DNA of 64,000 nucleotides, taken from positions 372,001-436,000 of the forward strand of contig NZ_RKLQ01000001.1 of the NCBI RefSeq assembly GCF_019599405.1, read 5' to 3'. Source of the stretch: Haloarcula salinisoli (GTDB lineage Archaea; Halobacteriota; Halobacteria; Halobacteriales; Haloarculaceae). The notes under the pieces were generated by a model, which saw nothing but the letters and a program-made list of their open reading frames with translations, had not been told where the DNA came from and did no database searches. This document shows, one piece after another, positions 1 through 64,000 of the stretch (position 1 is the first letter of the stretch; each line of letters starts with the position of its first letter). The translations under genes and the position numbers were made by a program.

Positions 1-487
1 CCAGCGAAACGTCGAGACGCTCGAACGGATGTTGAACGAGACGTTCTCGCTGGTGTACCAGAACGACTCGTACTCGCATATCGAACTCGACGGGGAGTAC
101 CAGCTGACGGTGTACCAGAAGGACGGCGACCCGCTGGAGCCCGAACAGCTCTCGGGCGGTGAGCGGGCGCTGTTCAACCTCAGTCTGCGCTGTGCCATCT
201 ACCGGCTGCTGGCGGAGGGTATCGAGGGAGCCGCGCCGATGCCGCCGCTCATCCTCGACGAGCCGACGGTGTTCCTGGACTCGGGCCACGTCACGCAGCT
301 GCTCGACCTCGTGGCGTACATGCGCGACGAGGTCGGCGTCGCCCAGATTCTGGTCGTCAGCCACGACGAGGAGCTCGTCGGTGCGGCCGACGACCTCGTC
401 CGGGTCGAGAAGTCCGCGACGACGAACCGTTCGCACGTCTCCCGCGTCGAGCGCATCGAGGAGACGGTCGCCGAGCTGGCCGACTAA
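1..487 (+). CDS. rad50: Rad50 DNA repair ATPase, C-terminal part (5' end outside window)
   Basis: Partial gene; codons are in frame from base 2. This is the C-terminal ATPase lobe of Rad50, the SMC-like partner of Mre11 in double-strand-break repair. Visible in order are the ABC signature [14 protein letters not shown], Walker B with D-loop ([14 protein letters not shown]) and the H-loop VVSHDEEL. These residues complete the composite nucleotide site formed when two Rad50 heads dimerise. The coiled coil, zinc hook and N-terminal Walker A lie upstream of the window. The stop codon overlaps by 4 bp the stop of a convergent gene. Mre11 would be expected upstream (inference from haloarchaeal gene order). 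Confidence 0.95.
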
Positions 488-906
488 TCGGTGAGGAACT
501 CGACGGCGTCGCTCGCTGTTTCTGTGGTATCGTAGCCGCGCTGGCCGAACACGTCCGCTTCGTCCACCAGTCCCGCGGCGCGAAACTCCCCGAGCAGGCC
601 GTGGAGGTCGCTCTCACAGAGGTCGTAGCTATCCAGCAGGTCGTGGACCGATAGCGGGCCCCGGCGGTCGAGTTCGACCAGCAGCCCCAGCGCCCGGTCG
701 TCGTGGGCGGCGGTGAGGGCCGTCCGGACGGCCTCGGGGACGGCGCTCGCGGCGGTCACGAGCGGGGACTCGCCGTCGACCGGTTCGATGGCCTCGTTGG
801 CGACGTGTTTCTCGGTCCCCGTCTCCGGGTCCCGTACCAGGCTCGACTCGCCCGACTGCTTCAGCAGGACGTAGTGGGTGCCCGACTCGTCGCGGACGGT
901 GCGCAT
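484..906 (-). CDS. Small winged-helix-like halophile protein (DUF7346-like)
   Basis: A 140-residue protein of unknown function. Residues 1-45 look like a beta-rich segment ([17 protein letters not shown]). Residues 70-130 fit a winged helix: a helical pair around [20 protein letters not shown], then a recognition-helix-like stretch and a GLVDE wing. The composition is acidic, as in cytoplasmic halophile proteins. It is convergent with rad50, with a 4 bp stop overlap. The same small genes sit between rad50 and polB in other haloarchaea as far as I recall, where this one is named DUF7346; that assignment is from memory. A regulatory or repair-accessory role is only inference. Confidence 0.8.
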
Positions 907-930
907 ACCCGCAGTTGCCGACGGGGCTGG

Positions 931-1314
931 TTAGCCGTTGTGGTCCGCGGGGTCGCCGTCGGCGTCGGTCGCGTCGCTCTCCTCGTCGCTGTCGCGCTCG
1001 GTCACGAACTGGCGGTACCGGAACAGTCCGTACGCGGCCATAATCGCGCCGACGACTGTCACGCGGATACCGAGGTCGACCTGCCCCTCGAAGTAGGCCA
1101 GCATTGGCCCGACAGAGAGCGCCAGTAGGGCGATATTGAACACGACGACGAGCTTCCAGAACAGTGCGGTCACCTCGGTGTTTGCGGCGCCCTCCGGTGG
1201 GTCCGGGGCCTCCGGGACGTCGGGGCCGAGGCTCGACGGGTCGAACTCGTCCGGTTCGTAGGGGCTCTTCTCGGAGAGGACGCCTTCGCCGTCCTCGTCT
1301 GGACCGTCAAGCAC
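931..1314 (-). CDS. Small membrane protein with acidic tails (DUF7322-like)
   Basis: A 127-residue protein with two hydrophobic segments: about residues 50-75 (FWKLVVVFNIALLALSVG) and 80-100 (GIRVTVVGAIMAAYGLF). A proline- and acid-rich N-terminal tail of about 45 residues and an Asp/Glu-rich C-terminal tail flank them, so it is probably a hairpin in the membrane with cytoplasmic tails. It lies 24 bp from the next co-oriented gene, suggesting one transcript. No catalytic motif is visible. The family occurs beside rad50 and polB in haloarchaea (recalled, not searched). Function unknown. Confidence 0.8.
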   Translation of the reverse strand: MLDGPDEDGEGVLSEKSPYEPDEFDPSSLGPDVPEAPDPPEGAANTEVTALFWKLVVVFNIALLALSVGPMLAYFEGQVDLGIRVTVVGAIMAAYGLFRYRQFVTERDSDEESDATDADGDPADHNG

Positions 1315-1346
1315 GACCGGACAGTCGGCCGCGGTAGATAAAAGTC

Positions 1347-1538
1347 TCAGGCCTGGTCACTGAGTGCGACAGTCGTGTCGGTCTGCACCCACGCGAGCGG
1401 ATTCTGGGCGTCGTAGAACACTGTCCCCTCCTCGGTCTCGTAGGTCTCGGTCGTCTGCACTGCCTCGGGGAGCGCAGGGTCCGACCGGAGCTCGTTTGCC
1501 CTATCCGACTCGCCGTCCGGAGATGCGCGGTGCGACAT
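1347..1538 (-). CDS. Small acidic protein of unknown function (DUF7331-like)
   Basis: A 63-residue protein starting MSHRASPDGESDRA. A GTG at 1562 in the same frame would add eight residues. I prefer the ATG at 1538 because a TATATG-type box (about 1572-1579) and CTAAAG (1563-1568) lie just upstream on this strand. The C-terminal half has a predicted beta pattern (TYETEEGTVFYDAQNPLAWVQ), which may be a small fold. No cysteines or catalytic signature. It is divergent from polB, and the shared intergenic region holds an inverted repeat. Confidence 0.6.
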   Translation of the reverse strand: MSHRASPDGESDRANELRSDPALPEAVQTTETYETEEGTVFYDAQNPLAWVQTDTTVALSDQA

Positions 1539-1575
1539 TGGGGTCGTCTCTGGGTATGACACTCTTTAGCATATA

Positions 1576-1594
1576 CTTTGTGCCTGTGACAAAG
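1576..1594. promoter_or_regulatory. Inverted repeat between divergent genes upstream of polB
   Basis: CTTTGT and ACAAAG are separated by 7 bp between the leftward small gene and polB. The dyad sits beside the leftward TATA-like element and about 40 bp before the polB TATA box. It could be an operator serving both promoters; a protein ligand cannot be named. Confidence 0.3.
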
Positions 1595-1630
1595 ATGTAC
1601 GCTACCGGGGGAGACCGCCGACCGCCGACG

Positions 1631-1638
1631 TTTTTATG
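1631..1638 (+). promoter_or_regulatory. TATA box of polB (leaderless transcript)
   Basis: TTTTTATG is centred about 26 bp upstream of the ATG at 1660. That spacing is typical of haloarchaeal leaderless mRNAs. It argues for 1660 as the polB start rather than the in-frame ATG at 1636, which lies inside the box itself. Confidence 0.6.
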
Positions 1639-1659
1639 TATCGTCTCGAAGGACGGGCA

Positions 1660-4600
1660 ATGAGTGAGGAGAGTCAAAGCGCCCTCGGGGACTTCGGATC
1701 GGACGGGGGCGACGACCGGCCGGCGGCGGAGGCCGCGGCCATCGCGGGCAACGGCGACGGGGACGCGAGCGTCGTCGACATCGACGAGCGCCAGTTTCCC
1801 GACGTCGAGGAGACCGTCGAGTTCGTGGTCACGCAGGTCGACTACACGGTCGAGGGACGGGGCGACGACGAGTTTCCGGTCGTCCACGTCTTCGGCCGGA
1901 CCGAGGACAACGAGGCGGTCCACGCGCGTGTCTACGAGTTCAAGCCGTACTTCTACGCGCCGACCAGCAGCGTCAGCGAGGACCGACTCCGCCAGTACGA
2001 CAGCATTACCGGCTGGGAAGAGACAGACAGGGCGGGCGAGCTCTTCGAGTCGATTCGGGGCGAGCGCCTGACCAAGATATTCGGCCAGACCCCCCGCGAT
2101 GTCGGGCAGATGCGGGACGACTTCGACCACTACGAGGCCGACATTCTCTTCCCAAACCGGCTACTCATCGACAAAGACATCACCTCCGGGGTCAGGGTGC
2201 CGGCCCGCGAGCTCGACGACGGCAGCCTGAAAGTCCACCACGAGGAAATCGCACCGGTCGACGCAAGTGCCGCTCCACGGGTCAACACCTTCGACATCGA
2301 GGTCGACGACCGCCACGGCTTCCCGGAGGACGGCGAACAGACTATCGTCTGTCTCACCTCGCACGACTCCTACACCGACGAGTACGTCGTCTGGCTCTAC
2401 GAGTCACCCGACGGCATCGAGGGGCCCGAGGCGCTGGCTGGCTACGACCCCATCCGCGAGGACGCCGACTTCGAGGCCGACGTCCGCATCTTCGAGGAAG
2501 AGGCGGCGATGCTCGACGCCTTCATCGAGTACATCGAACAGACCGACCCGGACGTGCTGACGGGCTGGAACTTCGACGACTTCGACGCCCCGTACTTGCT
2601 CGACCGCATCGAGGAACTCCAGAGCTACGACCACGACTACGACCTGAACATCGACCGCTTATCGAGAGTCGACGAGGTGTGGCGCAGCGACTGGCAGGGC
2701 CCCGACATCAAAGGCCGCGTCGTCTTCGACCTGCTGTACGCCTACAAGCGCACGCAGTTCACCGAACTGGAGTCCTACCGGCTCGACGCCGTCGGTGAAC
2801 AGGAACTGGGCGTCGGGAAGGAACGTTACACCGGTGACATCGGCGATCTCTGGGAGCAAGAGCCCGAGCGCCTGCTGGAGTACAACCTCCGGGACGTGGA
2901 ACTGTGTGTCGAACTCGACCGCGAGCAGGACATCATCGACTTCTGGGACGAGGTCCGCACCTTCGTGGGCTGTAAACTGGAGGACGCGACCACGCCGGGC
3001 GACGCCGTCGACATGTACGTCCTGCACAAGCTCTACGGCGAATACGCGCTTCCCTCCAAGGGCCAACAGGAGAGTGAGGACTACGAGGGCGGGGCCGTCT
3101 TCGACCCCATCACGGGTGTGCGCGAGAACGTCACCGTGCTGGACCTGAAGTCGCTCTATCCGATGTGCATGGTGACGACCAACGCCTCACCGGAGACGAA
3201 GGTCGACCCCGATACCTACGACGGCGAGACGTTCCGCGCCCCCAACGGGACCCACTTCCGGAAGGAACCGGACGGCGTCATCAGGGAGATGGTCGACGAG
3301 CTGTTGACCGAGCGCGAGGAGAAGAAGGAACTGCGCAACAGCCACAGCCCCGACGACCCCGACTACGAGCGGTTCGACCGCCAGCAAGCGGCGGTGAAGG
3401 TGATAATGAACTGCTTCACGCCTGACACCGACGTGTTGACGCCCGGCGGCGTGCGGAACATCCGTGACCTTGAGGTCGGTGACGAGGTGTATTCGCTCGA
3501 CCCGGAGACGGAGACGATGGAAGTCAAGCCGGTCGTCGAGACACAGGCGTACCCCGAGTATCGAGGTGAGCTCGTCGACATCGAGACGAGCAAGATGGAC
3601 TTCCGGGTGACGCCGAACCACCGGATGCTCGTCCGGAAGAACGAGACGAACGGCATCACCGAAGACGAGTATTCCTTTGTCGAAGCCGGCGATCTCGACG
3701 ATGCGACGAACTACGAACTGCCTCACGACTGGGAGGGCCCCGATGGCGACCCAGTCGAGACGGTCGACCTGACCGAGCACGTCGACGAGTACGAGGTCTG
3801 GGTCAGGCCGTCGGTCCACGGCCACACGTTCGCCGCCGAACTCGGCTACTACCCCGACAAAGTCTTGAAAAACGACATCGGACAGGAGGGGTACGTGTTC
3901 GGTCCCGAGGAGTTCGAAGAGCACCGGGAGTACATTGAGGAAGTCGCGGAAACGACGTTCGTCCACGCCGAGTCCGGCCGGAAGTGGATTCCGCGAACGT
4001 ACGACGGCGACGACTTCCTCGACCTGTTGGCGTGGTACGTCACCGAGGGCAACGTCTACACATCCGAGACCAAGCAGTTCGGCGAGAAGACTCGCGGGTC
4101 GGCGACGATGATACAGATTGCACAGGATGCCGTTGCAGATGGTGGTGTGGGCCACCACGAGGGTATCGGCGAGCTCCTCGACCGGATGGGCTTCGACTAC
4201 TACGTCGACGACCGAAGCTACCAGTTCACATCGAAACTGCTCGGTGACCTGCTGGAGAGCTTGGCCGGTGCCGGTAGTTTCAGCAAGCGGATTCCACAGT
4301 TCGTCTTCGAGGCAAGCGAGCGGCAGAAACGACGGTTCCTCGACACGCTCGTCGACGGTGACGGCGACCGTCAGAAGGGGTCGTGGCGGTACTCCACCGC
4401 AAGCGACCGATTGCGTGACGATGTGCTTCGACTGTGTACGCACCTTGGGCTGACGGCGAACTACAAGCAGGACAGTGGTGCATGGCGTATCTACGTCACC
4501 GAGGATAGCAAGAACACGCTTCGGATGCATCGCAGCGGGTCAACCAGTTCCGCCGAGGACGGCGTCTACTGTGTCACCGTCGAGGACAATCACACGCTCA

Positions 4601-5688
4601 TGGCCGGACGGAACGGCAAATTCCAGTTCGTCGGTCAGTCACTCTACGGCGTTCTTGGGTGGGACCGGTTCCGTCTCTACGACAAGGAGATGGGCGCGGC
4701 GGTCACGGCCACCGGCCGAGAGGTCATCGACTACACCGACGAAGTCGTCGAAAACGAAGGGTACGAGGTCGTGTACGGAGATACAGACTCCGTCATGCTC
4801 CAGCTCGGCGACGTCGGCCCCGACGACCTCGAGGGCGAGGCCGAAGTCACCGACGAGATGCGCGAGAAACATCCCGAGATGGGGGACGACGAACTCGAAC
4901 TCGTCGCGGCGACCATCCAGAAGGGGTTCGAACTCGAAGACACCATCAACGACTCCTACGACGAGTTCGCGCTCGAAGAGTTGAACGCGCAGTTCCACCG
5001 TTTCGAAATCGAGTTCGAGAAGCTCTACCGGCGGTTCTTCCAGGCGGGCAAGAAGAAACGCTACGCGGGCCACATCGTCTGGAAGGAGGGCAAACACGTC
5101 GACAGTATCGACATCACCGGCTTCGAGTACCAGCGCTCGGATATCGCGCCCATCACGAAGCGGGTCCAGAAGGAAGTCATCGACCGCATCGTCCACGGGG
5201 AGGACGCCGACAGCATCAAGAGCTACGTCGGCGATGTCATCGAGGACTACCAGGCGGGCAACGTCGACTACGACGACGTGGGTATCCCGGGCGGTATCGG
5301 CAAGAAGCTGGACAACTACGACACCGATACGGCACAGGTCCGGGGCGCGAAGTACGCGAACCTGCTGCTGGGAACGAACTTCAAGAGCGGGTCGAAACCC
5401 AAGCGGCTCTATCTCGACCGCGTCCACGCCGACTTCTGGGACCGGGTCGAGGCCGAGGAGGGCCTTGACGCCTCGACCGACCCGCTGTACGGCGAGTTCA
5501 GGCGGGACCCCGACGTCATCTGCTTCGAGTACGCCGACCAGATTCCCGAGGAGTTCGAGGTCGACTGGGACAAGATGCTCGACAAGACGCTCAAAGGACC
5601 CATCGCGCGGATTCTGGAGGCGCTGGACATCTCCTGGGACGAGGTCAAATCCGGCCAGGAACAGACCGGGCTCGGCAGTTTCATGTAA
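1660..5688 (+). CDS. polB1: Family B DNA polymerase PolB1, interrupted by an intein
   Basis: Replicative family B DNA polymerase precursor of 1342 residues, about 933 once the intein is removed. The exonuclease I motif FDIEV lies near residue 211. Polymerase motif A (DLKSLYP) is near 495. Motif B is split as KVIMN|SLYG by the intein at residues 585-993. Motif C (YGDTDS) is near 1039 and is uninterrupted. The N-terminal 30 residues are Gly/Asp-rich and probably flexible. Start 1660 is chosen from the TATA spacing. A T-run at 5707-5711 after the stop is a plausible terminator. The gene sits between the rad50 group and sufC, an order I recall from other haloarchaea. Confidence 0.97.
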   Translation: MSEESQSALGDFGSDGGDDRPAAEAAAIAGNGDGDASVVDIDERQFPDVEETVEFVVTQVDYTVEGRGDDEFPVVHVFGRTEDNEAVHARVYEFKPYFYAPTSSVSEDRLRQYDSITGWEETDRAGELFESIRGERLTKIFGQTPRDVGQMRDDFDHYEADILFPNRLLIDKDITSGVRVPARELDDGSLKVHHEEIAPVDASAAPRVNTFDIEVDDRHGFPEDGEQTIVCLTSHDSYTDEYVVWLYESPDGIEGPEALAGYDPIREDADFEADVRIFEEEAAMLDAFIEYIEQTDPDVLTGWNFDDFDAPYLLDRIEELQSYDHDYDLNIDRLSRVDEVWRSDWQGPDIKGRVVFDLLYAYKRTQFTELESYRLDAVGEQELGVGKERYTGDIGDLWEQEPERLLEYNLRDVELCVELDREQDIIDFWDEVRTFVGCKLEDATTPGDAVDMYVLHKLYGEYALPSKGQQESEDYEGGAVFDPITGVRENVTVLDLKSLYPMCMVTTNASPETKVDPDTYDGETFRAPNGTHFRKEPDGVIREMVDELLTEREEKKELRNSHSPDDPDYERFDRQQAAVKVIMNCFTPDTDVLTPGGVRNIRDLEVGDEVYSLDPETETMEVKPVVETQAYPEYRGELVDIETSKMDFRVTPNHRMLVRKNETNGITEDEYSFVEAGDLDDATNYELPHDWEGPDGDPVETVDLTEHVDEYEVWVRPSVHGHTFAAELGYYPDKVLKNDIGQEGYVFGPEEFEEHREYIEEVAETTFVHAESGRKWIPRTYDGDDFLDLLAWYVTEGNVYTSETKQFGEKTRGSATMIQIAQDAVADGGVGHHEGIGELLDRMGFDYYVDDRSYQFTSKLLGDLLESLAGAGSFSKRIPQFVFEASERQKRRFLDTLVDGDGDRQKGSWRYSTASDRLRDDVLRLCTHLGLTANYKQDSGAWRIYVTEDSKNTLRMHRSGSTSSAEDGVYCVTVEDNHTLMAGRNGKFQFVGQSLYGVLGWDRFRLYDKEMGAAVTATGREVIDYTDEVVENEGYEVVYGDTDSVMLQLGDVGPDDLEGEAEVTDEMREKHPEMGDDELELVAATIQKGFELEDTINDSYDEFALEELNAQFHRFEIEFEKLYRRFFQAGKKKRYAGHIVWKEGKHVDSIDITGFEYQRSDIAPITKRVQKEVIDRIVHGEDADSIKSYVGDVIEDYQAGNVDYDDVGIPGGIGKKLDNYDTDTAQVRGAKYANLLLGTNFKSGSKPKRLYLDRVHADFWDRVEAEEGLDASTDPLYGEFRRDPDVICFEYADQIPEEFEVDWDKMLDKTLKGPIARILEALDISWDEVKSGQEQTGLGSFM
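3412..4638 (+). mobile_element. Intein with LAGLIDADG-type endonuclease in polB, inserted at motif B
   Basis: A 409-residue in-frame protein intron starting at Cys (CFTPDTDVLTPGG) and ending FQFVGQ before extein Ser. Removing it restores the polymerase motif B sequence IMN|SLYG, the site often called pol-b. Splicing block B is visible as VTPNHRM, block F as VYCVTVEDNHTLMAG. The endonuclease region has LLAWYVTEGNV and LVDGDGD, matching the two LAGLIDADG motifs with Glu and Asp as the likely metal ligands. The C-terminal residue is Gln and the penultimate one Gly, instead of the usual His-Asn. Boundaries follow from the extein alignment. Confidence 0.92.
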
Positions 5689-5778
5689 CCCCCGTTCCGC
5701 GGCCGGTTTTTCGCCAGAGAAATATTGTTTCCGAATCCCGAAATCGAGTTCGCAGCAATGCGAAAGCTTGATGGGGCA

Positions 5779-5792
5779 AAACAACCTTGTTT
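5779..5792. promoter_or_regulatory. Short dyad in the suf promoter region
   Basis: AAACAA-CC-TTGTTT, a 6 bp-arm dyad ending 19 bp before the sufC ATG. This is where a TATA/BRE would lie for a leaderless transcript, so a bound protein could block the promoter. Iron or sulfur control of sufCBD would make sense but is inference. Confidence 0.3.
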
Positions 5793-5811
5793 CGGTTGAC
5801 CTAAGACTACT

Positions 5812-6744
5812 ATGGCAGTACTCGAAATCAACAATCTACACGCGGAAGTTGCAGAGGAAGGCGGTGAGACAATCCTTCGCGGTGTCAATCTCGAAGTGGA
5901 GTCCGGCGAAATCCACGCCCTGATGGGCCCGAACGGCTCGGGCAAGTCCACGACGGCGAAGGTCATCGCGGGCCACCCGGCCTACGAGGTCACCGACGGT
6001 GAGGTCCTCATCCACCTCGAAGACGACGAGTTCGGCGAGGACTTCGAGATTCCCGAGGACCTGCGGACGTGGGACCTGCTTGACCTCGAACCCAACGAGC
6101 GCGCCGCCCTTGGCGTGTTCCTCGGGTTCCAGTACCCCGCCGAAATCGAAGGCGTGACCATGGTCAACTTCCTCCGGACGGCGCTCAACGCCAAGCTCGA
6201 AGAGCGCGAGGAGCTGTTCGAGGACGACGAAGAGGAAGAAGCCGAAGCCGAGAGCGAGGACACCAAAGAAGACGCCGCCGGCTACGACACCTCCCCGATG
6301 GAGGGCCCCGCCGACGAGGGCGAAGTCGGTGTCGCCGAGTTCCAGGAGATACTCCAGGAGAAGATGGAGCAGCTGGACATGGACGAGAAGTTCGCCTCCC
6401 GATATCTCAACGCCGGCTTCTCCGGCGGCGAGAAGAAACAGAACGAGGTCCTCCAGGCCGCCATCCTCGAGCCCTCCGTCGCCGTGCTCGACGAGATCGA
6501 CTCCGGGCTGGACATCGACCGCCTGCAGGACGTCTCGAACGGCATCAACGCGCTGCGCGACGAGCAGGGTGCCGGCATCCTCCAGATCACCCACTACCAG
6601 CGCATCCTCGACTACGTCGAACCCGACCACGTCCACGTGATGCTCGACGGCCAGATCGCCCAGAGCGGCGGTCCGGAACTCGCCGAGAAGCTCGAAGACG
6701 AGGGGTACGACTGGGTCCGCGAGGAAGCCTACGAGGCCGCATAA
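5812..6744 (+). CDS. sufC: SufC, Fe-S cluster assembly ABC ATPase
   Basis: 310-residue cytoplasmic ATPase that powers the SufBCD scaffold for iron-sulfur cluster assembly. Walker A (GPNGSGKST) is near residue 44, the signature FSGGEKKQNE near 204, Walker B (AVLDEIDSGLDID) near 225, and the H-loop ITHYQR near 263. It is longer than bacterial SufC (about 250) because of a very acidic stretch at roughly residues 125-165, rich in Glu and Asp. The insert lies before the signature helix and is presumably a surface loop adapted to high salt. It is first gene of sufC-sufB-sufD, with 35 bp to sufB. Confidence 0.96.
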   Translation: MAVLEINNLHAEVAEEGGETILRGVNLEVESGEIHALMGPNGSGKSTTAKVIAGHPAYEVTDGEVLIHLEDDEFGEDFEIPEDLRTWDLLDLEPNERAALGVFLGFQYPAEIEGVTMVNFLRTALNAKLEEREELFEDDEEEEAEAESEDTKEDAAGYDTSPMEGPADEGEVGVAEFQEILQEKMEQLDMDEKFASRYLNAGFSGGEKKQNEVLQAAILEPSVAVLDEIDSGLDIDRLQDVSNGINALRDEQGAGILQITHYQRILDYVEPDHVHVMLDGQIAQSGGPELAEKLEDEGYDWVREEAYEAA

Positions 6745-6779
6745 CACCCATACGTCCACACCACTAACCCATACATATC

Positions 6780-8210
6780 ATGAGCTCAGACCAAGACCAC
6801 CTCAAAGAGACCGACACCGAAGCCCGCTTCGAGTTCAAGAAGGAGGAGAACTCCGCCTTCGAGACCGAGAAGGGCCTCACCGAGGAGACTGTGCGAGTCA
6901 TCTCGGAAGACAAAGACGAGCCCGAATGGATGCTCGAGCGCCGCCTGCGCGCGCTCAAGCAGTTCCAGGAGATGCCGATGCCGACTGGCTGGCCCGGAGC
7001 GCCGGACCTCTCGGAAGTCGACATCGCCGACATCGTCCCCTACATCCGCCCCGACATCGAGACGCGTGGCGGCGCCGAAAACTGGGAAGACCTCCCCGAA
7101 GAGATTCAGGACACCTTCGACAAGCTGGGCATCCCGGAAGCCGAGAAGAACGCCCTCTCGGGCGTGGGCGCCCAGTACGAATCGGAGATCGTCTACCAGA
7201 ACATGCAGGAGCGCTGGGAGGAGAAAGGCGTCATCTTCTGTGACATGGACAAGGCCGTCCAGGAGCACGAAGAACTCGTCAAGGAACACTTCATGACGAA
7301 GTGTGTCCCCCCGAGCGACAACAAGTTCGCCGCCCTCCACGGGGCCGTCTGGTCCGGTGGCTCCTTCGTCTACATCCCGGAGGACACCACGGTCAACATG
7401 CCCGTGCAGGCGTACTTCCGCATGAACTCCGAGGGGATGGGCCAGTTCGAGCACACGCTCATCATCGCCGAGGAGAACTCCGAGGTCCACTACATCGAGG
7501 GCTGTTCCGCGCCGAAATACTCCGCCTTCAACCTCCACAGCGGTGGGGTCGAAGTCTTCGTCGGCGAGAACGCCCACGTCCAGTACTCGACCGTGCAGAA
7601 CTGGTCGAAGAACACGTACAACCTCAACACCAAGCGCGCAATCTGTGAGAAAGAGGGGACCATGGAGTGGGTCTCGGGCAGCATGGGCTCGAAAGCCACG
7701 ATGCTGTACCCCTCCACCGTCCTCAAGGGCCCCGGCGCGACGGACAACCACATCACCATCGCCATGGCCGGCGAGGGCCAGGACATCGACACCGGTGCGA
7801 AGGTCTACCACAACGCACCCGACACGAAGTCCACCATCGAATCGAAGTCCATCGCGAAAGACGGCGGCCGCACGAACTACCGCGGCCTGGTCCACATCGC
7901 CGACGGCGCCGAGGACTCCTCGACGTCCGTCGAGTGTGACGCCCTGATGTTCGACAACGACTCCACGTCGGACACGATGCCGTACATGGAGATTCAGGAG
8001 TCGAAAGTCGACGTCGCCCACGAGGCGACCGTCGGCAAGATCGGCGACGAGGACGTCTTCTACCTCCAGTCCCGCGGGCTGGACGACGACGACGCAAAGC
8101 AGATGATCGTCGCCGGCTTCATCGAGCCGATTACGGAGGAGCTGCCGATCGAGTACGCCGTCGAACTGAACCGTCTCATCGAGCTGGAGATGGAGGGGTC
8201 GCTCGGATAA
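6780..8210 (+). CDS. sufB: SufB, Fe-S cluster assembly scaffold
   Basis: 476-residue SufB, the subunit that builds the nascent cluster in the SufBCD complex. The conserved N-terminal helical region includes PEWMLERRLRALKQF. The parallel beta-helix core begins near residue 150, and the family segments VHYIEGCSAPKYS and NLNTKRAICEKEGTMEWVSG are present. The Cys in EGCSAPKYS matches a conserved SufB position. The C-terminal helical part shared with SufD (SRGLDDDDAKQMIVAGFIEP) is intact. It follows sufC closely and is 2 bp from sufD, so the three are one operon. Confidence 0.97.
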   Translation: MSSDQDHLKETDTEARFEFKKEENSAFETEKGLTEETVRVISEDKDEPEWMLERRLRALKQFQEMPMPTGWPGAPDLSEVDIADIVPYIRPDIETRGGAENWEDLPEEIQDTFDKLGIPEAEKNALSGVGAQYESEIVYQNMQERWEEKGVIFCDMDKAVQEHEELVKEHFMTKCVPPSDNKFAALHGAVWSGGSFVYIPEDTTVNMPVQAYFRMNSEGMGQFEHTLIIAEENSEVHYIEGCSAPKYSAFNLHSGGVEVFVGENAHVQYSTVQNWSKNTYNLNTKRAICEKEGTMEWVSGSMGSKATMLYPSTVLKGPGATDNHITIAMAGEGQDIDTGAKVYHNAPDTKSTIESKSIAKDGGRTNYRGLVHIADGAEDSSTSVECDALMFDNDSTSDTMPYMEIQESKVDVAHEATVGKIGDEDVFYLQSRGLDDDDAKQMIVAGFIEPITEELPIEYAVELNRLIELEMEGSLG

Positions 8211-8212
8211 TC

Positions 8213-9424
8213 ATGAGCACGCAGGTACACGCTACACTCAGCGAAGACGCAGTCGAACAGATATCCGAAGACCTCGGGGAGCCCGAGTGGCTGCTGGAGA
8301 CGCGCAAGGACGCGCTCGCGGCCCTGGACGACCTCGAGATGCCCGACGTCATCCAGACGCCGGGCCGGAAGTGGACCAACCTCGACGCGCTCGACTACGA
8401 GACGCTCGTCGACCCGCTCGACTACGCCCAGGACAAGGACCGCATCGACGCCGAGGGCGTCGACGTCCTCTCCTGGAGCGACGCGCTCGACGAGCACGGC
8501 GAGCTCATCGAGGACCACTTCGGGAGCGTCGTGGACACCGAGCGGGACTACCTGACTGCGCTGTCGACGGCGCTGTTCTCCGCCGGGACGGTCGTCTACG
8601 TCCCCGAGGGCGTCGACGCCGAGGACGTGAAGATCCGGACGACGATGAACAGCCGGTCGCTGTTCAACTACACGCTCGTCATCGCCGAGGAGTCCGCTTC
8701 CGTCACCATCCTGGAGCGCCAGACCACCGGCGAAGACACCGAGGGCGACCAGTACTACTCGGGCGTCGTCGAAGCCGTCGCAGGCGAGAACGCCTACGTC
8801 CAGTACGGCACGCTCCAGAACCTCTCGGAGGAGAGCTACAACTACCAGGTCAAGCGCGGCCACGCCGACACCTACGCCTCTATCGACTGGATCGAGGGCA
8901 ACATCGGCTCCCGCCTGACCAAGTCCAGTGTGGAGACGCGCCTGCTCGGTGACTCCTCGGAGTCCCAGATCGTCGGCGCGTTCTTCGGCCACGACGACCA
9001 GCACGTCGACATCGCGGCGCGTGTCTGGCACGAGGCCGAACACACCGTCGCCGACCTCGTGACCCGCGGCGTCCTCGACGACGAGGCCCGCTCGGTGTAC
9101 GAGGGCGTCCAGGACGTCGGCACCGAGGCGTGGGACACCAGCTCCTACCAGCGTGAGAACACCCTCATGCTTAGCGACGACTCCGAGGCCGACGCGTCCC
9201 CGAAGCTCATCATCAACAACCACGACACCGAGGCCTCCCACTCCGCGACGGTGGGCCAGGTCGACGCCGAGGACATGTTCTACATGACCTCCCGCGGTGT
9301 CCACCCCGAGAAGGCGAAGAACATGCTCGTCGAGGGCTTCTTCGTCCCTGTGCTGGAAGAGGTCGCGGTCGACGAACTCCGCGAGGACCTCGACCAGCTG
9401 ATTTACGAGCGTCTCCGCGAGTGA
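8213..9424 (+). CDS. sufD: SufD, Fe-S cluster assembly partner of SufB
   Basis: 403-residue SufD, paralogue of SufB with the same beta-helix and C-terminal helical domain (SRGVHPEKAKNMLVEGFFVP). It pairs with SufB on the SufC dimer and is linked to iron entry in the bacterial complex. The start is 2 bp after the sufB stop, indicating translational coupling. The last codons and stop read CCGCGAGTGA. This 10 bp string recurs at 9653-9662 inside the hairpin array that begins right here, so the stop codon is part of the first repeat unit. Confidence 0.96.
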   Translation: MSTQVHATLSEDAVEQISEDLGEPEWLLETRKDALAALDDLEMPDVIQTPGRKWTNLDALDYETLVDPLDYAQDKDRIDAEGVDVLSWSDALDEHGELIEDHFGSVVDTERDYLTALSTALFSAGTVVYVPEGVDAEDVKIRTTMNSRSLFNYTLVIAEESASVTILERQTTGEDTEGDQYYSGVVEAVAGENAYVQYGTLQNLSEESYNYQVKRGHADTYASIDWIEGNIGSRLTKSSVETRLLGDSSESQIVGAFFGHDDQHVDIAARVWHEAEHTVADLVTRGVLDDEARSVYEGVQDVGTEAWDTSSYQRENTLMLSDDSEADASPKLIINNHDTEASHSATVGQVDAEDMFYMTSRGVHPEKAKNMLVEGFFVPVLEEVAVDELREDLDQLIYERLRE

Positions 9425-9718
9425 CGCGTTAGTGTCACGAGGGGAGGCTCGCGGGAGCTTTGCTCCCGCGGCGTCTTCGTGAGTAACCCGTAGGGTTACG
9501 AACGAAGGCTCGAAAGAACTCGTTCTTTCGGCGTCTGCGAGAGTAATCGTCCGATTACTCTCGCAGGCTCGTCGGAGCTTGTCTCCGACGGCGTCTGTGC
9601 GAGTAGCGAGGTCGCGCAGCGACCTCGATTATCGAGCGGGGAGCGAAGCGACCCGCGAGTGAGCCGGTAGCCTCACGAGCGCAGGCTCGTCGAAATGCGT
9701 CGCCGACTTCTTCGAAGT
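9415..9718. repeat. Array of variable hairpins, ~60 bp periodicity, starting at the sufD stop codon
   Basis: Conserved linker AGGCTCG occurs at 9445, 9506, 9565 and 9683, and GGCGTCT near 9470, 9530 and 9590. Spacing is close to 60 bp or twice that. Between the linkers lie hairpins whose sequences differ: CGCGGGAGC/GCTCCCGCG with loop TTT (9450-9470); GTAACCC/GGGTTAC (9483-9499) inside an outer CTTCGT/ACGAAG; CGAAAGAAC/GTTCTTTCG (9511-9530); a perfect 14 bp stem (9536-9565); CGTCGGAG/CTCCGACG (9570-9590); CGAGGTCGC/GCGACCTCG (9607-9627); GCGGG/CCCGC with an 11-nt loop (9636-9656); ACTTC/GAAGT (9706-9718). The first unit contains the sufD stop inside GTGAC/GTCAC; its copy at 9659-9676 reads GTGAG/CTCAC, a compensated change. 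Confidence 0.85.
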
Positions 9719-9736
9719 ATCAAAACGCGTTTTGAT
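9719..9736. promoter_or_regulatory. 18 bp perfect palindrome upstream of a membrane-protein gene
   Basis: ATCAAAACGCGTTTTGAT reads the same on both strands. It ends 41 bp before the ATG at 9778, and a TATA-like CTCAATAGG lies between them. The position suits a regulator site; it may equally be the last hairpin of the adjacent array. Confidence 0.4.
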
Positions 9737-9777
9737 TCTCCGGCCGCCTCAATAGGGAGTCACTCGAAGCCTGTCGT

Positions 9778-10608
9778 ATGGCCGTCTTCGAATCATTCCG
9801 CGACGGTTGGACTGCCCTCCGAACGACCCCGAGCCTGTTGCTCGCCGGCGGACTGCTGGTGGCGCTCCCGCTCGTCGGCGCGCTCGACCTGGGGACCGCC
9901 GAGCCGGTCGCGGAACTGGCGACGGTGCTCGCGCTTCCGTTCGTCCTCGGTGGTTTCCTCGCGATGGCGACTACGGCGCTCCGGGACGGCGACCCCTCGC
10001 TGCGCTCGTTCGTCCATGCAGGTGGGACGAACTACCTTCGGCTCGTCGGTGGCCTCGTGCTGTTCGTTTTCGGTCTCGGGGCGGTGCTGACCGTCGTCAT
10101 GACGCTCAGTTTCGCGCCGATCGTCCTGGTCGCTCTCGCCGGCGGCGCCGATTTCGCAGCGATGGGTGCGAGCCTCGGAGCAGTGGTGGCCATCGTAGGC
10201 TCGGTCGCCGCACTCGCCGCTGGGTTTCTCTTTCTCCAGTTTTTCGCACCTGCCATCGTCGTCGAGGACCGCAGCGTGGCAGACAGCTTCCGCCGGAGCG
10301 TCGGGCTCGTCCGCCGGAAGCTCGCCAGCGCTGTCGGCTTCACACTGCTGTGGGCGATTGCCGTCGACGCCGTTCCCACGCCGCGGCCGCTGCTGGAGTC
10401 AGGCGGTGCCGAGACGCTCCAGGCTGTCGGTGTCCCCGGTGAAGCGCTCCCGGTGGCCGTCGCAGTCGTTGGCGTCGTCTCGGTGGTGGGACTCACGTAC
10501 TGCTACATCGTCTACGTGGCCTATTTCCTCCGGCTCACCGGGGCGGTGCCGACGCGACACCGCGACACGGAGCCAGCCGACTCCGGCTCCGTTGTCGGCA
10601 CGCAGTAA
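9778..10608 (+). CDS. Multi-pass membrane protein (DUF7847-like)
   Basis: 276 residues with about six hydrophobic segments (residues about 20-40, 45-67, 85-115, 125-160, 185-205, 225-255) and few polar residues between them. The pattern of an amphipathic N-terminal helix followed by transmembrane pairs, plus the sequence VVEDRSVADSFRRSVGLVRR, is typical of a haloarchaeal membrane family related to bacterial glycerophosphodiesterase membrane domains. That family link is from memory. No transport or enzyme motif is seen. A second related protein lies at 34067-34924 and a looser one at 11130-12020. Function unknown. Confidence 0.8.
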   Translation: MAVFESFRDGWTALRTTPSLLLAGGLLVALPLVGALDLGTAEPVAELATVLALPFVLGGFLAMATTALRDGDPSLRSFVHAGGTNYLRLVGGLVLFVFGLGAVLTVVMTLSFAPIVLVALAGGADFAAMGASLGAVVAIVGSVAALAAGFLFLQFFAPAIVVEDRSVADSFRRSVGLVRRKLASAVGFTLLWAIAVDAVPTPRPLLESGGAETLQAVGVPGEALPVAVAVVGVVSVVGLTYCYIVYVAYFLRLTGAVPTRHRDTEPADSGSVVGTQ

Positions 10609-10680
10609 CGTTTTGTCGGTGGGCAGACACAACAGTCACACTGGCCGCCCCACGACGGACATCGAGGGACCTTACCACAC

Positions 10681-11133
10681 ATGGGACGACTCCTGCCAAC
10701 GGAGACGGACGCATCGGTCGAACGGAGCGAGGAGCCGTCGGTGCTGTGTATCGACGACGAGGAGACCAGCGAGGTTTTCTCGGCACTGGGCTCGGAGACG
10801 GCCCAGGCGATCTTTCGGCTGTTGAACGAGGAGCCGGCCACACCGGCGACCATCGCCCAGCGACAGGACATGTCGGTCCAGAACGTCCACTACCATCTCG
10901 ACAACCTGGCTGCCGCCGGGCTCATCGAAGTCGTCGACACTTGCTACTCCGAGAAGGGCCGCGAGATGGACGTATTCGTCGTCGCCGAGGACCCGACGCT
11001 CCTCTTTCTCGGCACCAGCGACGACACGCCGGCGATGAAGCGCGCGTTCGATTCGTTCGCGTCGTTCGTCGGCGTCTCCCCGCTGCTGGTGACACTCGGG
11101 GAGGCGGCATCGTGGGTATTCGGTGACGAATGA
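10681..11133 (+). CDS. ArsR-like winged-helix transcription regulator
   Basis: 150-residue cytoplasmic DNA-binding protein. Residues about 30-95 form a winged helix: SALGSETAQAIFRLLNEEPA (helices 1-2), TPATIAQRQDMSVQNVHYHLDNL (helix-turn-helix) and AAGLIEVVDTCYSEKGREMD (wing). The C-terminal 50 residues (VVAEDPTLLFLGTSDD) are family-specific and may mediate dimerisation or ligand contact. The stop overlaps the start of the next membrane gene (ATGA), so the two are translated together. A regulator coupled to a membrane protein is a repeated pattern in this window (compare 29483-30327). The ligand is unknown. Confidence 0.88.
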   Translation: MGRLLPTETDASVERSEEPSVLCIDDEETSEVFSALGSETAQAIFRLLNEEPATPATIAQRQDMSVQNVHYHLDNLAAAGLIEVVDTCYSEKGREMDVFVVAEDPTLLFLGTSDDTPAMKRAFDSFASFVGVSPLLVTLGEAASWVFGDE

Positions 11134-12020
11134 CCGGCGAGCGCGCGGCGGGGACCGACACCGCCGACGGACTCCCGATTCGGCGAAGGGCGGAGACCGA
11201 CGGCTGTAGCTGTCTCGACTGCCGGAACGTGGACGCGGCGACGACACGCCGGAGCGTGCTCGACACCGTCCAGTGGAGCCTGGGGCTCTGTCGCGCGTAT
11301 CCGTCGATTCTCCTCTTCGGCGTCTGCCTCGTCACGGCGGGTGTGGGCGTGGACGCCCTCGGCGCTCGATACCTCCCCTCTCCGGTCGTGCGTCTGCTCG
11401 ATATCCTGATGGCGGCTGGCTTCGTCCTGGGGCTCAGAGCGTACGTGGCGACACTCACAGCCCGGGAACTCACCGGGAGCAGCCTCGCCCCGTGGCCGTG
11501 GTGTCGCCGGGCTATCGTCCGGACGCTCCTGCTGGCCGTCGTGGTTCTCGCCCTCGTATTCGTCATCGCGGCAGCTTCGACGGCACTCACTTTCGCCCTG
11601 TTCGGAGCGCTGGTGGTCGGTGGGATGCTGCCGCCGGGCGGTCCCCTGCACCAGCCCGGCTTCCTCGCGGCCGTCGCGGTGAGTGTCGGCCTGCTGCTGG
11701 TGCCGGTGTTTTACGTTCTGTTCAAGTGCTGGTTCGCGCTGGAAGCGTGTATCATCGGGCGGTACGGCCCCGTCGACGCCATCCGCGTGAGCTGGGGGCT
11801 GACGACCACCTACCGCGGTAAGGTCCTCCGACTCACCGCTGTCGTGATCCTCTCGCTCGGAGCGAGCTACGTCGCCGCTCTCACGCCGTCGGTCTCGGGT
11901 CCGCTGGGTACGCTGCTGTCGTCGCTTGGCCCCCTGGTCGGCGCCCTCGGCGAACTCACCGCGGTGCTGTGGTACGCCGTCTCCGCGCATCTGTACGTGC
12001 AGGGCGTCCTCGACGCGTGA
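11130..12020 (+). CDS. Polytopic membrane protein with N-terminal Cys motif
   Basis: 296 residues. The N-terminal cytoplasmic stretch of about 45 residues carries CSCLDC, a possible metal-binding or redox patch. About five to six transmembrane segments follow, around residues 50-80, 90-110, 130-165, 180-205, 230-255 and 265-290. The internal sequence AIRVSWGLTTTYRGKVLRLTAV resembles the gate-like helix of the DUF7847 group found at 9778. It overlaps the preceding ArsR-like gene by 4 bp and probably depends on it for translation. Role unknown; the regulator pairing suggests it acts in sensing or in membrane stress. Confidence 0.75.
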   Translation: MTGERAAGTDTADGLPIRRRAETDGCSCLDCRNVDAATTRRSVLDTVQWSLGLCRAYPSILLFGVCLVTAGVGVDALGARYLPSPVVRLLDILMAAGFVLGLRAYVATLTARELTGSSLAPWPWCRRAIVRTLLLAVVVLALVFVIAAASTALTFALFGALVVGGMLPPGGPLHQPGFLAAVAVSVGLLLVPVFYVLFKCWFALEACIIGRYGPVDAIRVSWGLTTTYRGKVLRLTAVVILSLGASYVAALTPSVSGPLGTLLSSLGPLVGALGELTAVLWYAVSAHLYVQGVLDA

Positions 12021-12050
12021 CCGGAACCGGGCTTGGTAGTGAAACCGCTG

Positions 12051-12437
12051 CTACTCGGCCCCGTCACGGCGGACGATGACGACGAGAACAGCGACGAGCG
12101 CTATCTGGGTGCCCTTGTCAGCGAGCTGTACAGACGTGTACTCCAGGGCTGCTGGGGTGAGAAAACCGTGGCCGATGCCGTATAGCAGTATCTGGACGGC
12201 AGTAAAGGGGATGCCGAGCTGCACCACCATCTGCCGGCGGACGTTCAGCACCACCGCGACGATACCGACGAGAAAGCCGACTCCGGCGGCTAGCAGTGGT
12301 GGCTTGGCGTCTACCGCACCCAGCCAGAGGTGGATACCGCCACTGACCATCGCGAGGGCGATTCCGACCCAGAACAGCGGTGATAGCGACCGCGGGGACC
12401 GTCCCGCGGCGCGTTCTGTCGCGGTTTCGGGGACCAT
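12051..12437 (-). CDS. Small four-helix membrane protein
   Basis: 128 residues with four hydrophobic segments: about 22-42 (FWVGIALAMVSGGIHLWLG), 48-66, 72-92 and 105-122. Short charged loops and a basic N-terminus predict the termini inside the cell. GIHLWLG and GIGHGFL, with His and Gly in the membrane, look like family features. A TATA-like CTTAATTC on this strand (about 12456-12466) supports the ATG at 12437 with a very short leader. It converges on the gene ending at 12020. Function unknown. Confidence 0.75.
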   Translation of the reverse strand: MVPETATERAAGRSPRSLSPLFWVGIALAMVSGGIHLWLGAVDAKPPLLAAGVGFLVGIVAVVLNVRRQMVVQLGIPFTAVQILLYGIGHGFLTPAALEYTSVQLADKGTQIALVAVLVVIVRRDGAE

Positions 12438-12592
12438 ATGACCACAGAAGAAAGCCCTTGAATTAAGATTTCACTCGATGTCCCGGTCGACTGTCCGGTG
12501 AGCAACCGACGTGCTGTGCGGGTGGTGGCCAAAGTGCGGGCGCTGGCCGGGGACCAGCCGTTACTCCACCCTCGGACGGAACAGGGAACCGC

Positions 12593-12598
12593 TTAAGT
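12593..12598 (+). promoter_or_regulatory. TATA-like box for the ferritin-like/metal-regulator operon
   Basis: TTAAGT lies about 26 bp upstream of an ATG at 12622, not of the GTG at 12654. Transcripts should therefore start at or next to the short leader ORF, giving the operon a leader of about 32 nt. Confidence 0.5.
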
Positions 12599-12621
12599 TC
12601 CGCCCTCCCCGACAGTTGCCT

Positions 12622-12657
12622 ATGACTGTATCGTCCCGCCGGGAGGTGTCGACGTGA
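12622..12657 (+). CDS. Possible 11-residue leader peptide
   Basis: ATG to TGA encodes MTVSSRREVST. It starts at the distance expected for a leaderless mRNA from the TTAAGT box, and its stop overlaps the GTG start of the next gene (GTGA). Within it, GGGAGGTG at 12640-12647 is a good Shine-Dalgarno for that GTG. This arrangement would couple translation of the ferritin-like protein to the leader. It is too short for coding statistics, so it stands on position alone. Confidence 0.35.
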   Translation: MTVSSRREVST

Positions 12658-13136
12658 GCCTGACCCAGCCTATCGCGTCGGACCACCAGCTGGCCCGCCT
12701 CCTGCAGATTGGCATCGTCCTCGAAGAGGTCGTCGAGGCCCGGGCCGGCAAACACGCGGCAGAGACCGACGACACTGCCGACGCCGACCTCGCCAGGCTG
12801 CTGGAAGACGCGTCTGCGGAGTCGGCACAGCACCGCCGTCAGCTAGAGGAACTCCTCGCCGCCCTCGAGGCCGACACCGTTCCCTTCGAGGAGATTCAGA
12901 CGCTCGTCGAGGCCCAGTACGAGGCCGACGAGGACTTCGACGGCGTGCTGTACGACCAGCTCTGTAACGAGGAGACGGCCTACAAGTTCTACGACGACCT
13001 CATCGAATCTATCGAGGCGTCCGAGACGTCGTTCAGCGTAGACCGCACCCGACTGCTGGAGACGCTGCGACTAATCCGCGAGGAGGAGGCCGAGGGCGTC
13101 GAGGACGTGACCGAACTCATGGAGGCACGATTATGA
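12654..13136 (+). CDS. Ferritin-like (rubrerythrin-type) helical protein
   Basis: 160 residues with a GTG start supported by GGAGGTG 7 bp upstream. The protein is almost entirely helical and acidic. It carries the pattern expected of a ferritin-like four-helix bundle: ILEEVVEA (Glu on helix 1), SAQHRRQLEELL (His/Glu on helix 2), QYEADEDFDGVLYDQLCNEETAYKFYDDLIE (helix 3) and a last helix with EEEAEGVED. Glu and His at these places could bind a di-iron centre, but I cannot confirm the full ligand set. It overlaps the DtxR-type regulator (ATGA), which strongly suggests a role in metal handling. Confidence 0.8.
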   Translation: MSLTQPIASDHQLARLLQIGIVLEEVVEARAGKHAAETDDTADADLARLLEDASAESAQHRRQLEELLAALEADTVPFEEIQTLVEAQYEADEDFDGVLYDQLCNEETAYKFYDDLIESIEASETSFSVDRTRLLETLRLIREEEAEGVEDVTELMEARL

Positions 13137-13567
13137 ACACGCAGGCTCAGTATCTGAAAGCGATTTATCTCACCCAGCAGCAGGCCGACGGCCCCGCATC
13201 GACCGGCAACGTGGCTGACTTGCTCGATGTCAGCCCCGCCAGCGCCAACGAGATGATCGGCAAACTCGAGGACCGGGGGCTGCTCGACCACGAGAAGTAC
13301 AAGGGCGTCGACCTCACCGACGAGGGCATCCAGCAGGCCCGCGACGCCTTACAGAACTACTGTATCATCGAGCGCTTTCTCATCGAAGTCCTGGAGGTCG
13401 AGGACTTTCGGACAGAGGCCAAGACCCTGGAGGGCGTCATCGACGAGACCGTCGCCGAACGCCTCGATACCATCATCGACCGCGAACCGCAGTGTCCCGA
13501 CTGCTTCAACGCCGAGGACGACGTCTGCGGACTCATCGACGTAGAGGCGGAAGTGAGCAGCGACTAA
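13133..13567 (+). CDS. DtxR/SirR-family metal-dependent transcription regulator
   Basis: 144-residue regulator. Residues 1-65 form the winged helix (QYLKAIYLTQQQ, STGNVADLLDVSPASANEMIGKLEDRGLL). Residues 70-130 match the metal-binding and dimerisation domain (QARDALQNYCIIERFLIEVLEVEDFRTEA). The C-terminus has CPDCFNAEDDVC, a cysteine cluster that may add a metal site. Members bind promoters in response to Fe2+ or Mn2+. There is no SH3-like third domain, as in MntR-type short members. It is translationally coupled to the ferritin-like gene and lies 4 kb from sufCBD, so iron control is a reasonable inference. Confidence 0.9.
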   Translation: MNTQAQYLKAIYLTQQQADGPASTGNVADLLDVSPASANEMIGKLEDRGLLDHEKYKGVDLTDEGIQQARDALQNYCIIERFLIEVLEVEDFRTEAKTLEGVIDETVAERLDTIIDREPQCPDCFNAEDDVCGLIDVEAEVSSD

Positions 13568-13603
13568 CTCTCGAAGCGTTCAAGTGCGTTCCGGCGGTCT
13601 GTT

Positions 13604-13680
13604 GATTTGCAGCAAATCGGAGTCCCGTGGTGGTGAGCAATCTCGACGAGATTGCGATGCTCACTGGTCGAACGAAGTGA
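13604..13680. repeat. Two hairpins and a duplicated tRNA 5' end before tRNA-Gln
   Basis: GATTTGC-A-GCAAATC (13604-13618) is followed by AGTCCCGTGGTG (13621-13632), an exact copy of the first 12 bases of tRNA-Gln at 13681. Between the two copies lies GCAATCTC-GAC-GAGATTGC (13637-13655), inside an alternative outer pair GTGAGC/GCTCAC, then GAACGAAGTGA (13670-13680), the same string found as a hairpin loop in the other arrays. No TATA box is evident close to the tRNA, so it may be co-transcribed with the upstream regulator gene. Confidence 0.7.
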
Positions 13681-13753
13681 AGTCCCGTGGTGTAGTGGCC
13701 AATCATATGGGCCTTTGGAGCCCATGACGGCGGTTCGAATCCGCCCGGGACTA
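13681..13753 (+). tRNA. tRNA-Gln (anticodon TTG)
   Basis: A complete cloverleaf of 73 nt. The acceptor stem AGTCCCG pairs with CGGGACT (13746-13752) and A13753 is the discriminator. The anticodon stem TGGGC/GCCCA encloses the loop CTTTGGA, giving anticodon TTG, which reads CAA and by wobble CAG. The T arm is GGCGGTTCGAATCCGCC. No CCA is encoded and there is no intron. The next 85 bp are AT-rich up to the convergent gene. Confidence 0.97.
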
Positions 13754-13839
13754 TTATCAAATATCTGTCATAACTAAACAGGGCAGGAGAGTCTGGAAAG
13801 CTGAAAATTTCCGGTTCCCAGAAATAGTTATAATAAAAT

Positions 13840-14568
13840 CTATAAATACGCAGCGTCCCACCGAACCGGCTTCCGGACGTTCCCACAGCTATCACACTCG
13901 ATGCGGCCCATCGAGTCCATGACGAGCGCGAGGGTGTTGCAGTTGCTACAGAAGTAGCCGTACCTGTCGTCGGCCTCGCGTTCGCTGAAGACGACGTGGA
14001 AGGGTGCTTTCGAGCCGCGTTCGTGGTTGTCGTGGTCGACGTAGACGGTGCGGCTGTCGGGGGTTTCGACGGCTTCGCGGCCCCACTGTTCGGACTCGGC
14101 GTAGATGTTCTCGACGTAGCTCTCCCCGTCTATCTCTACGGTGTCGGTGCCGACCTGGCGGAACTCCCGGTGGTCGTAGAACTCGTTGCCTTCGGTGTTC
14201 TCGGCCAGCACCCGGCCACGGAGGTTCATCACGTCGAGTCGCCCCAGTTCCTCGCGGGTGGCCGCGAACAGGTCGCTGGCGATACCCTCGCCGCGGTGGG
14301 CGGGGTCGACGTGGAGCCACAGCAGCGTGGCGGTGTTGGCCGCGGCGACGACGCTCTCGGAGAAGCCGACGACCTGGCCCGCGTCGTCCGCGACCAGTAT
14401 CACGTGGTCGGGGTCGTCCAGCTTTGTCGCCAGCTCGTCTTCGTTGTACCACTCCTCGATGGCGTTCGATATCGCGTGTGGTCCCAGCGAGTACGATGCT
14501 CCCAGCGACCGCCGCGCGACGTCACGAATGGCGGGACTGTCGGCCGGCCTGGCGCGTCGGAATTCCAT
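13840..14568 (-). CDS. GNAT N-acetyltransferase with C-terminal zinc ribbon
   Basis: 242 residues beginning MEFRRARPADSPAIRDVARR. The start at 14568 is preferred over an in-frame ATG at 14595 because TTTATGC on this strand lies about 27 bp upstream. Residues 1-155 are a GNAT fold: WLHVDPAHRGEGIASDLF is the acetyl-CoA pyrophosphate-binding motif A, and LRGRVLAENTEGNEFYDHREF is motif B. Residues about 205-242 carry CSNC and CDSC, a four-Cys zinc ribbon. The acceptor substrate is unknown; the ribbon suggests a protein or nucleic-acid partner. Confidence 0.87.
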   Translation of the reverse strand: MEFRRARPADSPAIRDVARRSLGASYSLGPHAISNAIEEWYNEDELATKLDDPDHVILVADDAGQVVGFSESVVAAANTATLLWLHVDPAHRGEGIASDLFAATREELGRLDVMNLRGRVLAENTEGNEFYDHREFRQVGTDTVEIDGESYVENIYAESEQWGREAVETPDSRTVYVDHDNHERGSKAPFHVVFSEREADDRYGYFCSNCNTLALVMDSMGRIECDSCGNVRKPVRWDAAYL

Positions 14569-15018
14569 ACGTCTATCCTCACCCCGGACGGGCATAAACG
14601 TACAGTCCCACTGAGAGGTTTGTCGGGGCGGTCACTATCCAGAACTCCTCACATCTGTAGAGCTTATTTCAAAGAAAAGCTTATGCTCTTGGACGCATGA
14701 GCTACAATCATCCATGGAGGTTGATTATCGAGCATAGATGGAGAGGATAACTGTCTGAAACAGAGAGACGTGTCTTGCCGGCCGATGCCTACCGGCTGCC
14801 CGCCGAGATGGCCACTCAGCGTCCCACGCGACGCCGGACCGGACTCTGGTCCCCGCTCGCGATGGGCGCTCGCTCAACCATGCAGCCACTCTCGGCTTCG
14901 CTGTTTTCCGTACATCCGTTCGGATTCGTGACCGCTAAGGGTGTCGTAACGCTAAAGAGTCGAACGAACCTTCTTGTCTGTAAGATGATTACCGGAACCT
15001 ATCGCCGGAGGTGTCGCT
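14569..15018. other. Intergenic region, 450 bp, no convincing gene
   Basis: The left end holds the TATA-like box of the acetyltransferase (TTTATGC on the minus strand). AT-rich sequence at 14660-14760 has TTATTTC followed about 31 bp later by ATG at 14697, opening a 17-codon frame (MSYNHPWRLIIEHRWRG) that I would not call a gene. The right end has GCTAAAG (14951-14957) about 30 bp before an ATG at 14985. That opens a 16-codon frame overlapping the GTG of the HD gene, an arrangement like the leader at 12622. Confidence 0.5.
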
Positions 15019-15735
15019 GTGGGCGTCGAGATTAGGGAGTCACCAGTCTCGGACGAGGCCTTCGACGCGATGCAGGAGTTCGTCCACGACTACCTGGCTG
15101 CCAGTGTCGAGAACGAGGACGAGGGCGGCCGGATGCGCTGGTACCCCTGGCACTCGGCGGAGTACCGGTTCAACCATATCCTGAACGTCGTCGACATCTC
15201 GACGACCATCGCCGAGCGGGAGGGCGCAAACGTCGACGTGACGCGGGTGGCGGCCCTGTTCCACGATATCGCGAAACTGGAGGCCGAACAGGACGTCCAC
15301 GCCGAAGCCGGCGCTCGCATCGCTCGGGAGTATCTCAAGACCCACGGTGACTACCCGGAGTCGTTCGTCGAGCAGGTGTGTCGGTCCGTTGAGGACCACT
15401 CCTACCAGGGTGACCTCTCCGATCTCCCCCTGGAGACGCAGTGTCTCATCGAGGCGGATATCCTCGACAAGGTCGGGGCCAACGGGACGGCGCTGATGCT
15501 GTTGCGGATGGGATACGAATCGCGAACGCACATGGACGCCGCCGAGATGGTCGACCGCGTCATCGAACGCGGCGAAGACGCCAGCGAGCGCGTCGAGAGT
15601 GACACCGCCGAGTCGCTGGTCCACCAGCGGCTCAAGCGAACCCGCTGGTTCCAGGAGTGGCTGGAGATGGAAGTCGCCGAGATGGAGGCCGAAGACAGTC
15701 TCGACGACGTGGCGACCGGTATGGGCGATTCCTGA
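15019..15735 (+). CDS. HD-domain metal-dependent phosphohydrolase
   Basis: 238 residues, GTG start with GGAGGTG 5 bp upstream. This is an HD-superfamily hydrolase of the small stand-alone type. The metal ligands are visible as EYRFNHILNV (first His), ALFHDIAK (the HD pair) and later VEDHSY and EADILDK. Such enzymes cleave phosphoester bonds in nucleotides or phosphorylated metabolites; the substrate is not readable from sequence. The C-terminal 60 residues are acidic helices, and WFQEWLEMEVAEMEAE could be a coiled coil. The stop TGA supplies the first base of an inverted-repeat element. Confidence 0.88.
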   Translation: MGVEIRESPVSDEAFDAMQEFVHDYLAASVENEDEGGRMRWYPWHSAEYRFNHILNVVDISTTIAEREGANVDVTRVAALFHDIAKLEAEQDVHAEAGARIAREYLKTHGDYPESFVEQVCRSVEDHSYQGDLSDLPLETQCLIEADILDKVGANGTALMLLRMGYESRTHMDAAEMVDRVIERGEDASERVESDTAESLVHQRLKRTRWFQEWLEMEVAEMEAEDSLDDVATGMGDS

Positions 15736-15814
15736 TACTGGTGGCTGTAAGAACGTGGAGATAATCGGCACCGGGAGGTGCCGAGTTCTCCCGAAATGTT
15801 ACAGCCACCGGTGT
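15735..15814. repeat. Inverted-repeat element, copy A (between convergent genes)
   Basis: The left end ATACTGGTGGCTGTAA (15735-15750) and right end TTACAGCCACCGGTGT (15799-15814) are complementary at 14 of 16 positions. Inside is CGGCACC-GGGA-GGTGCCG, a perfect 7 bp hairpin with a tetraloop. The element starts on the last A of the upstream stop codon and ends 5 bp before the stop of the convergent gene, so it may act as a two-way terminator. Confidence 0.75.
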
Positions 15815-15819
15815 GAGCC

Positions 15820-16521
15820 TCAGACCGCCTGCCAGAGGAAGACCACTCCGAAGCCGGCCAGGAGTGCCCCACTCAGCCACGCGACGACTGGCGCGAGGCG
15901 CTCGACGCGACTCCGGGCGGCGACGATAGTCGCCGGGAACCCCGTTATCCAGATGAGAACACCACCGAACAGCCCCGCGAGCAGCCCCGGGTGGCCGGTT
16001 CGGACGACGAAGAGGCCGGTGAGCGCGGGGCCAACCGCCGGCAGCGGCGCGAGGACGTCGACCTGTCCCGGGTCGAGCAGCCCGACCCCGACGGTCAGCC
16101 AGAACAGCACCTGATACGGGTTGGAAAGCGCCAGCACGAACGCCTTCCGAAAGCCACGACTCTCGTCGGCAGCGGTCGCATCGACCGACGAGAGCGCGGT
16201 GGCATCCTGGACCGCTCCGTAGGCGAAATAGAGCATCAGGAGGCCGCCGCCGGCGACCATCGCCCGCCGGACGGTCGGGGCGTCCTGGACGACGGTGACG
16301 ACGCCGGCCAGCGCGAGCAGGAAGAACGAGAGGTCCGCGACCATCGCGCCTAGCCCGGCCGTGAAACCGGCTCGCCACCCCCGGACAGCGCTCTCCTCGG
16401 CGATGATGGCGTTCATCGGGCCGGGTGGAGCCGCCAGGGCCAGCCCGAAGACGACGCCGCCCAGCATCGTCGTGAGCAGGGCGGGCGCTGGGAGCGACTG
16501 GAGGAGCGGACAGGGATGCAT
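15820..16521 (-). CDS. LysE/RhtB-family amino-acid exporter
   Basis: 233-residue inner-membrane protein with six hydrophobic segments. The family motif PPGPMNAIIAEES lies near residue 32 at the end of the first transmembrane helix, and ALSNPYQVLFWLTVG near 130 matches the second conserved Pro-rich motif. LysE and RhtB proteins export amino acids or small metabolites by proton antiport; the substrate here is unknown. Start at the ATG 16521, with TTTTTC on this strand just upstream. It is convergent with the HD hydrolase. Confidence 0.88.
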   Translation of the reverse strand: MHPCPLLQSLPAPALLTTMLGGVVFGLALAAPPGPMNAIIAEESAVRGWRAGFTAGLGAMVADLSFFLLALAGVVTVVQDAPTVRRAMVAGGGLLMLYFAYGAVQDATALSSVDATAADESRGFRKAFVLALSNPYQVLFWLTVGVGLLDPGQVDVLAPLPAVGPALTGLFVVRTGHPGLLAGLFGGVLIWITGFPATIVAARSRVERLAPVVAWLSGALLAGFGVVFLWQAV

Positions 16522-16561
16522 CTACTGGGTGTGAAAAACGGAGAGAGAAAGACGCCGGAAC

Positions 16562-17452
16562 TTACAGCTTGCCGGCCTTCTGCAGCTTCATCAGGTCCTC
16601 GGTGTCGAGGGTCTCGCCTTCCTTGAACTTCTGGTAGATCTCCTCGGCCTCCTCGCGGGCGGCCTCCTGTTTCTCCTCGCGCTGGCTGCGCTCTTCTTTC
16701 TCCTCTTTCTTGTCGAGTTCGCGCAGGCGCTTCTGGACGCGGACGAAGTCCTCGTGGTGCTGGTCGGCCGCTTCCTGGGCCTCGACGAACTCCTCGTGTT
16801 TCTCGTCGGCGTCGTCACGGATTTCGTCGGCCTCGCGGTAGGCCTCGATCATCTCGTTGTGGTGTTTCTGGGCCTCGTCGGCCAGCTCCGTGACCTTCTG
16901 GTGGTGCTTCGAGGCCTCGGAACGGACCTCTTCGGCCTCCTCCTTGAGCCCCTCGAGGTCACCGCTCTGGTCGAGTTTCTCCTTCTTGCTCTGGAGCTTC
17001 TCGCGCTTGTCCTCGATTTTCTCGATGAGCTCTTTCTCGTCCTCGGAGGAGAGCACCTCGGTCTGCTGCTTGAACTCGAGGTCTTCAATCTCCTCTTTGA
17101 GCTCGTCGACGGACTTGCCCTCGTCGAGCTCGAGGTCGTTTTTGACCTTGTCGACCTTGTCGAACAGCTCGTTGGCCTCGGCGTTGAGCTCGTTGCGCTT
17201 GTCCTTGTGCTCCTGGACCTGCTCGTTGAGCTCGTCGCGCTTCTCGCGGTGTTCCTGGGCCTCGTCGACCTTCTCGCGAGTCTTCGCGTTCAGGTCGTCA
17301 CGGGCGCTGGCCCGCTCGGAGGCCATCTGGTTGAGCTCGTTTCGCCGGTCTCGCAGCTGACCGGCGAGCTTGATGAGCTCGCCCTTCGATTTGTTCTCAA
17401 GATCCTCTTCTGTTACTGCAACGTTTTTTGATTCGTCTATCGAGTCTGCCAT
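16562..17452 (-). CDS. Long coiled-coil protein (archaeal COG1340-type)
   Basis: 296 residues, nearly all heptad-like helices rich in Glu, Lys and Gln, with repeated blocks such as REKRDELNEQVQEHKDKRNEL and a break near residues 165-170 (DQSGDL). The first 20 residues are not coiled coil. It matches a widespread archaeal family of soluble coiled-coil proteins of unknown function. Lysine is unusually common for a halophile protein, reflecting the charged heptads. No membrane segment or enzyme motif is seen. It ends LMKLQKAGKL. Possible roles in chromosome or cell-structure organisation are speculation. Confidence 0.85.
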   Translation of the reverse strand: MADSIDESKNVAVTEEDLENKSKGELIKLAGQLRDRRNELNQMASERASARDDLNAKTREKVDEAQEHREKRDELNEQVQEHKDKRNELNAEANELFDKVDKVKNDLELDEGKSVDELKEEIEDLEFKQQTEVLSSEDEKELIEKIEDKREKLQSKKEKLDQSGDLEGLKEEAEEVRSEASKHHQKVTELADEAQKHHNEMIEAYREADEIRDDADEKHEEFVEAQEAADQHHEDFVRVQKRLRELDKKEEKEERSQREEKQEAAREEAEEIYQKFKEGETLDTEDLMKLQKAGKL

Positions 17453-17565
17453 TGTTGAAACCTCTATGCCATCACCGCTCTCGGACAGGCAGGGATATCG
17501 CTATGGAGGGGCTGGCACCAATAACAAGGGTTCCCTCTCATGTTGGGCGCGGTGCGATACTGCCT

Positions 17566-17581
17566 GAACGCGAAAGCGTTC
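17566..17581. terminator. GNRA-loop hairpin downstream of the GH2-like gene
   Basis: GAACGC-GAAA-GCGTTC is a perfect 6 bp stem closed by a GAAA tetraloop. It lies 118 bp past the stop of the leftward GH2-like gene and 114 bp before the start of the coiled-coil gene. It could end the first transcript or structure the leader of the second. The rest of this 246 bp gap shows nothing else clear. Confidence 0.35.
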
Positions 17582-17698
17582 TGGTACCAACAACTACCGG
17601 CGGACGGGGTTTAACTATTGTGGTGCAACGAATACCGTGGCGACCTCTCACACACCCGTCTACGGGCGCGTGAAGGCTTCACACGGATTCGAGTACGT

Positions 17699-19534
17699 TC
17701 ATCTATCGCCCTCGATACGGTACTCGTTTTTGACAGCTCGCCCCTCGACGGCGGCGGCCAGCGTCAGCTCGTCGCCGGCTTCGAGTGTCAGCGAGCCGAC
17801 CGTCACACGGCCAAAGGCGCCGATGACGCGCTCTTGTTGCTGGCGCTCGCCGTTGTGGTCCCACTCGACGGTGACCGTCCCCCCCGACGGGCGGTCGTGA
17901 CAGGCGACGATGTCGCTCTCGCCGGGCGTCGGGTCAGAGAGGAACACCTGCGTGGGCTGGTAGCTGTCCGAGAGCGTCGCGTAGGCTCGTTTCTCGGTGC
18001 CGTCGGCGGCGAGGACGCCCATCCCGGCGTCGGCCACGTCACGGAGGCTGTCGAGGACGACGACGTCGCTTTCGCGTTGCCGTAACTGCTCGGCGACGGT
18101 CTGGACGATGCGGGCCTGATACGCCTGTGAGTCGGCGGCGTCACCGCTGACGCGACTGTTGTCGAACCCGGTCTCGTCGGTCGGGTCGTCGGTGCCCAGC
18201 GAGCCGGCGCCGAACCCGGCGACCACGTCGCCGACACCGTAGTGGTCACAGAGCCACGCCAGGTCCTCGACCGAGCCGTAGCGCCAGCCGGGGTAGAGCG
18301 TGACGGCGTCGGGGTCGATACCCGGCGGCCCGACGACCGGGACGGTTGGGACACCTTCGACCCGCTCGGCCACCGCCTCGGCGGGCGCCTCGTTGTAGCT
18401 GGCCCGCCAGGCCCGGAACCGATAGCGGAGCCGGTCTAACGTGGTCGACCCCAGGCCGTCGGCGTACGGCTCGACCGGTTCGTCGTGGACCGAGACGCAG
18501 GCCAGGCTCGGATGGTTGCCGATGTGCTCGGTGAACGATTCGGCCAGCTCGCGACCGCGGTCCATGTCGAAGCTGCCGGGGCCCGTAAGCGGCAGGTCCT
18601 GCCAGAGGAGGACGCCGTGCTCGTCACAGGCCTCTGCGACTGCCGGCGGGACCCCTTGCGCGCGGACTCGTACGAGGTTCGCGTTCGCCGCGACGGCCCG
18701 TTCGACGTCCTCGACTGTCGGGTCCAGCAACGTCACGCCGCGGGCGCGGACCCGCTCACCGTTGCATTCGAGGCCCTCGCCCTGGTCGTATGTGACCGAC
18801 CGGAGCCCGGTCGTCAGCGAGTGTTCGGTGTCGCCGAGCTTCGCCCGGACCACGTAGCGGGGCTGGTTCCCGAGGTCGTGGGGCCACCACAGCGACGGGT
18901 CGCGCACGTCGATGGTGCGGGTGACGGTGGTGCCCCCGGCATCGGTCTCGACGCGTTCCCGGTCCATCATGCCGCCGCCCCTGACCTCGCCGGTCGGACG
19001 GATAGAGAACGTGAGTCGGTCGTCTAGCGGTTCCTTCGTCACTACCTCGGCCTCGACGTCGACGGCGGCCCCGCCCTCGGTGAGCCGCGGACGCCCACGC
19101 ATTGCGTGCACGTAGGGGTCCGGATACGTCTCCAGCGAGGCGTCCCACCAGATACCGGGGACGCACCGCTCGGGGGGTAGCTGGTCGGTGTCGTGGAGGC
19201 CGCCAAAGCGGTCCTCGGGGGCCCGACACTCGACTACGAGGCGGTACTCCTCGGCCTCGGGCAGTCGGACCCGAAGCGGCGTGACGTAGCTGTCGGACTC
19301 GGCGACGTGGTCGCCGTTACACCAGACGCGGGTGTGGGCGTAGGCTCCCCTGAGGACCAGTACCACGTGTTCGTCCGCGCCCGTCCGTGGGTCCGCGACA
19401 GTTGTCTCGTAGGCGACGGCGTCGGCGCCGGCAAACGCCGCCGGCCGGCCCGGCACCGAGACCGGCTCCCACGTCTCCGGCGACGGCATCTCGTCGTCCG
19501 GCGCTACCGCCGCGCCGCGCCACGAAAGCGACAT
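17699..19534 (-). CDS. Glycoside hydrolase family 2-like protein
   Basis: 611 residues from MSLSWRGAAVAPDDE. This start is chosen because a TATA-like stretch (TAAAGGATAT on this strand, about 19560-19570) lies about 30 bp upstream, and the longer frame is poorly coding. Residues 1-130 resemble the jelly-roll sugar-binding domain of GH2 enzymes (RGAYAHTRVWCNGDHVAES). A beta-sandwich (VRDPSLWWPHDLGNQPRYVV) and a TIM-barrel region (residues about 260-490: ANANLVRVRAQGVP, VLLWQDLPL) follow. In classical GH2 the acid/base lies in an NE pair; here the equivalent is VHDEP, so activity may differ. No signal peptide. Confidence 0.75.
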   Translation of the reverse strand: MSLSWRGAAVAPDDEMPSPETWEPVSVPGRPAAFAGADAVAYETTVADPRTGADEHVVLVLRGAYAHTRVWCNGDHVAESDSYVTPLRVRLPEAEEYRLVVECRAPEDRFGGLHDTDQLPPERCVPGIWWDASLETYPDPYVHAMRGRPRLTEGGAAVDVEAEVVTKEPLDDRLTFSIRPTGEVRGGGMMDRERVETDAGGTTVTRTIDVRDPSLWWPHDLGNQPRYVVRAKLGDTEHSLTTGLRSVTYDQGEGLECNGERVRARGVTLLDPTVEDVERAVAANANLVRVRAQGVPPAVAEACDEHGVLLWQDLPLTGPGSFDMDRGRELAESFTEHIGNHPSLACVSVHDEPVEPYADGLGSTTLDRLRYRFRAWRASYNEAPAEAVAERVEGVPTVPVVGPPGIDPDAVTLYPGWRYGSVEDLAWLCDHYGVGDVVAGFGAGSLGTDDPTDETGFDNSRVSGDAADSQAYQARIVQTVAEQLRQRESDVVVLDSLRDVADAGMGVLAADGTEKRAYATLSDSYQPTQVFLSDPTPGESDIVACHDRPSGGTVTVEWDHNGERQQQERVIGAFGRVTVGSLTLEAGDELTLAAAVEGRAVKNEYRIEGDR

Positions 19535-19677
19535 ATCATGTGGCCCGTCCCCCGGGGGCATATCCTTTACCCCCGCCCTGCCGGCCCCCGACCGGACCAC
19601 CGGGCCGTTGGCTGTCACTTTCACTTTCACTCCGGGGACGGCTCGGATTAAGGTAGCCCCCGTCCCAAGGAAAGCGT

Positions 19678-19845
19678 ATGATACAGGACCTCTGCGGTGA
19701 GAACACGTGCGACGCCGACGGCTGCGAGCGGGGACTGACCGAGCCACAGCTGGTGTTCGACACCGACGCTGGCCGCCGGGCGGCCTACGAGTGTGCGTGT
19801 GGCGCGGTGACGGTCACCGTCGTCCGGTCCGAGTCGACTCGCTGA
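19678..19845 (+). CDS. 55-residue small cysteine-rich (zinc-type) protein
   Basis: A short gene starting MIQDLCGENTCDADGCERG and ending VVRSESTR. Cysteines at positions 6, 11 and 16, and a CACG pair near 40, could form one zinc site. It reads like the small zinc-finger proteins common in haloarchaea. ATTAAG (19648-19653) lies about 28 bp before the ATG, as for a leaderless mRNA. It is divergent from the GH2-like gene and 39 bp before the DUF371 gene. Function unknown; a nucleic-acid or protein adaptor is likely. Confidence 0.65.
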   Translation: MIQDLCGENTCDADGCERGLTEPQLVFDTDAGRRAAYECACGAVTVTVVRSESTR

Positions 19846-19884
19846 TATCCGTCCGGCTAAGTACGGCCGTCGGAAACGACGGGT

Positions 19885-20307
19885 ATGAGCCACGAGGTCG
19901 TCATCAGTGCGGAAGGCCACGAGCACGTCACAGCCGAACACGCGAGCACGCTCGAAGTCACGAGCGACGATTTCCTCACTCCGGCCGGCGACTGCATCCT
20001 GGGTATCGAGGCCGACACCGTCCCCGCCGACTTCGACGACGCGTTCGTGACCGCCTGCCAGTCCGCCGACGCGACCATCACGGCCACCCTCGAAGCCGAC
20101 GGGCACCGCGTCGTCGTCGAAGGGTCGGGCCATCCGGACCTCTCCTTCGAGAACGACCGCAGCCACGTCCTCCGGACCAGCGACTACGTCGACGACCGGA
20201 CGGTGATGGTCGGGGCCGACGCCGCCGCCGGCGACGTCGACCGCGACCTCGTGGCCGCACTGGCCGACGGCGCCGACCTGACGCTGACCCTTTCCGTCGA
20301 GTCCTGA
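19885..20307 (+). CDS. DUF371 family protein
   Basis: 140-residue beta-rich cytoplasmic protein. ISAEGHEHVTAEHASTLEVT at the N-terminus, the segment GDCILGIEADT and the region EGSGHPDLSF are the conserved core of an archaeal family known as DUF371, whose biochemical role is not established. GCTAAGTAC, about 27 bp upstream, supports this start. It precedes the endonuclease III gene by 32 bp in the same direction, so co-expression is possible although a separate TTTTGC box precedes the latter. Confidence 0.82.
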   Translation: MSHEVVISAEGHEHVTAEHASTLEVTSDDFLTPAGDCILGIEADTVPADFDDAFVTACQSADATITATLEADGHRVVVEGSGHPDLSFENDRSHVLRTSDYVDDRTVMVGADAAAGDVDRDLVAALADGADLTLTLSVES

Positions 20308-20339
20308 CTGTTTTGCCCGTCGCGTCCCTCTCCTCGCAC

Positions 20340-21164
20340 ATGACCGACCCTGAGCCGACGAAGAACATCAGCGGCGGCGAGTCGGGCGGGGGGAGCGAGG
20401 CACGGTTCGACCCGGCCACCGCGGGCACGCGGGCCGAGGCCGTCGTCGACCGGCTCGGCGAGCTGTACTGGACGAAGACCTACGGCGGTCAGGACGCCTT
20501 CGAGTGTCTCGTGCGGACTATCCTCAGCCAGAACACCTCCGATACGGCCAGCCAGCCCGCCCACGACGCGCTGATGGAGCGATACGGCCCTGGCGATGGG
20601 GCCGGTGATGTGGACACGGACCTCGTCGACGCGCTCGCCGACGCGGACCAGCAGACGCTGGCCGAGACGATTCAGCCAGCTGGGCTGTACAACCAGAAGT
20701 CGGCGCGAATCGTCGCGCTGGCCGACGAGATTCGCGAGGAGTTCGGCGGCGAGGCGGGCTTTGACGCCTTCGTCAGGGACGACGACCCCGACGCCGTCCG
20801 GGACCGACTGCTGGAAATGAACGGGGTCGGTCCCAAAACCGCCGACTGTGTCCTCCTCTTTGCCGGCGGCCGTGGCGGTGTCTTTCCCGTCGACACGCAC
20901 GTCCATCGCATCGCCCGGCGGATGGGGCTGGCACCGCCCGACGCCGACCACGAGACGGTCAGGGAGTACATCGAGCGGGACGTGCCCGCCGAGAAGTGTG
21001 GCTTCGGGCACACGGCGATGATACAGTTCGGCCGGGAGTACTGCAAAGCGAGAAAGCCGGCGTGTCTGGACGACCCCGAGGCCTGTCCCCTTGCCGACCG
21101 CTGTGACCAGGTCGGCGTCTACCCAGCGAGTGGGGAGGTCGTCGACCCGTCGGACGCGGCGTGA
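20340..21164 (+). CDS. nth: Endonuclease III (DNA glycosylase/AP lyase)
   Basis: 274-residue base-excision repair enzyme acting on oxidised pyrimidines. The helix-hairpin-helix MNGVGPKTADCVLLF carries the catalytic Lys, and PVDTHVHR carries the catalytic Asp. The C-terminal iron-sulfur motif is CKARKPAC-X6-C-X5-C. The middle spacer is longer than the X2 of E. coli Nth, but all four Cys are present. A Gly/Ser-rich, probably disordered N-terminal tail of about 30 residues precedes the fold. Start 20340 is set by TTTTGC 27 bp upstream; the longer open frame upstream is non-coding. Confidence 0.94.
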   Translation: MTDPEPTKNISGGESGGGSEARFDPATAGTRAEAVVDRLGELYWTKTYGGQDAFECLVRTILSQNTSDTASQPAHDALMERYGPGDGAGDVDTDLVDALADADQQTLAETIQPAGLYNQKSARIVALADEIREEFGGEAGFDAFVRDDDPDAVRDRLLEMNGVGPKTADCVLLFAGGRGGVFPVDTHVHRIARRMGLAPPDADHETVREYIERDVPAEKCGFGHTAMIQFGREYCKARKPACLDDPEACPLADRCDQVGVYPASGEVVDPSDAA

Positions 21165-21165
21165 T

Positions 21166-22203
21166 TTAGCCCCGGTGGCCCCACCGCTCGCCGTCCTCGG
21201 CGTAGCGCGCCGAGACGATGCGGTTGAACTGTTCGTCCGACAGCGAGATGTCGGCCGCCCCGACGTTCTCGTCTAGTTGGTCGACGGTGCGGGCGCCGAC
21301 GATGGGCACACAGGTGATGTCGGGCTGCTCGATGAGCCAGCGCAGCGCGACCTGTGGCGGGGTCGCGTCGAGTTCGTCGGCGACGGCGCGCAGTTCGTCC
21401 AGCACGTGCCAGCCCCGCTCGGAGAGATAGAAGTCCTCGAAGCGGTCCGACAGCGAGCCCCGGGCGCCCTCGGGCCCCTCGAACTTGGTCGGGTCGTCGT
21501 CGTCCGTGCGCTCGTACTTCCCGGTGAGGAAGCCGCCCGCCAGCGGCGAGTACGGACAGACCGCCATGTCCTGGTCGGCGGCGACGTCCAGATAGTCCTT
21601 GATGTCGTCGCGGTAGCCGGCGTGAAAGAGTGGCTGGGTCACCTCGAAGCGTTCGAGCCCCTCGACGTCGCTCTTCCACAGGGCCTTCGTCAGCTGCCAG
21701 GCGGCCATCGTCGACGCGCCGAGATAGTGGACCTTCCCCTCGCGGACGAGGTCGTTCAGCGTCCGCAGCGTCTCGACGATGTCGCTTTCTTCGTCCCAGC
21801 GGTGGATGTAGTAGAGGTCGAGATAGTCCGTATCGAGGCGGTCGAGTGTCCCCTCGATCTGGGCGCGGATGTGCTTGCGACCCAGCCCGGAGTCGTTCGG
21901 ACCGGGCTCGCCCCAGCCGTCGAAGGGGAAGTACACCTTCGAGGCGATGACGACGTCCTCGCGGTCGCGCTCCTCGAGCCACTCGCCGATGTAGCGCTCC
22001 GATTTCCCGTTCGGCGTCCCGTAGACGTTCGCCGTGTCGAAGAAGTTGATGCCGCGCTCCCACGCCGCGTCCAGCAACTCGTGGGCCTGCTCCTTGTCGG
22101 TCTCGACGACGCCGCCGGTCTCCCGGCCAAAGCGCCAGGTCCCGTAACAGAGCTGTGACACCGTCGTCCCGGTCGAACCGAGTCGTGTGTACTCCATAGC
22201 CAC
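21166..22203 (-). CDS. Aldo/keto reductase
   Basis: 345-residue NADPH-type oxidoreductase of the (beta/alpha)8 AKR family. The catalytic tetrad is visible: Asp in FFDTANVYG with its Tyr, Lys in VVIASKVYF, and His in LYYIHRWDEE. The C-terminal cofactor region has VPIVGARTVDQLDEN. It resembles the Kvbeta/YghZ-like branch that reduces aldehydes or ketones; the substrate is unknown. The start is either GTG 22203 or ATG 22197; the GCTTTTTGCC box on this strand is about 28 bp from the GTG. Convergent with nth, with 1 bp between stops. Confidence 0.92.
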   Translation of the reverse strand: MAMEYTRLGSTGTTVSQLCYGTWRFGRETGGVVETDKEQAHELLDAAWERGINFFDTANVYGTPNGKSERYIGEWLEERDREDVVIASKVYFPFDGWGEPGPNDSGLGRKHIRAQIEGTLDRLDTDYLDLYYIHRWDEESDIVETLRTLNDLVREGKVHYLGASTMAAWQLTKALWKSDVEGLERFEVTQPLFHAGYRDDIKDYLDVAADQDMAVCPYSPLAGGFLTGKYERTDDDDPTKFEGPEGARGSLSDRFEDFYLSERGWHVLDELRAVADELDATPPQVALRWLIEQPDITCVPIVGARTVDQLDENVGAADISLSDEQFNRIVSARYAEDGERWGHRG

Positions 22204-22269
22204 CGCAGACGGTCGACGGCAAAAAGCGCTCGCTTGCCTGCAAACCGGGCGGCGGGTGAGTGCGTGCCC

Positions 22270-22557
22270 TCAGCCGCAATCGACGCCCGGCCAGTCGTAG
22301 CCGGCCTCGCTGAGCCCCGTCGCGACCTGTTCGCGGTGGGCGTCCTCGACCGGGCCTTTCGGTTCGACCGCTGCCGTCTCCTCGCTGTAGTCGAACTGGT
22401 AGGATAGCACCACGAAATCGTCGTCCTCGTCGACCCCGGTCAGTTCGACGATGAGTTCGTTGGCGTACGGATACACGGACGTGCCCGTAATTCGGGCGGT
22501 GCCGGAGTCTGTCACGTGTTGGAGGGGGATGCCAACCCGCAGTCGTTCGAGAGGCAT
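22270..22557 (-). CDS. 95-residue protein, last gene of zinc-finger cluster
   Basis: Starts MPLERLRVGIPLQHVTDSG. The pattern is beta-rich (ARITGTSVYPYANELIVELT, DDFVVLSYQFDYSEE) with an acidic composition and a single C-terminal Cys (GVDCG). No known motif is recognised. Its start lies 46 bp inside the preceding small zinc-finger gene on the same strand, and a third gene precedes that one, so all three should be co-transcribed. The longer open frame on this strand up to 22944 is a shadow of the two upstream genes. Confidence 0.65.
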   Translation of the reverse strand: MPLERLRVGIPLQHVTDSGTARITGTSVYPYANELIVELTGVDEDDDFVVLSYQFDYSEETAAVEPKGPVEDAHREQVATGLSEAGYDWPGVDCG

Positions 22558-22676
22558 TCGGTTACGCAGTCGAACTCGCGAGCGCAGTCGAGACAGCGCC
22601 AGCGTGTCACGGAGTGGTCCTCGACAGCGGCGGCGACGATGCGATGGTCGTGGATGCCGAGACCGGTTTCGGTCAT
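22512..22676 (-). CDS. 54-residue zinc-finger protein
   Basis: Starts MTETGLGIHDHRIVAAAVED. The central segment RWRCLDCAREFDCVTECLSN holds a CxxC pair, then CxxxC, with another Cys four residues on. This is enough for one zinc site or even two sharing ligands. The start overlaps the stop of the upstream 113-residue gene (ATGA type), and its 3' end overlaps the start of the 95-residue gene. The packed overlaps on one strand argue that it is a real gene. Function unknown; small zinc proteins of this kind often regulate or bridge others. Confidence 0.65.
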   Translation of the reverse strand: MTETGLGIHDHRIVAAAVEDHSVTRWRCLDCAREFDCVTECLSNDCGLASPSNT

Positions 22677-23014
22677 CGGCTGGCCCTCCCCGGGGCGTCG
22701 AGTGGCCCGTCGGCGATTTGATGGATGTGTTCGTCACACAGCGTCGGCGTCCGGTCTGTGACCTCGTACGTGACTCGTGAGACAAGCTTCGACGCGCTAC
22801 GTTCGACCGACGGCTGCCAGGCGGCCAGCGCGATGTGGCCGTCCCGGTTACAGACCGTACACTGTGACCCGGTCCCGGTGAACCGCTCCAGCGTTCGCCC
22901 GAACTCGTCGAGCTCGCAGTTGCGACAGAAGCCAGCGAGTTCACGGCCCGACAGCACGTCTACGACGGCCCGGTTGTATCCTGCTGGTCGCCCACAACAG
23001 ATGCAATCCATCAT
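22673..23014 (-). CDS. 113-residue protein with multiple CxxC zinc motifs
   Basis: Starts MMDCICCGRPAGYNR; the second Met, at 23011, is an equally good start. Four Cys pairs or partners are visible: CICC near residue 4, CRNC near 30, CTVC near 52, and a late LCDEHIH. This suggests two zinc ribbons followed by a helical C-terminal half. It heads a three-gene cluster with tight overlaps. TATCAG and CTGATA, separated by 12 bp (23029-23052), lie just upstream and could be an operator. Function unknown. Confidence 0.75.
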   Translation of the reverse strand: MMDCICCGRPAGYNRAVVDVLSGRELAGFCRNCELDEFGRTLERFTGTGSQCTVCNRDGHIALAAWQPSVERSASKLVSRVTYEVTDRTPTLCDEHIHQIADGPLDAPGRASR

Positions 23015-23577
23015 CTTCGACCCTGGACTATCAGGATTAGTACCGACTGATAAAAACGTGCTGACCGGACTGAAAATGATGGAACCCTCGGATAGCCGAT
23101 ATCGGAAAACGTATCGACGTGTTCTGGTTTCAGAATAACTTTCGGATATCTTGAACTACTACACCATAAAGCAACCCCGCCTGTTCGGTTCACAATCTGT
23201 GTAACGAACGAACAGCATCCATAGTTTCCTCGACGTCGCGAACTGAAAGAAGCGCGCTCCCTGGGCCACATCGCCGGCTGCTCGCCAGTGCTCCTCGTCG
23301 CGTCACGTCCGATGCTCTGTCTCCAGAATATATCAGAATTCGTGCCACTCGACAGCGGAGTTTCGCATGGAAACGGACGGCCGGCTCGCTATCGACGGTC
23401 GATACCAACCTGGTTTCGACTGGAGAGTCGGGGATGTGACCGGGTTCCAAACGCGGCGGAGCGGCCTTTCGGCTGGAACCCCGCCCGCATCACCGGGTTT
23501 CACACGACAGCGACCACTGGTTCCTGTGGAACCTATCAAAGTCACCCAATGTCGGCCGATAAGGTCTTGCCTATCTG
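23015..23577. other. 563 bp region between divergent genes, no convincing gene
   Basis: The left 150 bp is AT-rich and holds the promoter of the leftward zinc-finger cluster with the TATCAG/CTGATA dyad. The rest has several open frames of 70-180 codons on both strands (for example 23190-23450 minus, ending MDAVRSLHRL), but none shows the third-position GC bias of its neighbours or a recognisable family. It may contain a decayed gene. Confidence 0.45.
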
Positions 23578-23596
23578 TTCAGATGATACATCTGAA
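23578..23596. promoter_or_regulatory. Perfect palindrome abutting a winged-helix gene start
   Basis: TTCAGATG-ATA-CATCTGAA: 8 bp arms, 3 bp spacer, ending 5 bp before the ATG at 23602. A repressor here would cover the transcription start of a leaderless mRNA. Auto-regulation by the adjacent protein is the simplest idea. Confidence 0.5.
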
Positions 23597-23601
23597 TCGG
23601 G

Positions 23602-23853
23602 ATGGTACGGCACACCAAGCGGGACCACATCTGGACCGCGACGCTGGAGCTTGCTGGCCGGGGCGAGGCGTTCTCCCACGCCGAGGTCGTCGCAGCCTGT
23701 TCGTCCGAACCACCCTCCGGCCGCACTGTCCGGGACGTACTGCAGACGATGGTCGACGACGGGTGGCTCAGCACGGAGATAGACCCGTCCGACGGCAGTC
23801 GGCGCTACGTTCCCAGCGACCGGCTCACGTCGCTCTCGACGGCCGCCCAGTAG
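23602..23853 (+). CDS. 83-residue winged-helix DNA-binding protein
   Basis: Small protein starting MVRHTKRDHIWTATLELAGR. Residues 10-75 fit a winged helix: a first helix, then FSHAEVVAACSSEPPSGRTVRDVLQTMVDDGWL (helix-turn-helix), then STEIDPSDGSRRYVPSDRL (wing). There is no effector domain, so it would act as a minimal repressor or as a partner. It is preceded by a perfect palindrome and converges on the aCPSF1 gene, with 7 bp between stops. Related stand-alone winged helices occur in many haloarchaea; target unknown. Confidence 0.75.
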   Translation: MVRHTKRDHIWTATLELAGRGEAFSHAEVVAACSSEPPSGRTVRDVLQTMVDDGWLSTEIDPSDGSRRYVPSDRLTSLSTAAQ

Positions 23854-23860
23854 GACGGGG

Positions 23861-25765
23861 TCAGATGAACCGGAAGGTCTCCAGGTTCTCCGGCGTGAAC
23901 GTCCGGAGGTTGTAGTCGTGGTACAGCGACGATGAGAGGTCCTGGGTCGCCGACTGGTCGCCGTCCACACAGAGGACTTTCTCCGGCCGCGGATGCATCG
24001 TCTTCACGAAGTTCTCCAGGCCCTGCCGGTCGGCGTGGCCCGAGAAGCCGTCGATGGTCTCGACGCGCATTTCTATCGGCACCGTTTCGCCGTCGATGGT
24101 AATCGAGTCGGCGCCGCCCTGGATTTGCTTGCCCAGCGTCCCGCGGGCCTGTTTGTCGACGAACACGAGCGTGTTGTCGGGGTCGTCGGAAAGCGCCGAA
24201 AGCCACGTCCGGACCGGGCCGGGCGTACACATACCCGGCGTCGAGAGGACGACGCTCGCCTCGTCACGCTGGGCCAGTTCGCGGCGCTCCTCGTCGTCCC
24301 CGACGGGTGTGAACTGCGCAGCTAAAAACGGGTTCTCGTCGTCGGACTGGAGCCGGCTCTCGATGTCGTTCCGGAGGAACTCGGGGTAGCTGGTGTGGAC
24401 CGCCGTGGCCTCCCATATCATCTCGTCGAGGTAGACCGGCATCTCCGGCACTGTGCCCGAGTCCATGAGCTCCTCGAGGACCACCAGCAGCTCCTGTGGT
24501 CGGCCGACGGCGTCGGTCGGAATCAGGAGCGTCCCGTCGGTCTCGGCGACGTCCTGGAGCCGCTCTCTGAGCTTGCGCTCGGAGTCGTCCTGGTCGGTCT
24601 GGTAGTCGTTGCGACCGCCGTAGGTCGACTCCAGGACGAGCGTCTCGACGCGGGGGAACTCGTTGACCGCGCCGTCGAGCAGGCGGCTGCTGTCGTAGTC
24701 GATGTCCCCGGAGAAAGCGACGTTGTAGAGGCCGTCGCCGATGTGGAAGTGGACGACCGAGCTACCCAGCACGTGACCGGCGTTGTGCAGCGTCAGCTTC
24801 ACGTCCGGGGCGATGTCGGTCACGTCGCCGTACTCCAGCGGGATGCAGTGTTTGACTGCCTCGCGGACCATCTCGGTGCCGTACGGTCGCTGCTGGCCCG
24901 TCATCGCTGCCGAGTCGATGTAACCGAGCGTCATGAGCCCGAGCAGGTCCCGGGTGGGTTCGGTACAGTAGATAGGGCCGTCGTAGCCGTTCTCGTACAG
25001 CAGGGGGACCAGCGCGGCGTGGTCGAGATGGGCGTGGGTCAGCACCACGGCGTCGAGCGAGGTCGCGCCCGACCCGATGGCTTCGGGGATATCCAGATAC
25101 GGCTGCTCGGTCCGCTCGCCGGGCTTGTCGCCACAGTCGACGAGGATTCGGGTGTCGGCCGTCGAGATGATGTAGGCCGCGCGACCGACCTCCTTGCACC
25201 CGCCCAGCGTGGTCACGCGGACCCACTCCTCGCTGGACATCGGGTCGCGGTGAATCTGGCGGCCGACACGTTCCAGGATGTCGCGGCGGTCGTCCCGTTC
25301 CTGTGTCAGGAAGGTCCGGACGTTTTTGACGGTCGGCGAGTCGATGGCCGGCGTCCGCTCCACTTCGGGCGTCCAGCCCGTCGTTTTGGTTATCTCCCGC
25401 AGCGTCTCGCCGCGCCGGCCGATGACCTGCCCCGGTTTCTTCGCGCGGATGACGACCTCGCCCGTGTCGGCGAGAAACTGGATGTCGCTGACCGCGGCGT
25501 CGTCGGGAACCAGCTCGCGAATCTCCGATTCGGCCTCGTCCGGGTGCGTGAGGACGTCCGGGTCCGGTCGGACGGTGATGCGCTTTCGCAGCTTGGAGGC
25601 CAGCCGGCGAACCAGGTCGCCGTCGGTGGCGAACTCTCTGGGGTCGCGGGTGTAGATAACCAGCTCCGGCCCCTCGTAGGTCACGTCGGTGACGGTAATC
25701 TGTCTGGGAACCTCTTCGTCTATCGTTTCGCGGACTTCTTCGAGTTGCTTGTCTACCGTGCTCAT
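23861..25765 (-). CDS. aCPSF1, beta-CASP ribonuclease and transcription termination factor
   Basis: 634 residues from MSTVDKQLEEVRETIDEEV. Residues 1-140 hold two KH-type domains (the motif IGRRGETLREITK is near residue 110). Residues 175-634 are a metallo-beta-lactamase fold with inserted beta-CASP domain: THAHLDHAAL (the HxHxDH metal motif), NAGHVLGSS, FSGDIDYD, and GFSGHAD near the C-terminus. The archaeal family cleaves nascent RNA at U-rich tracts downstream of stops and triggers termination (known for other archaea). The open frame extending to 26206 is not coding. This is directly relevant to the unusual 3' elements in this window. Confidence 0.95.
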   Translation of the reverse strand: MSTVDKQLEEVRETIDEEVPRQITVTDVTYEGPELVIYTRDPREFATDGDLVRRLASKLRKRITVRPDPDVLTHPDEAESEIRELVPDDAAVSDIQFLADTGEVVIRAKKPGQVIGRRGETLREITKTTGWTPEVERTPAIDSPTVKNVRTFLTQERDDRRDILERVGRQIHRDPMSSEEWVRVTTLGGCKEVGRAAYIISTADTRILVDCGDKPGERTEQPYLDIPEAIGSGATSLDAVVLTHAHLDHAALVPLLYENGYDGPIYCTEPTRDLLGLMTLGYIDSAAMTGQQRPYGTEMVREAVKHCIPLEYGDVTDIAPDVKLTLHNAGHVLGSSVVHFHIGDGLYNVAFSGDIDYDSSRLLDGAVNEFPRVETLVLESTYGGRNDYQTDQDDSERKLRERLQDVAETDGTLLIPTDAVGRPQELLVVLEELMDSGTVPEMPVYLDEMIWEATAVHTSYPEFLRNDIESRLQSDDENPFLAAQFTPVGDDEERRELAQRDEASVVLSTPGMCTPGPVRTWLSALSDDPDNTLVFVDKQARGTLGKQIQGGADSITIDGETVPIEMRVETIDGFSGHADRQGLENFVKTMHPRPEKVLCVDGDQSATQDLSSSLYHDYNLRTFTPENLETFRFI

Positions 25766-26069
25766 AGTGTAGAATCGACGGGGGCCTGTTTCGGCCGCCG
25801 CCGTCGCGGGTCGGCCCGGACCGAAGCTACCGCCAGAGGTGTCCGTCGGGCGTTTCACCGACGGTACTGCCCGGAAAACCGAACGTGACAGTAGTTTCCA
25901 CACTCGAATTATTAAAGACTTCGCACTTCTCGTGGTCGCGTTCAGGTAGGGAAACGGGACTGCGAACAGCCAGAAAGCCCCGGCTGAAGGTAAACACCTC
26001 CTTTCGTAGGGCGTCGTCCATGAGATGTGCGGTCGGCACACCAAAGGTCGCGGCCCACGACGACGACCC
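25766..26069. other. Intergenic region with a fragment of the AGAAAGCCCC repeat
   Basis: About 300 bp between the divergent aCPSF1 gene and the 26070 gene. AACAGCCAGAAAGCCCCGGCTG at 25965-25986 (a string of 22 bases, here described by its ends) matches the left end of the 115 bp repeat seen at 47266 and 58886, but the rest of that unit is absent. A TTATTAAAG box at about 25907-25915 has no obvious gene behind it. Nothing else is recognised. Confidence 0.5.
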
Positions 26070-26555
26070 ATGCGCGTGACACCAGCCGTGGTGGCCGAGG
26101 AGTACGAGTGGGTCTGCGGGCGGGCCGACGTGGTCGTCCCGCTCGTCAACGAGACCCGAGCACATCTGGGCGAGCAGTTCGGCGTCGACGTGGCCAGTAT
26201 CGACACGGCAGCCTACCACGGCGCGGTCGATGCGGTCTTCGAGGACGGCGACCGAGCGGTGAACGTCGCGGCACTGGTCGGACTCCTGCGTGACCTCGAC
26301 GTCGAGGACGACTATCCGGGTTTCGTCGTCGACGAACTGCTGGGTCGGGAACTGGCCGCGATGCTCGCCGGCGACCAGCCCCTGCGCCTGCTCGCGGAGG
26401 CGACCTTCCACGTCGCGGACGTGCGCACCCACGGCGACGCCGACGAGAGGGCCGGTGCGGACGACCTCGACGCGGCGCTGGCGGCGGGTATCCAGACCCG
26501 GTTGCCGGGGTGGCCCTGGACGGAGGGGCCGAGTCCGTTCTCCCTAGAACGATAG
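26070..26555 (+). CDS. Halophile protein of unknown function, 161 residues
   Basis: Starts MRVTPAVVAEEYEWVCGRAD; an ATG at 26025 in frame would add 15 basic residues that look untranslated. The protein is mostly helical and acidic with no membrane segment. LRLLAEATFHVADVRTHGDADERAGADD contains His and Asp residues that could bind metal, but no known motif is matched. The C-terminus ends PGWPWTEGPSPFSLER. The last 12 bp overlap the 3' end of the convergent lipoprotein gene. Function unknown. Confidence 0.65.
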   Translation: MRVTPAVVAEEYEWVCGRADVVVPLVNETRAHLGEQFGVDVASIDTAAYHGAVDAVFEDGDRAVNVAALVGLLRDLDVEDDYPGFVVDELLGRELAAMLAGDQPLRLLAEATFHVADVRTHGDADERAGADDLDAALAAGIQTRLPGWPWTEGPSPFSLER

Positions 26556-27590
26556 GGTCGGGGTGTCGAGGAACGCCGTCTCGTACCCCTCGTGACGGGA
26601 GACCTGTGGGGGGCCGATGGTCTCGACAGTGACCGACGGGTCACCGGTCGCCTCGACCACGGCACCGTAGTGGTAGCCAACGGCTGGGTCGACGGTCGGC
26701 GAGAGGGCGTCGTCGTAGACGCTCTCGCCGTCGATTTCGACGGTACCGTCGAGGCTCATCATCGGTAGCGGCACCCGGTTGTACGGCGTCCGGACCGAGA
26801 CGGCCAGATAGGACTGGCCCGACTCTAGAACGTCGGCCTCCGAGACCCACGTCGCCGCGTACACCTCGTCGCTGCCCTTCGCTGTGCCCAGCAGTTCGCC
26901 GGGGAGGTCCTCGGGCGCGGGGACCTGCGAGGTGGGCATCATCTCCATGCTCATGAGGTCGAGCGCGGCACGGCTGCCCTGCTGGTCGGGGTACTCGTCG
27001 TAGGAGATGGCGTCGCGTGCGTCCCGGGAGAACTCGAAGTTGGTGGTCATCTCGCCTGCGTCACCGAACCTGTCGGCGAACCCGCCAAGTCGACGTTCGG
27101 TCATCCCGTCGACCCGGACGGTTATCTCGTAGACGCCCTCGCCGTCTAGCTGGTAGTTGTCGCCGTAGTGAAAGCCCATGTTCTGGGAGACCATGGGCCA
27201 GGGCTGTTTGTCCGCGACGGTCTCGCCGTCGGCGTCGATGGTGATCGAGACGCCGGATTCGATGGGGAGGACCGTCATGGTCTCGGGGTCCCACACCGAC
27301 GCCATCAGGTGGACGCTGTCGGCGTCCCGGATGGTGACCTGCTCGGCGTTCGTGCCGGTCACCGTCCAGAAGCGGTGGGGGTAGGAGTAGGTCAGCCCGA
27401 CCATGTAGTCGCCGGCCTGCTTGTGCCCTATCATCTCCATCCCCTCGGAGTGAGTCGGGTAGTAGGTCGCGTCGGGACGGTTCTCGACAAGCGGTGGCGA
27501 CCGGGTCGACTGGTTCTCGACCGAGCCACAGCCAGCGAGTATCGATGCCCCTGCCAGGCCAGCGGATGCGAGGAAACGACGGCGGTCCAT
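26544..27590 (-). CDS. Tat-exported lipoprotein, P19-like iron-transport candidate
   Basis: 348 residues. The N-terminus MDRRRFLASAGLAGASILAGC is a twin-arginine signal with a lipobox Cys at 21, so the protein should be anchored outside the membrane. The mature part is beta-rich with two repeats of a domain: one around YMVGLTYSYPHRFWTVTG and GFHYGDNYQLDGEGVYEITV, the second around YAATWVSEADVLESGQSYLAV. Met- and His-rich stretches (DLMSMEMMPTS, GYHYGAVVE) suggest metal binding, as in P19/Tp34-type periplasmic iron proteins. I recall this family as DUF7350. The Dyp-like gene nearby supports iron uptake. Confidence 0.7.
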   Translation of the reverse strand: MDRRRFLASAGLAGASILAGCGSVENQSTRSPPLVENRPDATYYPTHSEGMEMIGHKQAGDYMVGLTYSYPHRFWTVTGTNAEQVTIRDADSVHLMASVWDPETMTVLPIESGVSITIDADGETVADKQPWPMVSQNMGFHYGDNYQLDGEGVYEITVRVDGMTERRLGGFADRFGDAGEMTTNFEFSRDARDAISYDEYPDQQGSRAALDLMSMEMMPTSQVPAPEDLPGELLGTAKGSDEVYAATWVSEADVLESGQSYLAVSVRTPYNRVPLPMMSLDGTVEIDGESVYDDALSPTVDPAVGYHYGAVVEATGDPSVTVETIGPPQVSRHEGYETAFLDTPTLSF

Positions 27591-27779
27591 ACCGCTGCTT
27601 ACGGTTCTCGCTCAAAGACGGTTCTGGTACGGCTGGCGAACGCTCTGTCGGCTGTTTGGATTCGCTCGCCGGCAGGGCTGGACACCAGCCCGTTAGTAAC
27701 AACAACCGCCTGACGAGTTACCCGCCCGTCATCGTGAAAAAACAGTCAGAAATAGAATACATCGACCGCAACCGGATTG

Positions 27780-27785
27780 TTTATC
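27780..27785 (+). promoter_or_regulatory. TATA box of HalOD1 gene
   Basis: TTTATC, centred about 28 bp before the ATG at 27811. It supports that start over the in-frame GTG at 27799. Confidence 0.5.
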
Positions 27786-27810
27786 GGTACTGAGGGGGGT
27801 GAGAGTAGTA

Positions 27811-28083
27811 ATGGAACACACGAGGAATCCAGACACGTCGATGACTGTCGCGGTAGTCGAGGCGGTGAGTTCCTTCGAGAACTGCGAGCCCACCACTCTG
27901 GCGCCACTCTATCGCGTCGTCGACACTGACGCGCTGGACGCGCTCTTTGCGACCGGCCCCGGCGCGAGCGGCGACCGTGGCTGTGCCGTCTCGTTCGAAT
28001 TCAGTGACTCACACGTGACCATCGAGAACAGCGAGCGAATCGTCGTCGAGCCGGCGACGGCGACGCGTGTCCCATCCAACTGA
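27811..28083 (+). CDS. HalOD1 output-domain protein
   Basis: 90 residues starting MEHTRNPDTSMTVAVVEAVS. It matches the short halophile HalOD1 domain: an N-terminal helix (VAVVEAVSSFENCEP), the signature TLAPLYRVVDTDALDALFA, and a C-terminal beta pair (VSFEFSDSHVTIENSERIVV). HalOD1 domains occur alone or fused to response regulators and are thought to be signalling output or interaction modules; the mechanism is unknown. A second copy is at 61587-61811. It converges with the following Tat-protein gene. Confidence 0.85.
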   Translation: MEHTRNPDTSMTVAVVEAVSSFENCEPTTLAPLYRVVDTDALDALFATGPGASGDRGCAVSFEFSDSHVTIENSERIVVEPATATRVPSN

Positions 28084-28148
28084 GCGAGCTGACTCGCGGT
28101 ACCCGCGCCTGCTGAACGCCGGAATCGCTTCAGTCACACCACCAGTTC

Positions 28149-29420
28149 CTACTGGGCGGGGTCTGCCGGCGGCAGCGCCCGAAGGTCACGGGGCGGCAGG
28201 AGATAGTTCCCGCGGCGCTCGACGCGCATGTACTGGAGGATGCCGTTGTTGACGCGCTGGCCGACCGCGGACTCGTCGGCCACGTCGGTGCCGTTCGTCA
28301 TCGACTTCGTGGCGACGAAATCGGCGATAGAGCGCTGCAGAGAGAGAAAGTGGACCCGCGCCTCGCCGCCGTCGGTCGAGTCGAAGTCCCGCCGCAGGAT
28401 GATGGGGGTGTCGTTCCCGTCGCGAGCGCGGGCGGCCTTCTCCGCGTGCCCGGCGACGCCCGCACGCCGGCTGTTCTCGACCACGTCGTCCGCACAGTCG
28501 CCGACGCCGCTGTCGGTGCCGAGGTTCTCGCCGACGCCCTCGACTTTCTCCTCCTCGGCGTGGGCCGGACAGAACATCTTCGAGACGCGCTGGTCCCGGG
28601 AGTCCTGCTCGTACCACTGCTGGAGCTGCAGCCGGATTTGCGAGAGGTGCTGGGTCGTCCCGTCGGCGAAGGGCCCCGACTCGACGGTGACGCGGTCCTC
28701 GCTCGCCTGGTTCTCCTTGAAGCCGGACTTGAACCCCATGAACAGGGGGGCGTCCTCGGGCACCGGCTCGGAGTCCGGAATCCCGTCGACGTCCTGGTTC
28801 TCCGCTGGGAGACCGGCCCCGACGAAGCCGGTGCGCCGATCGGCCACTGAGAAGACCCCGGAAAACGACCCCGCCATCTCCTGGTCGTTGACTGACTCCT
28901 GGTTGCCCTTCAGCGCCTCTTCGGCGGCCAGCACGACCTGCTCGTGGTCGCTCGCGAGGTGGAGGATGGCGTCGGGCGTGTCGAACTCGGGGTCCTCGAA
29001 GGGGGCCAGCGCCGACGGCTCGGGCAGGTCGACGCCGGTCGGTGCGGCCTCGAAGCGGTCGAAATAGGCTGGGCTATAGCCGAGCGTGAACTGGAGCCCG
29101 TCGGCCTGCCAGGCGTAGGCCCGCTCCAGGGACTGCAGGGCGTCGGTGACCTGCTGTCGGTCACCGCTGGTGGGCGCCCCGTCGCGCGCGTAGTCGAGCA
29201 AGAGCAGGATGTGGTGGCGCCCCAGTCGGTGATTCCCGGCATCGTCCGTGGGTAACCCCCCATCCCAGGCGTGCTGTCGGGCCGGCAGGCTCGCCGGGTC
29301 GGTCCCCGAGGGAACGTCGGGCGACCCGAACCGGTCGAGACAGGCCGCGAGTGCGGACGCACCGCCGATGGCGACGGCGCTCTTGGCGAAATTGCGTCTG
29401 GAGATACCACGGTCACTCAT
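28149..29420 (-). CDS. Tat-exported Dyp-peroxidase-like protein (DUF7405-type)
   Basis: 423 residues. SRRNFAKSAVAIGGASALAAC is a Tat signal with a lipobox-like Cys. The body recalls Dyp-type peroxidases such as EfeB, which act on haem or oxidise ferrous iron at the cell surface: HHILLLLDYARDG near the N-terminus, FTLGYSPAYFDRF, GFKSGFKEN, IRLQLQQWYEQD, ILRRDFDSTDGGEARVHFLS and SIADFVATKS. A His-containing segment (AGHAEKAARARD) could supply the haem ligand. Assignment is from motif style, not a search. Its partner is the P19-like lipoprotein 0.5 kb away on the same strand. Confidence 0.65.
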   Translation of the reverse strand: MSDRGISRRNFAKSAVAIGGASALAACLDRFGSPDVPSGTDPASLPARQHAWDGGLPTDDAGNHRLGRHHILLLLDYARDGAPTSGDRQQVTDALQSLERAYAWQADGLQFTLGYSPAYFDRFEAAPTGVDLPEPSALAPFEDPEFDTPDAILHLASDHEQVVLAAEEALKGNQESVNDQEMAGSFSGVFSVADRRTGFVGAGLPAENQDVDGIPDSEPVPEDAPLFMGFKSGFKENQASEDRVTVESGPFADGTTQHLSQIRLQLQQWYEQDSRDQRVSKMFCPAHAEEEKVEGVGENLGTDSGVGDCADDVVENSRRAGVAGHAEKAARARDGNDTPIILRRDFDSTDGGEARVHFLSLQRSIADFVATKSMTNGTDVADESAVGQRVNNGILQYMRVERRGNYLLPPRDLRALPPADPAQ

Positions 29421-29482
29421 CGGCCCGGGCTAGGGACTCACTGCACTATTCGTTTCTGGTACGCCGGGCGAACGCCGCCTCG

Positions 29483-29995
29483 CTAGTCTCGCTCCGACGA
29501 CTCCAGCAGCCCGTCGACCAGCCGCTCGAAACGGTCGGTCAGCCGCTCGGCGAGGCTCGGCTCGACCGTCCCGAGCAGCGCCACCGTCGCCTCGGGACGC
29601 GACAGCGAGAGCGTCACCCGGTTCCCGTCGCGTTGCTTCCGGACGACATCGCTCGCCACCAGCCCGTCGAGGTGGTGTTCCAGCGTGCTCCGGGCGATAC
29701 CGACCCGGTCGGCGACGGCGTCTGGTCGGGGCTCGCCAGCGTCGTAAAGCGTCGCGACGATGTCCCGGGCCGTCTCCCGGCGGAGCAACGCAAGCGATGT
29801 CCGCTCCCACGCGTCGTACCCCGGCGGGTAGTAGTGGGTCCGGCCGTTGACCCGCTCGACGCGAACGTCCTCCAGGCGGCCCAGATGGTACTGGACCTGC
29901 CCCGTCGCCAGCTCCAGTCCGCGTGTCAGCGCCCGGAAGTGGATGCCTGGTTCGCGCTCGATTTCCCGGCGGATGCGCGCTCGTGTCTCGCTCAT
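29483..29995 (-). CDS. Tandem winged-helix transcription regulator
   Basis: 170 residues starting MSETRARIRREIEREPGI. There are two winged helices: residues 1-60 (GIHFRALTRGLELATGQVQYHLGRL, then RVERVNGRTHYYPPGYD) and 70-135 (ETARDIVATLYDAGEPRPDAVADRVGIARSTLEHHLDGL). The C-terminal 35 residues (LAERLTDRFERLVDGLLE) are helical. This two-HTH layout is common among haloarchaeal regulators of membrane or stress genes. Its start overlaps the stop of the upstream membrane gene (ATGA), so the two are one unit. The longer frame up to 30322 is a shadow. Confidence 0.85.
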   Translation of the reverse strand: MSETRARIRREIEREPGIHFRALTRGLELATGQVQYHLGRLEDVRVERVNGRTHYYPPGYDAWERTSLALLRRETARDIVATLYDAGEPRPDAVADRVGIARSTLEHHLDGLVASDVVRKQRDGNRVTLSLSRPEATVALLGTVEPSLAERLTDRFERLVDGLLESSERD

Positions 29996-30327
29996 CGCCC
30001 CACCTCTCGGCGCTCGTCGGTCGCGCGGGCGTCGTACACCGCGCCCAGCACCAGCAGGACGATGAGGGCGTCGGCGGCGTGTTCCAGCGTGTGGTGGGCC
30101 GCGGGACTGACGGCGCCGACCATCGCCAGTCCGCCAAGCACCGGCTGTGCGACCAGCCCGGCGAGTGCCAGCGCGACCAGCAGATAGGCACGCGACCCCC
30201 GGCGGCGGTAGGCTGTCAGGCCCGCCAGACAGAGCACCGCCGTGGCCAGCGCCGAGGCCGCGAGCACGACGGTGAAGTCGACGTGAACGGCGCCCCAGTG
30301 GCCGCCGACGTGACCTGGCCAATTCAT
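29992..30327 (-). CDS. Small membrane protein coupled to HTH regulator (DUF7471-like)
   Basis: 111 residues starting MNWPGHVGGHWGAVHVDFTV. There are three hydrophobic segments (residues about 18-38, 48-68 and 80-100). His residues sit near the outer face (GHVGGHWGAVHVDF) and within the third segment (AAHHTLEHAADALIVLLV). The clustered His could bind a metal or haem. It is first of a two-gene unit with a winged-helix regulator, so it may sense a signal in the membrane and pass it on. That is inference; I recall the name DUF7471 for such pairs. Confidence 0.7.
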   Translation of the reverse strand: MNWPGHVGGHWGAVHVDFTVVLAASALATAVLCLAGLTAYRRRGSRAYLLVALALAGLVAQPVLGGLAMVGAVSPAAHHTLEHAADALIVLLVLGAVYDARATDERREVGR

Positions 30328-30375
30328 GGTCGGGCTAGGGGTCGAAACCACCTGAGTCGTTCGGTTCGTGGGGAG

Positions 30376-30382
30376 TTTTTTA
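30376..30382 (+). promoter_or_regulatory. TATA box of the ATP-grasp-like gene
   Basis: TTTTTTA, centred 27 bp before ATG 30406, favours that start over ATG 30400. Confidence 0.5.
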
Positions 30383-30405
30383 CGGCCGCCCTTCGAGCGA
30401 TGGGT

Positions 30406-31131
30406 ATGGACAGCATCGGGTTCGTCTGCGACCCGGACCACCCGCTGTTGGGCCCGGTCGCCGAGCGGCTGGCCGCCCGTGGGTTCGAGGTGGCGCTCCA
30501 CCGCCCGACTGATCCGGTCACCCCGTCCGATGTCGACGCGCTGTCGGCGCTCGTGGCCGGTGAACGGCACCCGACCGCACTCGCTGCGCTGCGCTATGCC
30601 GACGCGAACGGCGTCCAGACGTGGAACGGGTTCGGTGCGACGGTGGCGCTATCGGCCCGACTGGTCACGCTTTCGGCGCTCGACGCCGTCGGCAGTCGTG
30701 TCCCCGAGGTCAGGTTCGACGGCCCCGCGGACGGCTACGCGCCCGGCCGGCAGTACGCCTGGGAGGGACCGGCCACCCTCGACGCGTCGGCCCCCTTCTA
30801 CGTCGAGCGGGTGGGTATCGAACCGGTCGACCACCGCTACTACGCGGTCGACGACGGCCGCGAGACGCACATGCGGGCCGTCGAAGTACGGACCGAGCTG
30901 GCCGACGACGACGCCGTGCTCCAGCGGACGGACGTCGACGTGTCGCTGGCGGCGTCCGTTCGGGAACTGCTCGACCGGTTCGACGCCCGCGCCGTCGCCG
31001 TCGACTTCACCAGGGGCGAGGACGGTGCGTTCTACGCGGTCCGGGCGACGCCGACGCCGACCTTCACCGGCGCCGGGATGGACCGTCGGGTCGCCGACTC
31101 CATCGCGTCCCTGACCACCATCGGGGCGTGA
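30406..31131 (+). CDS. RimK-like ATP-grasp protein with degenerate metal site
   Basis: 241 residues starting MDSIGFVCDPDHPLLG. The order follows RimK-type ATP-grasp ligases: a Rossmann-like N-terminal part to residue 85, the lid/ATP region, FYVERVGIEPVDHRYYAVDDG (like the conserved DxR segment), and AVDFTRGEDGAFYAVRATPTPTFTGA at the end. In active enzymes the last segment reads like EVNxxP, with Glu and Asn binding Mg2+. Here it is AVRATP, and the protein is about 50 residues shorter than usual. It may have lost ligase activity. Followed closely by two co-oriented genes. Confidence 0.7.
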   Translation: MDSIGFVCDPDHPLLGPVAERLAARGFEVALHRPTDPVTPSDVDALSALVAGERHPTALAALRYADANGVQTWNGFGATVALSARLVTLSALDAVGSRVPEVRFDGPADGYAPGRQYAWEGPATLDASAPFYVERVGIEPVDHRYYAVDDGRETHMRAVEVRTELADDDAVLQRTDVDVSLAASVRELLDRFDARAVAVDFTRGEDGAFYAVRATPTPTFTGAGMDRRVADSIASLTTIGA

Positions 31132-31181
31132 CCGTCACCGGTATCGAAAACGGTTTCTCCCGGCTCCGTGACTCCCGCACG

Positions 31182-31661
31182 ATGAGCGTACTCCGGCGGC
31201 TACTGGTCGCTCTCTTGCTGGTTACCGCGATGGGCGCGCTGACTGTCGACTACGCAGCCAGCGCCGACGCGAACACCGCCTACCCCGCACAGCCCGACGT
31301 CGAGGAGTCCCCCTCGGCGTACCACGGCGAGCGGGTGGTCCTGTGGCTCACCGTAACAGCCGTTGGTGACGGGCGGTTTACCGCCGGTCACTGGACTGTC
31401 GAAGCGACGCCGGTCCCGGCCTCGCTGGACGTCGGCGACACGGTGGCGGTCGCCGGGACGGCCCGGCCCGGCCATCGGCTCGAAGCTAACAGTATCTCCG
31501 TCATCGACGCGACGAACCGGCGATATCTGTACGGCGTCTCCGTGCTCGCACTGCTCGCGAGTGGGCTGTTCGTCCTCGCACGGTGGCGACTCGATGTCCA
31601 GGAGCTGGCGCTGGTGCCACGCGGGACCGAGACGGACTCGACCGGTGGTGACTCCCAGTGA
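31182..31661 (+). CDS. Membrane-anchored OB-like domain protein
   Basis: 159 residues. A hydrophobic N-terminal segment (LRRLLVALLLVTAMGALTVDYA, of which about 20 residues span) acts as a signal or anchor. The outside domain (residues 35-125) has an OB-type pattern: GERVVLWLTVTAVGDGRFTA, then ASLDVGDTVAVAGTARPGHRLEANSISVID. A second transmembrane segment follows near residues 125-145 and then a short acidic tail. The stop overlaps the GTG of the next gene (GTGA), so they are coupled. Function unknown. Confidence 0.75.
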   Translation: MSVLRRLLVALLLVTAMGALTVDYAASADANTAYPAQPDVEESPSAYHGERVVLWLTVTAVGDGRFTAGHWTVEATPVPASLDVGDTVAVAGTARPGHRLEANSISVIDATNRRYLYGVSVLALLASGLFVLARWRLDVQELALVPRGTETDSTGGDSQ

Positions 31662-32146
31662 CCGACCTGCTGACACACGCGCTCGCCGGCTACGTGTTCG
31701 CCACGGTTGCGGTGTGGGTCACGCCGCTTTCCCGCCGACACGTCCCGTTCGCCATCGCCGGCGCCGTCCTCCCGGACATGGCGAAGGTGTCCCTCCTCGT
31801 CGGTTCGGTCCGGTCGACGGTTTGGGGAGTTGAGGTCGGCTGGCTCGCCCTCCAGACGCTCGGGGCCGCACTGCTCGCAAGTGGTGTCGTCGCGCTCGCG
31901 GTGACGCGGTCGGAACGGCGGCCCGTTTTTGCATCGCTTGTCGGTGGCACCGTCGTCCACATCACGCTCGACTACTTTGTCATCCGCGCCGGCGGGGTTT
32001 CGCCACCCTATCTATATCCGTTCACATGGGCCCAGTTGCCGTCGGCCGGGCTCTACCTCAGTTCGGACATGTGGCCGGCTGCGGTGGCGCTCGCTGTCGC
32101 CGCGGTCGTGTGGGCGCTCGACCGACGCTACCGGCCCACCTTCTAG
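31658..32146 (+). CDS. YdjM-like membrane-bound metal-dependent hydrolase
   Basis: 162 residues with a GTG start overlapping the previous stop. It is a membrane protein with about four segments. The N-terminal motif MTDLLTHALAGYVFATV, with a His after a short helix, the segment IAGAVLPDMAK with its Asp, and GGTVVHITLDYF with His and Asp match the DUF457/YdjM family of putative membrane-bound metal-dependent hydrolases. The ligand set (His-Asp-His-Asp) is visible. Substrate unknown; some relatives are linked to lipid metabolism. It ends 46 bp before proS. Confidence 0.85.
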   Translation: MTDLLTHALAGYVFATVAVWVTPLSRRHVPFAIAGAVLPDMAKVSLLVGSVRSTVWGVEVGWLALQTLGAALLASGVVALAVTRSERRPVFASLVGGTVVHITLDYFVIRAGGVSPPYLYPFTWAQLPSAGLYLSSDMWPAAVALAVAAVVWALDRRYRPTF

Positions 32147-32162
32147 CGTGCCCTTCGGGGAG

Positions 32163-32169
32163 TTTATTA
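32163..32169 (+). promoter_or_regulatory. TATA box of proS
   Basis: TTTATTA, centred 27 bp before the ATG at 32193; indicates a leaderless transcript. Confidence 0.6.
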
Positions 32170-32192
32170 GCGCCCTGGGCCACCCTCCGACA

Positions 32193-33647
32193 ATGAGTGG
32201 CGAGCAGGAACTCGGTATCACGGAGAGCAAGGAGCATTCACCCGGCGAGTGGTACGCCGAGGTCGTCCAGAAGGCCGGCCTCGCGGACTACGCCCCCATG
32301 GGCGGCTTTATCGTCACGAAACCGCGCGGCTACGCGGTCTGGGAGCGCATCCAGAACCACCTGGACGGCTGGTTCAAAGAGACCGGCGTCCAGAACAGCT
32401 ACTTCCCGATGTTCATCCCCGAGAGCTTCCTCGAACGGGAGAAAGACATCGTGGAAGGGTTCGACCCGGAGGTCGCGTGGGTCACCCACGGCGGCCACGA
32501 GGAACTGGAGGAACGGCTCGCCGTGCGACCGACGAGCGAGTCCATCATCGCACCCTTCATGGCCGACTGGACGCGCTCGCACCGTGACCTCCCGCTGCGG
32601 CTGAACCAGTGGTGTTCGGTCGTGCGCTGGGAGGCCACCGAGACGAAGCCGTTCTTCCGCACCAAGGAGTTCCTCTGGCAGGAGGGCCATACGGCCCACA
32701 CCGACGAGGACGGTGCGTGGGACGAGACGATGACCCGTCTCGAACAGTACAAGCGCCTCTACGAGGAAGTCATGGCGATGCCGGTGATGGAGGGGCGCAA
32801 GCCCGAGCACGACAAGTTCCCCGGCGCCCACACGACCACGACAGTCGAGGCGCTGATGCCCGACGGGAAGTCCGTCCAGGGCGGGACCTCCCACTATCTG
32901 GGCACCTCATTCGCCGAGGCCTTCGACATCACCTACGCCGACGAGAACGAGGAGGACAACGTCGCCCACACGACCTCGTGGGGTCTGTCCTGGCGCGCGA
33001 TGGGTGCGCTCATCATGACCCACTCCGACGACCAGGGGCTCGTCCTGCCGCCTGCCGTCGCGCCGACCCAGGTCGTCATCGTCCCCATCTGGCAGGAAGA
33101 CACCAAAGACGAGGTCCAGGAGTACGCCGCCGACCTCGCCGTCGACCTGGAGGACGCGGGCGTGCGGGTCGAACTCGACGACCGCGACCACCGCAACCCC
33201 GGATTCAAGTACAACGAACACGAGCTCAACGGCGTTCCCCTGCGTGTCGAGGTCGGTCCCCACGAGGTCGAGGACGACGAGGCGACGCTGGTCCACCGCC
33301 CCGACGGCGAGACCGAGACCGTCTCCCGCGAGGGTATCGGCGACACCGCCTCCGAGCATCTCGACACCGTCCACGCCAAACTGTACGCCAGCGCCGAGGA
33401 GACCCTCGAAGGGGAGATTCGCGAGGCCGACTCCCGAGAGGAGATTCTGGGCACCATCGGCCAGCACGGCGGCTACGTCAAGTGTGGCTGGTGTGGCGAC
33501 GAGGACTGCGAAGACCCTATCAAGGACGCCATCGCCGCCGAAATCGTGATGGTCCCGCTGGACCGCGACGAGGAGCCGGTCCACGACGAGTGTGCTATCT
33601 GCGGTGACGACGCAGAAGAGACGGCGTACTTCGCGAAGAGCTACTGA
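32193..33647 (+). CDS. proS: Prolyl-tRNA synthetase (archaeal/eukaryotic type)
   Basis: 484-residue class II synthetase charging tRNA-Pro. Motif 1 lies near YAVWERIQNHLDGWFKE. Motif 2 is NQWCSVVRWEATETKPFFRTKEF. Motif 3 is the GALIMTHSDDQGLVLPP region with its class II Arg just before (LSWRAMG). The anticodon-binding domain follows from about residue 290. The C-terminal zinc-binding extension has CGWCGDEDC and CAICGDD and ends in the family-typical KSY. Start set by the TATTA box. The last codons and stop (AAGAGCTACTGA) are repeated at 34051 after the hairpin array. Confidence 0.97.
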   Translation: MSGEQELGITESKEHSPGEWYAEVVQKAGLADYAPMGGFIVTKPRGYAVWERIQNHLDGWFKETGVQNSYFPMFIPESFLEREKDIVEGFDPEVAWVTHGGHEELEERLAVRPTSESIIAPFMADWTRSHRDLPLRLNQWCSVVRWEATETKPFFRTKEFLWQEGHTAHTDEDGAWDETMTRLEQYKRLYEEVMAMPVMEGRKPEHDKFPGAHTTTTVEALMPDGKSVQGGTSHYLGTSFAEAFDITYADENEEDNVAHTTSWGLSWRAMGALIMTHSDDQGLVLPPAVAPTQVVIVPIWQEDTKDEVQEYAADLAVDLEDAGVRVELDDRDHRNPGFKYNEHELNGVPLRVEVGPHEVEDDEATLVHRPDGETETVSREGIGDTASEHLDTVHAKLYASAEETLEGEIREADSREEILGTIGQHGGYVKCGWCGDEDCEDPIKDAIAAEIVMVPLDRDEEPVHDECAICGDDAEETAYFAKSY

Positions 33648-34062
33648 CAGCAGACGCCGAGCGTCGCGAGGCGTTCGACCGAATCCGAACGTAGTGAGGA
33701 TTCGGCCTTTTTCATCGCCGGGAGAGCAACGCTCTCCCGTGCTCGCACTCGCTGTGCGAGTGCGACCGACGTTCGCAAGCGCGAAGCGCTTGCGAGGCCA
33801 GCAGAAATCGAAGATTTCTGCGGGCGTTTTTCAAGGAGTGATCGCCAGTGGCGACCCGACGTGGTTCGGAAGACCGGAGGTCTTCCGTCATTGCGGGAAA
33901 TCGGAGATTTCCCGCTTGCAGTCAGAACTCTCCGAGTTCTGACGACATCACCAGAACACACAGTGTTCTGGTTAGCAGCCAGAGATCTTTGATCTCTGGA
34001 TACATCACGAGAGAGCAAAGCTCTCTCGAACGACAGACAAAGGTCGGCCCAAGAGCTACTGA
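33636..34062. repeat. Array of 12 different perfect hairpins bounded by a 12 bp direct repeat carrying the proS stop
   Basis: AAGAGCTACTGA occurs at 33636-33647 (end of proS) and again at 34051-34062. Between them are 12 hairpins, most with 8-10 bp perfect stems and 3-nt loops: 33679-33705 (11-nt loop GAACGTAGTGA), 33720-33738, 33743-33765, 33773-33795, 33801-33821, 33842-33854 (5 bp), 33867-33887, 33893-33915, 33921-33943, 33950-33972, 33979-33999 and 34008-34028. The stems are unrelated: GGGAGAGC, TCGCACTCGC, GCAGAAATC, CGGAAGACC, ACCAGAACAC, CCAGAGATC, CGAGAGAGC and so on. Gaps are mostly 4-8 bp. The array fills the space to within 5 bp of the convergent stop. Confidence 0.92.
33679..33712 (+). 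terminator. Likely proS terminator: hairpin plus T-run
   Basis: CCGAATCC/GGATTCGG with an 11-nt loop, then CC and TTTTT at 33708-33712. A second T-run (33827-33831) follows the fifth hairpin. Either could be the U-rich site used by aCPSF1. Confidence 0.55.
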
Positions 34063-34066
34063 GCGA

Positions 34067-34924
34067 CTATCGGTTCTCGTCCGGCCAGCTGCCGGCCGGG
34101 TCGTCGTCGCTCCCATCGGCGTCGGTCTGGTCGTCTGACTCGGTGGATACATCGCTCGTGTCGGCGGTCGACGGCCCGTCGAGTGCGGCGTCGTCGCCCT
34201 GCCAGGGGTCGTCTTCCCGCCAGTCGTCGTCGCCGGGCTGTGTCGTGAGGTTCTCCTCGTCGTCCTCGCCCCGGTTCTCCAGGTAGACACGACTGACGGC
34301 CAGGCTAGTTATCGGCCGCAACACTGCACTGAACGGTGCCAGTCCGAGGAAGACCGTGAACAGGGCCTCCCGGTCGTTCACGAGCAAGGCCACAGGACTG
34401 GCGAGGGTAAACAGCAAAACCCCGAGGACGGTTCCGCCCACGATACCCGTCACCAGATGGATACCGAACAGCTTCAGGAGGTTCCCCTCGGCGACCTCCC
34501 AGCTCGTCGAGAGACTGTCGCTCACGCCGAGGTCGTCGACGACGCAGGCCGCCCCCGAGAGCCCGAGTCGGAGTGCGATGTAGATGCCCGGGATGACGAA
34601 GAAGACGAGGCCAACGACCGTCGCGATGGCGGCGACGATACCGATACCGACCAGTGTCGGCGTCCGCCGGACGACGGTCCCGATGTGGTCGGCGACCGCC
34701 GGCGACCGCCCGGCGGCCAGGTCGTCCGCCGTCCGGAACGCGACGCCGCTGGCGATCAGCGACAGCAGCGACCCGAGAAGCGAGACGAGGGCGTTCAACT
34801 GGCCGGCCGCGCTGACGAGGGCGACAATAAGGAAGAGCCCGGCGAGTGCGGGGGCCTTCGGGAGCCACCCCGCTGCGGTGGTGAGCGTCTCGATGGCGTT
34901 CTGGCGGTGGACTCGCTCGTTCAT
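34067..34924 (-). CDS. Multi-pass membrane protein with acidic C-terminal tail (DUF7847-like)
   Basis: 285 residues. About five to six transmembrane segments lie between residues 25 and 205 (PALAGLFLIVALVSAAG, GIGIVAAIATVVGLVFFVIPGIYIALRL, GIVGGTVLGVLLFTLASP). SLSTSWEVAEGNLLKLFGIHL is the polar gate-like segment shared with the protein at 9778. The last 75 residues are strongly acidic and probably disordered (Asp, Glu, Thr, Ser). No enzyme motif. It converges on proS across the hairpin array. Function unknown. Confidence 0.8.
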   Translation of the reverse strand: MNERVHRQNAIETLTTAAGWLPKAPALAGLFLIVALVSAAGQLNALVSLLGSLLSLIASGVAFRTADDLAAGRSPAVADHIGTVVRRTPTLVGIGIVAAIATVVGLVFFVIPGIYIALRLGLSGAACVVDDLGVSDSLSTSWEVAEGNLLKLFGIHLVTGIVGGTVLGVLLFTLASPVALLVNDREALFTVFLGLAPFSAVLRPITSLAVSRVYLENRGEDDEENLTTQPGDDDWREDDPWQGDDAALDGPSTADTSDVSTESDDQTDADGSDDDPAGSWPDENR

Positions 34925-35472
34925 GGTCCAATCTACGCGACCGTTTATATACGCCTTTTTATTATAGAAACAATCGCACTACTCGGGCGACGGGGCCGGC
35001 TGACTCGACGGGCCACTCACGACGTGAGGTCGGTCCACGCAGCATCGAGTATCCCGGTGACGTCCCCGTCGGTGAACGGGTCGGCCGCGTCTATCGCATC
35101 CGCGTTTCTATCTGTTGTGCTTGCTTTCTCTGGCATCTGAATACGCTTCGATACGCGGTAGTACTACTTTACCACACCTGTAACCGTGCTAGCACTCTCA
35201 GACTGTGAAAATGCCCGCTGAAGGATAGGATGGGGCTTAGGGAGCGTGTGACTTTCTCCATGCCCCCATGGATGAGTCTCTCGTCACTCTATATAAATCG
35301 GCGTCAGACTCGAGGCTGACAACCGGCAGACAGCGGCGCTTTTTCTCCCACGAGTGACACATCTATGCGACCGTTCATACTCCAGTGAGTTCGGTAGGTA
35401 TCGGCCGTCTCCGGTAGTGGTGTGGGCACTGCTAACAACAAGTTTATTGAGACGTGTATGTGACTGAAGACC
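34925..35472. other. 548 bp intergenic region with promoters and one possible small ORF
   Basis: It contains the promoter of the leftward membrane gene, a possible 39-codon leftward ORF (35017-35136), and an orphan TATA box, TATATAAAT, at 35290-35298 with no gene at the expected distance on either strand. The true CBS-gene box (TTTATT) is at 35443-35448. The orphan box could drive a small RNA. The rest shows nothing recognisable. Confidence 0.5.
35017..35136 (-). CDS. Possible 39-residue small protein
   Basis: Reads MPEKASTTDRNADAIDAADP and ends DLTS. Composition is acidic (Asp-rich) as expected for a haloarchaeal protein, and GTAGTACTACC lies about 30 bp upstream on this strand. There is no recognised family and the frame is too short for firm coding statistics. 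Confidence 0.35.
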   Translation of the reverse strand: MPEKASTTDRNADAIDAADPFTDGDVTGILDAAWTDLTS

Positions 35473-35889
35473 ATGGACGATATATTTGTTGGCAGCCTGA
35501 TGACTTCGCCTGTAACGACCGTCCCGGCGGACACGCCGGCGAAGGACGCAGCCGCACTGATGCTCGAGCAGGGGATTAGCTCCGCTGTCGTCGTGGACGA
35601 GGACGACAAGCTGGTCGGCATCCTCACGTCCACCGACTTCGTCGCCATCGCGGCCGCCGACGAGTCCGCCGGGGCCTTCTCGGTGGCCGACCACATGACG
35701 ACTGAGGTGGTGACCACGACGGCCGGCGCCTCCATCCAGGCCGTCGCGGACCTGCTCATCGAACACGGCATCCACCACGTCCCCGTCGTCGACGAGACGG
35801 CGGGCGTCGTGGGGATGGTGACGACGACGGACCTGACGGCGTATCTCGCGGGGGCCGTGGACTCCGAGTCCCCCCGCGCGTGGACCTGA
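35473..35889 (+). CDS. Two-CBS-domain protein
   Basis: 138 residues starting MDDIFVGSLMTSPVTTVPAD. There are two CBS motifs in tandem: residues 8-65 (SAVVVDEDDKLVGILTSTDFV) and 72-130 (HHVPVVDETAGVVGMVTTTDLTAYL). A tandem pair forms one Bateman module that binds adenosine nucleotides and transmits energy status; alone it would act on a partner protein. A TATA box (TTTATT, 35443-35448) is 27 bp before the ATG. It lies upstream of gltB in the same direction but with a 184 bp gap and separate promoter. Confidence 0.9.
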   Translation: MDDIFVGSLMTSPVTTVPADTPAKDAAALMLEQGISSAVVVDEDDKLVGILTSTDFVAIAAADESAGAFSVADHMTTEVVTTTAGASIQAVADLLIEHGIHHVPVVDETAGVVGMVTTTDLTAYLAGAVDSESPRAWT

Positions 35890-35986
35890 ATCGACGGTTC
35901 GGGGCGGCAAATTTGACGCCGACCGACAGTCGGGGACCCACTCCGTCAGTCACGTCAATCGCTATACAGCGCGCTTGATTGTGGAC

Positions 35987-36015
35987 AATATATATCCCCT
36001 AATGGGGGGATTAGG
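35987..36015 (+). promoter_or_regulatory. Promoter and operator-like dyad upstream of gltB
   Basis: AATATATAT at about 35987-35995 is followed directly by CCTAAT-GGGGGG-ATTAGG (35998-36015), a perfect 6 bp-arm dyad. A transcript from this box would start near 36020, leaving a leader of about 55 nt before the ATG at 36074. A weaker CTTATGG at 36042-36048 could instead give a leaderless mRNA. Control by nitrogen status through the dyad is inference. Confidence 0.45.
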
Positions 36016-36073
36016 AACACTAGTCCCTTGATGAACATCCTCTTATGGGAGTCGCCTCTAGACACGCGCACAC

Positions 36074-39000
36074 ATGGTTGAGCGACACATCAGTGACCAG
36101 TCTGTGGGCGAGGCCGGGCTCGCAGACCCGACTGACGAACGGTCGAACTGCGGCGTCGGGGTCGTCATGGACCTCGACGGCGAGAGCGACCACGGCACCG
36201 TCTCCGACGGGCTCGAACTGCTGGAGAATCTCGAACACCGGGGGACCACCGGCGCGGAGAAGGGGACCGGCGACGGCGCGGGTATCATGCTCCAGATTCC
36301 CCACGAGTTCTTCACCGAGGAAATCGACGCTGACCTCCCCGAACCGGGCGCGTACGCGGTCGGCACCCTCTTTCTGCCACCCGAAGACGAGGCCCGCGAG
36401 GACCTGAAAGCCCTCGTCGAGACGGAACTCGCCGGCGAGGGACTCGACGTGCTCGGCTGGCGTACCGTCCCGACAGACAACAGCGACCTGGGCGCGACGG
36501 CGCTGGAATCCGAACCGGAGATCGTCCAGTTCGTCGTCACCGCCGAGGACGGCGCGACCGGCGAGGACCTGGACAACAAGCTCTACGTCGGCCGACGCGT
36601 CCTCGAAAACACGGTCGAAGAAGAGCAGCCACCGGGCCACGACCGCTTCTACATCGTCTCGCTGGCCTCTGACGTCGTCGTCTACAAGGGACTGCTCAAG
36701 GCCGAGCAACTGCCGGGCTACTATCCGGACCTCTCCGACGAGCGTTTCGAGTCCACCTTCGCGATGGTCCACGCGCGGTTCTCGACGAACACGCTGGGCG
36801 CGTGGCACCTCGCACACCCGTACCGCCGGGTCATCCACAACGGCGAGTTCAACACCATTCAGGGGAACATCAACTGGATGCGCGCACGCGAGACCGACAT
36901 CGCGAGCGACTCCTTTGGTGGCGACATCGAGCGGATCAAACCCATCATCGACGACCCGTCCCAGTCCGACACCGCCAGCGTCGACAACGCGCTGGAACTC
37001 CTGCTTCAGGGCGGTCGGGACCTCCCCCACGCGCTCCGGATGCTCATCCCCGAGGCGTGGCGCGGCGAGATGAACAACGTCTCCGGCGACCGCCGTGACT
37101 TCTATGACTACCACGCCTCGCTGGTCGAGCCGTGGGACGGCCCCGCGCTCGTGGCCGCTACCGACGGCGAGCGCATCGGCGCGGTGCTGGACCGCAACGG
37201 CCTGCGCCCGTGCCGGTACGATATCCTCGAAGACAACACGCTCGTTATGTCCTCCGAGGCCGGCGCCCTGGAGTCAGACCCCAGCGATATCGCCGAGCGC
37301 GGCCGACTCCAGCCGGGCCAGTGTTTCCTGGCCGACCCCGAGGAGGGCCGGGTCATCCCCGACGCCGAAGTGTTCGACTCCATCGCCGACGACAAGTACG
37401 GGGAGTGGGTCGAGGCCGAACAGCTCCACCTCGACGACGTCGCTGCCCGCGAGGACAACACGCCACAGGACAGCGTCGGCGGCCTCCGCAGCCAGCAGGC
37501 GATGTACGGCTACACCTACGACGAGGTCGACCACCTCATCGAGCCGATGGCCGAGAAGGGGAAAGACCCCGTCGGCTCCATGGGCGACGACACGCCGCTG
37601 TCGGTACTCTCGCAGTTCAACCGGCCGCTGTTTACCTACTTCAAGCAGCTGTTCGCACAGGTGACCAACCCGCCGCTTGACTACATCCGCGAGGAACTGG
37701 TCACCTCGCTCGAATCGCGGCTGGGCCACCAGCGCAACCTGCTCGACGAGAGCCAGGCACACGCCCGCCAGTTAGTGCTCGACTCACCCATCCTCACCGA
37801 CGAGGAGACGGAGTCCATCAAGAACCTGGACGAGAACGGTATGTCGACGACGGTCGTCGACATCACCTACGAGCGCGGCACCGACCTCCGCGAGGCCGTC
37901 GAAGACGTCCGTAGCGAGGCCTCCGCCGCCGCCAAGGAGGACGACATCATCGTCCTCTCGGACCGCGCGGCCGGCGAAGACCGCGTCCCCATCCCCTCCT
38001 TGCTCGCGGTCGGTGGCATCCACCACCACCTCGTTCGCAACGGCCTGCGCAACCACGTCGGGCTGGTACTGGAGTCCGGCGACCCGCGTGCCGTACACCA
38101 CTTCGCGACGCTCATCGGCTACGGCGCGGGCGCGGTCAACCCCTACCTATCGTACCAGACTATCGAGGACCTCGTCGCCGGACCCGACGGCGCGGACCTG
38201 GACAAGGCCATCGACGCCTACATCACGGCCGTCGAGGACGGTCTCCTGAAGACGATGGCCAAGATGGGAATCTCCACGGTCGAATCCTACCAGGGGGCCC
38301 AGATATTCGAGGCTGTGGGTCTCTCCTCGGACTTCATCGCGGAGTACTTCGAGGGGACCACCTGCCGGACCGAGGGTATCGGCCTGTCGGAAATCGAGGA
38401 GGACCTGCTGCAGCGCCACGACGTGGCCTGGAGCGAGGAGGAACCGGAGATTCCCCGCCAGGGCGAGTACGAGTTCCGTTCGAACGGCATCCACCACCAG
38501 TGGAACCCCAACACGGTCGGCAAGATTCAACAGGCCGTCCGCATGGGCGACTACTCCATCTACAAGGAGTTCGCCGAGCTCATCAACGACCAGAACGAGC
38601 AGCTCCAGACCTTGCGTGGCCTGCTGGAGATGGACTCGGGACGGGAGTCCATCGACATCGAGGACGTCGAGCCTATCGAGGAGATCGTCGAACGCTTCGA
38701 GACCGCCGCGATGTCGCTTGGCTCGCTCTCGCCCGAGATGCACGAGAACAACGCCATCGCGATGAACCGCCTGGGCGCCAACGCCAACACCGGCGAGGGC
38801 GGCGAACCGCCCGAGCGCTTCGGCACGGAGAAGGAGTGCAAGACCAAGCAGGTCGCCTCCGGTCGCTTTGGCGTCACCTCCGATTATCTCTCGGAGGCCG
38901 AGGAGATTCAGATCAAGATGGCCCAGGGCTCGAAACCCGGTGAAGGTGGCCACCTGCCCGGCAAGAAGGTCAACGAGATGATCGCCCACGTCCGGTACGC

Positions 39001-40624
39001 GACGCCGGGTGTCGGCCTCATCTCGCCGCCGCCGCTGCACGACATCTACTCCATCGAGGACCTGAAACAGCTCATCCACGACCTCAAAGCCGCGAATCCG
39101 GAGGCCGACATCAACGTCAAGCTGGTCGCCGAGGACGGTATCGGCACCGTCGCGGCCGGCGTCGCCAAGGCCAACGCCGACGTGGTCCACATCTCGGGCC
39201 ACGACGGCGGGACCGGGGCCTCGCCAAAGACCTCCATCAAGAACGCCGGCCTCCCCTGGGAGCTCGGCGTGGCGGAGGCAAACCAGATGCTGCGCGCGAC
39301 CGGCCTGCGCTCGCGCATCGAGGTCCACTCCGACGGCGGCATGAAGACCGGCCGCGACGTGGCCGTCGCCGCCCTGCTTGGCTCCGAGGGCTATGCCTTC
39401 GGGACCGCTTCGATGGTTACCTCGGGCTGTGTGATGGCCCGTCAGTGCCACGAGAACACCTGTCCGGTCGGCGTCGCGACCCAGAACGAGAACCTCCGCA
39501 GCCGGTTCCCGGGTGAGCCCGAACACGTCATCAACTACATGACGTTCGTCGCTCAGGAGCTGCGCGAGATTATGGCCGATCTGGGCTTCGAGACGGTCGA
39601 CGAGATGATCGGCAAGGCCAGCGTGCTCGAACAGCGCGACGACGTCACACAGCCAAAGGCCAAGAAGCTCGACCTGTCCTCCGTCATCGCCGAACCCGCG
39701 GGCGACGACGGCCGCTACAAGCAGCGCGAACAGGACCACGACGTCGACGAGCAACTCGACTGGGAGCTCATCGACGCGGCCGAAGCCGCTATCGAGGACG
39801 GCGAACCGGTCGCCATCGACACCGAAATCAACAACGTCCACCGCGCGGTCGGTGCCACGCTGTCGAACCGCATCTGTCGCGAACACGGCGGCGACGGGCT
39901 GCCCGATGACACCATCCGGGTGGACTTCGACGGCACCGCCGGCCAGTCCTTCGGCGCCTTCCTCGCACAGGGCGTCACCATGGAGCTGACCGGCACCGGC
40001 AACGACTACGTCGGCAAGGGGCTCTCCGGCGGGAAGCTCATCATCAACACGCCCACCGAGACGCCCTACGACGCCGCCGACAACATCGTCATCGGCAACG
40101 TCGCGCTGTACGGCGCGACCCAGGGCGAGGCCTACGTCAACGGCCAGGCCGGCGAGCGCTTCGCGGTGCGCAACTCCGGCGTCAAAGGCGTCGTCGAGGG
40201 CGTCGGCGACCACGGCTGTGAGTACATGACCGGCGGCGCCATCGTCGTGCTGGGCGAGACGGGCAAGAACTTCGCGGCCGGGATGTCCGGCGGCGTCGCC
40301 TACGTCTACGACCCCGACGGCACGTTCGCCGAGCAAGCGAATACTGGAATGGTCTCCATCCGCGAGAGCTTAGAGGCGAAAGACCGCGGGATGATCACCC
40401 GTCTGGTCGAGAACCACGCCGCCTACACCGACTCCGAGCGCGCGAAGGCATTGCTCGAGGACTGGGACGAGGAGCTGTCGAACTTCACGATGGTGATGCC
40501 CGACGCCTACGCGGAGGTCATCAGCGACCGTGAACGGGACGACGTACGCAACGAACCGCCCGCGGCGGCTACGCCGACGGCCGACGCGACCGAGGCGGAC
40601 TTTGCGGCCTCCTCGGACGACTAG
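36074..40624 (+). CDS. gltB: Glutamate synthase large subunit
   Basis: 1516 residues; converts 2-oxoglutarate and glutamine to two glutamates. The N-terminal class II amidotransferase domain begins at Cys26 (SNCGVGVVMDL), implying removal of a 25-residue propeptide. The FMN-binding synthase domain lies around residues 830-1200. It contains HISGHDGGTGASP and the 3Fe-4S cysteines in CVMARQCHENTCPVG. The C-terminal GxGxG beta-helix (GKGLSGGKLIINTP, GYxG-like repeats) follows. The electron donor is probably ferredoxin or a separate small subunit; no gltD lies nearby. Confidence 0.97.
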   Translation: MVERHISDQSVGEAGLADPTDERSNCGVGVVMDLDGESDHGTVSDGLELLENLEHRGTTGAEKGTGDGAGIMLQIPHEFFTEEIDADLPEPGAYAVGTLFLPPEDEAREDLKALVETELAGEGLDVLGWRTVPTDNSDLGATALESEPEIVQFVVTAEDGATGEDLDNKLYVGRRVLENTVEEEQPPGHDRFYIVSLASDVVVYKGLLKAEQLPGYYPDLSDERFESTFAMVHARFSTNTLGAWHLAHPYRRVIHNGEFNTIQGNINWMRARETDIASDSFGGDIERIKPIIDDPSQSDTASVDNALELLLQGGRDLPHALRMLIPEAWRGEMNNVSGDRRDFYDYHASLVEPWDGPALVAATDGERIGAVLDRNGLRPCRYDILEDNTLVMSSEAGALESDPSDIAERGRLQPGQCFLADPEEGRVIPDAEVFDSIADDKYGEWVEAEQLHLDDVAAREDNTPQDSVGGLRSQQAMYGYTYDEVDHLIEPMAEKGKDPVGSMGDDTPLSVLSQFNRPLFTYFKQLFAQVTNPPLDYIREELVTSLESRLGHQRNLLDESQAHARQLVLDSPILTDEETESIKNLDENGMSTTVVDITYERGTDLREAVEDVRSEASAAAKEDDIIVLSDRAAGEDRVPIPSLLAVGGIHHHLVRNGLRNHVGLVLESGDPRAVHHFATLIGYGAGAVNPYLSYQTIEDLVAGPDGADLDKAIDAYITAVEDGLLKTMAKMGISTVESYQGAQIFEAVGLSSDFIAEYFEGTTCRTEGIGLSEIEEDLLQRHDVAWSEEEPEIPRQGEYEFRSNGIHHQWNPNTVGKIQQAVRMGDYSIYKEFAELINDQNEQLQTLRGLLEMDSGRESIDIEDVEPIEEIVERFETAAMSLGSLSPEMHENNAIAMNRLGANANTGEGGEPPERFGTEKECKTKQVASGRFGVTSDYLSEAEEIQIKMAQGSKPGEGGHLPGKKVNEMIAHVRYATPGVGLISPPPLHDIYSIEDLKQLIHDLKAANPEADINVKLVAEDGIGTVAAGVAKANADVVHISGHDGGTGASPKTSIKNAGLPWELGVAEANQMLRATGLRSRIEVHSDGGMKTGRDVAVAALLGSEGYAFGTASMVTSGCVMARQCHENTCPVGVATQNENLRSRFPGEPEHVINYMTFVAQELREIMADLGFETVDEMIGKASVLEQRDDVTQPKAKKLDLSSVIAEPAGDDGRYKQREQDHDVDEQLDWELIDAAEAAIEDGEPVAIDTEINNVHRAVGATLSNRICREHGGDGLPDDTIRVDFDGTAGQSFGAFLAQGVTMELTGTGNDYVGKGLSGGKLIINTPTETPYDAADNIVIGNVALYGATQGEAYVNGQAGERFAVRNSGVKGVVEGVGDHGCEYMTGGAIVVLGETGKNFAAGMSGGVAYVYDPDGTFAEQANTGMVSIRESLEAKDRGMITRLVENHAAYTDSERAKALLEDWDEELSNFTMVMPDAYAEVISDRERDDVRNEPPAAATPTADATEADFAASSDD

Positions 40625-40648
40625 TCGGGCCTCGCGGACTGATTTTTT
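40625..40648 (+). terminator. U-rich terminator of gltB
   Basis: TTTTTT at 40643-40648, about 20 nt after the gltB stop, following the weak pairing AGTCGG/GGACT. A U-tract after the stop suits archaeal aCPSF1-dependent termination. Confidence 0.45.
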
Positions 40649-40743
40649 CGGATTCTGGCCGACAGTGTTCGGTGGTTGCAACGCCAGTGGTTCGCATCGT
40701 CGGCAGTGCTCTCGACTCGCTCGCGGACACCTCGACTCTCAGT

Positions 40744-41925
40744 TCAGCGGTCCTTCCCTACCTCTAGGTCGTAGAGCCGACGAAACACGGTCGGTGGGAA
40801 CTTCGGTTCGAGTCGACTCGGTGGGCGTCCGCTCTCGCCGTTCTCGGGGGCCTGCACCCGGTCGACGATGCCGACCGCGGCCAGCTCGTAGAGATACCGC
40901 TTGATGGTGCCCTCGGCCAGGTCGGTCAGGTCGGCGACGGCGGTCGTCGCGACGGTGACGCTCTCGCGGTCGGCCGGGTCGAGGTCGACCAGTGCACGCA
41001 GGACGGTCTGTTTGTTCTCCGGGAGGGCAAAGACCCGGCCGAGTGCGACACAGTCCGGGGGGACCGCCTCGAAGGCGGCAGCGATGTCGCGGTCGGTGAT
41101 GGTTCGGTGGTCCGCTCTGGCGGCCCGGTCGGTCGCGACGAACAGCGCCGTGAGCGCGTCGTGGGCGTCGCCGCTGGCCCAGTCGGCGACGGTGACGGCC
41201 GCGTCCTCGTCCAGCGCGCCGCTGTCGAGCGCACTGGTGGCCCGGCGCAGGAGGAGGTCGACCAGGACGTGGTGTCGGTACGGGGCGACGCGTATCGCGG
41301 CCGCCGTGTAGTCTGTGAGCATCGTCTCCGCGGGGTCGGTCCGGCCGACGGCGAGCCAGCTGACGCTGCTGGGAAGGGCCGAAAAGCGGTCGACGAGCGC
41401 CTCGGCGGCCGTGCTCCCGGGCTCGCCGACGTGGTCGACGGCCAGCAAGAGGCCGGCGCCGGTCGTATTTAGCTGTCGGTGGAGGCGCGACCGGAGGGTC
41501 TCGGTACTGATGCCGTGGCGGGGGATGGGCTCGTCGGTGATGGCATCGAGCAGCGTGTGGAAGAAGGCGAACTCGCTGGTGTGGCGTCGCGTGTCCACGT
41601 AGACGAAACGAACCAGCCGCGTGGGCCTGACCCGGGTCGTGGTGTAGATCGCGGTGGTCGGGTCGTCTGTCAGGCGTTCGAGCTGGGCGAACAGCGCCGT
41701 CACCACGGCTGACTTGCCGGCCCCTTTCGGCCCGTAGAGGTAGCCGTGTGGGGGCAGGTGTCCGTCGAACACCGGGTCGACGTGGTCGAGCAGGCGTTCG
41801 AGGAGCCGGCCCCTGTCGGTCGGTTCCTCGACGTGTGTCGCCGGCGAGAGCGGTTCGTACTCCTCGACCAGTCGGGACTCGTCGTCCTGTCGCTGGCGCC
41901 GCCGTATCATCGCTTCGATGTCCAT
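40744..41925 (-). CDS. Orc1/Cdc6-like AAA+ ATPase
   Basis: 393 residues. Walker A (GPKGAGKSAVV) is near residue 66. The Walker B-like strand LLLAVDHVGE has Asp-His where Asp-Glu is usual. A sensor and lid region and a C-terminal winged helix (residues about 305-365: ESVTVATTAVADLTDLAEGT, KRYLYELAAVGIVDRV) complete the Orc1/Cdc6 layout. The degenerate Walker B and the lack of origin-type repeats next door suggest a non-initiator paralogue or a regulator rather than the main origin protein. It sits 27 bp from the co-oriented permease gene upstream. Confidence 0.75.
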   Translation of the reverse strand: MDIEAMIRRRQRQDDESRLVEEYEPLSPATHVEEPTDRGRLLERLLDHVDPVFDGHLPPHGYLYGPKGAGKSAVVTALFAQLERLTDDPTTAIYTTTRVRPTRLVRFVYVDTRRHTSEFAFFHTLLDAITDEPIPRHGISTETLRSRLHRQLNTTGAGLLLAVDHVGEPGSTAAEALVDRFSALPSSVSWLAVGRTDPAETMLTDYTAAAIRVAPYRHHVLVDLLLRRATSALDSGALDEDAAVTVADWASGDAHDALTALFVATDRAARADHRTITDRDIAAAFEAVPPDCVALGRVFALPENKQTVLRALVDLDPADRESVTVATTAVADLTDLAEGTIKRYLYELAAVGIVDRVQAPENGESGRPPSRLEPKFPPTVFRRLYDLEVGKDR

Positions 41926-41952
41926 GATACCCGTCGGAAACGCCGGGAGAGG

Positions 41953-43044
41953 TTACACCGGCAGGGGCACCCAGCCGCTGTCCGGGAAGATACCCAGAAG
42001 CGCCAGGACAGCGATGGTGAACGTCGTCACGACGATAGAGGCCGCCGGCGGGTCCCAGTGGGTGTCGCTGTGGGCGTAGAAGATGCGCTGGTGTACCTCG
42101 CCCGCCAGCGCACCGTAGATACCGAAGATGGCACCGACGAGCAGCGCCACGAGGGCGTCACCGCCGGTCCCGAGTATCAGGGCCGCCGTACTCGACGGGA
42201 GTGTAATGTGGTGGGTGACCGGTATCTTCTCGACGCCCAGGTTCAGGAACAGCAGCGAGGCCGCACTGATGCCGAAGCCGAGGAAGAAGCTCTCGGTCAC
42301 CAGGGCGATGTACGCACCCAGGATACCGACGGCCAGCCCGAGCAGGGCGACACCGGACCACTTGTACTGGTGGGGGAGCCACGGCTCGACGGCGAGTCGG
42401 CTCTCCTCGACGCCGCCGTCGGCCGCGACGTCGCCGCCCGTTGCCGAGGTCCGCATATCGCCGCGGGCGAACGGGCTCATGTCGAAGAGGCCGTCACCGC
42501 GGGCCTCGCCCACGAGCGGGAAGCCGAAAGCGAGTCGGTGGGCGACGGCCGAGAGCGTGACACCCATCGCGATGGGGTCCCAGGGGAGCAGCAATCCGGC
42601 GGATATCTGCCGGATGAACATCCCGAGGATGCCGAAGACGCCGCCGACGAGGAGGATGTCCGGCTCCGTCCCGAACGCGTAGAGGATGTTCTTCCCCTCG
42701 TGGTAGTCGAAGCCGGTGTCCATCTTCCCTTTCTTCGCGGCGTAGGCGGTCGCCGCGGCCCCACCGGCGAAGGCGATGTGCGGGCCGAAGACGGGGCCGA
42801 AGGCGACCAGCCCGGTGACGTTCGGGGCGACGTCGCCGGTGGGAATCCCCGCGACGGCGCCGAGCTGTGCCGTCAGGATGTTGATGGCCTCCCCGGCGAT
42901 GACCATGAAGCCGGTGAAGATGAACGCGGGCAGTGCCCCGAGCGCGGCGCCGAACGCACCGCCGGCGAAGGAGGCGATGAGGAGGACGAGAAACTCCACG
43001 ACACTGATGCCGAGAATCGGAACCTGGAGAACACTCCCTACCAT
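41953..43044 (-). CDS. Polytopic permease-like membrane protein (DUF7973-like)
   Basis: 363 residues with about nine hydrophobic segments, rich in Gly and Ala. Internal features are VVEFLVLLIASFAGGAFGAA, GPVFGPHIAFAGGAAATAYA, GGVFGILGMFIRQISAG and a hydrophilic loop near residues 170-220. The last half repeats the pattern (LLGLAVGILGAYIALV, LVGAIFGIYGALAGEVHQRI). Conserved-looking His and Asp in the loops (HSDTHWDPP) might contact a substrate. The family is known to me only as an uncharacterised haloarchaeal permease. It is preceded by an overlapping small ORF. Confidence 0.75.
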   Translation of the reverse strand: MVGSVLQVPILGISVVEFLVLLIASFAGGAFGAALGALPAFIFTGFMVIAGEAINILTAQLGAVAGIPTGDVAPNVTGLVAFGPVFGPHIAFAGGAAATAYAAKKGKMDTGFDYHEGKNILYAFGTEPDILLVGGVFGILGMFIRQISAGLLLPWDPIAMGVTLSAVAHRLAFGFPLVGEARGDGLFDMSPFARGDMRTSATGGDVAADGGVEESRLAVEPWLPHQYKWSGVALLGLAVGILGAYIALVTESFFLGFGISAASLLFLNLGVEKIPVTHHITLPSSTAALILGTGGDALVALLVGAIFGIYGALAGEVHQRIFYAHSDTHWDPPAASIVVTTFTIAVLALLGIFPDSGWVPLPV

Positions 43045-43196
43045 CGTCGGTCACCTCCCGGCTCGGTCAGGCCCGCCCCAGCACGGGGTGGTGCCCGGAT
43101 TGGCGGCGCTCGGTGGCCCTCCCCGTCTCGGTCGCCGGGGTCGTAGTGGTCGAATGCCGATTCACCAGCGGTCTGTCGCGTGTGTTTGCCAGCCAT
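43038..43196 (-). CDS. Possible 52-residue protein overlapping the permease start
   Basis: Begins MAGKHTRQTAGESAFDHYDP and ends GGDRRW. Its stop TAG lies inside the start of the permease gene (7 bp overlap), a coupling pattern used elsewhere in this window. Composition (Asp, Gly, Arg, His) is compatible with a halophile protein but the C-terminal half is Pro/Arg-rich and may be untranslated sequence. Confidence 0.4.
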   Translation of the reverse strand: MAGKHTRQTAGESAFDHYDPGDRDGEGHRAPPIRAPPRAGAGLTEPGGDRRW

Positions 43197-43408
43197 GGTT
43201 TCAGTCTGGTGAGACAGTCGGTTGTACGTCTGTGCCGCCTCGACTGCACGCAGTCGTGCGGTCGGAGCGGCAAATCGTCACAACGGACCGCATGAGCGGT
43301 CGTTTATCGACGCTGCCGTTGCGTCAGTAACTAGCACGATAAAATCACATAAAACTTATCAGTATTAGTGAATTTCATGCTTACCAATATGTCTGGCCCC
43401 ATCGGCTG
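43197..43408. other. Promoter-rich intergenic region
   Basis: About 210 bp with an AT-rich core (43335-43400) including ATAAAACTTATC, about 30 bp before ATG 43379. That ATG opens a 10-codon frame (MLTNMSGPIG) whose TGA stop provides the first base of the inverted-repeat element that follows. GACTGCACGCAGTC (43248-43261) is a small hairpin. No larger gene is visible. Confidence 0.4.
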
Positions 43409-43488
43409 ATACTACCGGCTGTAACAAACTCAAATAATTCGCCACCAGGGGGTGGGGAATATTTTCACGAACGTACAGCCGGCAGTAT
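43409..43488. repeat. Inverted-repeat element, copy B (upstream of egsA)
   Basis: The left end ATACTACCGGCTGTAA (43409-43424) and right end GTACAGCCGGCAGTAT (43473-43488) match as inverted repeats at 14 of 16 positions. The inside holds ATTCGCCACC/GGTGGGGAAT with a short loop (9 of 10 pairs). Size 80 bp, the same as copy A. It begins on the last base of a TGA and ends 40 bp before the egsA ATG. Confidence 0.75.
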
Positions 43489-43528
43489 GAGGACAAACCG
43501 TTTTCCCATCACGGCGAGGAGTGGGAGT

Positions 43529-44587
43529 ATGTTCGACAAATCGACGTGGATACGCCTGCCGCGAAACGTCGTGGTGGGCCACGGCGTCCTCTCGGAGACA
43601 CTGGACGCCGTCGAGGAGCTCCACCTCACCGGGCGGCCGCTGGTGGTCTCCAGCCCGACGCCCCACGAGGTCGCCGGCCAGCGTGTCATCGACCAGTTCG
43701 CCGACGCCGGCTACGACCCGGACCACATCATCATCGAGGAGGCCAGCTTCGACGCCGTCCAGGAGGTCATCGCACACGCCGAAGAAGTCGACGCCGGCTT
43801 CCTGCTGGGTGTCGGCGGCGGGAAGGCCATCGACATCACGAAGATGGCCGCCGACCACATCGGCAAGGGCTTTGTCTCCGTTCCCACGGCGGCCAGCCAC
43901 GACGGTATCGTCTCGGGTCGTGGGTCGGTCCCCGAGAAAGACACCCGCCACAGCGTCGCCGCCGAACCGCCGCTGGCGGTCGTCGCGGACACCGAGATTC
44001 TCGCACAGGCCCCCTGGCGACTGACGACGGCTGGCTGTGCCGATATCATCTCGAACTACACCGCCGTCCGCGACTGGGAGCTGGCTCACCGGCTGAAGAA
44101 CGTCCCCTACTCCGAGTACGCTGGCGCACTCTCACAGATGACCGCCGAGATGCTGGTCGAGAACGCCGACTCCATCAAACGCAACTTAGAGGAGTCGTCC
44201 TGGATTGTGGTGAAAGCGCTCGTCTCCTCCGGCGTCGCGATGTCTATTGCCGGCTCCTCCCGGCCAGCCAGCGGCGCGGAACACCTCTTTTCCCACCAGC
44301 TCGACCGAATCGCGCCGGGCGCGGCGCTACACGGCCACCAGGTCGGCGTCGGCGCCGTCATGACCGAGTACCTCCACACCGGCCCGCAGGGTCGCTGGCG
44401 CGACGTTCGCGACGCGCTCGCGGCTATCGGTGCCCCGACGACGGCGGCGGAGCTCGACATCGACCGCGACACCGTCATCGAGGCGCTGACGACGGCCCAC
44501 GAGATTCGGGACCGCTACACGATACTGGGCGACGGGATGAGCGAAGAAGCGGCCATCGAGGCGGCGACAGTGACGGGCGTGGTATAG
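43529..44587 (+). CDS. egsA: Glycerol-1-phosphate dehydrogenase
   Basis: 352 residues from MFDKSTWIRLPRNVVVGHG. This start is chosen because family members begin here and TTTT of ACCGTTTTCCC (about 43500-43504) lies 27 bp upstream. The enzyme makes sn-glycerol-1-phosphate, the backbone of archaeal membrane lipids, from dihydroxyacetone phosphate. The NAD(P)-binding region has LLGVGGGKAIDITKMAA and VPTAASHDGIVSGRGSV. The zinc ligands fall in TTAGCADIISNYTA (Asp), GAEHLFSHQLD and HGHQVGVGAV (His). The stop codon TAG is the first three bases of the following repeat array. Confidence 0.96.
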   Translation: MFDKSTWIRLPRNVVVGHGVLSETLDAVEELHLTGRPLVVSSPTPHEVAGQRVIDQFADAGYDPDHIIIEEASFDAVQEVIAHAEEVDAGFLLGVGGGKAIDITKMAADHIGKGFVSVPTAASHDGIVSGRGSVPEKDTRHSVAAEPPLAVVADTEILAQAPWRLTTAGCADIISNYTAVRDWELAHRLKNVPYSEYAGALSQMTAEMLVENADSIKRNLEESSWIVVKALVSSGVAMSIAGSSRPASGAEHLFSHQLDRIAPGAALHGHQVGVGAVMTEYLHTGPQGRWRDVRDALAAIGAPTTAAELDIDRDTVIEALTTAHEIRDRYTILGDGMSEEAAIEAATVTGVV

Positions 44588-44799
44588 CGAGGTCGCGAAG
44601 CGACCTCGAGGCGACGCGGGGAACGGAGTGACCCGCGGAGCAGTAGCGAGACCGACCGTAGGGAGGTCTCGAAACGGAACGGGGAGTGAAACGAGCCGTG
44701 GAGTAGTAGCGAGGAATCTCGCTGCGCTCGACTCCTCGAAGCGGCGAACGCAGTGAGCCACAGAGCAGTAGCGAGGTCGCGGAGCAGTAGCGACCGCGG
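44585..44799. repeat. Tandem hairpin array starting at the egsA stop codon
   Basis: TAGCGAG starts units at 44585 (the stop codon itself), 44644, 44707 and 44769, with TAGCGAC at 44788; spacing is 59, 63, 62 and 19 bp. Each long unit has two hairpins. The first varies: CGAGGTCGC/GCGACCTCG (loop AA-type), CGAGACC/GGTCTCG, CGAGGA/TCCTCG. The second has an 11-nt loop in two units: CGCGGG-GAACGGAGTGA-CCCGCG (44615-44637) and GGC-GAACGCAGTGA-GCC (44743-44759). Units end GAGCAG or GAGTAG. The 13 bp TAGCGAGGTCGCG recurs at 44769-44781, near the far end. Confidence 0.85.
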
Positions 44800-45285
44800 C
44801 TACACGAGTTCGCTGATAGCCTCGGCCTCGGCGTCCCAGCGCACCGACTCCCCGCTGGGCTCCGACGAGTCGACGATTTCCGCGGTGAACACGACGCTCA
44901 GTCGGTACACCGTCGACGCGGACTCGTCGTCCTCGTTGCGGATGCCGTGGATGTTGGCGCTGACGGCGTCGGTCACCCGACAGTCCACGTCGGCGGCATC
45001 CCTGACGATGCGCCTGACCGCTTCCCCGAGGCGTTCGTCGGGTCGGGTCTGGCCCCGCGGGACCACCCACTCCCCGTCGCCCTCCCGTACCAGCACAGCG
45101 CCGTCGTCGTCTCTGACCACCGCCCGAACGTCGAGCTGTCCGTCGCGTGACCGTTCGAGCGACCGCTGGTACCGCTGTTCCCCCACCTCGAAGGTCGTCT
45201 GCGTGACCTCCGGCGTGCCGAACTCCTCCTCGAGTCGAGTCAACCGCTCCTCGACTCGTGACCGAGAACGGCTGGCTACGTCCAT
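44800..45285 (-). CDS. Nudix-like protein with a degenerate Nudix box
   Basis: 161 residues. A helical N-terminus (SRVEERLTRLEEEF) precedes a Nudix fold: VRAVVRDDDGAVLVREGDGEWVVP, then the box region GQTRPDERLGEAVRRIVRDAADVD, then YRLSVVFTAEIV. The consensus GX5EX7REUXEEXGU is only partly kept: Gly and the first Glu are present, but RE-EE reads RRIVRDAAD. It may therefore hydrolyse poorly, bind Mg2+ differently, or act as a sensor. ATG at 45285; convergent with egsA across the repeat array. Confidence 0.8.
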   Translation of the reverse strand: MDVASRSRSRVEERLTRLEEEFGTPEVTQTTFEVGEQRYQRSLERSRDGQLDVRAVVRDDDGAVLVREGDGEWVVPRGQTRPDERLGEAVRRIVRDAADVDCRVTDAVSANIHGIRNEDDESASTVYRLSVVFTAEIVDSSEPSGESVRWDAEAEAISELV

Positions 45286-45391
45286 GCCAGTTGGTCACCA
45301 CGCTCCCGTATAAACCCAGCCACTCGTTTTCTTCCTCTGAAAACGCCCTATACGGCTGTTAGCGGCGCTGATTCGGGTTTGGGGCTTCGGT

Positions 45392-47185
45392 CTATACGTG
45401 CTCGTCGAGGAAGTCGACGACGCGAGTGTAGGCCTCGATTCGGTTCTCCAGTTTGCTGATGCCGTGGCCCTCGTCGTCGAAGATTTTCAGCTCGACGGGG
45501 ACCCCGTGGGACTCGACCTCCGCAGCGATTTGCTCGGCCTCGCCGACCGGGACTCGCGGGTCGTTCGCGCCGTGGAGGACGAACAGCGGCGCCGTGATGC
45601 GGTCGGCCCGGTTGATGGGCGAGATGGATTCGAGAAAGTCGCGGTCCTCGGCGAGCGAACCGTACTCGGCCTCCCGCAGTTCGCGGCGCCACTCGCCCGT
45701 GTTCTCGAGGAAGGTGACGAAGTTCGCGATACCGACCACGTCGACGCCGGCCGCCCAGAGGTCGGGGTACTCTGTCAGCGCCGCGAGCACCATGAACCCG
45801 CCGTAGGAGCCACCCATCGCGACGATGCGCTCGGGGTCGACGGCGGGGTGGTCGTGGAGCCACTCGGCACCTGCTCGCAAGTCCTTCACCGAGTCCATCC
45901 GCTTCTCGACGTCGTCGAGATGCGTGTAGGCCTTCCCGTACCCCGTCGAGCCCCGGACGTTGGGCTCCAGTACGGCGTACCCCCGCGAGAGGAAATACTG
46001 TGTGAGCCCGGCGAAGGAGGGCCGACGCTGGCTCTCGGGGCCGCCGTGGATGTCGACGATGACCGGTGTCGACTCGTCCTCGCCGGCCTCGGGCGGCAGC
46101 GAAAAGAGGGCCGGAATCGACCGCCCGTCGAAGCTCTCGAACCGGACGACCTCGGGCTCGACGAAGGTCTCCCGCGGGATGCCCGCCGTCGCGGCGTTGG
46201 TCCACCGGTCGGCGTCGCCCGTCGCCGTCTCCACGACGAAGACGTTCGTGTTGACGGTGCGCCCGGTGACGCTCACAGCGAAGCGGTCGGCGTCGGGACC
46301 CCAGGCCACGCCGCCGGCCAGCCCGCCCGGCAGGTCCGGCATCGGGAACTCCGAGACCGTCGTCGGCCCGACGAGCTCGCCGACGTTGAGTTCGTTGTAC
46401 CCCTCGATGTTCCGGGAGTAGGCGAGCCGGCCGGTCTCCTGGTCGATGGACACGCCGTCGATGTTCCACCCGCCGCCCTCGCGGACGACCTCGAGCTCGC
46501 CCGACAGCGAGAGCCGCGCGAGTTCTAAGGTGTCGCTCTCGGCGTCGGTAACGAGATACAGCGCGTCGCCGTCGGGCCCCCACGAGACGCTCGAATAGCG
46601 AACCGACCCCTCGTGTGGTGTCAGGTGCGTGCGCTCGCCCGACTCGATATCGAGGACGTAGACGTCCTGGTCGAAACTCGAATGGGCCTCGCTGATGGCC
46701 AGCTTCTCGCCGCCGGGAGCGATGCCGTTGACGGTGAACCAGCCGTCGCCCTCGTAGACCAGCTCGGCGTCGTCGCCGGTCCCCTCGCGGGCCTGGACGT
46801 ACACGTCGAACACCGCCTCGTCCCGGCGGTTCGAGGCGAAGGCAAAGTGGTCCCCCTCTGGCCCCCAGCCGCCCCAGCGGTGTTTCGCGTCGGGCAGCCC
46901 CGTCAGTTCGGTGACGGTGCCGTCGTCGTCGAGCCGGTACAGCTGCGTGCGTTCGTTGCCCCCCTCGTCCATGCCGAAGACGAGTTCCGCTCGTGTGGGC
47001 GAGTAGTCGACGAAGCCGACCGGTTCGTCGTAGAAGGTTCGCTGTTCGGGCCACCCGCCGGGTTCGTCGAGCGTCCATATCTGTCCCACCCCGGTCGTGT
47101 TCAACAGGAACGCCAGCCGGCCGTCGGGCCCCATCGACGCGCCGTAGGCGCTCCGGACGTTGAGATACCGTTCGAGGTCGTACAC
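45392..47185 (-). CDS. S9-family prolyl oligopeptidase/acylaminoacyl peptidase
   Basis: 597 residues with a GTG start (VYDLERYLNVRSAYG). The start is supported by TTTTGC about 27 bp upstream; the longer frame to 47386 runs through a repeat element and is not coding. Residues 1-340 form a beta-propeller (repeats such as YDEPVGFVDYSPTRAELVFG and AGGVAWGPDADRFAVSV). Residues 345-597 are the alpha/beta hydrolase: GGSYGGFMVLAAL carries the nucleophile Ser, HGANDPRVP the Asp, and DDEGHGISK the His. It cleaves short peptides or acylated N-termini in the cytoplasm; no signal peptide is seen. Confidence 0.92.
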   Translation of the reverse strand: MYDLERYLNVRSAYGASMGPDGRLAFLLNTTGVGQIWTLDEPGGWPEQRTFYDEPVGFVDYSPTRAELVFGMDEGGNERTQLYRLDDDGTVTELTGLPDAKHRWGGWGPEGDHFAFASNRRDEAVFDVYVQAREGTGDDAELVYEGDGWFTVNGIAPGGEKLAISEAHSSFDQDVYVLDIESGERTHLTPHEGSVRYSSVSWGPDGDALYLVTDAESDTLELARLSLSGELEVVREGGGWNIDGVSIDQETGRLAYSRNIEGYNELNVGELVGPTTVSEFPMPDLPGGLAGGVAWGPDADRFAVSVTGRTVNTNVFVVETATGDADRWTNAATAGIPRETFVEPEVVRFESFDGRSIPALFSLPPEAGEDESTPVIVDIHGGPESQRRPSFAGLTQYFLSRGYAVLEPNVRGSTGYGKAYTHLDDVEKRMDSVKDLRAGAEWLHDHPAVDPERIVAMGGSYGGFMVLAALTEYPDLWAAGVDVVGIANFVTFLENTGEWRRELREAEYGSLAEDRDFLESISPINRADRITAPLFVLHGANDPRVPVGEAEQIAAEVESHGVPVELKIFDDEGHGISKLENRIEAYTRVVDFLDEHV

Positions 47186-47265
47186 GCTCGCTAGCAGGAC
47201 TGGGGGGTGCAAAACGTTTTGCTGAAAATTGGTGGTGTGTCTTCGGGTGAACGGCTGTCGATGTG

Positions 47266-47529
47266 AACAGCCAGAAAGCCCCGGCGGGCTCCGGTCGGGG
47301 GACTCGTTGCGCTCCTCGGCCTTCGGCCTGCGGTGCTTACTTCGTCCGCCTTCCCGGAGCCCGCCGCCCCTTTCAGTCCCGTCCATGCCGGCTGACCAAC
47401 CGGCTATGGGTGGACTGAAAGGGGCGGCCAGCTACACGAAGGCAGGCGACGTAAGCACTGGAACGAACGGAGTAAGTGAAGGGCGCAGCGAGCCTCCCGA
47501 GTGCAGCTGGCCGGGGCTTTCCGGCTGTT
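47266..47529. repeat. Paired inverted copies of a ~115 bp structured repeat
   Basis: The outer ends AACAGCCAGAAAGCCCCGGC (47266-47285) and GCCGGGGCTTTCCGGCTGTT (47510-47529) are inverted repeats with one mismatch. The inner ends GCCGCCCCTTTCAGTCC (47363-47379) and GGACTGAAAGGGGCGGC (47412-47428) are a perfect inverted pair. So two units of 114 and 118 bp face each other around a small hairpin (CCATGCCGG / CCGGCTATGG). Within the left unit GGCGGGCTCCGG pairs with CCGGAGCCCGCC; within the right unit (reverse strand) GGCCAGCT pairs with AGCTGGCC. It lies between divergent peptidase and glycosyltransferase genes. Confidence 0.85.
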
Positions 47530-47632
47530 TGCGGTCCCAGACGAGTAGTTGCTGGCAGCTACTACCACACCGTTTCCAACTGCGTCACGGATATGGGGTG
47601 GGTTTTTCAGCGCCGCCATCATCGGGTCGGAT

Positions 47633-48682
47633 ATGCGCGTCGCGGTCGTCGTCATGGAGACGAGTCACCACCGGGACACGGAGGGGCGACACCACCTCGA
47701 GCGCCTCGCAGAGACGCTGGCCGCGGCCGGCCACGAGGTGTCGGTCTTCTGTGCCCAGTGGTGGGGCGGCAACGCGACGCAGTTCGAGCCCGACGAGGTG
47801 ACCTACCGCGGGGTCACCGTCGAGCCCACGGAGACCTCCTTCTGTACGCGACTTCCGGCGCTGCTGGCGAAGTACCGCCCCGACGTGGTCCACGCGTACC
47901 CGACACCGTCGTCGGTGTTGCGGGCGGCCAACGCCGGTGCCAAACTCGCCCGGGCGCCAGTGGTCGTCGAGTGGTTCGGCGACCACGACGAGCCGGTGTC
48001 GGACCGCGCGATATCGGTCGCCGACCACTTCGTCGCCTCCTCCGAACTCGTCCAGACGCAGCTCTGGGAGGCCGGCGCCGACAGCGACCTGACGACGGTC
48101 ATCCCCGAGAGCATCGACATGGACCTCGTGCGCGAGGTCGAGCCCGCCGAGGAGGTCGACGTGGTCTACGCCCACCCCTTAGACGACAGCGCCAACGTCG
48201 AGTCGCTGTTCTTGGGGCTGGCCGAACTCCGACAGCAGGGGTGGTCGGCGACGATAATCGGCGACGGGCCCGAACGCGAGACCTACGAGCAAGAGGCCGC
48301 CGACCTCCGAATCGACGACCGGGTGACCTTCGCCGGGGCCTGTGACCGTGAACAGCGGCTGGCCATCTACAAGGGCGCGCACGTGTTCGTCCAGACGGCG
48401 TGGCGCGAGCACTTCGCGACGGAACTGCTGTGGGCGCTGGCCTGTGGCTGTATCGCCGTCGTCGAGTACCAGGCCGAATCGAGCGCCCACGAACTGGTCG
48501 AACACCGCGACCGGGACTTCCGCGTGACGACGCCCCAGGAGATCGCCGACGCAATCGTCGAGTCCGCGGGGATGGACCACCGGACCGTCGACGAGTCCCT
48601 GGCCGAGTACGACCACGCGGCGGTCGTCGGCCAGTACGCAGAGCTGTACGAACGGCTGGTCGACGAGCGTGGGTTCTTCTGA
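47633..48682 (+). CDS. GT4-type glycosyltransferase
   Basis: 349 residues starting MRVAVVVMETSHHRDTEGRHH. It has a GT-B fold: the N-terminal Rossmann domain includes LAETLAAAGHEVSVFC and YRPDVVHAYPTPSSVL. The C-terminal donor-binding domain includes ATIIGDGPERETYEQEA and GAHVFVQTAWREHFATELLWALACGC, where the EX7E-like region is HFATELLWALACG with the first Glu missing or shifted. It would transfer a sugar from a nucleotide donor in the cytoplasm; the acceptor is unknown. TTTTT at 47603-47607 sets a leaderless start. The stop overlaps the next ATG by one base (TGATG). Confidence 0.87.
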   Translation: MRVAVVVMETSHHRDTEGRHHLERLAETLAAAGHEVSVFCAQWWGGNATQFEPDEVTYRGVTVEPTETSFCTRLPALLAKYRPDVVHAYPTPSSVLRAANAGAKLARAPVVVEWFGDHDEPVSDRAISVADHFVASSELVQTQLWEAGADSDLTTVIPESIDMDLVREVEPAEEVDVVYAHPLDDSANVESLFLGLAELRQQGWSATIIGDGPERETYEQEAADLRIDDRVTFAGACDREQRLAIYKGAHVFVQTAWREHFATELLWALACGCIAVVEYQAESSAHELVEHRDRDFRVTTPQEIADAIVESAGMDHRTVDESLAEYDHAAVVGQYAELYERLVDERGFF

Positions 48683-48996
48683 TGTCCCAAGGCCATCAGC
48701 GAGTCATGCTCGCGTTCGTACTGGCCGAGTCGTCGCTGCTGGGGGTGCTGGCCGTCGGGCTGGCGCGTGGCTTCGTCGGTCCGGGCGGGACGTTCAGCGA
48801 GCTCTCGGACGTCGCCCGCGCGGTCGCCCTGCTCGTCGTCCTCGTCGAACTCGTCATTCCGATGGCGGTGTACGTCGACGTCGTCCGCCGGTCCGACGAC
48901 CCGGACTGGGTGTGGGTCCACGTCGCGACGATGCCGGCGGTGAACCTCCTCGGACTCGTCGCCTATCTGGACGACCGCAAACGCTCGCGCGAGTAG
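48682..48996 (+). CDS. Small membrane protein, 104 residues
   Basis: Starts MSQGHQRVMLAFVLAESSLL. Three hydrophobic segments (residues about 8-28, 45-65 and 78-96) are separated by a short Gly-rich and an acidic loop. The end DDRKRSRE is a short charged tail. Its ATG overlaps the stop of the glycosyltransferase gene, so the two are coupled, and it may anchor or assist that enzyme; that is inference. No known family is recognised. The longer frame from 48400 is a shadow. Confidence 0.75.
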   Translation: MSQGHQRVMLAFVLAESSLLGVLAVGLARGFVGPGGTFSELSDVARAVALLVVLVELVIPMAVYVDVVRRSDDPDWVWVHVATMPAVNLLGLVAYLDDRKRSRE

Positions 48997-49059
48997 CCCG
49001 CCGCGGACTCCGTCCCCGCAACGAAACCCGTTTTGCGCTGTGGGACCCAGACAGCCGTA

Positions 49060-50907
49060 GTGACCGCCGAAGACTCCGCCGACGCTGCCGACGAGCCCCT
49101 GGTCGAACTCGACGCGGTGTACGACGCCATCGACGCCGTGGGCCGCCCGCATCTGACGGCGACGGAACTCTCCCGCAAGACCGACCTCTCGCCCGAGCAA
49201 GCCCGCGAGGCCCTCGAAGCGCTGGCCGACGACGGCGAGATACAGCGCCAGGACGTCTCGGGCGTCGAGTCGGTCTGGTATCCGACCGACGTAGCGGAGG
49301 TGACCGACCGCGAGCGAGTGATTCTGTTTCCGGACCGCCGCGAGGTCGTCGTCGAGCACCCCGACCAGTTCACCCGTGCACAGCTCTCGCAGTTCGCCCG
49401 GCTGCAGGACTCGAATCGCTCCGGCGGCTACGTCTACGAGCTTCGCGAGGCCGACATCTGGGCCGCGCCACACGAGACCCTCGAGGACCTGCTGTCGACG
49501 ATGCGGGACGTGCTGGGGGAGCGGTCGACCCACCTCGAAGAGTGGGTGACGAGCCAGTGGGAACGGGCCCGGAAGTTCCGGCTGTACACCCACGAGGACG
49601 GCTACGTCGTCCTCGAAGCCGAAAGCGACGACTTGATGGGCAACGTCGCCCGGCCGAAACTCGACGAGGACCTGTTGCGGGCGCCCATCTCCGACTCGGA
49701 GTCGTGGGTCGACGCCGACGCCACGGCCGAAATCAAGCGCACGCTGTACGAGGCCGGCTACCCGGTGCGTGACGACCGCGAGCTGGCCACCGGCGAGCCC
49801 CTGGAGATGGAACTGCGCCTGCGCCTGCGGGACTACCAGGCCGACTGGGTCGAGCGGTTCACCGAGCAGGGCTCGGGCGTCTTCGTCGGCCCACCGGGGT
49901 CGGGCAAGACCGTGGCGGCGATGGGCGCGATGGCCGCCGTCGGCGGGGAGACGCTGATTCTGGTGCCCTCGAGAGAACTCGCGACCCAATGGCGCGACGA
50001 ACTGGTCAGACACACCACGCTGACCGACGAGGACATCGGCGAGTACCACGGTGGCGAGAAGGAGATTCGCCCCGTCACCATCGCCACCTACCGCACCGCC
50101 GGGATGGACCGTCACCGGAAGCTGTTCGACCAGCGCAAGTGGGGGCTCGTCGTCTTCGACGAGGTCCACCACGTACCAGCGCCCATCTACCGCCGCAGTG
50201 CGAACCTCCAGACCAAACACCGGCTCGGACTCACGGCGACGCCGACCCGCGAGTCCGACGACGAGGAGGAGATTTTCACGCTCGTCGGGCCGCCTATCGG
50301 CACCGACTGGGGGAAGCTCTTCGACGAGGGCTACGTCGCCGAGCCCGAAGTCGAGATTCGCCTGGTCCCCTGGGGGAGCGACGACGAGCGTACGGAGTAC
50401 GCCGCCACGTCGGGCCACGACCGCCGGCAGGCCGCAGCGGGCAATACCGGAAAGATAGACGAGATACGCTACACGCTCGCCGAACACCCGGCGGCGAAGG
50501 CGCTGGTCTTCGTCGAGTATCTCGACGACGGGAAGGCCATCAGCGAGGCCATCGACGCGCCATTCATCAGCGGCGAGACGCGCCACGCCGAGCGCGAGCG
50601 CCTCTTCGACGCGTTCCGCCGGGGCGAGCAGGACACGCTGGTCGTCTCCAGAGTGGGCGACGAGGGTATCGACCTGCCAGACGCCGAACTCGCCGTCGTC
50701 GCGTCGGGGCTGGGCGGCTCCCGACGCCAGGGCGCCCAGCGGGCCGGCCGGACGATGCGCCCCGCCGGCGACGCCCGGATGGTCGTGCTGGCCACGCGAG
50801 GGACGACCGAGGAGGACTTCGTCCGCCGGCAGATGCGCCATCTCGCCTCCAAAGGCATCCAGGTCACCGAACAGGAGGCCCACGCCGTGGAGCCGAGCAC
50901 GGACTAG
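49060..50907 (+). CDS. XPB/Rad25-like superfamily 2 helicase
   Basis: 615 residues with GTG start and TTTT box 27 bp upstream. The N-terminal 230 residues hold a winged-helix-like part (PHLTATELSRKTDLSPEQAREAL) and a damage-recognition-like region. Helicase motifs follow: I GPPGSGKTVAAMGA, II VVFDEVHHV, III LTATP, then V/VI VVSRVGDEGIDLPDA and QRAGRTMRP. Motif II has the DEVHH form, typical of XPB. Archaeal XPB acts in nucleotide excision repair, often with the nuclease Bax1; none is adjacent here. The C-terminus has a short domain ending HAVEPSTD. Confidence 0.92.
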   Translation: MTAEDSADAADEPLVELDAVYDAIDAVGRPHLTATELSRKTDLSPEQAREALEALADDGEIQRQDVSGVESVWYPTDVAEVTDRERVILFPDRREVVVEHPDQFTRAQLSQFARLQDSNRSGGYVYELREADIWAAPHETLEDLLSTMRDVLGERSTHLEEWVTSQWERARKFRLYTHEDGYVVLEAESDDLMGNVARPKLDEDLLRAPISDSESWVDADATAEIKRTLYEAGYPVRDDRELATGEPLEMELRLRLRDYQADWVERFTEQGSGVFVGPPGSGKTVAAMGAMAAVGGETLILVPSRELATQWRDELVRHTTLTDEDIGEYHGGEKEIRPVTIATYRTAGMDRHRKLFDQRKWGLVVFDEVHHVPAPIYRRSANLQTKHRLGLTATPTRESDDEEEIFTLVGPPIGTDWGKLFDEGYVAEPEVEIRLVPWGSDDERTEYAATSGHDRRQAAAGNTGKIDEIRYTLAEHPAAKALVFVEYLDDGKAISEAIDAPFISGETRHAERERLFDAFRRGEQDTLVVSRVGDEGIDLPDAELAVVASGLGGSRRQGAQRAGRTMRPAGDARMVVLATRGTTEEDFVRRQMRHLASKGIQVTEQEAHAVEPSTD

Positions 50908-50977
50908 CGCGGTCGTGAGCCGGGCGTGCAATACCGGGGGTGGTTGATGTGCTTTCGATATCAGGTTACCATACACG

Positions 50978-51382
50978 ATGGGAGTGATGGATGCCCTCTT
51001 TGGGACCGGCGAGGAGACGGAACAGAAGTACGCGATACTGCTCGCCGCCGGACCGGACGACGCACCGGTGGCCAACAACGCGTTCAACTACGCGCTCGAG
51101 TTCGCCGACGCCGGCTACGAGGTACAGCTCTTCCTCGACGGCCAGGCCACGAAGTGGCCGGGGGCCTTCGCCGAGAACCCCGACCTGCCCTTCGCCCACG
51201 ACTGGGAGCGGATTCGCGACCTCGGCCTGCTGGCCGGGGCCTGTGGCTACTGTGCGAACGCGTTCGACGCCACGGAGGCCTGCGAGAACTCCGGTATCGA
51301 ACTCCTCAGCGACGAGATGTCACACGCACCGGCGGTGGCCCGGCTGGCCGACGATGGCTACGAGCTGCTCACTATCGGGTAA
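50978..51382 (+). CDS. DsrE-family sulfur-relay-like protein
   Basis: 134 residues starting MGVMDALFGTGEETEQKYAI. The DsrE fold is recognised from YAILLAAGPDDAPVANNAFNY, GYEVQLFLDGQATKWPG and GACGYCANAFDATEACENSG. The Cys in CGYC and a third Cys nearby correspond to the reactive Cys loop in sulfur-carrier relatives, so thiol or persulfide chemistry is possible. A TTTCGATAT box (about 50952-50960) precedes the start. A second, Cys-poorer DsrE-like protein is at 59716. Partner unknown. Confidence 0.87.
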   Translation: MGVMDALFGTGEETEQKYAILLAAGPDDAPVANNAFNYALEFADAGYEVQLFLDGQATKWPGAFAENPDLPFAHDWERIRDLGLLAGACGYCANAFDATEACENSGIELLSDEMSHAPAVARLADDGYELLTIG

Positions 51383-51389
51383 CACCCCG

Positions 51390-53864
51390 CTACTCGTCGA
51401 ACCCGTCGGGGTCCCGGGCCGCCTGTGCGACGTTGACCGCGGCGACGTTCTCGGCCACGTCGTGGACCCGTATCACGTCGGCGCCCCGCTCCGTGGCGAT
51501 AGTCGTCCCCGCTATCGTCGCCTCCAGACAGTCGCCGGGTTCCTCGCCAACGAACCCAAAGAGAGACTTGTGGGAGTGGCCGACCAGTATCGGACAGCCA
51601 AGCGCACGGAACTCGTCGATGCGGTCGAGCAGCTCGAAGCTCTCGGCGGGCGATTTCCCGAAGCCGATGCCGGGGTCGACCAGAATCTGCTCGCGGTCCA
51701 GTCCCGCCTTCTCGGCCAGTAACACGCGCTCGGTCAGTTCGTCGATGATGTCGCCGACCACGTCGTCGTAGTGGATGTCGCTGTCCGGGTCGACGGGCGT
51801 GTTGATGGAGTGCATCACGACGACGGGCACGTCGTACTCCGCAGCGACGAGTCGCATCTCCGGGTCTTCGAGTCCCGACACGTCGTTGAGGATGTCCGCC
51901 CCGGCATCGAGGGCCGCGCGGGCCACCTCGGCTTTCCGGGTGTCGACGGAGATGGCGACGTCGACGTCAGCGAGCGCCTCGACGACCGGGACGACACGGT
52001 CTATCTCCTCGGTGACCGGAACCGGGTCGGCCCCCGGTCTGGTCGACTCGCCGCCGATGTCGAGGATGTCCGCGCCGTCGGCGACCATCTGCTCGGCACG
52101 GGCCACGGCGTCCTCGATTGCGTTGTACTCCCCGCCGTCGTGGAACGAGTCGGGCGTGATGTTGAGGATGCCCATCACCGCGGTGCCGTCGCTCCAGGGG
52201 TAGTCGGCGCTGCTGGCGGGCTGCTGGATGTCGAGTGCCTCGCGCAGTTCGTCCGAAAAGGTCGAGAGGCCGTATGGCTGGCCGTCGAGCTTGTCCGCGA
52301 GGCGCTTGAACTGGGCCATCGTCCCCATCAGCACGCAGTCGACCCGTTCCTCGTCCTGGTCGTTCAGCCCGGAGACGGCACACTCCCCGCCCAGCGACAG
52401 CAGCTCCTCCTTGAGATACTGCGCCTGTCGGGGCTGGACGCGTGTCCGGAGAACGCGGTGGACGGCCTTCCCGCGCATCCGCCAGGCGCCGGCTTTCGTG
52501 ACGTGGGCGGCCTCGATGGTGGCTTTCGCCTCGGGAATCGAATCGACGTCTTTCGGTATCATCGCGCGGGCCCAGCGGGTGCGGGCCTCGCGGACGGCGT
52601 AGAGCGACCCCGTCACGAGGACGGCGTCGCCCGGCCCGGCAGCCTCGAGGGCGATTCCCAGCGCGCCGGCCACGTCCGACCGGGTCTCGACCTCGGCGTC
52701 GGTCGCCCCGCGTAAGGCCTCGGCCAGCACGTCGGGTGACTCCCCGCGGTCCACGTTGGGTCGGCAGGCGACGACGTGGTCGGCCGCTGTGAGTTCGGTC
52801 GCGATGGCGGCGTGGTCCTTATCGACCATCGCGCCCAGGACGACGTGGAGGTCGTGGTACTCGAAGTCGGCAAGGGTCTCCATCGTCCGTTCGAGCCCGC
52901 CCGGGTTGTGGGCGCCGTCGAGGACGACGAGCGGCGACTCGCCCATCACCTCGAAGCGACCCGGCCAGTGGGCGTTTCGCAGCCCGCGTTCGACGTGTGT
53001 CCGGGAGATATCGGTCCCCACGACATCGGCGACCTGCCCGACGAGCGTCGCGGCGATACCCGCGTTGTGGGCCTGGTGCTCGCCCAGCAGCGGCAGATGG
53101 GTGTCGACGGCCCAGTCGGGCCCCTCGATGTCGACGGCGGCCTCCAGCCCTTCGCGACCGCCGTAGCTGACTCGCACGTCGGGGTCGCCGTCACCGCTAT
53201 CGCCGGCGCTTCCGTCCCCCACAGTAATGACGTCGCCGGCCTGCTCGCGCACCGCGGCGAGTGCGTCGCCCGTCGTACCGGTCACCAGCGGCCGGTCGGC
53301 CGGCGCGACGTGGGCCTTGTCCGTCGCTATCTCTTCGACGGTGTCGCCGAGGATGTGCGTGTGTTCGAGCGTGACGCTCGTCACCGCGCTGGCGACCGGG
53401 GAAACGACGCTGGTGGCGTCGTACTTCCCGCCGATGCCCACCTCCAGGACGGCCACGTCGACGTCCTGGCGGTCGAACTCCCAGAAGGCGAAGGCGGTCA
53501 GCGTCTCGAAGAAGGTGGGTGAGTCGCCGGCCGAACCCTCGCCCGTGATGTACTCGCGAGCGGTCTCGACGAACTCGACGACGGCGGCCTCGGGCACCTT
53601 GCGGCCGTTGACCCTGATTCGCTCGCGGACGTCGTCCAGATGTGGCGAGGTGTAGAGGCCGACGTCGAGGCCGGCCTCTCGGAGCGCCCGCTCGACCATC
53701 CGGGCGGTCGACCCCTTGCCGTTGGAGCCGGCTATCTGCACGCAGCTGGGCCCCTCCTGTGGGTCGCCCAGCGAAGACAGCAGCGCCCGCGTGGCGTCAG
53801 TGCCGGCCCGGGAGTCGAACCGGCGCAACTCGAAGAGGAAGTTCGCGGCCTCGTGGAACTCCAT
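51390..53864 (-). CDS. folCP: FolC-FolP fusion: dihydrofolate synthase and dihydropteroate synthase
   Basis: 824 residues. Residues 1-420 are FolC (Mur-ligase fold), which adds glutamate to dihydropteroate: P-loop GSNGKGSTARMV near 46, and LDGAHNPGG near 310. Residues about 540-824 are FolP, which condenses pterin and p-aminobenzoate: MGILNITPDSFHDGG, DIGGESTRPGADP and a C-terminal VRVHDVAEN. The link (about 420-540) is a halophile-type spacer with QPRQAQYLKEELLSLGG. Fusion of the two is known in haloarchaea. It joins two consecutive steps of folate synthesis. The promoter lies near inverted-repeat copy C. Confidence 0.95.
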   Translation of the reverse strand: MEFHEAANFLFELRRFDSRAGTDATRALLSSLGDPQEGPSCVQIAGSNGKGSTARMVERALREAGLDVGLYTSPHLDDVRERIRVNGRKVPEAAVVEFVETAREYITGEGSAGDSPTFFETLTAFAFWEFDRQDVDVAVLEVGIGGKYDATSVVSPVASAVTSVTLEHTHILGDTVEEIATDKAHVAPADRPLVTGTTGDALAAVREQAGDVITVGDGSAGDSGDGDPDVRVSYGGREGLEAAVDIEGPDWAVDTHLPLLGEHQAHNAGIAATLVGQVADVVGTDISRTHVERGLRNAHWPGRFEVMGESPLVVLDGAHNPGGLERTMETLADFEYHDLHVVLGAMVDKDHAAIATELTAADHVVACRPNVDRGESPDVLAEALRGATDAEVETRSDVAGALGIALEAAGPGDAVLVTGSLYAVREARTRWARAMIPKDVDSIPEAKATIEAAHVTKAGAWRMRGKAVHRVLRTRVQPRQAQYLKEELLSLGGECAVSGLNDQDEERVDCVLMGTMAQFKRLADKLDGQPYGLSTFSDELREALDIQQPASSADYPWSDGTAVMGILNITPDSFHDGGEYNAIEDAVARAEQMVADGADILDIGGESTRPGADPVPVTEEIDRVVPVVEALADVDVAISVDTRKAEVARAALDAGADILNDVSGLEDPEMRLVAAEYDVPVVVMHSINTPVDPDSDIHYDDVVGDIIDELTERVLLAEKAGLDREQILVDPGIGFGKSPAESFELLDRIDEFRALGCPILVGHSHKSLFGFVGEEPGDCLEATIAGTTIATERGADVIRVHDVAENVAAVNVAQAARDPDGFDE

Positions 53865-53904
53865 GCCCGCAGTTCCGTAGCCGTCCGCTTTAGGCTGTCG
53901 GACT

Positions 53905-53987
53905 ATACGGACTGCTGTACTCGCGTCCCGATATCGTCGACCCCCGGGTCGGGCCGCTCACCGGGACACAGCTACAGCAGTCCGTAT
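53905..53987. repeat. Inverted-repeat element, copy C (perfect 15 bp ends)
   Basis: ATACGGACTGCTGTA (53905-53919) and TACAGCAGTCCGTAT (53973-53987) are perfectly complementary, and the pairing continues inward through GTCCCG/CGGGAC with a few mismatches. On the minus strand the first base is the last A of the TAA stop of the preceding gene. It ends 41 bp from the folCP start. Size 83 bp. Confidence 0.75.
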
Positions 53988-54727
53988 TACGCCTCGTCCG
54001 CGTCGGCCTGCAGCCACTTGACGACCGCACCGCTCACCGCGAGGAAGGCGGCGCCCAGCAGCGGCGCGACGTCGACCGATTCGGTCGGGCGCGGTTCGTC
54101 GTCGGGGGTCTCGGGCTCGGGCTGTTCGTCCGGTTCCCCACCCCTCTCGCGCTCGCTCGCCGGCGTCGTGTCTCTGGTCTCCCACTCCACGTCCGAGCGG
54201 TCGCCTTCGGTTCGGCCGGCCGGTTCCTGTTCCGGCTCGGGCGATTCGTCCGGCGTCACTATCGACGGCGAGGGCGTCGATGACTCCGTGTCGGACGTCG
54301 AGGAGGTCCCGGACGTCGATAGCTCGGTTTCGCCCGTCGATGGCGTCACGGTCGGTCCGTCTCTGTCCAGGCCCGTCGCCGGCGGCGGCGTCTCGGACTC
54401 GCCGTCGCCGCCCTTCCGCCGGCGGTACACCCAGATGCCGACGGTCGCGATGCCGAGCATGACCATCGAGACGCCAAGCCCCAGCAGCCCGTAGGTCTTC
54501 ACGACCGATTTCGTGTCCCCGATATCGGTGTCCGGGACCGGAACTCTCTCGCGGAGCCCGCCGTCGTCTTCACTCTCGGCCGCCGTGTCCGGCGGCGCCG
54601 TCACATCATCGGCCGGCCCCTCGTCGGCCTGCTCCTCGTCCCCGACCGCGATGCCCGGTACTTTGCCGACCAGGCGCGCGAGCCGTGGCGAGTCGATGTC
54701 GGCCCGGTACAGCGTGAACTTGCTCAT
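53987..54727 (-). CDS. Protein with central membrane segment and long acidic/Ser-Thr linker
   Basis: 246 residues starting MSKFTLYRADIDSPRLARLV. Residues 1-30 look folded, residues 35-70 are acidic, and a transmembrane segment lies near 80-103 (LLGLGVSMVMLGIATVGIWV) followed by RRRKGG (cytoplasmic side). Residues 105-220 are low-complexity Ser, Thr, Pro, Asp and Glu, and a second hydrophobic segment closes the protein (VAPLLGAAFLAVSGAVVKWL). The layout suggests a tethered spacer or a cell-surface-linked protein; no enzyme domain. It shares direction with folCP downstream. Confidence 0.7.
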   Translation of the reverse strand: MSKFTLYRADIDSPRLARLVGKVPGIAVGDEEQADEGPADDVTAPPDTAAESEDDGGLRERVPVPDTDIGDTKSVVKTYGLLGLGVSMVMLGIATVGIWVYRRRKGGDGESETPPPATGLDRDGPTVTPSTGETELSTSGTSSTSDTESSTPSPSIVTPDESPEPEQEPAGRTEGDRSDVEWETRDTTPASERERGGEPDEQPEPETPDDEPRPTESVDVAPLLGAAFLAVSGAVVKWLQADADEA

Positions 54728-54773
54728 ATCTACGATGAGGTGCGGGCGAGATAAAAACCCGCAGGCTAGCCGT

Positions 54774-55307
54774 TCAGGTCTCCCGCTCTGTCTCACGGTC
54801 GCGTTCGCGGTCCCGTTCGACTTCGACCGCCGGGACACGGCGCTCCTCCTCGTCGAGCAGCTCGTGCAACGCCGATTCGAACTGGTGTTCGGAGAGCTCG
54901 CCGTCGACGTAGCGCTGCGTGAGCCTGGCCCGTCGGTCCTCGACTGTCGGCTCGAACCGGTCGGCCAGCCCGAGCCGCCGGAGCGGTGGGACGGCGGCTT
55001 CCAGGCCGTGGAGGACGTTCGCCACGCGTTGATTCCGCGGAAGCGACGGGGGCGCGGCGCGGCTGGCGAGCGTCGAGAGGAGGGCGGCGCCAAACACCAG
55101 CGTCAGCCCACCGAGCAGCAGGGTCCCGAGCAGGAAGGCACCGACGGTCAGGACCAGCGACCCGCCGGTCACCAGCACGGAGACGGTGGCGAGGATGCCA
55201 ACGAGGGCGACGCCGACAGTCGAGAGCCCCGAAAGCACCGTGGCTGCGAACAGTAACCAGTGGCGGTTGTCGGCCAGGATGCTCACAGTCGACCTAGAAG
55301 ATGTCAC
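54774..55307 (-). CDS. Membrane protein with SHOCT-like C-terminal helix
   Basis: 177 residues if the GTG at 55307 is used; a GTG at 55286 is an alternative. Two adjacent hydrophobic segments lie at residues about 17-45 and 48-80. Near the C-terminus RLTQRYVDGELSEHQFESALHELLD resembles the short SHOCT helical motif found at ends of many prokaryotic proteins, where it aids oligomerisation or protein interaction. The tail RERDRETERET is highly charged. It precedes the Ser/Thr-rich membrane gene by 46 bp on the same strand. Function unknown. Confidence 0.75.
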   Translation of the reverse strand: MTSSRSTVSILADNRHWLLFAATVLSGLSTVGVALVGILATVSVLVTGGSLVLTVGAFLLGTLLLGGLTLVFGAALLSTLASRAAPPSLPRNQRVANVLHGLEAAVPPLRRLGLADRFEPTVEDRRARLTQRYVDGELSEHQFESALHELLDEEERRVPAVEVERDRERDRETERET

Positions 55308-55325
55308 CGCAAATGAGTTTGGACT

Positions 55326-56267
55326 TCACTCCCGGTCCTCCCGCTTGGGAACGTAGGACCGGTCGTCCCCGGCGACGCCGCCCAGCAGCCACTCCCGCGC
55401 CGAGAGCTGCTGGACCTTGCTCACACGGGCAGTCGCGACGCGGCGCTCGGTCGTCTGGAAGTAGTTGACGACGGTCACCAGCAGGACCCCGCCGATAGAG
55501 TTGCCCAGCAGGACCGGAACGACGAACTCCCAGACCCCGACCGCGAGCGCGAGCTCGCCCTCGAAGACGAGATACAGCATCTCCGTCCAGGAGACGACGA
55601 CGTGGTAGAGGTCCCCGATGGGTATCGCGAGGAAGGCGACGTAGACCATGGTGATGCGGGCGATGCCGTCCCGGAGCGAGTAGTCGACCCAGACGACGCC
55701 GGCGACGATGAGCCCGGCGACCACCGCTTTCATGAACAGCGTCCACCACGCCGTCTCGATGGCCTCCGTGGCAAAGCCCGCCGCAGCGGTCGCCGAGGCC
55801 GAGGAGAGCACGCCCGTCGCGGAGAGGGCCAGCGCACCCAGCGCGCCGCCGACGAAGTTCCCCAGCAGCACCAGCAGCCAGATGCGGCCCAGCGTTGGCA
55901 GGCTGGCGATGCGTTCGAGGACGAGCGTCACCGGCGGGAGCGTGTTCTCGGTGTACAGTTCGTAGTCGCCCAGAATGATGAAAACAAATCCCAGCGGATA
56001 CAGCAGCGCGCTGGCGACCGGGGCCCCGTCCGTTTTCGCCGTCAACGACGCGTAGAGGAGGAACGTGACCGTGATAGCAAAGCCCGCAGCGAGGCCACCG
56101 GCGACCAGTTTCCGGGGCCGGGCCGTGATCTCGTCGTCGGCCGCCACCACGATGCGCTGGAATATCTCGTTCGAGGAGAACCGGTCCCGAATCGTGTGTC
56201 CGCCGGTCGGAGCGCCGCTCTCGGAGCGGTCGCTGTGGGGCCGCTCCTGGCGGCCGGAGTCACTCAT
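55326..56267 (-). CDS. Formate/nitrite transporter (FNT) family channel
   Basis: 313 residues starting MSDSGRQERPHSDRSES. A hydrophilic N-terminal tail of about 50 residues precedes six hydrophobic segments. FNT features include GGLAAGFAITVTFLLYASL, ILGDYELYTENTLPPVTLVLER (like the FNT ELFTGN region), WLLVLLGNFVGGALGAL (the NxxG element), and VPVLLGNSIGGVLLVTVVNY at the second repeat. The usual pore His is replaced or shifted, so the substrate (formate, nitrite or another small anion) is uncertain. The longer frame to 57026 is not coding. Confidence 0.85.
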   Translation of the reverse strand: MSDSGRQERPHSDRSESGAPTGGHTIRDRFSSNEIFQRIVVAADDEITARPRKLVAGGLAAGFAITVTFLLYASLTAKTDGAPVASALLYPLGFVFIILGDYELYTENTLPPVTLVLERIASLPTLGRIWLLVLLGNFVGGALGALALSATGVLSSASATAAAGFATEAIETAWWTLFMKAVVAGLIVAGVVWVDYSLRDGIARITMVYVAFLAIPIGDLYHVVVSWTEMLYLVFEGELALAVGVWEFVVPVLLGNSIGGVLLVTVVNYFQTTERRVATARVSKVQQLSAREWLLGGVAGDDRSYVPKREDRE

Positions 56268-56383
56268 GCAGATTAGTTTACACACTGACAGGAAGGCTCT
56301 TTCGCCCGCGACCGGCCGCCGTCGCCCGTCCTGTTGGCTATCCGGAAAAATAGTCGGGGGATACGGAAGTTCGGTCGGAGGGG

Positions 56384-56959
56384 TTAGCCCATCGTCTCGG
56401 CGGGTGCTTCGGCGGTGGTCGCCGACTCCTGCGTCCGGCCGTGCATGGCCATCGAGATGCCGGTGACCAGCAGGTCCACGCCGAAGAGGACGCCGACGGC
56501 CCACAGCGCGGTGGCCGGGAACCCGACCAGCAACATCCCGGCCAGCAGCAGCGAGATGGCGCCGCTGAGGCCGAGCCAGAGCGGGCTCCCCGCGCCGGAG
56601 ACCGCCCAGACGAGCTGGACGATGCCCTCGACCGCGAAGAAGGCGATGACCAGGACGGTCAGCGTCGTCAGCCCGAGCAGGGGGTTGGCCAGTATCGAGA
56701 TGCCGACGAGGCCGTAGGCGATACCGAGGATAACCTGCCAGACGACACCGCGTGCCGACCCGGCAGAAAAGGCCGCGGCGACGTGGACGAGCGCCCCCAC
56801 GACCAGCGCTGCCCCGAGCAGGATGGAGAGGGCGAGTCCCGTGATAAAGGGCGTCACCAGCGCGAGGAGACCCAGTATCGCCAGCAGGACGCCGCCCACG
56901 ACGCCGCCTTGCTGTAGCTGCGCTTGCATCGAATCGGAGGATGATGCTTCTGTTGCCAT
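56384..56959 (-). CDS. HdeD-like acid-resistance membrane protein
   Basis: 191 residues starting MATEASSSDSMQAQLQQGG. Six hydrophobic segments form three hairpins, a layout typical of the HdeD/DUF308 family (GVLLAILGLLALVTPF, GISILANPLLGLTTLTVLV, GVLFGVDLLVTGISMAMHG). Members are implicated in acid stress in enterobacteria; in haloarchaea the role is not known. GCTTATCC (about 56987-56994, minus strand) is the likely TATA element, and a 22 bp palindrome lies just upstream of it, so expression is probably controlled. Confidence 0.87.
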   Translation of the reverse strand: MATEASSSDSMQAQLQQGGVVGGVLLAILGLLALVTPFITGLALSILLGAALVVGALVHVAAAFSAGSARGVVWQVILGIAYGLVGISILANPLLGLTTLTVLVIAFFAVEGIVQLVWAVSGAGSPLWLGLSGAISLLLAGMLLVGFPATALWAVGVLFGVDLLVTGISMAMHGRTQESATTAEAPAETMG

Positions 56960-57010
56960 TGTAAGAGAACTGAGGGGTTCCTGGCTGGATAAGCGTACTC
57001 TCGGGCTGTG

Positions 57011-57032
57011 TGTAGGTTGGTACCAACCTACA
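57011..57032. promoter_or_regulatory. 22 bp perfect palindrome upstream of the hdeD-like gene
   Basis: The half site TGTAGGTTGGT is followed directly by its exact complement, centred about 62 bp upstream of the gene start and about 30 bp upstream of the TATA-like GCTTATCC. This is a typical place for an activator or repressor dimer in archaea. Confidence 0.6.
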
Positions 57033-57167
57033 ACCGACGTAGAACCTGAACGTCGCCGATTGTGGCCGTCTGAGTGCCAGCGCGGCGTCGCCGGCCGACG
57101 GCTTCGTTCGCTCGTCTCCCGAGCTTCCGGCTCTCCCTCGCTAGCGCTTAGTCGTGCCGGAAACACC

Positions 57168-57218
57168 GTCAGAGCAAGCTCTGACGAGCTTCAGACACTC
57201 CTTTCAGTCGTGTCTGAA
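57168..57218 (-). terminator. Two hairpins at the 3' end of purNH, one enclosing the stop codon
   Basis: TTCAGACAC/GTGTCTGAA (57190-57218) is a 9 bp stem with an 11-nt loop that, on the minus strand, reads GACTGAAAGGA and contains the purNH stop TGA. Then GTCAGAGC-AA-GCTCTGAC (57168-57185) is a second perfect 8 bp stem. Further pairing (TTCCGGC/GCCGGAA, 57125-57163) follows. The rest of the gap to the hdeD gene holds its promoter. Confidence 0.6.
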
Positions 57219-58784
57219 AGACCGCTGGCCGGTCATGACCATCGTCATGTCGTGTTCGTCGGCGGCCTCGATGACGCTCTCGTCGTTCTTCGAGCCGCCG
57301 GGCTGGATGACGGCCTCGATGCCCGCCTTCGCGGCCTCCTCGATGCCGTCCGGGAACGGGAAGAATGCGTCGGAGGCCATCACGGCACCCTCGGCGTCTT
57401 TGCCCTCGGCGTGTTCGTCGGCCTTCATCGCCGCGAGTCGGACGGCGTCCACGCGGGAGACCTGGCCCATACCGATGCCGACCGTCTCGGTCCCCTTCGC
57501 GAAGAGGATGCCGTTCGACTTGACGTGTTTGAGCGTGTGCCACGCGAACAGCATCGAGTCGAGCTGTTCCTCGGTGGGCTGGCGCTCGGTGACGACCTCC
57601 AGGTCCTCGGGCGTGAGATGCTGGGTGTCCCGTTCCTGAACCAGGCGGCCCCCGACGAGGGGCTTCTCGGTCAATGTGTCGGTGACCTCGAAGTTGTCGT
57701 TGACCTCCAGCACGCGCAGATTCTCCTTCTGGAAGAGGACATCGAGCGCGGCGTCGGTGTAGCTCGGCGCGACGACGACCTCCTTGAACGAGTCGATGAT
57801 CTGCTCGGCGGTCGCGGTGTCACACTCGCGGTTGAGCGCGACGATACCACCGAAGGCGCTCATCGGGTCCGTCGAGAGGGCCTTGCCGTAGGCCTCCGCG
57901 ACGGAGTCGGCGGTCGCACAGCCGGCGGGGTTGGTGTGCTTGATGACCGCGGCGGCGGGCTCGTCGAACTCCTTGATGAGGTTCAGGGCGCCGTCGGCGT
58001 CGTTGTAGTTGTTGTAGCTCAGGGCCTTCGCGCCCTCGTTGAGCTGGTCGGCGTGGACGACGCTGGCTTCCGAGACCGTGGTGTCGGCGTACAGCGCGGC
58101 GTCCTGATGGGGGTTCTCACCGTAGCGCAGGTCCGCGGCGCGGTCGTCCGAGACCAGCCGGCGGGCCGGGAAGTCCCCACCCTCGTCGCCTTCGACGTCG
58201 ACCGTGCCATCGTCCCAGTCGACCTCGACGCGGTCCTGTGCGAACCACTTGACGACTCTGGGGTAGGCCGTGAACTCGCCCTCGTAGAGGACGCGCTCTT
58301 TCAGGTCCTCCGTGTCGTCGCCCTCGAAGACCGGGATGGGCTCTTGCGTGACGATGGGGCCGCCGTCGACCGTCTCGTCGACGACGTGGACAGTACAGCC
58401 GGTGACTTTGACGCCCGCCTCGAGCACCTGCTCGTGGGTGTCCATCCCCGGGAAGTTCGGGAGCAAGGAGGGGTGGACGTTCAGGGTGGTCGGTGTGCCC
58501 TCGATGAACGTCTCGCTCAGGATGCGCATGTAGCCGTCCAGCGTCACCAGGTCGAAGTCGTAGTCGGCGAGCGCGTCGAGGACCCGTTCCTCGTGGGCCT
58601 CGCGGGACTCGTCGTCACCGCGCTCGACGACCTCGGTCGGGATGCCACGCTCGGCCGCCGCCTCCAGGACTGGCGCGTCGGCGTCGTTCGTCAGGACGAC
58701 GGCGAACTCCGCGCCACCCGGCGCACGGTCGGCGATGTTCAGAAGGTTCCGGCCACGGTTGCTGGCCATACCGGCGAGTTTCAT
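57204..58784 (-). CDS. purNH: PurN-PurH fusion: GAR and AICAR formyltransferase
   Basis: 526 residues from MKLAGMASNRGRNLLNIAD. Residues 1-195 are a PurN-like GAR formyltransferase: NVHPSLLPNFPGMDTHEQVL with the catalytic Asn and His region, and VTGCTVHVVDETVDGGPIV with its Asp. Residues about 200-526 are the AICAR formyltransferase domain of PurH (LRYGENPHQDAALY, ALSYNNYNDADGAL, IKHTNPAGCA). The IMP cyclohydrolase (MGS-like) domain that normally forms the PurH N-terminus is absent; archaea use PurO for that step. Both halves use formyl-tetrahydrofolate, linking to folCP. I recall the fusion from other haloarchaea. Confidence 0.93.
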   Translation of the reverse strand: MKLAGMASNRGRNLLNIADRAPGGAEFAVVLTNDADAPVLEAAAERGIPTEVVERGDDESREAHEERVLDALADYDFDLVTLDGYMRILSETFIEGTPTTLNVHPSLLPNFPGMDTHEQVLEAGVKVTGCTVHVVDETVDGGPIVTQEPIPVFEGDDTEDLKERVLYEGEFTAYPRVVKWFAQDRVEVDWDDGTVDVEGDEGGDFPARRLVSDDRAADLRYGENPHQDAALYADTTVSEASVVHADQLNEGAKALSYNNYNDADGALNLIKEFDEPAAAVIKHTNPAGCATADSVAEAYGKALSTDPMSAFGGIVALNRECDTATAEQIIDSFKEVVVAPSYTDAALDVLFQKENLRVLEVNDNFEVTDTLTEKPLVGGRLVQERDTQHLTPEDLEVVTERQPTEEQLDSMLFAWHTLKHVKSNGILFAKGTETVGIGMGQVSRVDAVRLAAMKADEHAEGKDAEGAVMASDAFFPFPDGIEEAAKAGIEAVIQPGGSKNDESVIEAADEHDMTMVMTGQRSFRHD

Positions 58785-58885
58785 ACCTCCATCCGGGCGG
58801 TCGGCGCGCAAAGTAGTTGCGAAACTCGCGCTAGGAACGACCGCGACCGTTTGCAGTGGAAATGACGACAGTAACGATTGACACC

Positions 58886-59000
58886 GCCAGAAAGCCCCGG
58901 CGGGGACGACTCGCGCGGCTCGCTGTGGTCCGCACTCGCTTCGCTCGTTGCGGTCCTTGCCGCGCCGTGCTTCGTCCTCCCCGCCGCCCCTTTCGTTCCC
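58886..59000. repeat. Single copy of the ~115 bp structured repeat
   Basis: It starts GCCAGAAAGCCCCGGCG and ends CCGCCGCCCCTTTC with a short tail. GGCGGGGACGAC pairs with GTCCTCCCCGCC (11 of 12), a different stem sequence from the two copies at 47266-47529. It lies in the 332 bp gap between purNH and the membrane gene at 59117. The bases around 59088 (TTTGTAG) form the promoter of the latter; nothing else is seen. Confidence 0.8.
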
Positions 59001-59116
59001 AGCCTATCAGTTCCCCAATCGGCTACAAGCGAACGTCCAGGTCCCCGTTGGGACAGAAACCACACCCGTTGTTCCTCGTGCGGTGGCCCTTTGTAGCCCG
59101 CCGACCACTCGCCGGT

Positions 59117-59668
59117 ATGTCGAAGCTTCGCTGTCAGCGCGCCGGACTGGTCGCCGCCGTCGGCGGGGTCGTCTGGCTCGCGTGGGTCGTCGGGGCCGGG
59201 CTGGTCGGCCGCCAGCGCACGCCCGTCCTGCTCGGCGTCGCCGTTTCGACGCTTGCCATCGTCGTCGGCCACTACGCCGTCGAGAGCTTCTACGGGGCGC
59301 GCATGAAGCGGCCGGGCACCGCGGGCGCCTGGATCGGGGCACTCGGCGGCGTTGTCTTCGCCGTCGGACAGCTCGTCCGCCTGGCCAGCGGCGGTGGTGA
59401 CGCCATCATCGGTATCGGCGTCCTCGCCCTGGTGAGTGGCTCCCTGCTGGTCAGCGTCGGGCTGGTCCGGACCCGCATCCAGCCGCCGTGGCTGGGAGTC
59501 CTGCTGTTCGTCGGGACGCTCGCCTTCCTCGGGTTCAACGAGATATCGCCGTGGACGGCCCTCGGCTACGGCCTCGCGTGGGTCGCGCTGGGACAGGACC
59601 TCTACCGGTACGACCCACCGGACGGCCGGTTCGGCGATGCCAGTGGCGACTACGGCTGGCTGTCCTGA
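59117..59668 (+). CDS. Membrane protein, 183 residues, six hydrophobic segments
   Basis: Starts MSKLRCQRAGLVAAVGGVVW. Hydrophobic stretches lie at residues about 8-30, 36-56, 70-92, 97-117, 122-142 and 147-163, and the end is polar (YDPPDGRFGDASGDYGWLS). Gly-rich helices and short loops suggest a compact bundle. No enzyme or transport motif is recognised. TTTGTAG about 27 bp upstream supports the ATG; the longer frame through the repeat is excluded. Function unknown. Confidence 0.75.
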   Translation: MSKLRCQRAGLVAAVGGVVWLAWVVGAGLVGRQRTPVLLGVAVSTLAIVVGHYAVESFYGARMKRPGTAGAWIGALGGVVFAVGQLVRLASGGGDAIIGIGVLALVSGSLLVSVGLVRTRIQPPWLGVLLFVGTLAFLGFNEISPWTALGYGLAWVALGQDLYRYDPPDGRFGDASGDYGWLS

Positions 59669-59686
59669 GCGCACATCGGCCAGGGG

Positions 59687-59693
59687 TTTATTG
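59687..59693 (+). promoter_or_regulatory. TATA box of the second DsrE-like gene
   Basis: TTTATTG, centred 26 bp before the ATG at 59716. Confidence 0.55.
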
Positions 59694-59715
59694 TAATCCC
59701 GACGCATCGGGTGGC

Positions 59716-60075
59716 ATGAGCACTCGAAGCTCGATTCTGGTCCACGTCTCCACCGACGACATCGGCGAGTGGCAGATGGCGCTGCGGAACCTCGTGAACC
59801 TCGTCAACGACGACTCCGTCGAGACGCCGCCGGAGCTGATGGAGGTCGTCGTCAACGGGCCCGGTGTCCGGTTCCTGCTCGAAAGCAGCCCGGAGGCCGC
59901 GAAGGTGACCCGGATGGCGGAGGCGGGGGTCGAAATCGCCGCCTGCGCGAACTCGCTGGACCGCTTCGACCACGCTGCCCAGGAACTCGCGACGGGCGTG
60001 ACGACCGTTCGCTCCGGTGTCGCCGAGGTCGTGCGGGTCCAGCAGCGGGGCGACACCTATCTGAAGCTGCCCTGA
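59716..60075 (+). CDS. DsrE-like small protein
   Basis: 119 residues starting MSTRSSILVHVSTDDIGEWQ. The pattern follows the DsrE fold: ILVHVSTDD (strand 1), ALRNLVNLVNDDSVETPPELMEVVVNGPGV, FLLESSPEAAKVTRMAEAGVEIAACANSL, and VTTVRSGVAEVVRVQQRGDTYLKL. One Cys (AACANSL) sits where relatives carry the functional Cys. Role in sulfur transfer is possible but unproven. The stop is followed 5 bp later by inverted-repeat copy D and then the purB promoter. Confidence 0.82.
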   Translation: MSTRSSILVHVSTDDIGEWQMALRNLVNLVNDDSVETPPELMEVVVNGPGVRFLLESSPEAAKVTRMAEAGVEIAACANSLDRFDHAAQELATGVTTVRSGVAEVVRVQQRGDTYLKLP

Positions 60076-60080
60076 CGCGG

Positions 60081-60144
60081 ACACTGCCGACTGTAATCTC
60101 GAAAACCGTCGCGGCCGTGTTCTCGACGGTACAACCGGCAGTGT
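60081..60144. repeat. Inverted-repeat element, copy D (between dsrE-like gene and purB)
   Basis: ACACTGCCGACTGTA (60081-60095) and TACAACCGGCAGTGT (60130-60144) match as inverted repeats at 13 of 15 positions. CCGTCG/CGACGG (60106-60111 and 60124-60129) forms an inner hairpin. Size 64 bp, the shortest of the four copies. It ends 12 bp before the purB TATA element (TTTTT, 60157-60161). Confidence 0.75.
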
Positions 60145-60184
60145 AAGTCGACACGCTTTTTCGGGTCTCTGGCAACTCTCCGGT

Positions 60185-61576
60185 ATGACCGACAGAGGGC
60201 CACTCGCCGCCGTCTCGCCGCTGGACGGCCGGTACGCCCGCTATACGAAGCCGCTCGTCCCGTACGCTAGCGAGCGGGCGCTCATGCGCGCCCGCGTGGA
60301 AGTCGAGGTGGAGTATCTCATCGCCCTGGCCGACCTCGATGCCACGCCGTTGACTATCGATGCGGACCAGCGAGCCGACCTTCGCGCCCTCTACGAGGAG
60401 TTCGACGACGAGGACGCGAACGTCGTCAAGCAACTGGAGACCGAGGGCTACGGCGAGTATTCGGCGACGAACCACGACGTCAAAGCCATCGAGTACTTCA
60501 TCCGGCTCGGGATGCCCGACGGGCTCGACGCCGACCACTGGATTCACTTCGGGCTCACGAGCGAGGACGTGAACAACCTCGCTCACCGCCTGCTGGTCAA
60601 GCCCGCCGCCGAGGACGTGCTCGTGCCGGAACTGCGGGAGATTCGGGACACACTCGTCGAGATGGCCCACGACTACGCCGACCTCCCGATGCTCGCCCGC
60701 ACCCACGGCCAGCCCGCCACCCCGACGACCTTCGGCAAGGAGATGGCCGTCTACGCCTCCCGACTCGGCCAGGCCATCGCCCGCATCGAGCGCGCCGCTG
60801 ACTCCCTCTCGGGGAAACTCGCCGGTGCGTCGGGCACCTACGCGGCCCACCACGCCGCCTACCCCGACGTGGACTGGCCCGCCGTCGCCGAGTCGTTCGT
60901 CGATTCGCTCGGCCTCGACCACGAACCGCTGACGACGCAGGTCAACCCCTGTGACGACCTCGCAGTCCTCTTCGACGCGGTGCGGGGCGCCAACAACGTC
61001 CTGCTGGATATGGACCGAGATATGTGGCTCTACGTCTCGGACCGCTATCTGGGCCAGCGGACTGTCGAGGGCGAGACCGGCTCCTCGACGATGCCCCACA
61101 AGGTCAATCCCATCGACTTCGAGAACAGCGAGGGGAACCTCTCGAAGGCCAATTCGGACCTGGTGTTCCTGGGCGACTACGTCACCAACTCCAGGCTCCA
61201 GCGTGACCTCTCGGACTCGACGGTCAAGCGCAACATCGGCTCGGCCTTCGCCTACTCGCTTATCGCCTACGGCAAATGCCAGAACGGGCTGGCGAAGGTC
61301 GTCCCCAACGAGCAGGTCATGCGTGAGGAACTGGACGAGACCCCGGAGATAATCGGTGAGGCGGTCCAGACGATTCTCCGTCGCGAGGGCCACGACGACG
61401 CCTACGAGCAGGTGAAAAAGGCGACGCGAGGGAAAGACGTCACCATCGAGGACTTCCGGGCGATGATTGCGGAACTGGACGTCAGCGAGGACGTACGCTC
61501 CGAACTGGAAGCGCTGACGCCGGCGGGCTACACCGGGCTCGCGGCCGAACTGGCCGAGGGCATCGACAGGGACTGA
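60185..61576 (+). CDS. purB: Adenylosuccinate lyase
   Basis: 463-residue enzyme of purine synthesis, splitting SAICAR and adenylosuccinate. Signature loop GSSTMPHKVNPIDFENSEGN lies near residue 298 and carries the catalytic Ser. The His regions TSEDVNNLAHR and ARTHGQPATPTTFGKEM are intact. The all-helical fold of the fumarase/aspartase superfamily is clear. A TTTTT box at 60157-60161 is 26 bp before the ATG. Purine genes are split here: purNH is 1.4 kb away on the other strand, with independent promoters. Confidence 0.97.
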   Translation: MTDRGPLAAVSPLDGRYARYTKPLVPYASERALMRARVEVEVEYLIALADLDATPLTIDADQRADLRALYEEFDDEDANVVKQLETEGYGEYSATNHDVKAIEYFIRLGMPDGLDADHWIHFGLTSEDVNNLAHRLLVKPAAEDVLVPELREIRDTLVEMAHDYADLPMLARTHGQPATPTTFGKEMAVYASRLGQAIARIERAADSLSGKLAGASGTYAAHHAAYPDVDWPAVAESFVDSLGLDHEPLTTQVNPCDDLAVLFDAVRGANNVLLDMDRDMWLYVSDRYLGQRTVEGETGSSTMPHKVNPIDFENSEGNLSKANSDLVFLGDYVTNSRLQRDLSDSTVKRNIGSAFAYSLIAYGKCQNGLAKVVPNEQVMREELDETPEIIGEAVQTILRREGHDDAYEQVKKATRGKDVTIEDFRAMIAELDVSEDVRSELEALTPAGYTGLAAELAEGIDRD

Positions 61577-61586
61577 CGCCCGAGGA

Positions 61587-61811
61587 CTACTCCTGGAGCG
61601 GGGCGAGCGAGACCTCCCCCCCGCTGGTGACCGTCACCTCGTAACCGCTGTACTCGAAGGTGACGTGACCGGTCGTCTCCCGGAACAGCCGGTCCAGCGC
61701 GTCGCTGTCTATCGCCTCGAACAGTGACGGTTCGACCGCGTCGGAGTCGACGCCTTCGACACGGGCGACGGCCGTGACGACCTCGGCACTCAAGGAGCCC
61801 TTACTATTCAT
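61587..61811 (-). CDS. HalOD1 output-domain protein (second copy)
   Basis: 74 residues starting MNSKGSLSAEVVTAVARVEG. It has the HalOD1 pattern in minimal form: an N-terminal helix, LFEAIDSDALDRLFRE, and the beta pair GHVTFEYSGYEVTVTSGGEVSL. GCATTAATCC on this strand lies about 27 bp before the ATG, and a second ATTAAT is next to the start, giving an ATTAAT direct repeat about 25 bp apart. Probably a signalling module. It converges with purB and diverges from the MFS gene. Confidence 0.83.
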   Translation of the reverse strand: MNSKGSLSAEVVTAVARVEGVDSDAVEPSLFEAIDSDALDRLFRETTGHVTFEYSGYEVTVTSGGEVSLAPLQE

Positions 61812-61922
61812 GATTAATAGTCGACGAGTCTCGGATTAATGCGTACTCCCAATGTGTTTGGGTCTCGCACGACCGGGCCGCGAACACAACCCTCAGGACG
61901 CTCCGGTCCAACCGGACAGTAG

Positions 61923-63233
61923 ATGGTCCTCGGTACGGATTCCCGCGTCTTGACCCTGGCATTTGCCCGTATGGCCGACGCGCTGGGCAACTCCTTTCTC
62001 ATCATCGTCCTGCCGCTGTACATCGCCAGCGGGCAGGTGACACTCACTGGTATCGCAGGGACGGAGATTCTGGGCTTCGTCCTGCGTGAGGAGACCCTCA
62101 TCGGGCTGGTGCTGTCGCTGTTTGGCCTGTTGAACTCCTTCGGGCAGCCGTTCACGGGCCGGCTCTCCGACCGGACCGGCCGCCGTCGGGTGTTCGTCCT
62201 CACGGGACTGGTGCTGTTCGGAATCGGCAGTGCTGCCTACCCGTTCCTCACGTCCTACTGGTCGGTACTCGCCGCCAGAGCGTTCCAGGGTATCGGGGCG
62301 GCCTTCACTATCCCCGCCACCGTCGCCCTGGTCAACGACTACGCCGCAAGCGACAGCGAGCGCGGCGGCAACTTCGGCGTGTTCAACACGTTCCGACTGA
62401 TTGGTTTCGGCTTCGGCCCCATCGTCGCCGGGATTCTCATCACGGGCGGCTTGAGTTCGGAGGGCGTCGTCACGTACACGTTGGGCGCGTTCTCGCTCTC
62501 CGGGTTCAACGCCGCCTTCGCCGTCGCCGTCCTCGGTGCAATCATCAGCTTCTGTCTCGTCGCCGCCCTCATCGACGACCCGCCGGCCGCTGCCGACGCC
62601 GCGAGCAAGAACCTCTCTATCGCCGTGCTGGACCCCGACGGCGAGGGGCTGGACCCCGTCTTCGTCCTCGGTGTCGCCACGTTCCTGATGGCGACGACTA
62701 TCGCGCTCTTTGCGACGCTCGAAGGCCCGATTCGGATGCGCCTAGACGAATCGACGTTCATGTTCAGCGTCCAGTTCGCCGCCGTCGTCATCGCGAACGT
62801 CATCTTTCAGGTCCCAATCGGCCGGGCGAGCGACCGCTTTGGCCGCCGTCCGTTCGTCGTCGCCGGCTTCGCCGTGCTCGTCCCGTCGGTGTACGCCCAG
62901 GGTATCGTGATGGACCCCTGGCTCATGCTCGCTGCCCGATTCGTCCAGGGTATCGCCGTCGCGCTCGTGTTCGCCCCGTCGCTCGCGCTGGCCGGCGACC
63001 TCGCCGGCGAGCGGGGCTCGGGCACGACGCTGTCGGTCCTCACGATGGCCTTCGGCCTCGGCGTCGCCGCCGGACCGCTGGCCTCCGGCGTCCTCTACAA
63101 CCTCGGGGGCTTCTCGACCCCCTTCACCGTCGGCGCGGTGCTGGCACTCGCCGCGCTCGGACTGACTTACTGGCAGGTCGAGGAGACGCTCTCGGTCGAG
63201 GCGGACGCTGGAGCGGCCCCGGCACAGGACTGA
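61923..63233 (+). CDS. Major facilitator superfamily transporter
   Basis: 436 residues with 12 hydrophobic segments in two halves, separated by a hydrophilic loop near residues 215-245 (DDPPAAADAASKNLS). MFS signatures are visible: GRLSDRTGRRRVFVLTG in the loop between helices 2 and 3, and the weaker repeat GRASDRFGRRPFVVAG in the second half. ARAFQGIGAAFTIPATVALV matches the motif of multidrug and sugar-type members. Substrate unknown; probably a proton- or sodium-coupled exporter. The cytoplasmic C-terminus is short (EADAGAAPAQD). Confidence 0.9.
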   Translation: MVLGTDSRVLTLAFARMADALGNSFLIIVLPLYIASGQVTLTGIAGTEILGFVLREETLIGLVLSLFGLLNSFGQPFTGRLSDRTGRRRVFVLTGLVLFGIGSAAYPFLTSYWSVLAARAFQGIGAAFTIPATVALVNDYAASDSERGGNFGVFNTFRLIGFGFGPIVAGILITGGLSSEGVVTYTLGAFSLSGFNAAFAVAVLGAIISFCLVAALIDDPPAAADAASKNLSIAVLDPDGEGLDPVFVLGVATFLMATTIALFATLEGPIRMRLDESTFMFSVQFAAVVIANVIFQVPIGRASDRFGRRPFVVAGFAVLVPSVYAQGIVMDPWLMLAARFVQGIAVALVFAPSLALAGDLAGERGSGTTLSVLTMAFGLGVAAGPLASGVLYNLGGFSTPFTVGAVLALAALGLTYWQVEETLSVEADAGAAPAQD

Positions 63234-63282
63234 GGGCCACCCCACCGCAGGGGTTAACTCCGACACTGGCATACTATCTGAT

Positions 63283-63903
63283 ATGTTCACAGACCGAACG
63301 GACGCCGGTGAACAGCTAGCTGCAGCGGTCCGTCGGTCGGACATCGAGGTCGACATCGTCCTGGGGATTCCCCGCGGCGGCCTCCCGGTCGCTCGCCCCG
63401 TCGCCGACGCGCTTTCGGTTCCCCTCGACGTTGTGGTCGCGAGCAAAGTGGGCGCGCCGGGCAACCCCGAGCTGGCGGTCGCCGCCGTCGCCGACGACGG
63501 GACGACCTGGCGCAACGACTCGCTCATCGGGAAACTCGACCTGACGACCGGGTATCTGGAAGACGAAATCGAACACGAACAGCGGGCCGCCCGGCAGAAA
63601 CGCGAGCGCTACCGCGAGGGCCGGCCGCCACTCGACCTGACCGGTAAGCACGTCCTCGTCGTCGACGACGGACTGGCGACCGGGGCGACGATGTTCGCCT
63701 GTGTCGAGCGGGTCCGGGAGGCCGGCGCGGCGAGCGTCGCCGCCGCGGTACCGGTCGGGTCGCCCCGGACCGCCGACCAGCTGGAGCGACAGGTCGACCA
63801 CCTCGAGATACTGGAGCGGCCCCGGAGCTTCAGGGCCGTCGGACAGTTCTTTCGGGACTTCTCGCAGGTCACCGACGAGGAAGCGATGGCACTGCTAAAC
63901 TAA
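63283..63903 (+). CDS. Phosphoribosyltransferase-family protein
   Basis: 206 residues starting MFTDRTDAGEQLAAAVRRSD. Residues about 25-170 are a type I PRTase fold: LGIPRGGLPVARPVADAL, then the PRPP-binding loop VLVVDDGLATGATM near 126. A flexible region between them (GKLDLTTGYLEDEIEHEQRAAR) probably forms the hood. It belongs to the uncharacterised PRTase group, often found with erythromycin-esterase-like or hydrolase genes in other organisms. GTTAAC lies 27 bp before the ATG. The substrate base is not readable from sequence. Confidence 0.88.
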   Translation: MFTDRTDAGEQLAAAVRRSDIEVDIVLGIPRGGLPVARPVADALSVPLDVVVASKVGAPGNPELAVAAVADDGTTWRNDSLIGKLDLTTGYLEDEIEHEQRAARQKRERYREGRPPLDLTGKHVLVVDDGLATGATMFACVERVREAGAASVAAAVPVGSPRTADQLERQVDHLEILERPRSFRAVGQFFRDFSQVTDEEAMALLN

Positions 63904-64000
63904 CCGCTCGACCGTCTCCCGCACCGAGCGAGCGGCCGCCCGGACCTCGGAGAGCCGGACGTACTCGCGTTTCGAGTGGGCGACCGCCCCCACCTCGTCG
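63895..64000 (-). CDS. C-terminal fragment of a larger protein (5' end outside window)
   Basis: The last 34 codons of a leftward gene, reading DEVGAVAHSKREYVRLSEVR and on to the end VERLV. Its TAG stop overlaps the phosphoribosyltransferase gene by 9 bp. The sequence AVAHSKREYVRLSE resembles the C-terminal region of M20/M28-type metallopeptidases or deacetylases, where a His follows a Gly/Ala strand. This is suggestive only; the fragment is too short for a firm call. Confidence 0.45.
   Translation of the reverse strand, partial: DEVGAVAHSKREYVRLSEVRAAARSVRETVERLV

Follow-up and report, generated by a model that had tools for sequence, protein, structure and literature searches.

A hairpin array behind proS in Haloarcula salinisoli as a probable copy of a class-wide, transposase-free family of DNA hairpin repeats in haloarchaea

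REPINs and BIMEs are the nearest known kind of element to the hairpin array that lies behind the proS gene of Haloarcula salinisoli (PMC3116915, PMC3733652). Like these elements, arrays of the kind found behind proS are dispersed, extragenic, clustered hairpin repeats free of a transposase, in which a short palindromic unit recurs mostly outside genes and conserved outer parts enclose a variable inner part with compensated changes (PMC3116915). They differ from REPINs and BIMEs in their units of about 21 bp with a 3-nt loop, in the mixing of many stem families within one array and in having no linked dedicated RAYT transposase; no association with a RAYT/Y1 transposase was found. GTAG- and CGTC-tagged REPs, which have been described in bacteria, share with the arrays stems of 5-13 bp, short loops, clustering and intragenic copies, whereas in haloarchaea the loop is almost fixed at 3 nt and obeys a DNA triloop rule (PMC3733652). 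No terminal GTAG or CGTC tag stands out by eye among forty sites. Within the haloarchaea, the MITEs, PATEs and SMRs of Haloquadratum walsbyi offer a precedent for numerous transposase-free mobile repeats with palindromes, strain-specific insertions and nested elements (PMC3119063). PATEs and SMRs show no target duplication and carry one or two palindromes or terminal inverted repeats; by this description the proS array stands apart, with a 12-bp flanking repeat, ten hairpins and no terminal inverted repeat (PMC3119063). The lack of terminal inverted repeats is a feature that it shares with PATEs and that separates it from SMRs and MITEs, while the 12-bp repeat, which may have arisen as a target duplication, sets it apart from PATEs. 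Several hairpins after a stop codon are also known from bacterial hairpin clusters, proposed as intrinsic terminators; in the available portion of PMC8355165 these are inferred RNA terminators, whereas the haloarchaeal arrays also occur within genes and in divergent regions and have DNA-type loops. In the open-access literature we found no earlier description of these arrays, nor of their loop rule, mixed stem vocabulary and gene-end copies.

The window, by which we mean the whole 64,000-nt stretch of H. salinisoli DNA that was analysed, contains proS (prolyl-tRNA synthetase; 32148-33647, plus strand; Pfam tRNA-synt_2b, HGTP_anticodon and ProRS-C_1) and, convergent with it, a gene for a predicted membrane protein with weak, below-cut-off matches to UPF0259 and DUF7847 (34067-34924, minus strand); gene positions, including the proS start, come from our own simple gene caller. 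Between the two genes, 310 bp (33719-34028) hold ten perfect hairpins, all with a stem of 9-10 bp and a 3-nt loop; their starts follow each other at 24-30 bp with the exception of one larger gap. Dinucleotide shuffles of the array stretch (n = 1000) gave a mean of 0.05 such hairpins and a maximum of 2, and single-strand DNA folding of the array reached z = -15.4 against shuffles. A chance origin of the run is ruled out by the shuffles and by the loop statistics set against a matched background. The first-pass annotation had counted twelve hairpins, which is a fair count once the ten are joined by a hairpin whose 8-bp stem encloses an 11-nt loop and precedes CCTTTTT (33679-33712), and by weak hairpins such as that at 33842-33854. 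At a cut-off of E = 1, no Rfam 15 covariance model matched 33500-34200, and over the whole window tRNA was the only match.

The array is bounded by two copies of AAGAGCTACTGA on the plus strand, at 33636-33647 and 34051-34062, and by no terminal inverted repeat that we could find. A check of the whole 4.03-Mb genome located AAGAGCTACTGA at these two places only, which bears out the reported 12-bp direct repeat; the proximal copy consists of the proS codons K-S-Y-stop and the distal one is an orphan copy of the gene end. Five modules lie between the copies, all read on the plus strand. M1 (33649-33714), similar pieces of which occur elsewhere, contains the hairpin CCGAATCC/GGATTCGG (33679-33705, 11-nt loop) and then CCTTTTTCAT with its T-run (33708-33712). 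It is followed by two hairpins to which no strand is assigned, CGGGAGAGC with loop aac (33719-33739) and TCGCACTCGC with loop tgt (33743-33765). M2 (33766-33831) comprises TCGCAAGCGC with loop gaa (33773-33795) and GCAGAAATC, also with loop gaa (33801-33821), then GGGCGTTTTT. M3 (33859-33955) is made of CGGAAGACC with loop gga (33867-33887), GCGGGAAATC with loop gga (33893-33915) and GTCAGAACTC with loop tcc (33921-33943), joined by the linkers TCATT, TTGCA and GACATC. A part of M4 (33944-34002) carries ACCAGAACAC with loop aca (33950-33972), CCAGAGATC with loop ttt (33979-33999) and the linker TAGCAG, and M5 (34003-34044) carries a class-wide unit, CGAGAGAGC with loop aaa (34008-34028). GACAAAGGTCGGCCC (34036-34050, plus strand) stands immediately ahead of the second gene-end copy.

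Is the array an isolated feature? Over the 1.26 Mb of the genome that was surveyed in stretches, 3-nt-loop hairpins with stems of at least 9 bp number 138, against 13-35 for each other loop length from 4 to 12, and arrays of two or more hairpins number 38, a count that leaves out two places in C2 (746472-746569 and 757955-758051), each with about 80 overlapping loop-3 hairpin calls, that are probably simple repeats. Most arrays are intergenic, some lie in divergent or tandem regions and some inside genes. Stems such as CGAGAGAGC, CGAAAGGCGC and CGTGGCGGC recur with different loops. Among 145 Halobacteria genomes, 88 carry the pattern CGAGAGAGC-NNN-GCTCTCTCG, as do 39 of 58 genera, and the control with the reversed pattern gave 0 matches; the copy number of the CGAGAGAGC unit is highest, at 18, in H. 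salinisoli. Modules of the proS array have counterparts at other sites in 59 of 77 family genomes, other genomes having been read in part, and copies of M3 that are 82-86% identical exist in three other family genomes. Phage records gave no match to the array, and plasmid records gave a single one, in Halomicrobium urmianum (query 448-556), which corresponds to M3. The stems, which had been called unrelated, fall instead into families (for instance GTCAGAACTC, ACCAGAACAC, CCAGAGATC and GCAGAAATC) whose linkers and outer pairs are conserved and are met again in many genomes. Unlike the proS array, other arrays have ACAGCCAGAAAGCCCC/GGGGCTTTCTGGCTGT at their boundaries. As a separate observation, GCCAGAAAGCCCC, a terminal inverted repeat that bounds several other arrays, is matched four times in the window, where 0.04 matches would be expected (25969, 47270-47525 and 58886), the pair 47270/47513 being in inverted orientation.

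The loops of these hairpins obey a rule. The loop-closing base is C in 119 of 121, 84 of 86 and 377 of 387 array hairpins, and in 63%, 71% and 77% one of the two strands reads GNA or AAA in the loop, compared with 11-12% in a matched background. In tandem intergenic regions the GNA/AAA-type loop falls on either strand irrespective of gene direction (33 sense, 35 antisense). DNA minihairpins with a GNA loop are unusually stable (Hirao 1994 and Yoshizawa 1997, as cited in PMC6479982), and the loop and closing pair of such minihairpins, C-GNA-G, are those favoured by the arrays. As far as the account in PMC6479982 goes, the minihairpins are known from oligonucleotide chemistry, whereas the arrays constitute a genomic repeat family; we found no earlier report in the open-access literature of a GNA loop as the rule for such a family. 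The loop rule and strand independence point, short of proof, to formation or selection of the array hairpins as DNA rather than as RNA.

This bears directly on a different reading, in which the array is a zone of transcription termination or RNA 3'-end processing at which transcripts from both proS and the neighbour gene stop, aCPSF1 possibly taking part. The two genes are convergent, and T-runs follow two of the hairpins, and only those two, at 33679-33712 and 33801-33830, as an archaeal intrinsic terminator would have it. In Haloferax volcanii, T-stretches terminate transcripts and one hairpin gave 59% termination (PMC7237163). By analogy, the two hairpins with their T-runs could terminate proS transcription. 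Ten hairpins, however, go far beyond what a terminator needs, arrays of the same kind occupy divergent and tandem regions and the interior of genes, and their loops are of the DNA type with no strand preference relative to genes. RNA processing or termination as the primary function is unsupported, and we judge this explanation distinctly unlikely.

The internal organization of the arrays bears on how their pairing is kept. At forty matching sites the linkers appear in a fixed order, for example tggtt-[hairpin]-tcatt-[hairpin]-ttgca-[hairpin]-gacatca-[hairpin]-aacgac. Linkers and outer stem pairs are conserved between copies, while the inner stem and loop vary with complementarity kept: GTCAGA is followed by ACTC, ACGC or TTCC, and the complement is always found on the opposite arm. 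Units picked by linkers alone are fully paired far above shuffled units for 8 of 9 linker pairs, many of the units that lack pairing being chance hits of short linkers. When units were picked by the left linker and left arm only, pairing exceeded partner shuffles for several linkers. Among orthologous hairpins that have changed between the two species compared, 6 of 18 and 5 of 23 remain fully paired, compared with 8 of 266 and 8 of 244 in a control made up of all hairpins with stems of at least 6 bp. Selection for pairing could yield the same pattern as fold-back copying.

The array sites can be compared with those of a sister species. The genome of Haloarcula rara is 89% identical and largely syntenic in the parts compared. 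For 15 of the 19 arrays with anchors at either end, the corresponding gap in H. rara holds no loop-3 hairpin, and reciprocally 11 of 15 anchored H. rara arrays have none in H. salinisoli; these differences record presence or absence, and either gain or loss is possible for each array. Genes are affected too: a histidine kinase gene has a 99-bp in-frame insert relative to H. rara, in which AAEH codons occur three times around the hairpins (C1:439829-439875), and a second called gene differs by 93 bp from H. rara at a clean array site. At C2:867400-868000, the 5' end of a GTP-binding protein gene is duplicated upstream, the extra copy having a two-hairpin insert and the intact copy none. No such array lies behind proS in any other Haloarcula genome for which this flank was read. 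The site measures 1382 bp against 151 bp in H. rara, a difference that includes the next gene, and since the genus offers no close orthologue of this neighbour gene, no DNA-level counterpart of an empty proS site with the same right-hand neighbour was found there. In one genome (G023), a 39%-identical homologue of the neighbour gene sits close behind proS with no array between them. For this locus, a mobile hairpin element with diversification by arm-copying had been suggested; its mobility is favoured by the sites polymorphic between sister species and by the class-wide dispersal of modules, and stems altered with pairing kept are compatible with arm-copying, which may account for them.

The same comparisons weigh on the idea that the array is maintained by the host for protein binding or as cruciforms, with gyrase, a nucleoid protein or a structure-specific nuclease as the partner, along the lines of roles proposed for bacterial BIMEs. 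DNA-type loops, the 24-30 bp spacing of hairpin starts (one larger gap excepted) and the conservation of outer stems and linkers across the family would all suit such a function. Most sites, however, are not common to sister species, and the exact common unit is absent from 57 of 145 genomes; judged from sequence, a host-maintained array appears very improbable.

The duplicated gene end at proS has counterparts elsewhere. A gene 3' end with its stop codon is repeated beyond hairpins at proS (12 bp), at a gatB-like gene (37 bp), at C1:55655 (23 bp), at C1:61068 (56 bp) and at C1:267851 (about 45 bp), and the gatB-like gene has a 37-bp overlap at an empty site in H. rara. Direct repeats flank 9 of 38 arrays compared with 4 of 114 random places. 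The last four amino acids and stop codon are copied within 800 bp downstream for 23 of 2033 called genes, against 1.6 expected, and several of these genes have no loop-3 hairpin in between. In two other species the proS end recurs independently 131 bp downstream, and AAAGGTCGG precedes proS-end copies in genomes G018 and G005 too. Downstream of a sufD-like gene (8213-9424), the segment 9400-9660 contains tandem RLRE-stop copies that serve as hairpin arms and use synonymous codons and different stop codons; sufD end copies are present in about half of 30 Haloarcula genomes, with sequences that differ between genomes. At C1:536512, at C1:791299 and at 191623 in a reverse-complemented H. rara segment, two to four downstream copies of the C-terminal codons and stop are seen with no or few loop-3 hairpins between them. 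In four of four cases ATGAAAAAGGTG (ACG in one of them) is fused in-frame to the gene-end copies, too few to interpret. With lengths that vary from 12 to about 56 bp, the repeated ends do not resemble a classical target duplication. Because end copies of varied length occur at many genes, some of them without loop-3 hairpins, and because of the sufD copies, a wider gene-end duplication process fits the 12-bp repeat at proS better than a target duplication of fixed length. The earlier proposal of an insertion exactly after the stop codon with duplication of the target gains by analogy from other arrays flanked by copied gene 3' ends and from the gatB-like empty site, but has no empty proS site to rest on.

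Could such copies mean that the array simply grew in place? In purely local growth, no mobile unit would be involved: replication slippage and template switching at the site itself would copy the gene end and generate the hairpins. The variable length of the gene-end copies, the hairpin-free cases, the sufD tandem copies and the repeats with synonymous differences are in keeping with this scenario, yet the same modules and linkers appear at unrelated sites in many genera, and large multi-hairpin insertions are found at single sites relative to H. rara. We consider purely local growth unlikely.

Which enzyme might act on these units? The H. salinisoli genome has one Y1_Tnp match, and a scan of its surroundings showed no hairpin array. 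Three hairpin-rich genomes gave no match to the IS200-type transposase family, on which ground an IS200-type transposase as a requirement was rejected. No dedicated RAYT transposase linked to the arrays was found.

Based on these observations, we propose that the proS array is probably one copy of a haloarchaeal, class-wide, transposase-free family of mobile repeats, REP/REPIN-like mosaics of short DNA hairpins. During replication or recombination the units would take the form of single-stranded DNA hairpins or cruciforms, in which they function and spread; one arm would serve as the template for the other in fold-back (snap-back) copying, so that the variable tips stay paired, and some further activity would insert the modules. 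A mosaic of about five modules may have been gained behind proS in the H. salinisoli lineage, a gain that would have duplicated 12 bp or more of the proS 3' end; the T-tracts of the array may end proS transcripts as a by-product. More tentatively, we speculate that across haloarchaea fold-back copying of single-stranded DNA keeps rewriting the hairpin tips, in which case perfect pairing and the C-GNA-G loop would themselves result from the copying, and that gene 3' ends are duplicated and replaced by this activity as well.

What would such a family mean for haloarchaea? They would possess a common, fast-changing repeat that is free of a transposase, and the loop rule would point to single-stranded DNA hairpins in living cells. 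As sister genomes exist with and without the same arrays, the origin, the movement and the upkeep of pairing of short hairpins become directly testable, and the same genomes make the origin of duplicated gene 3' ends testable as well. Long runs of hairpins behind haloarchaeal genes are not necessarily terminators.
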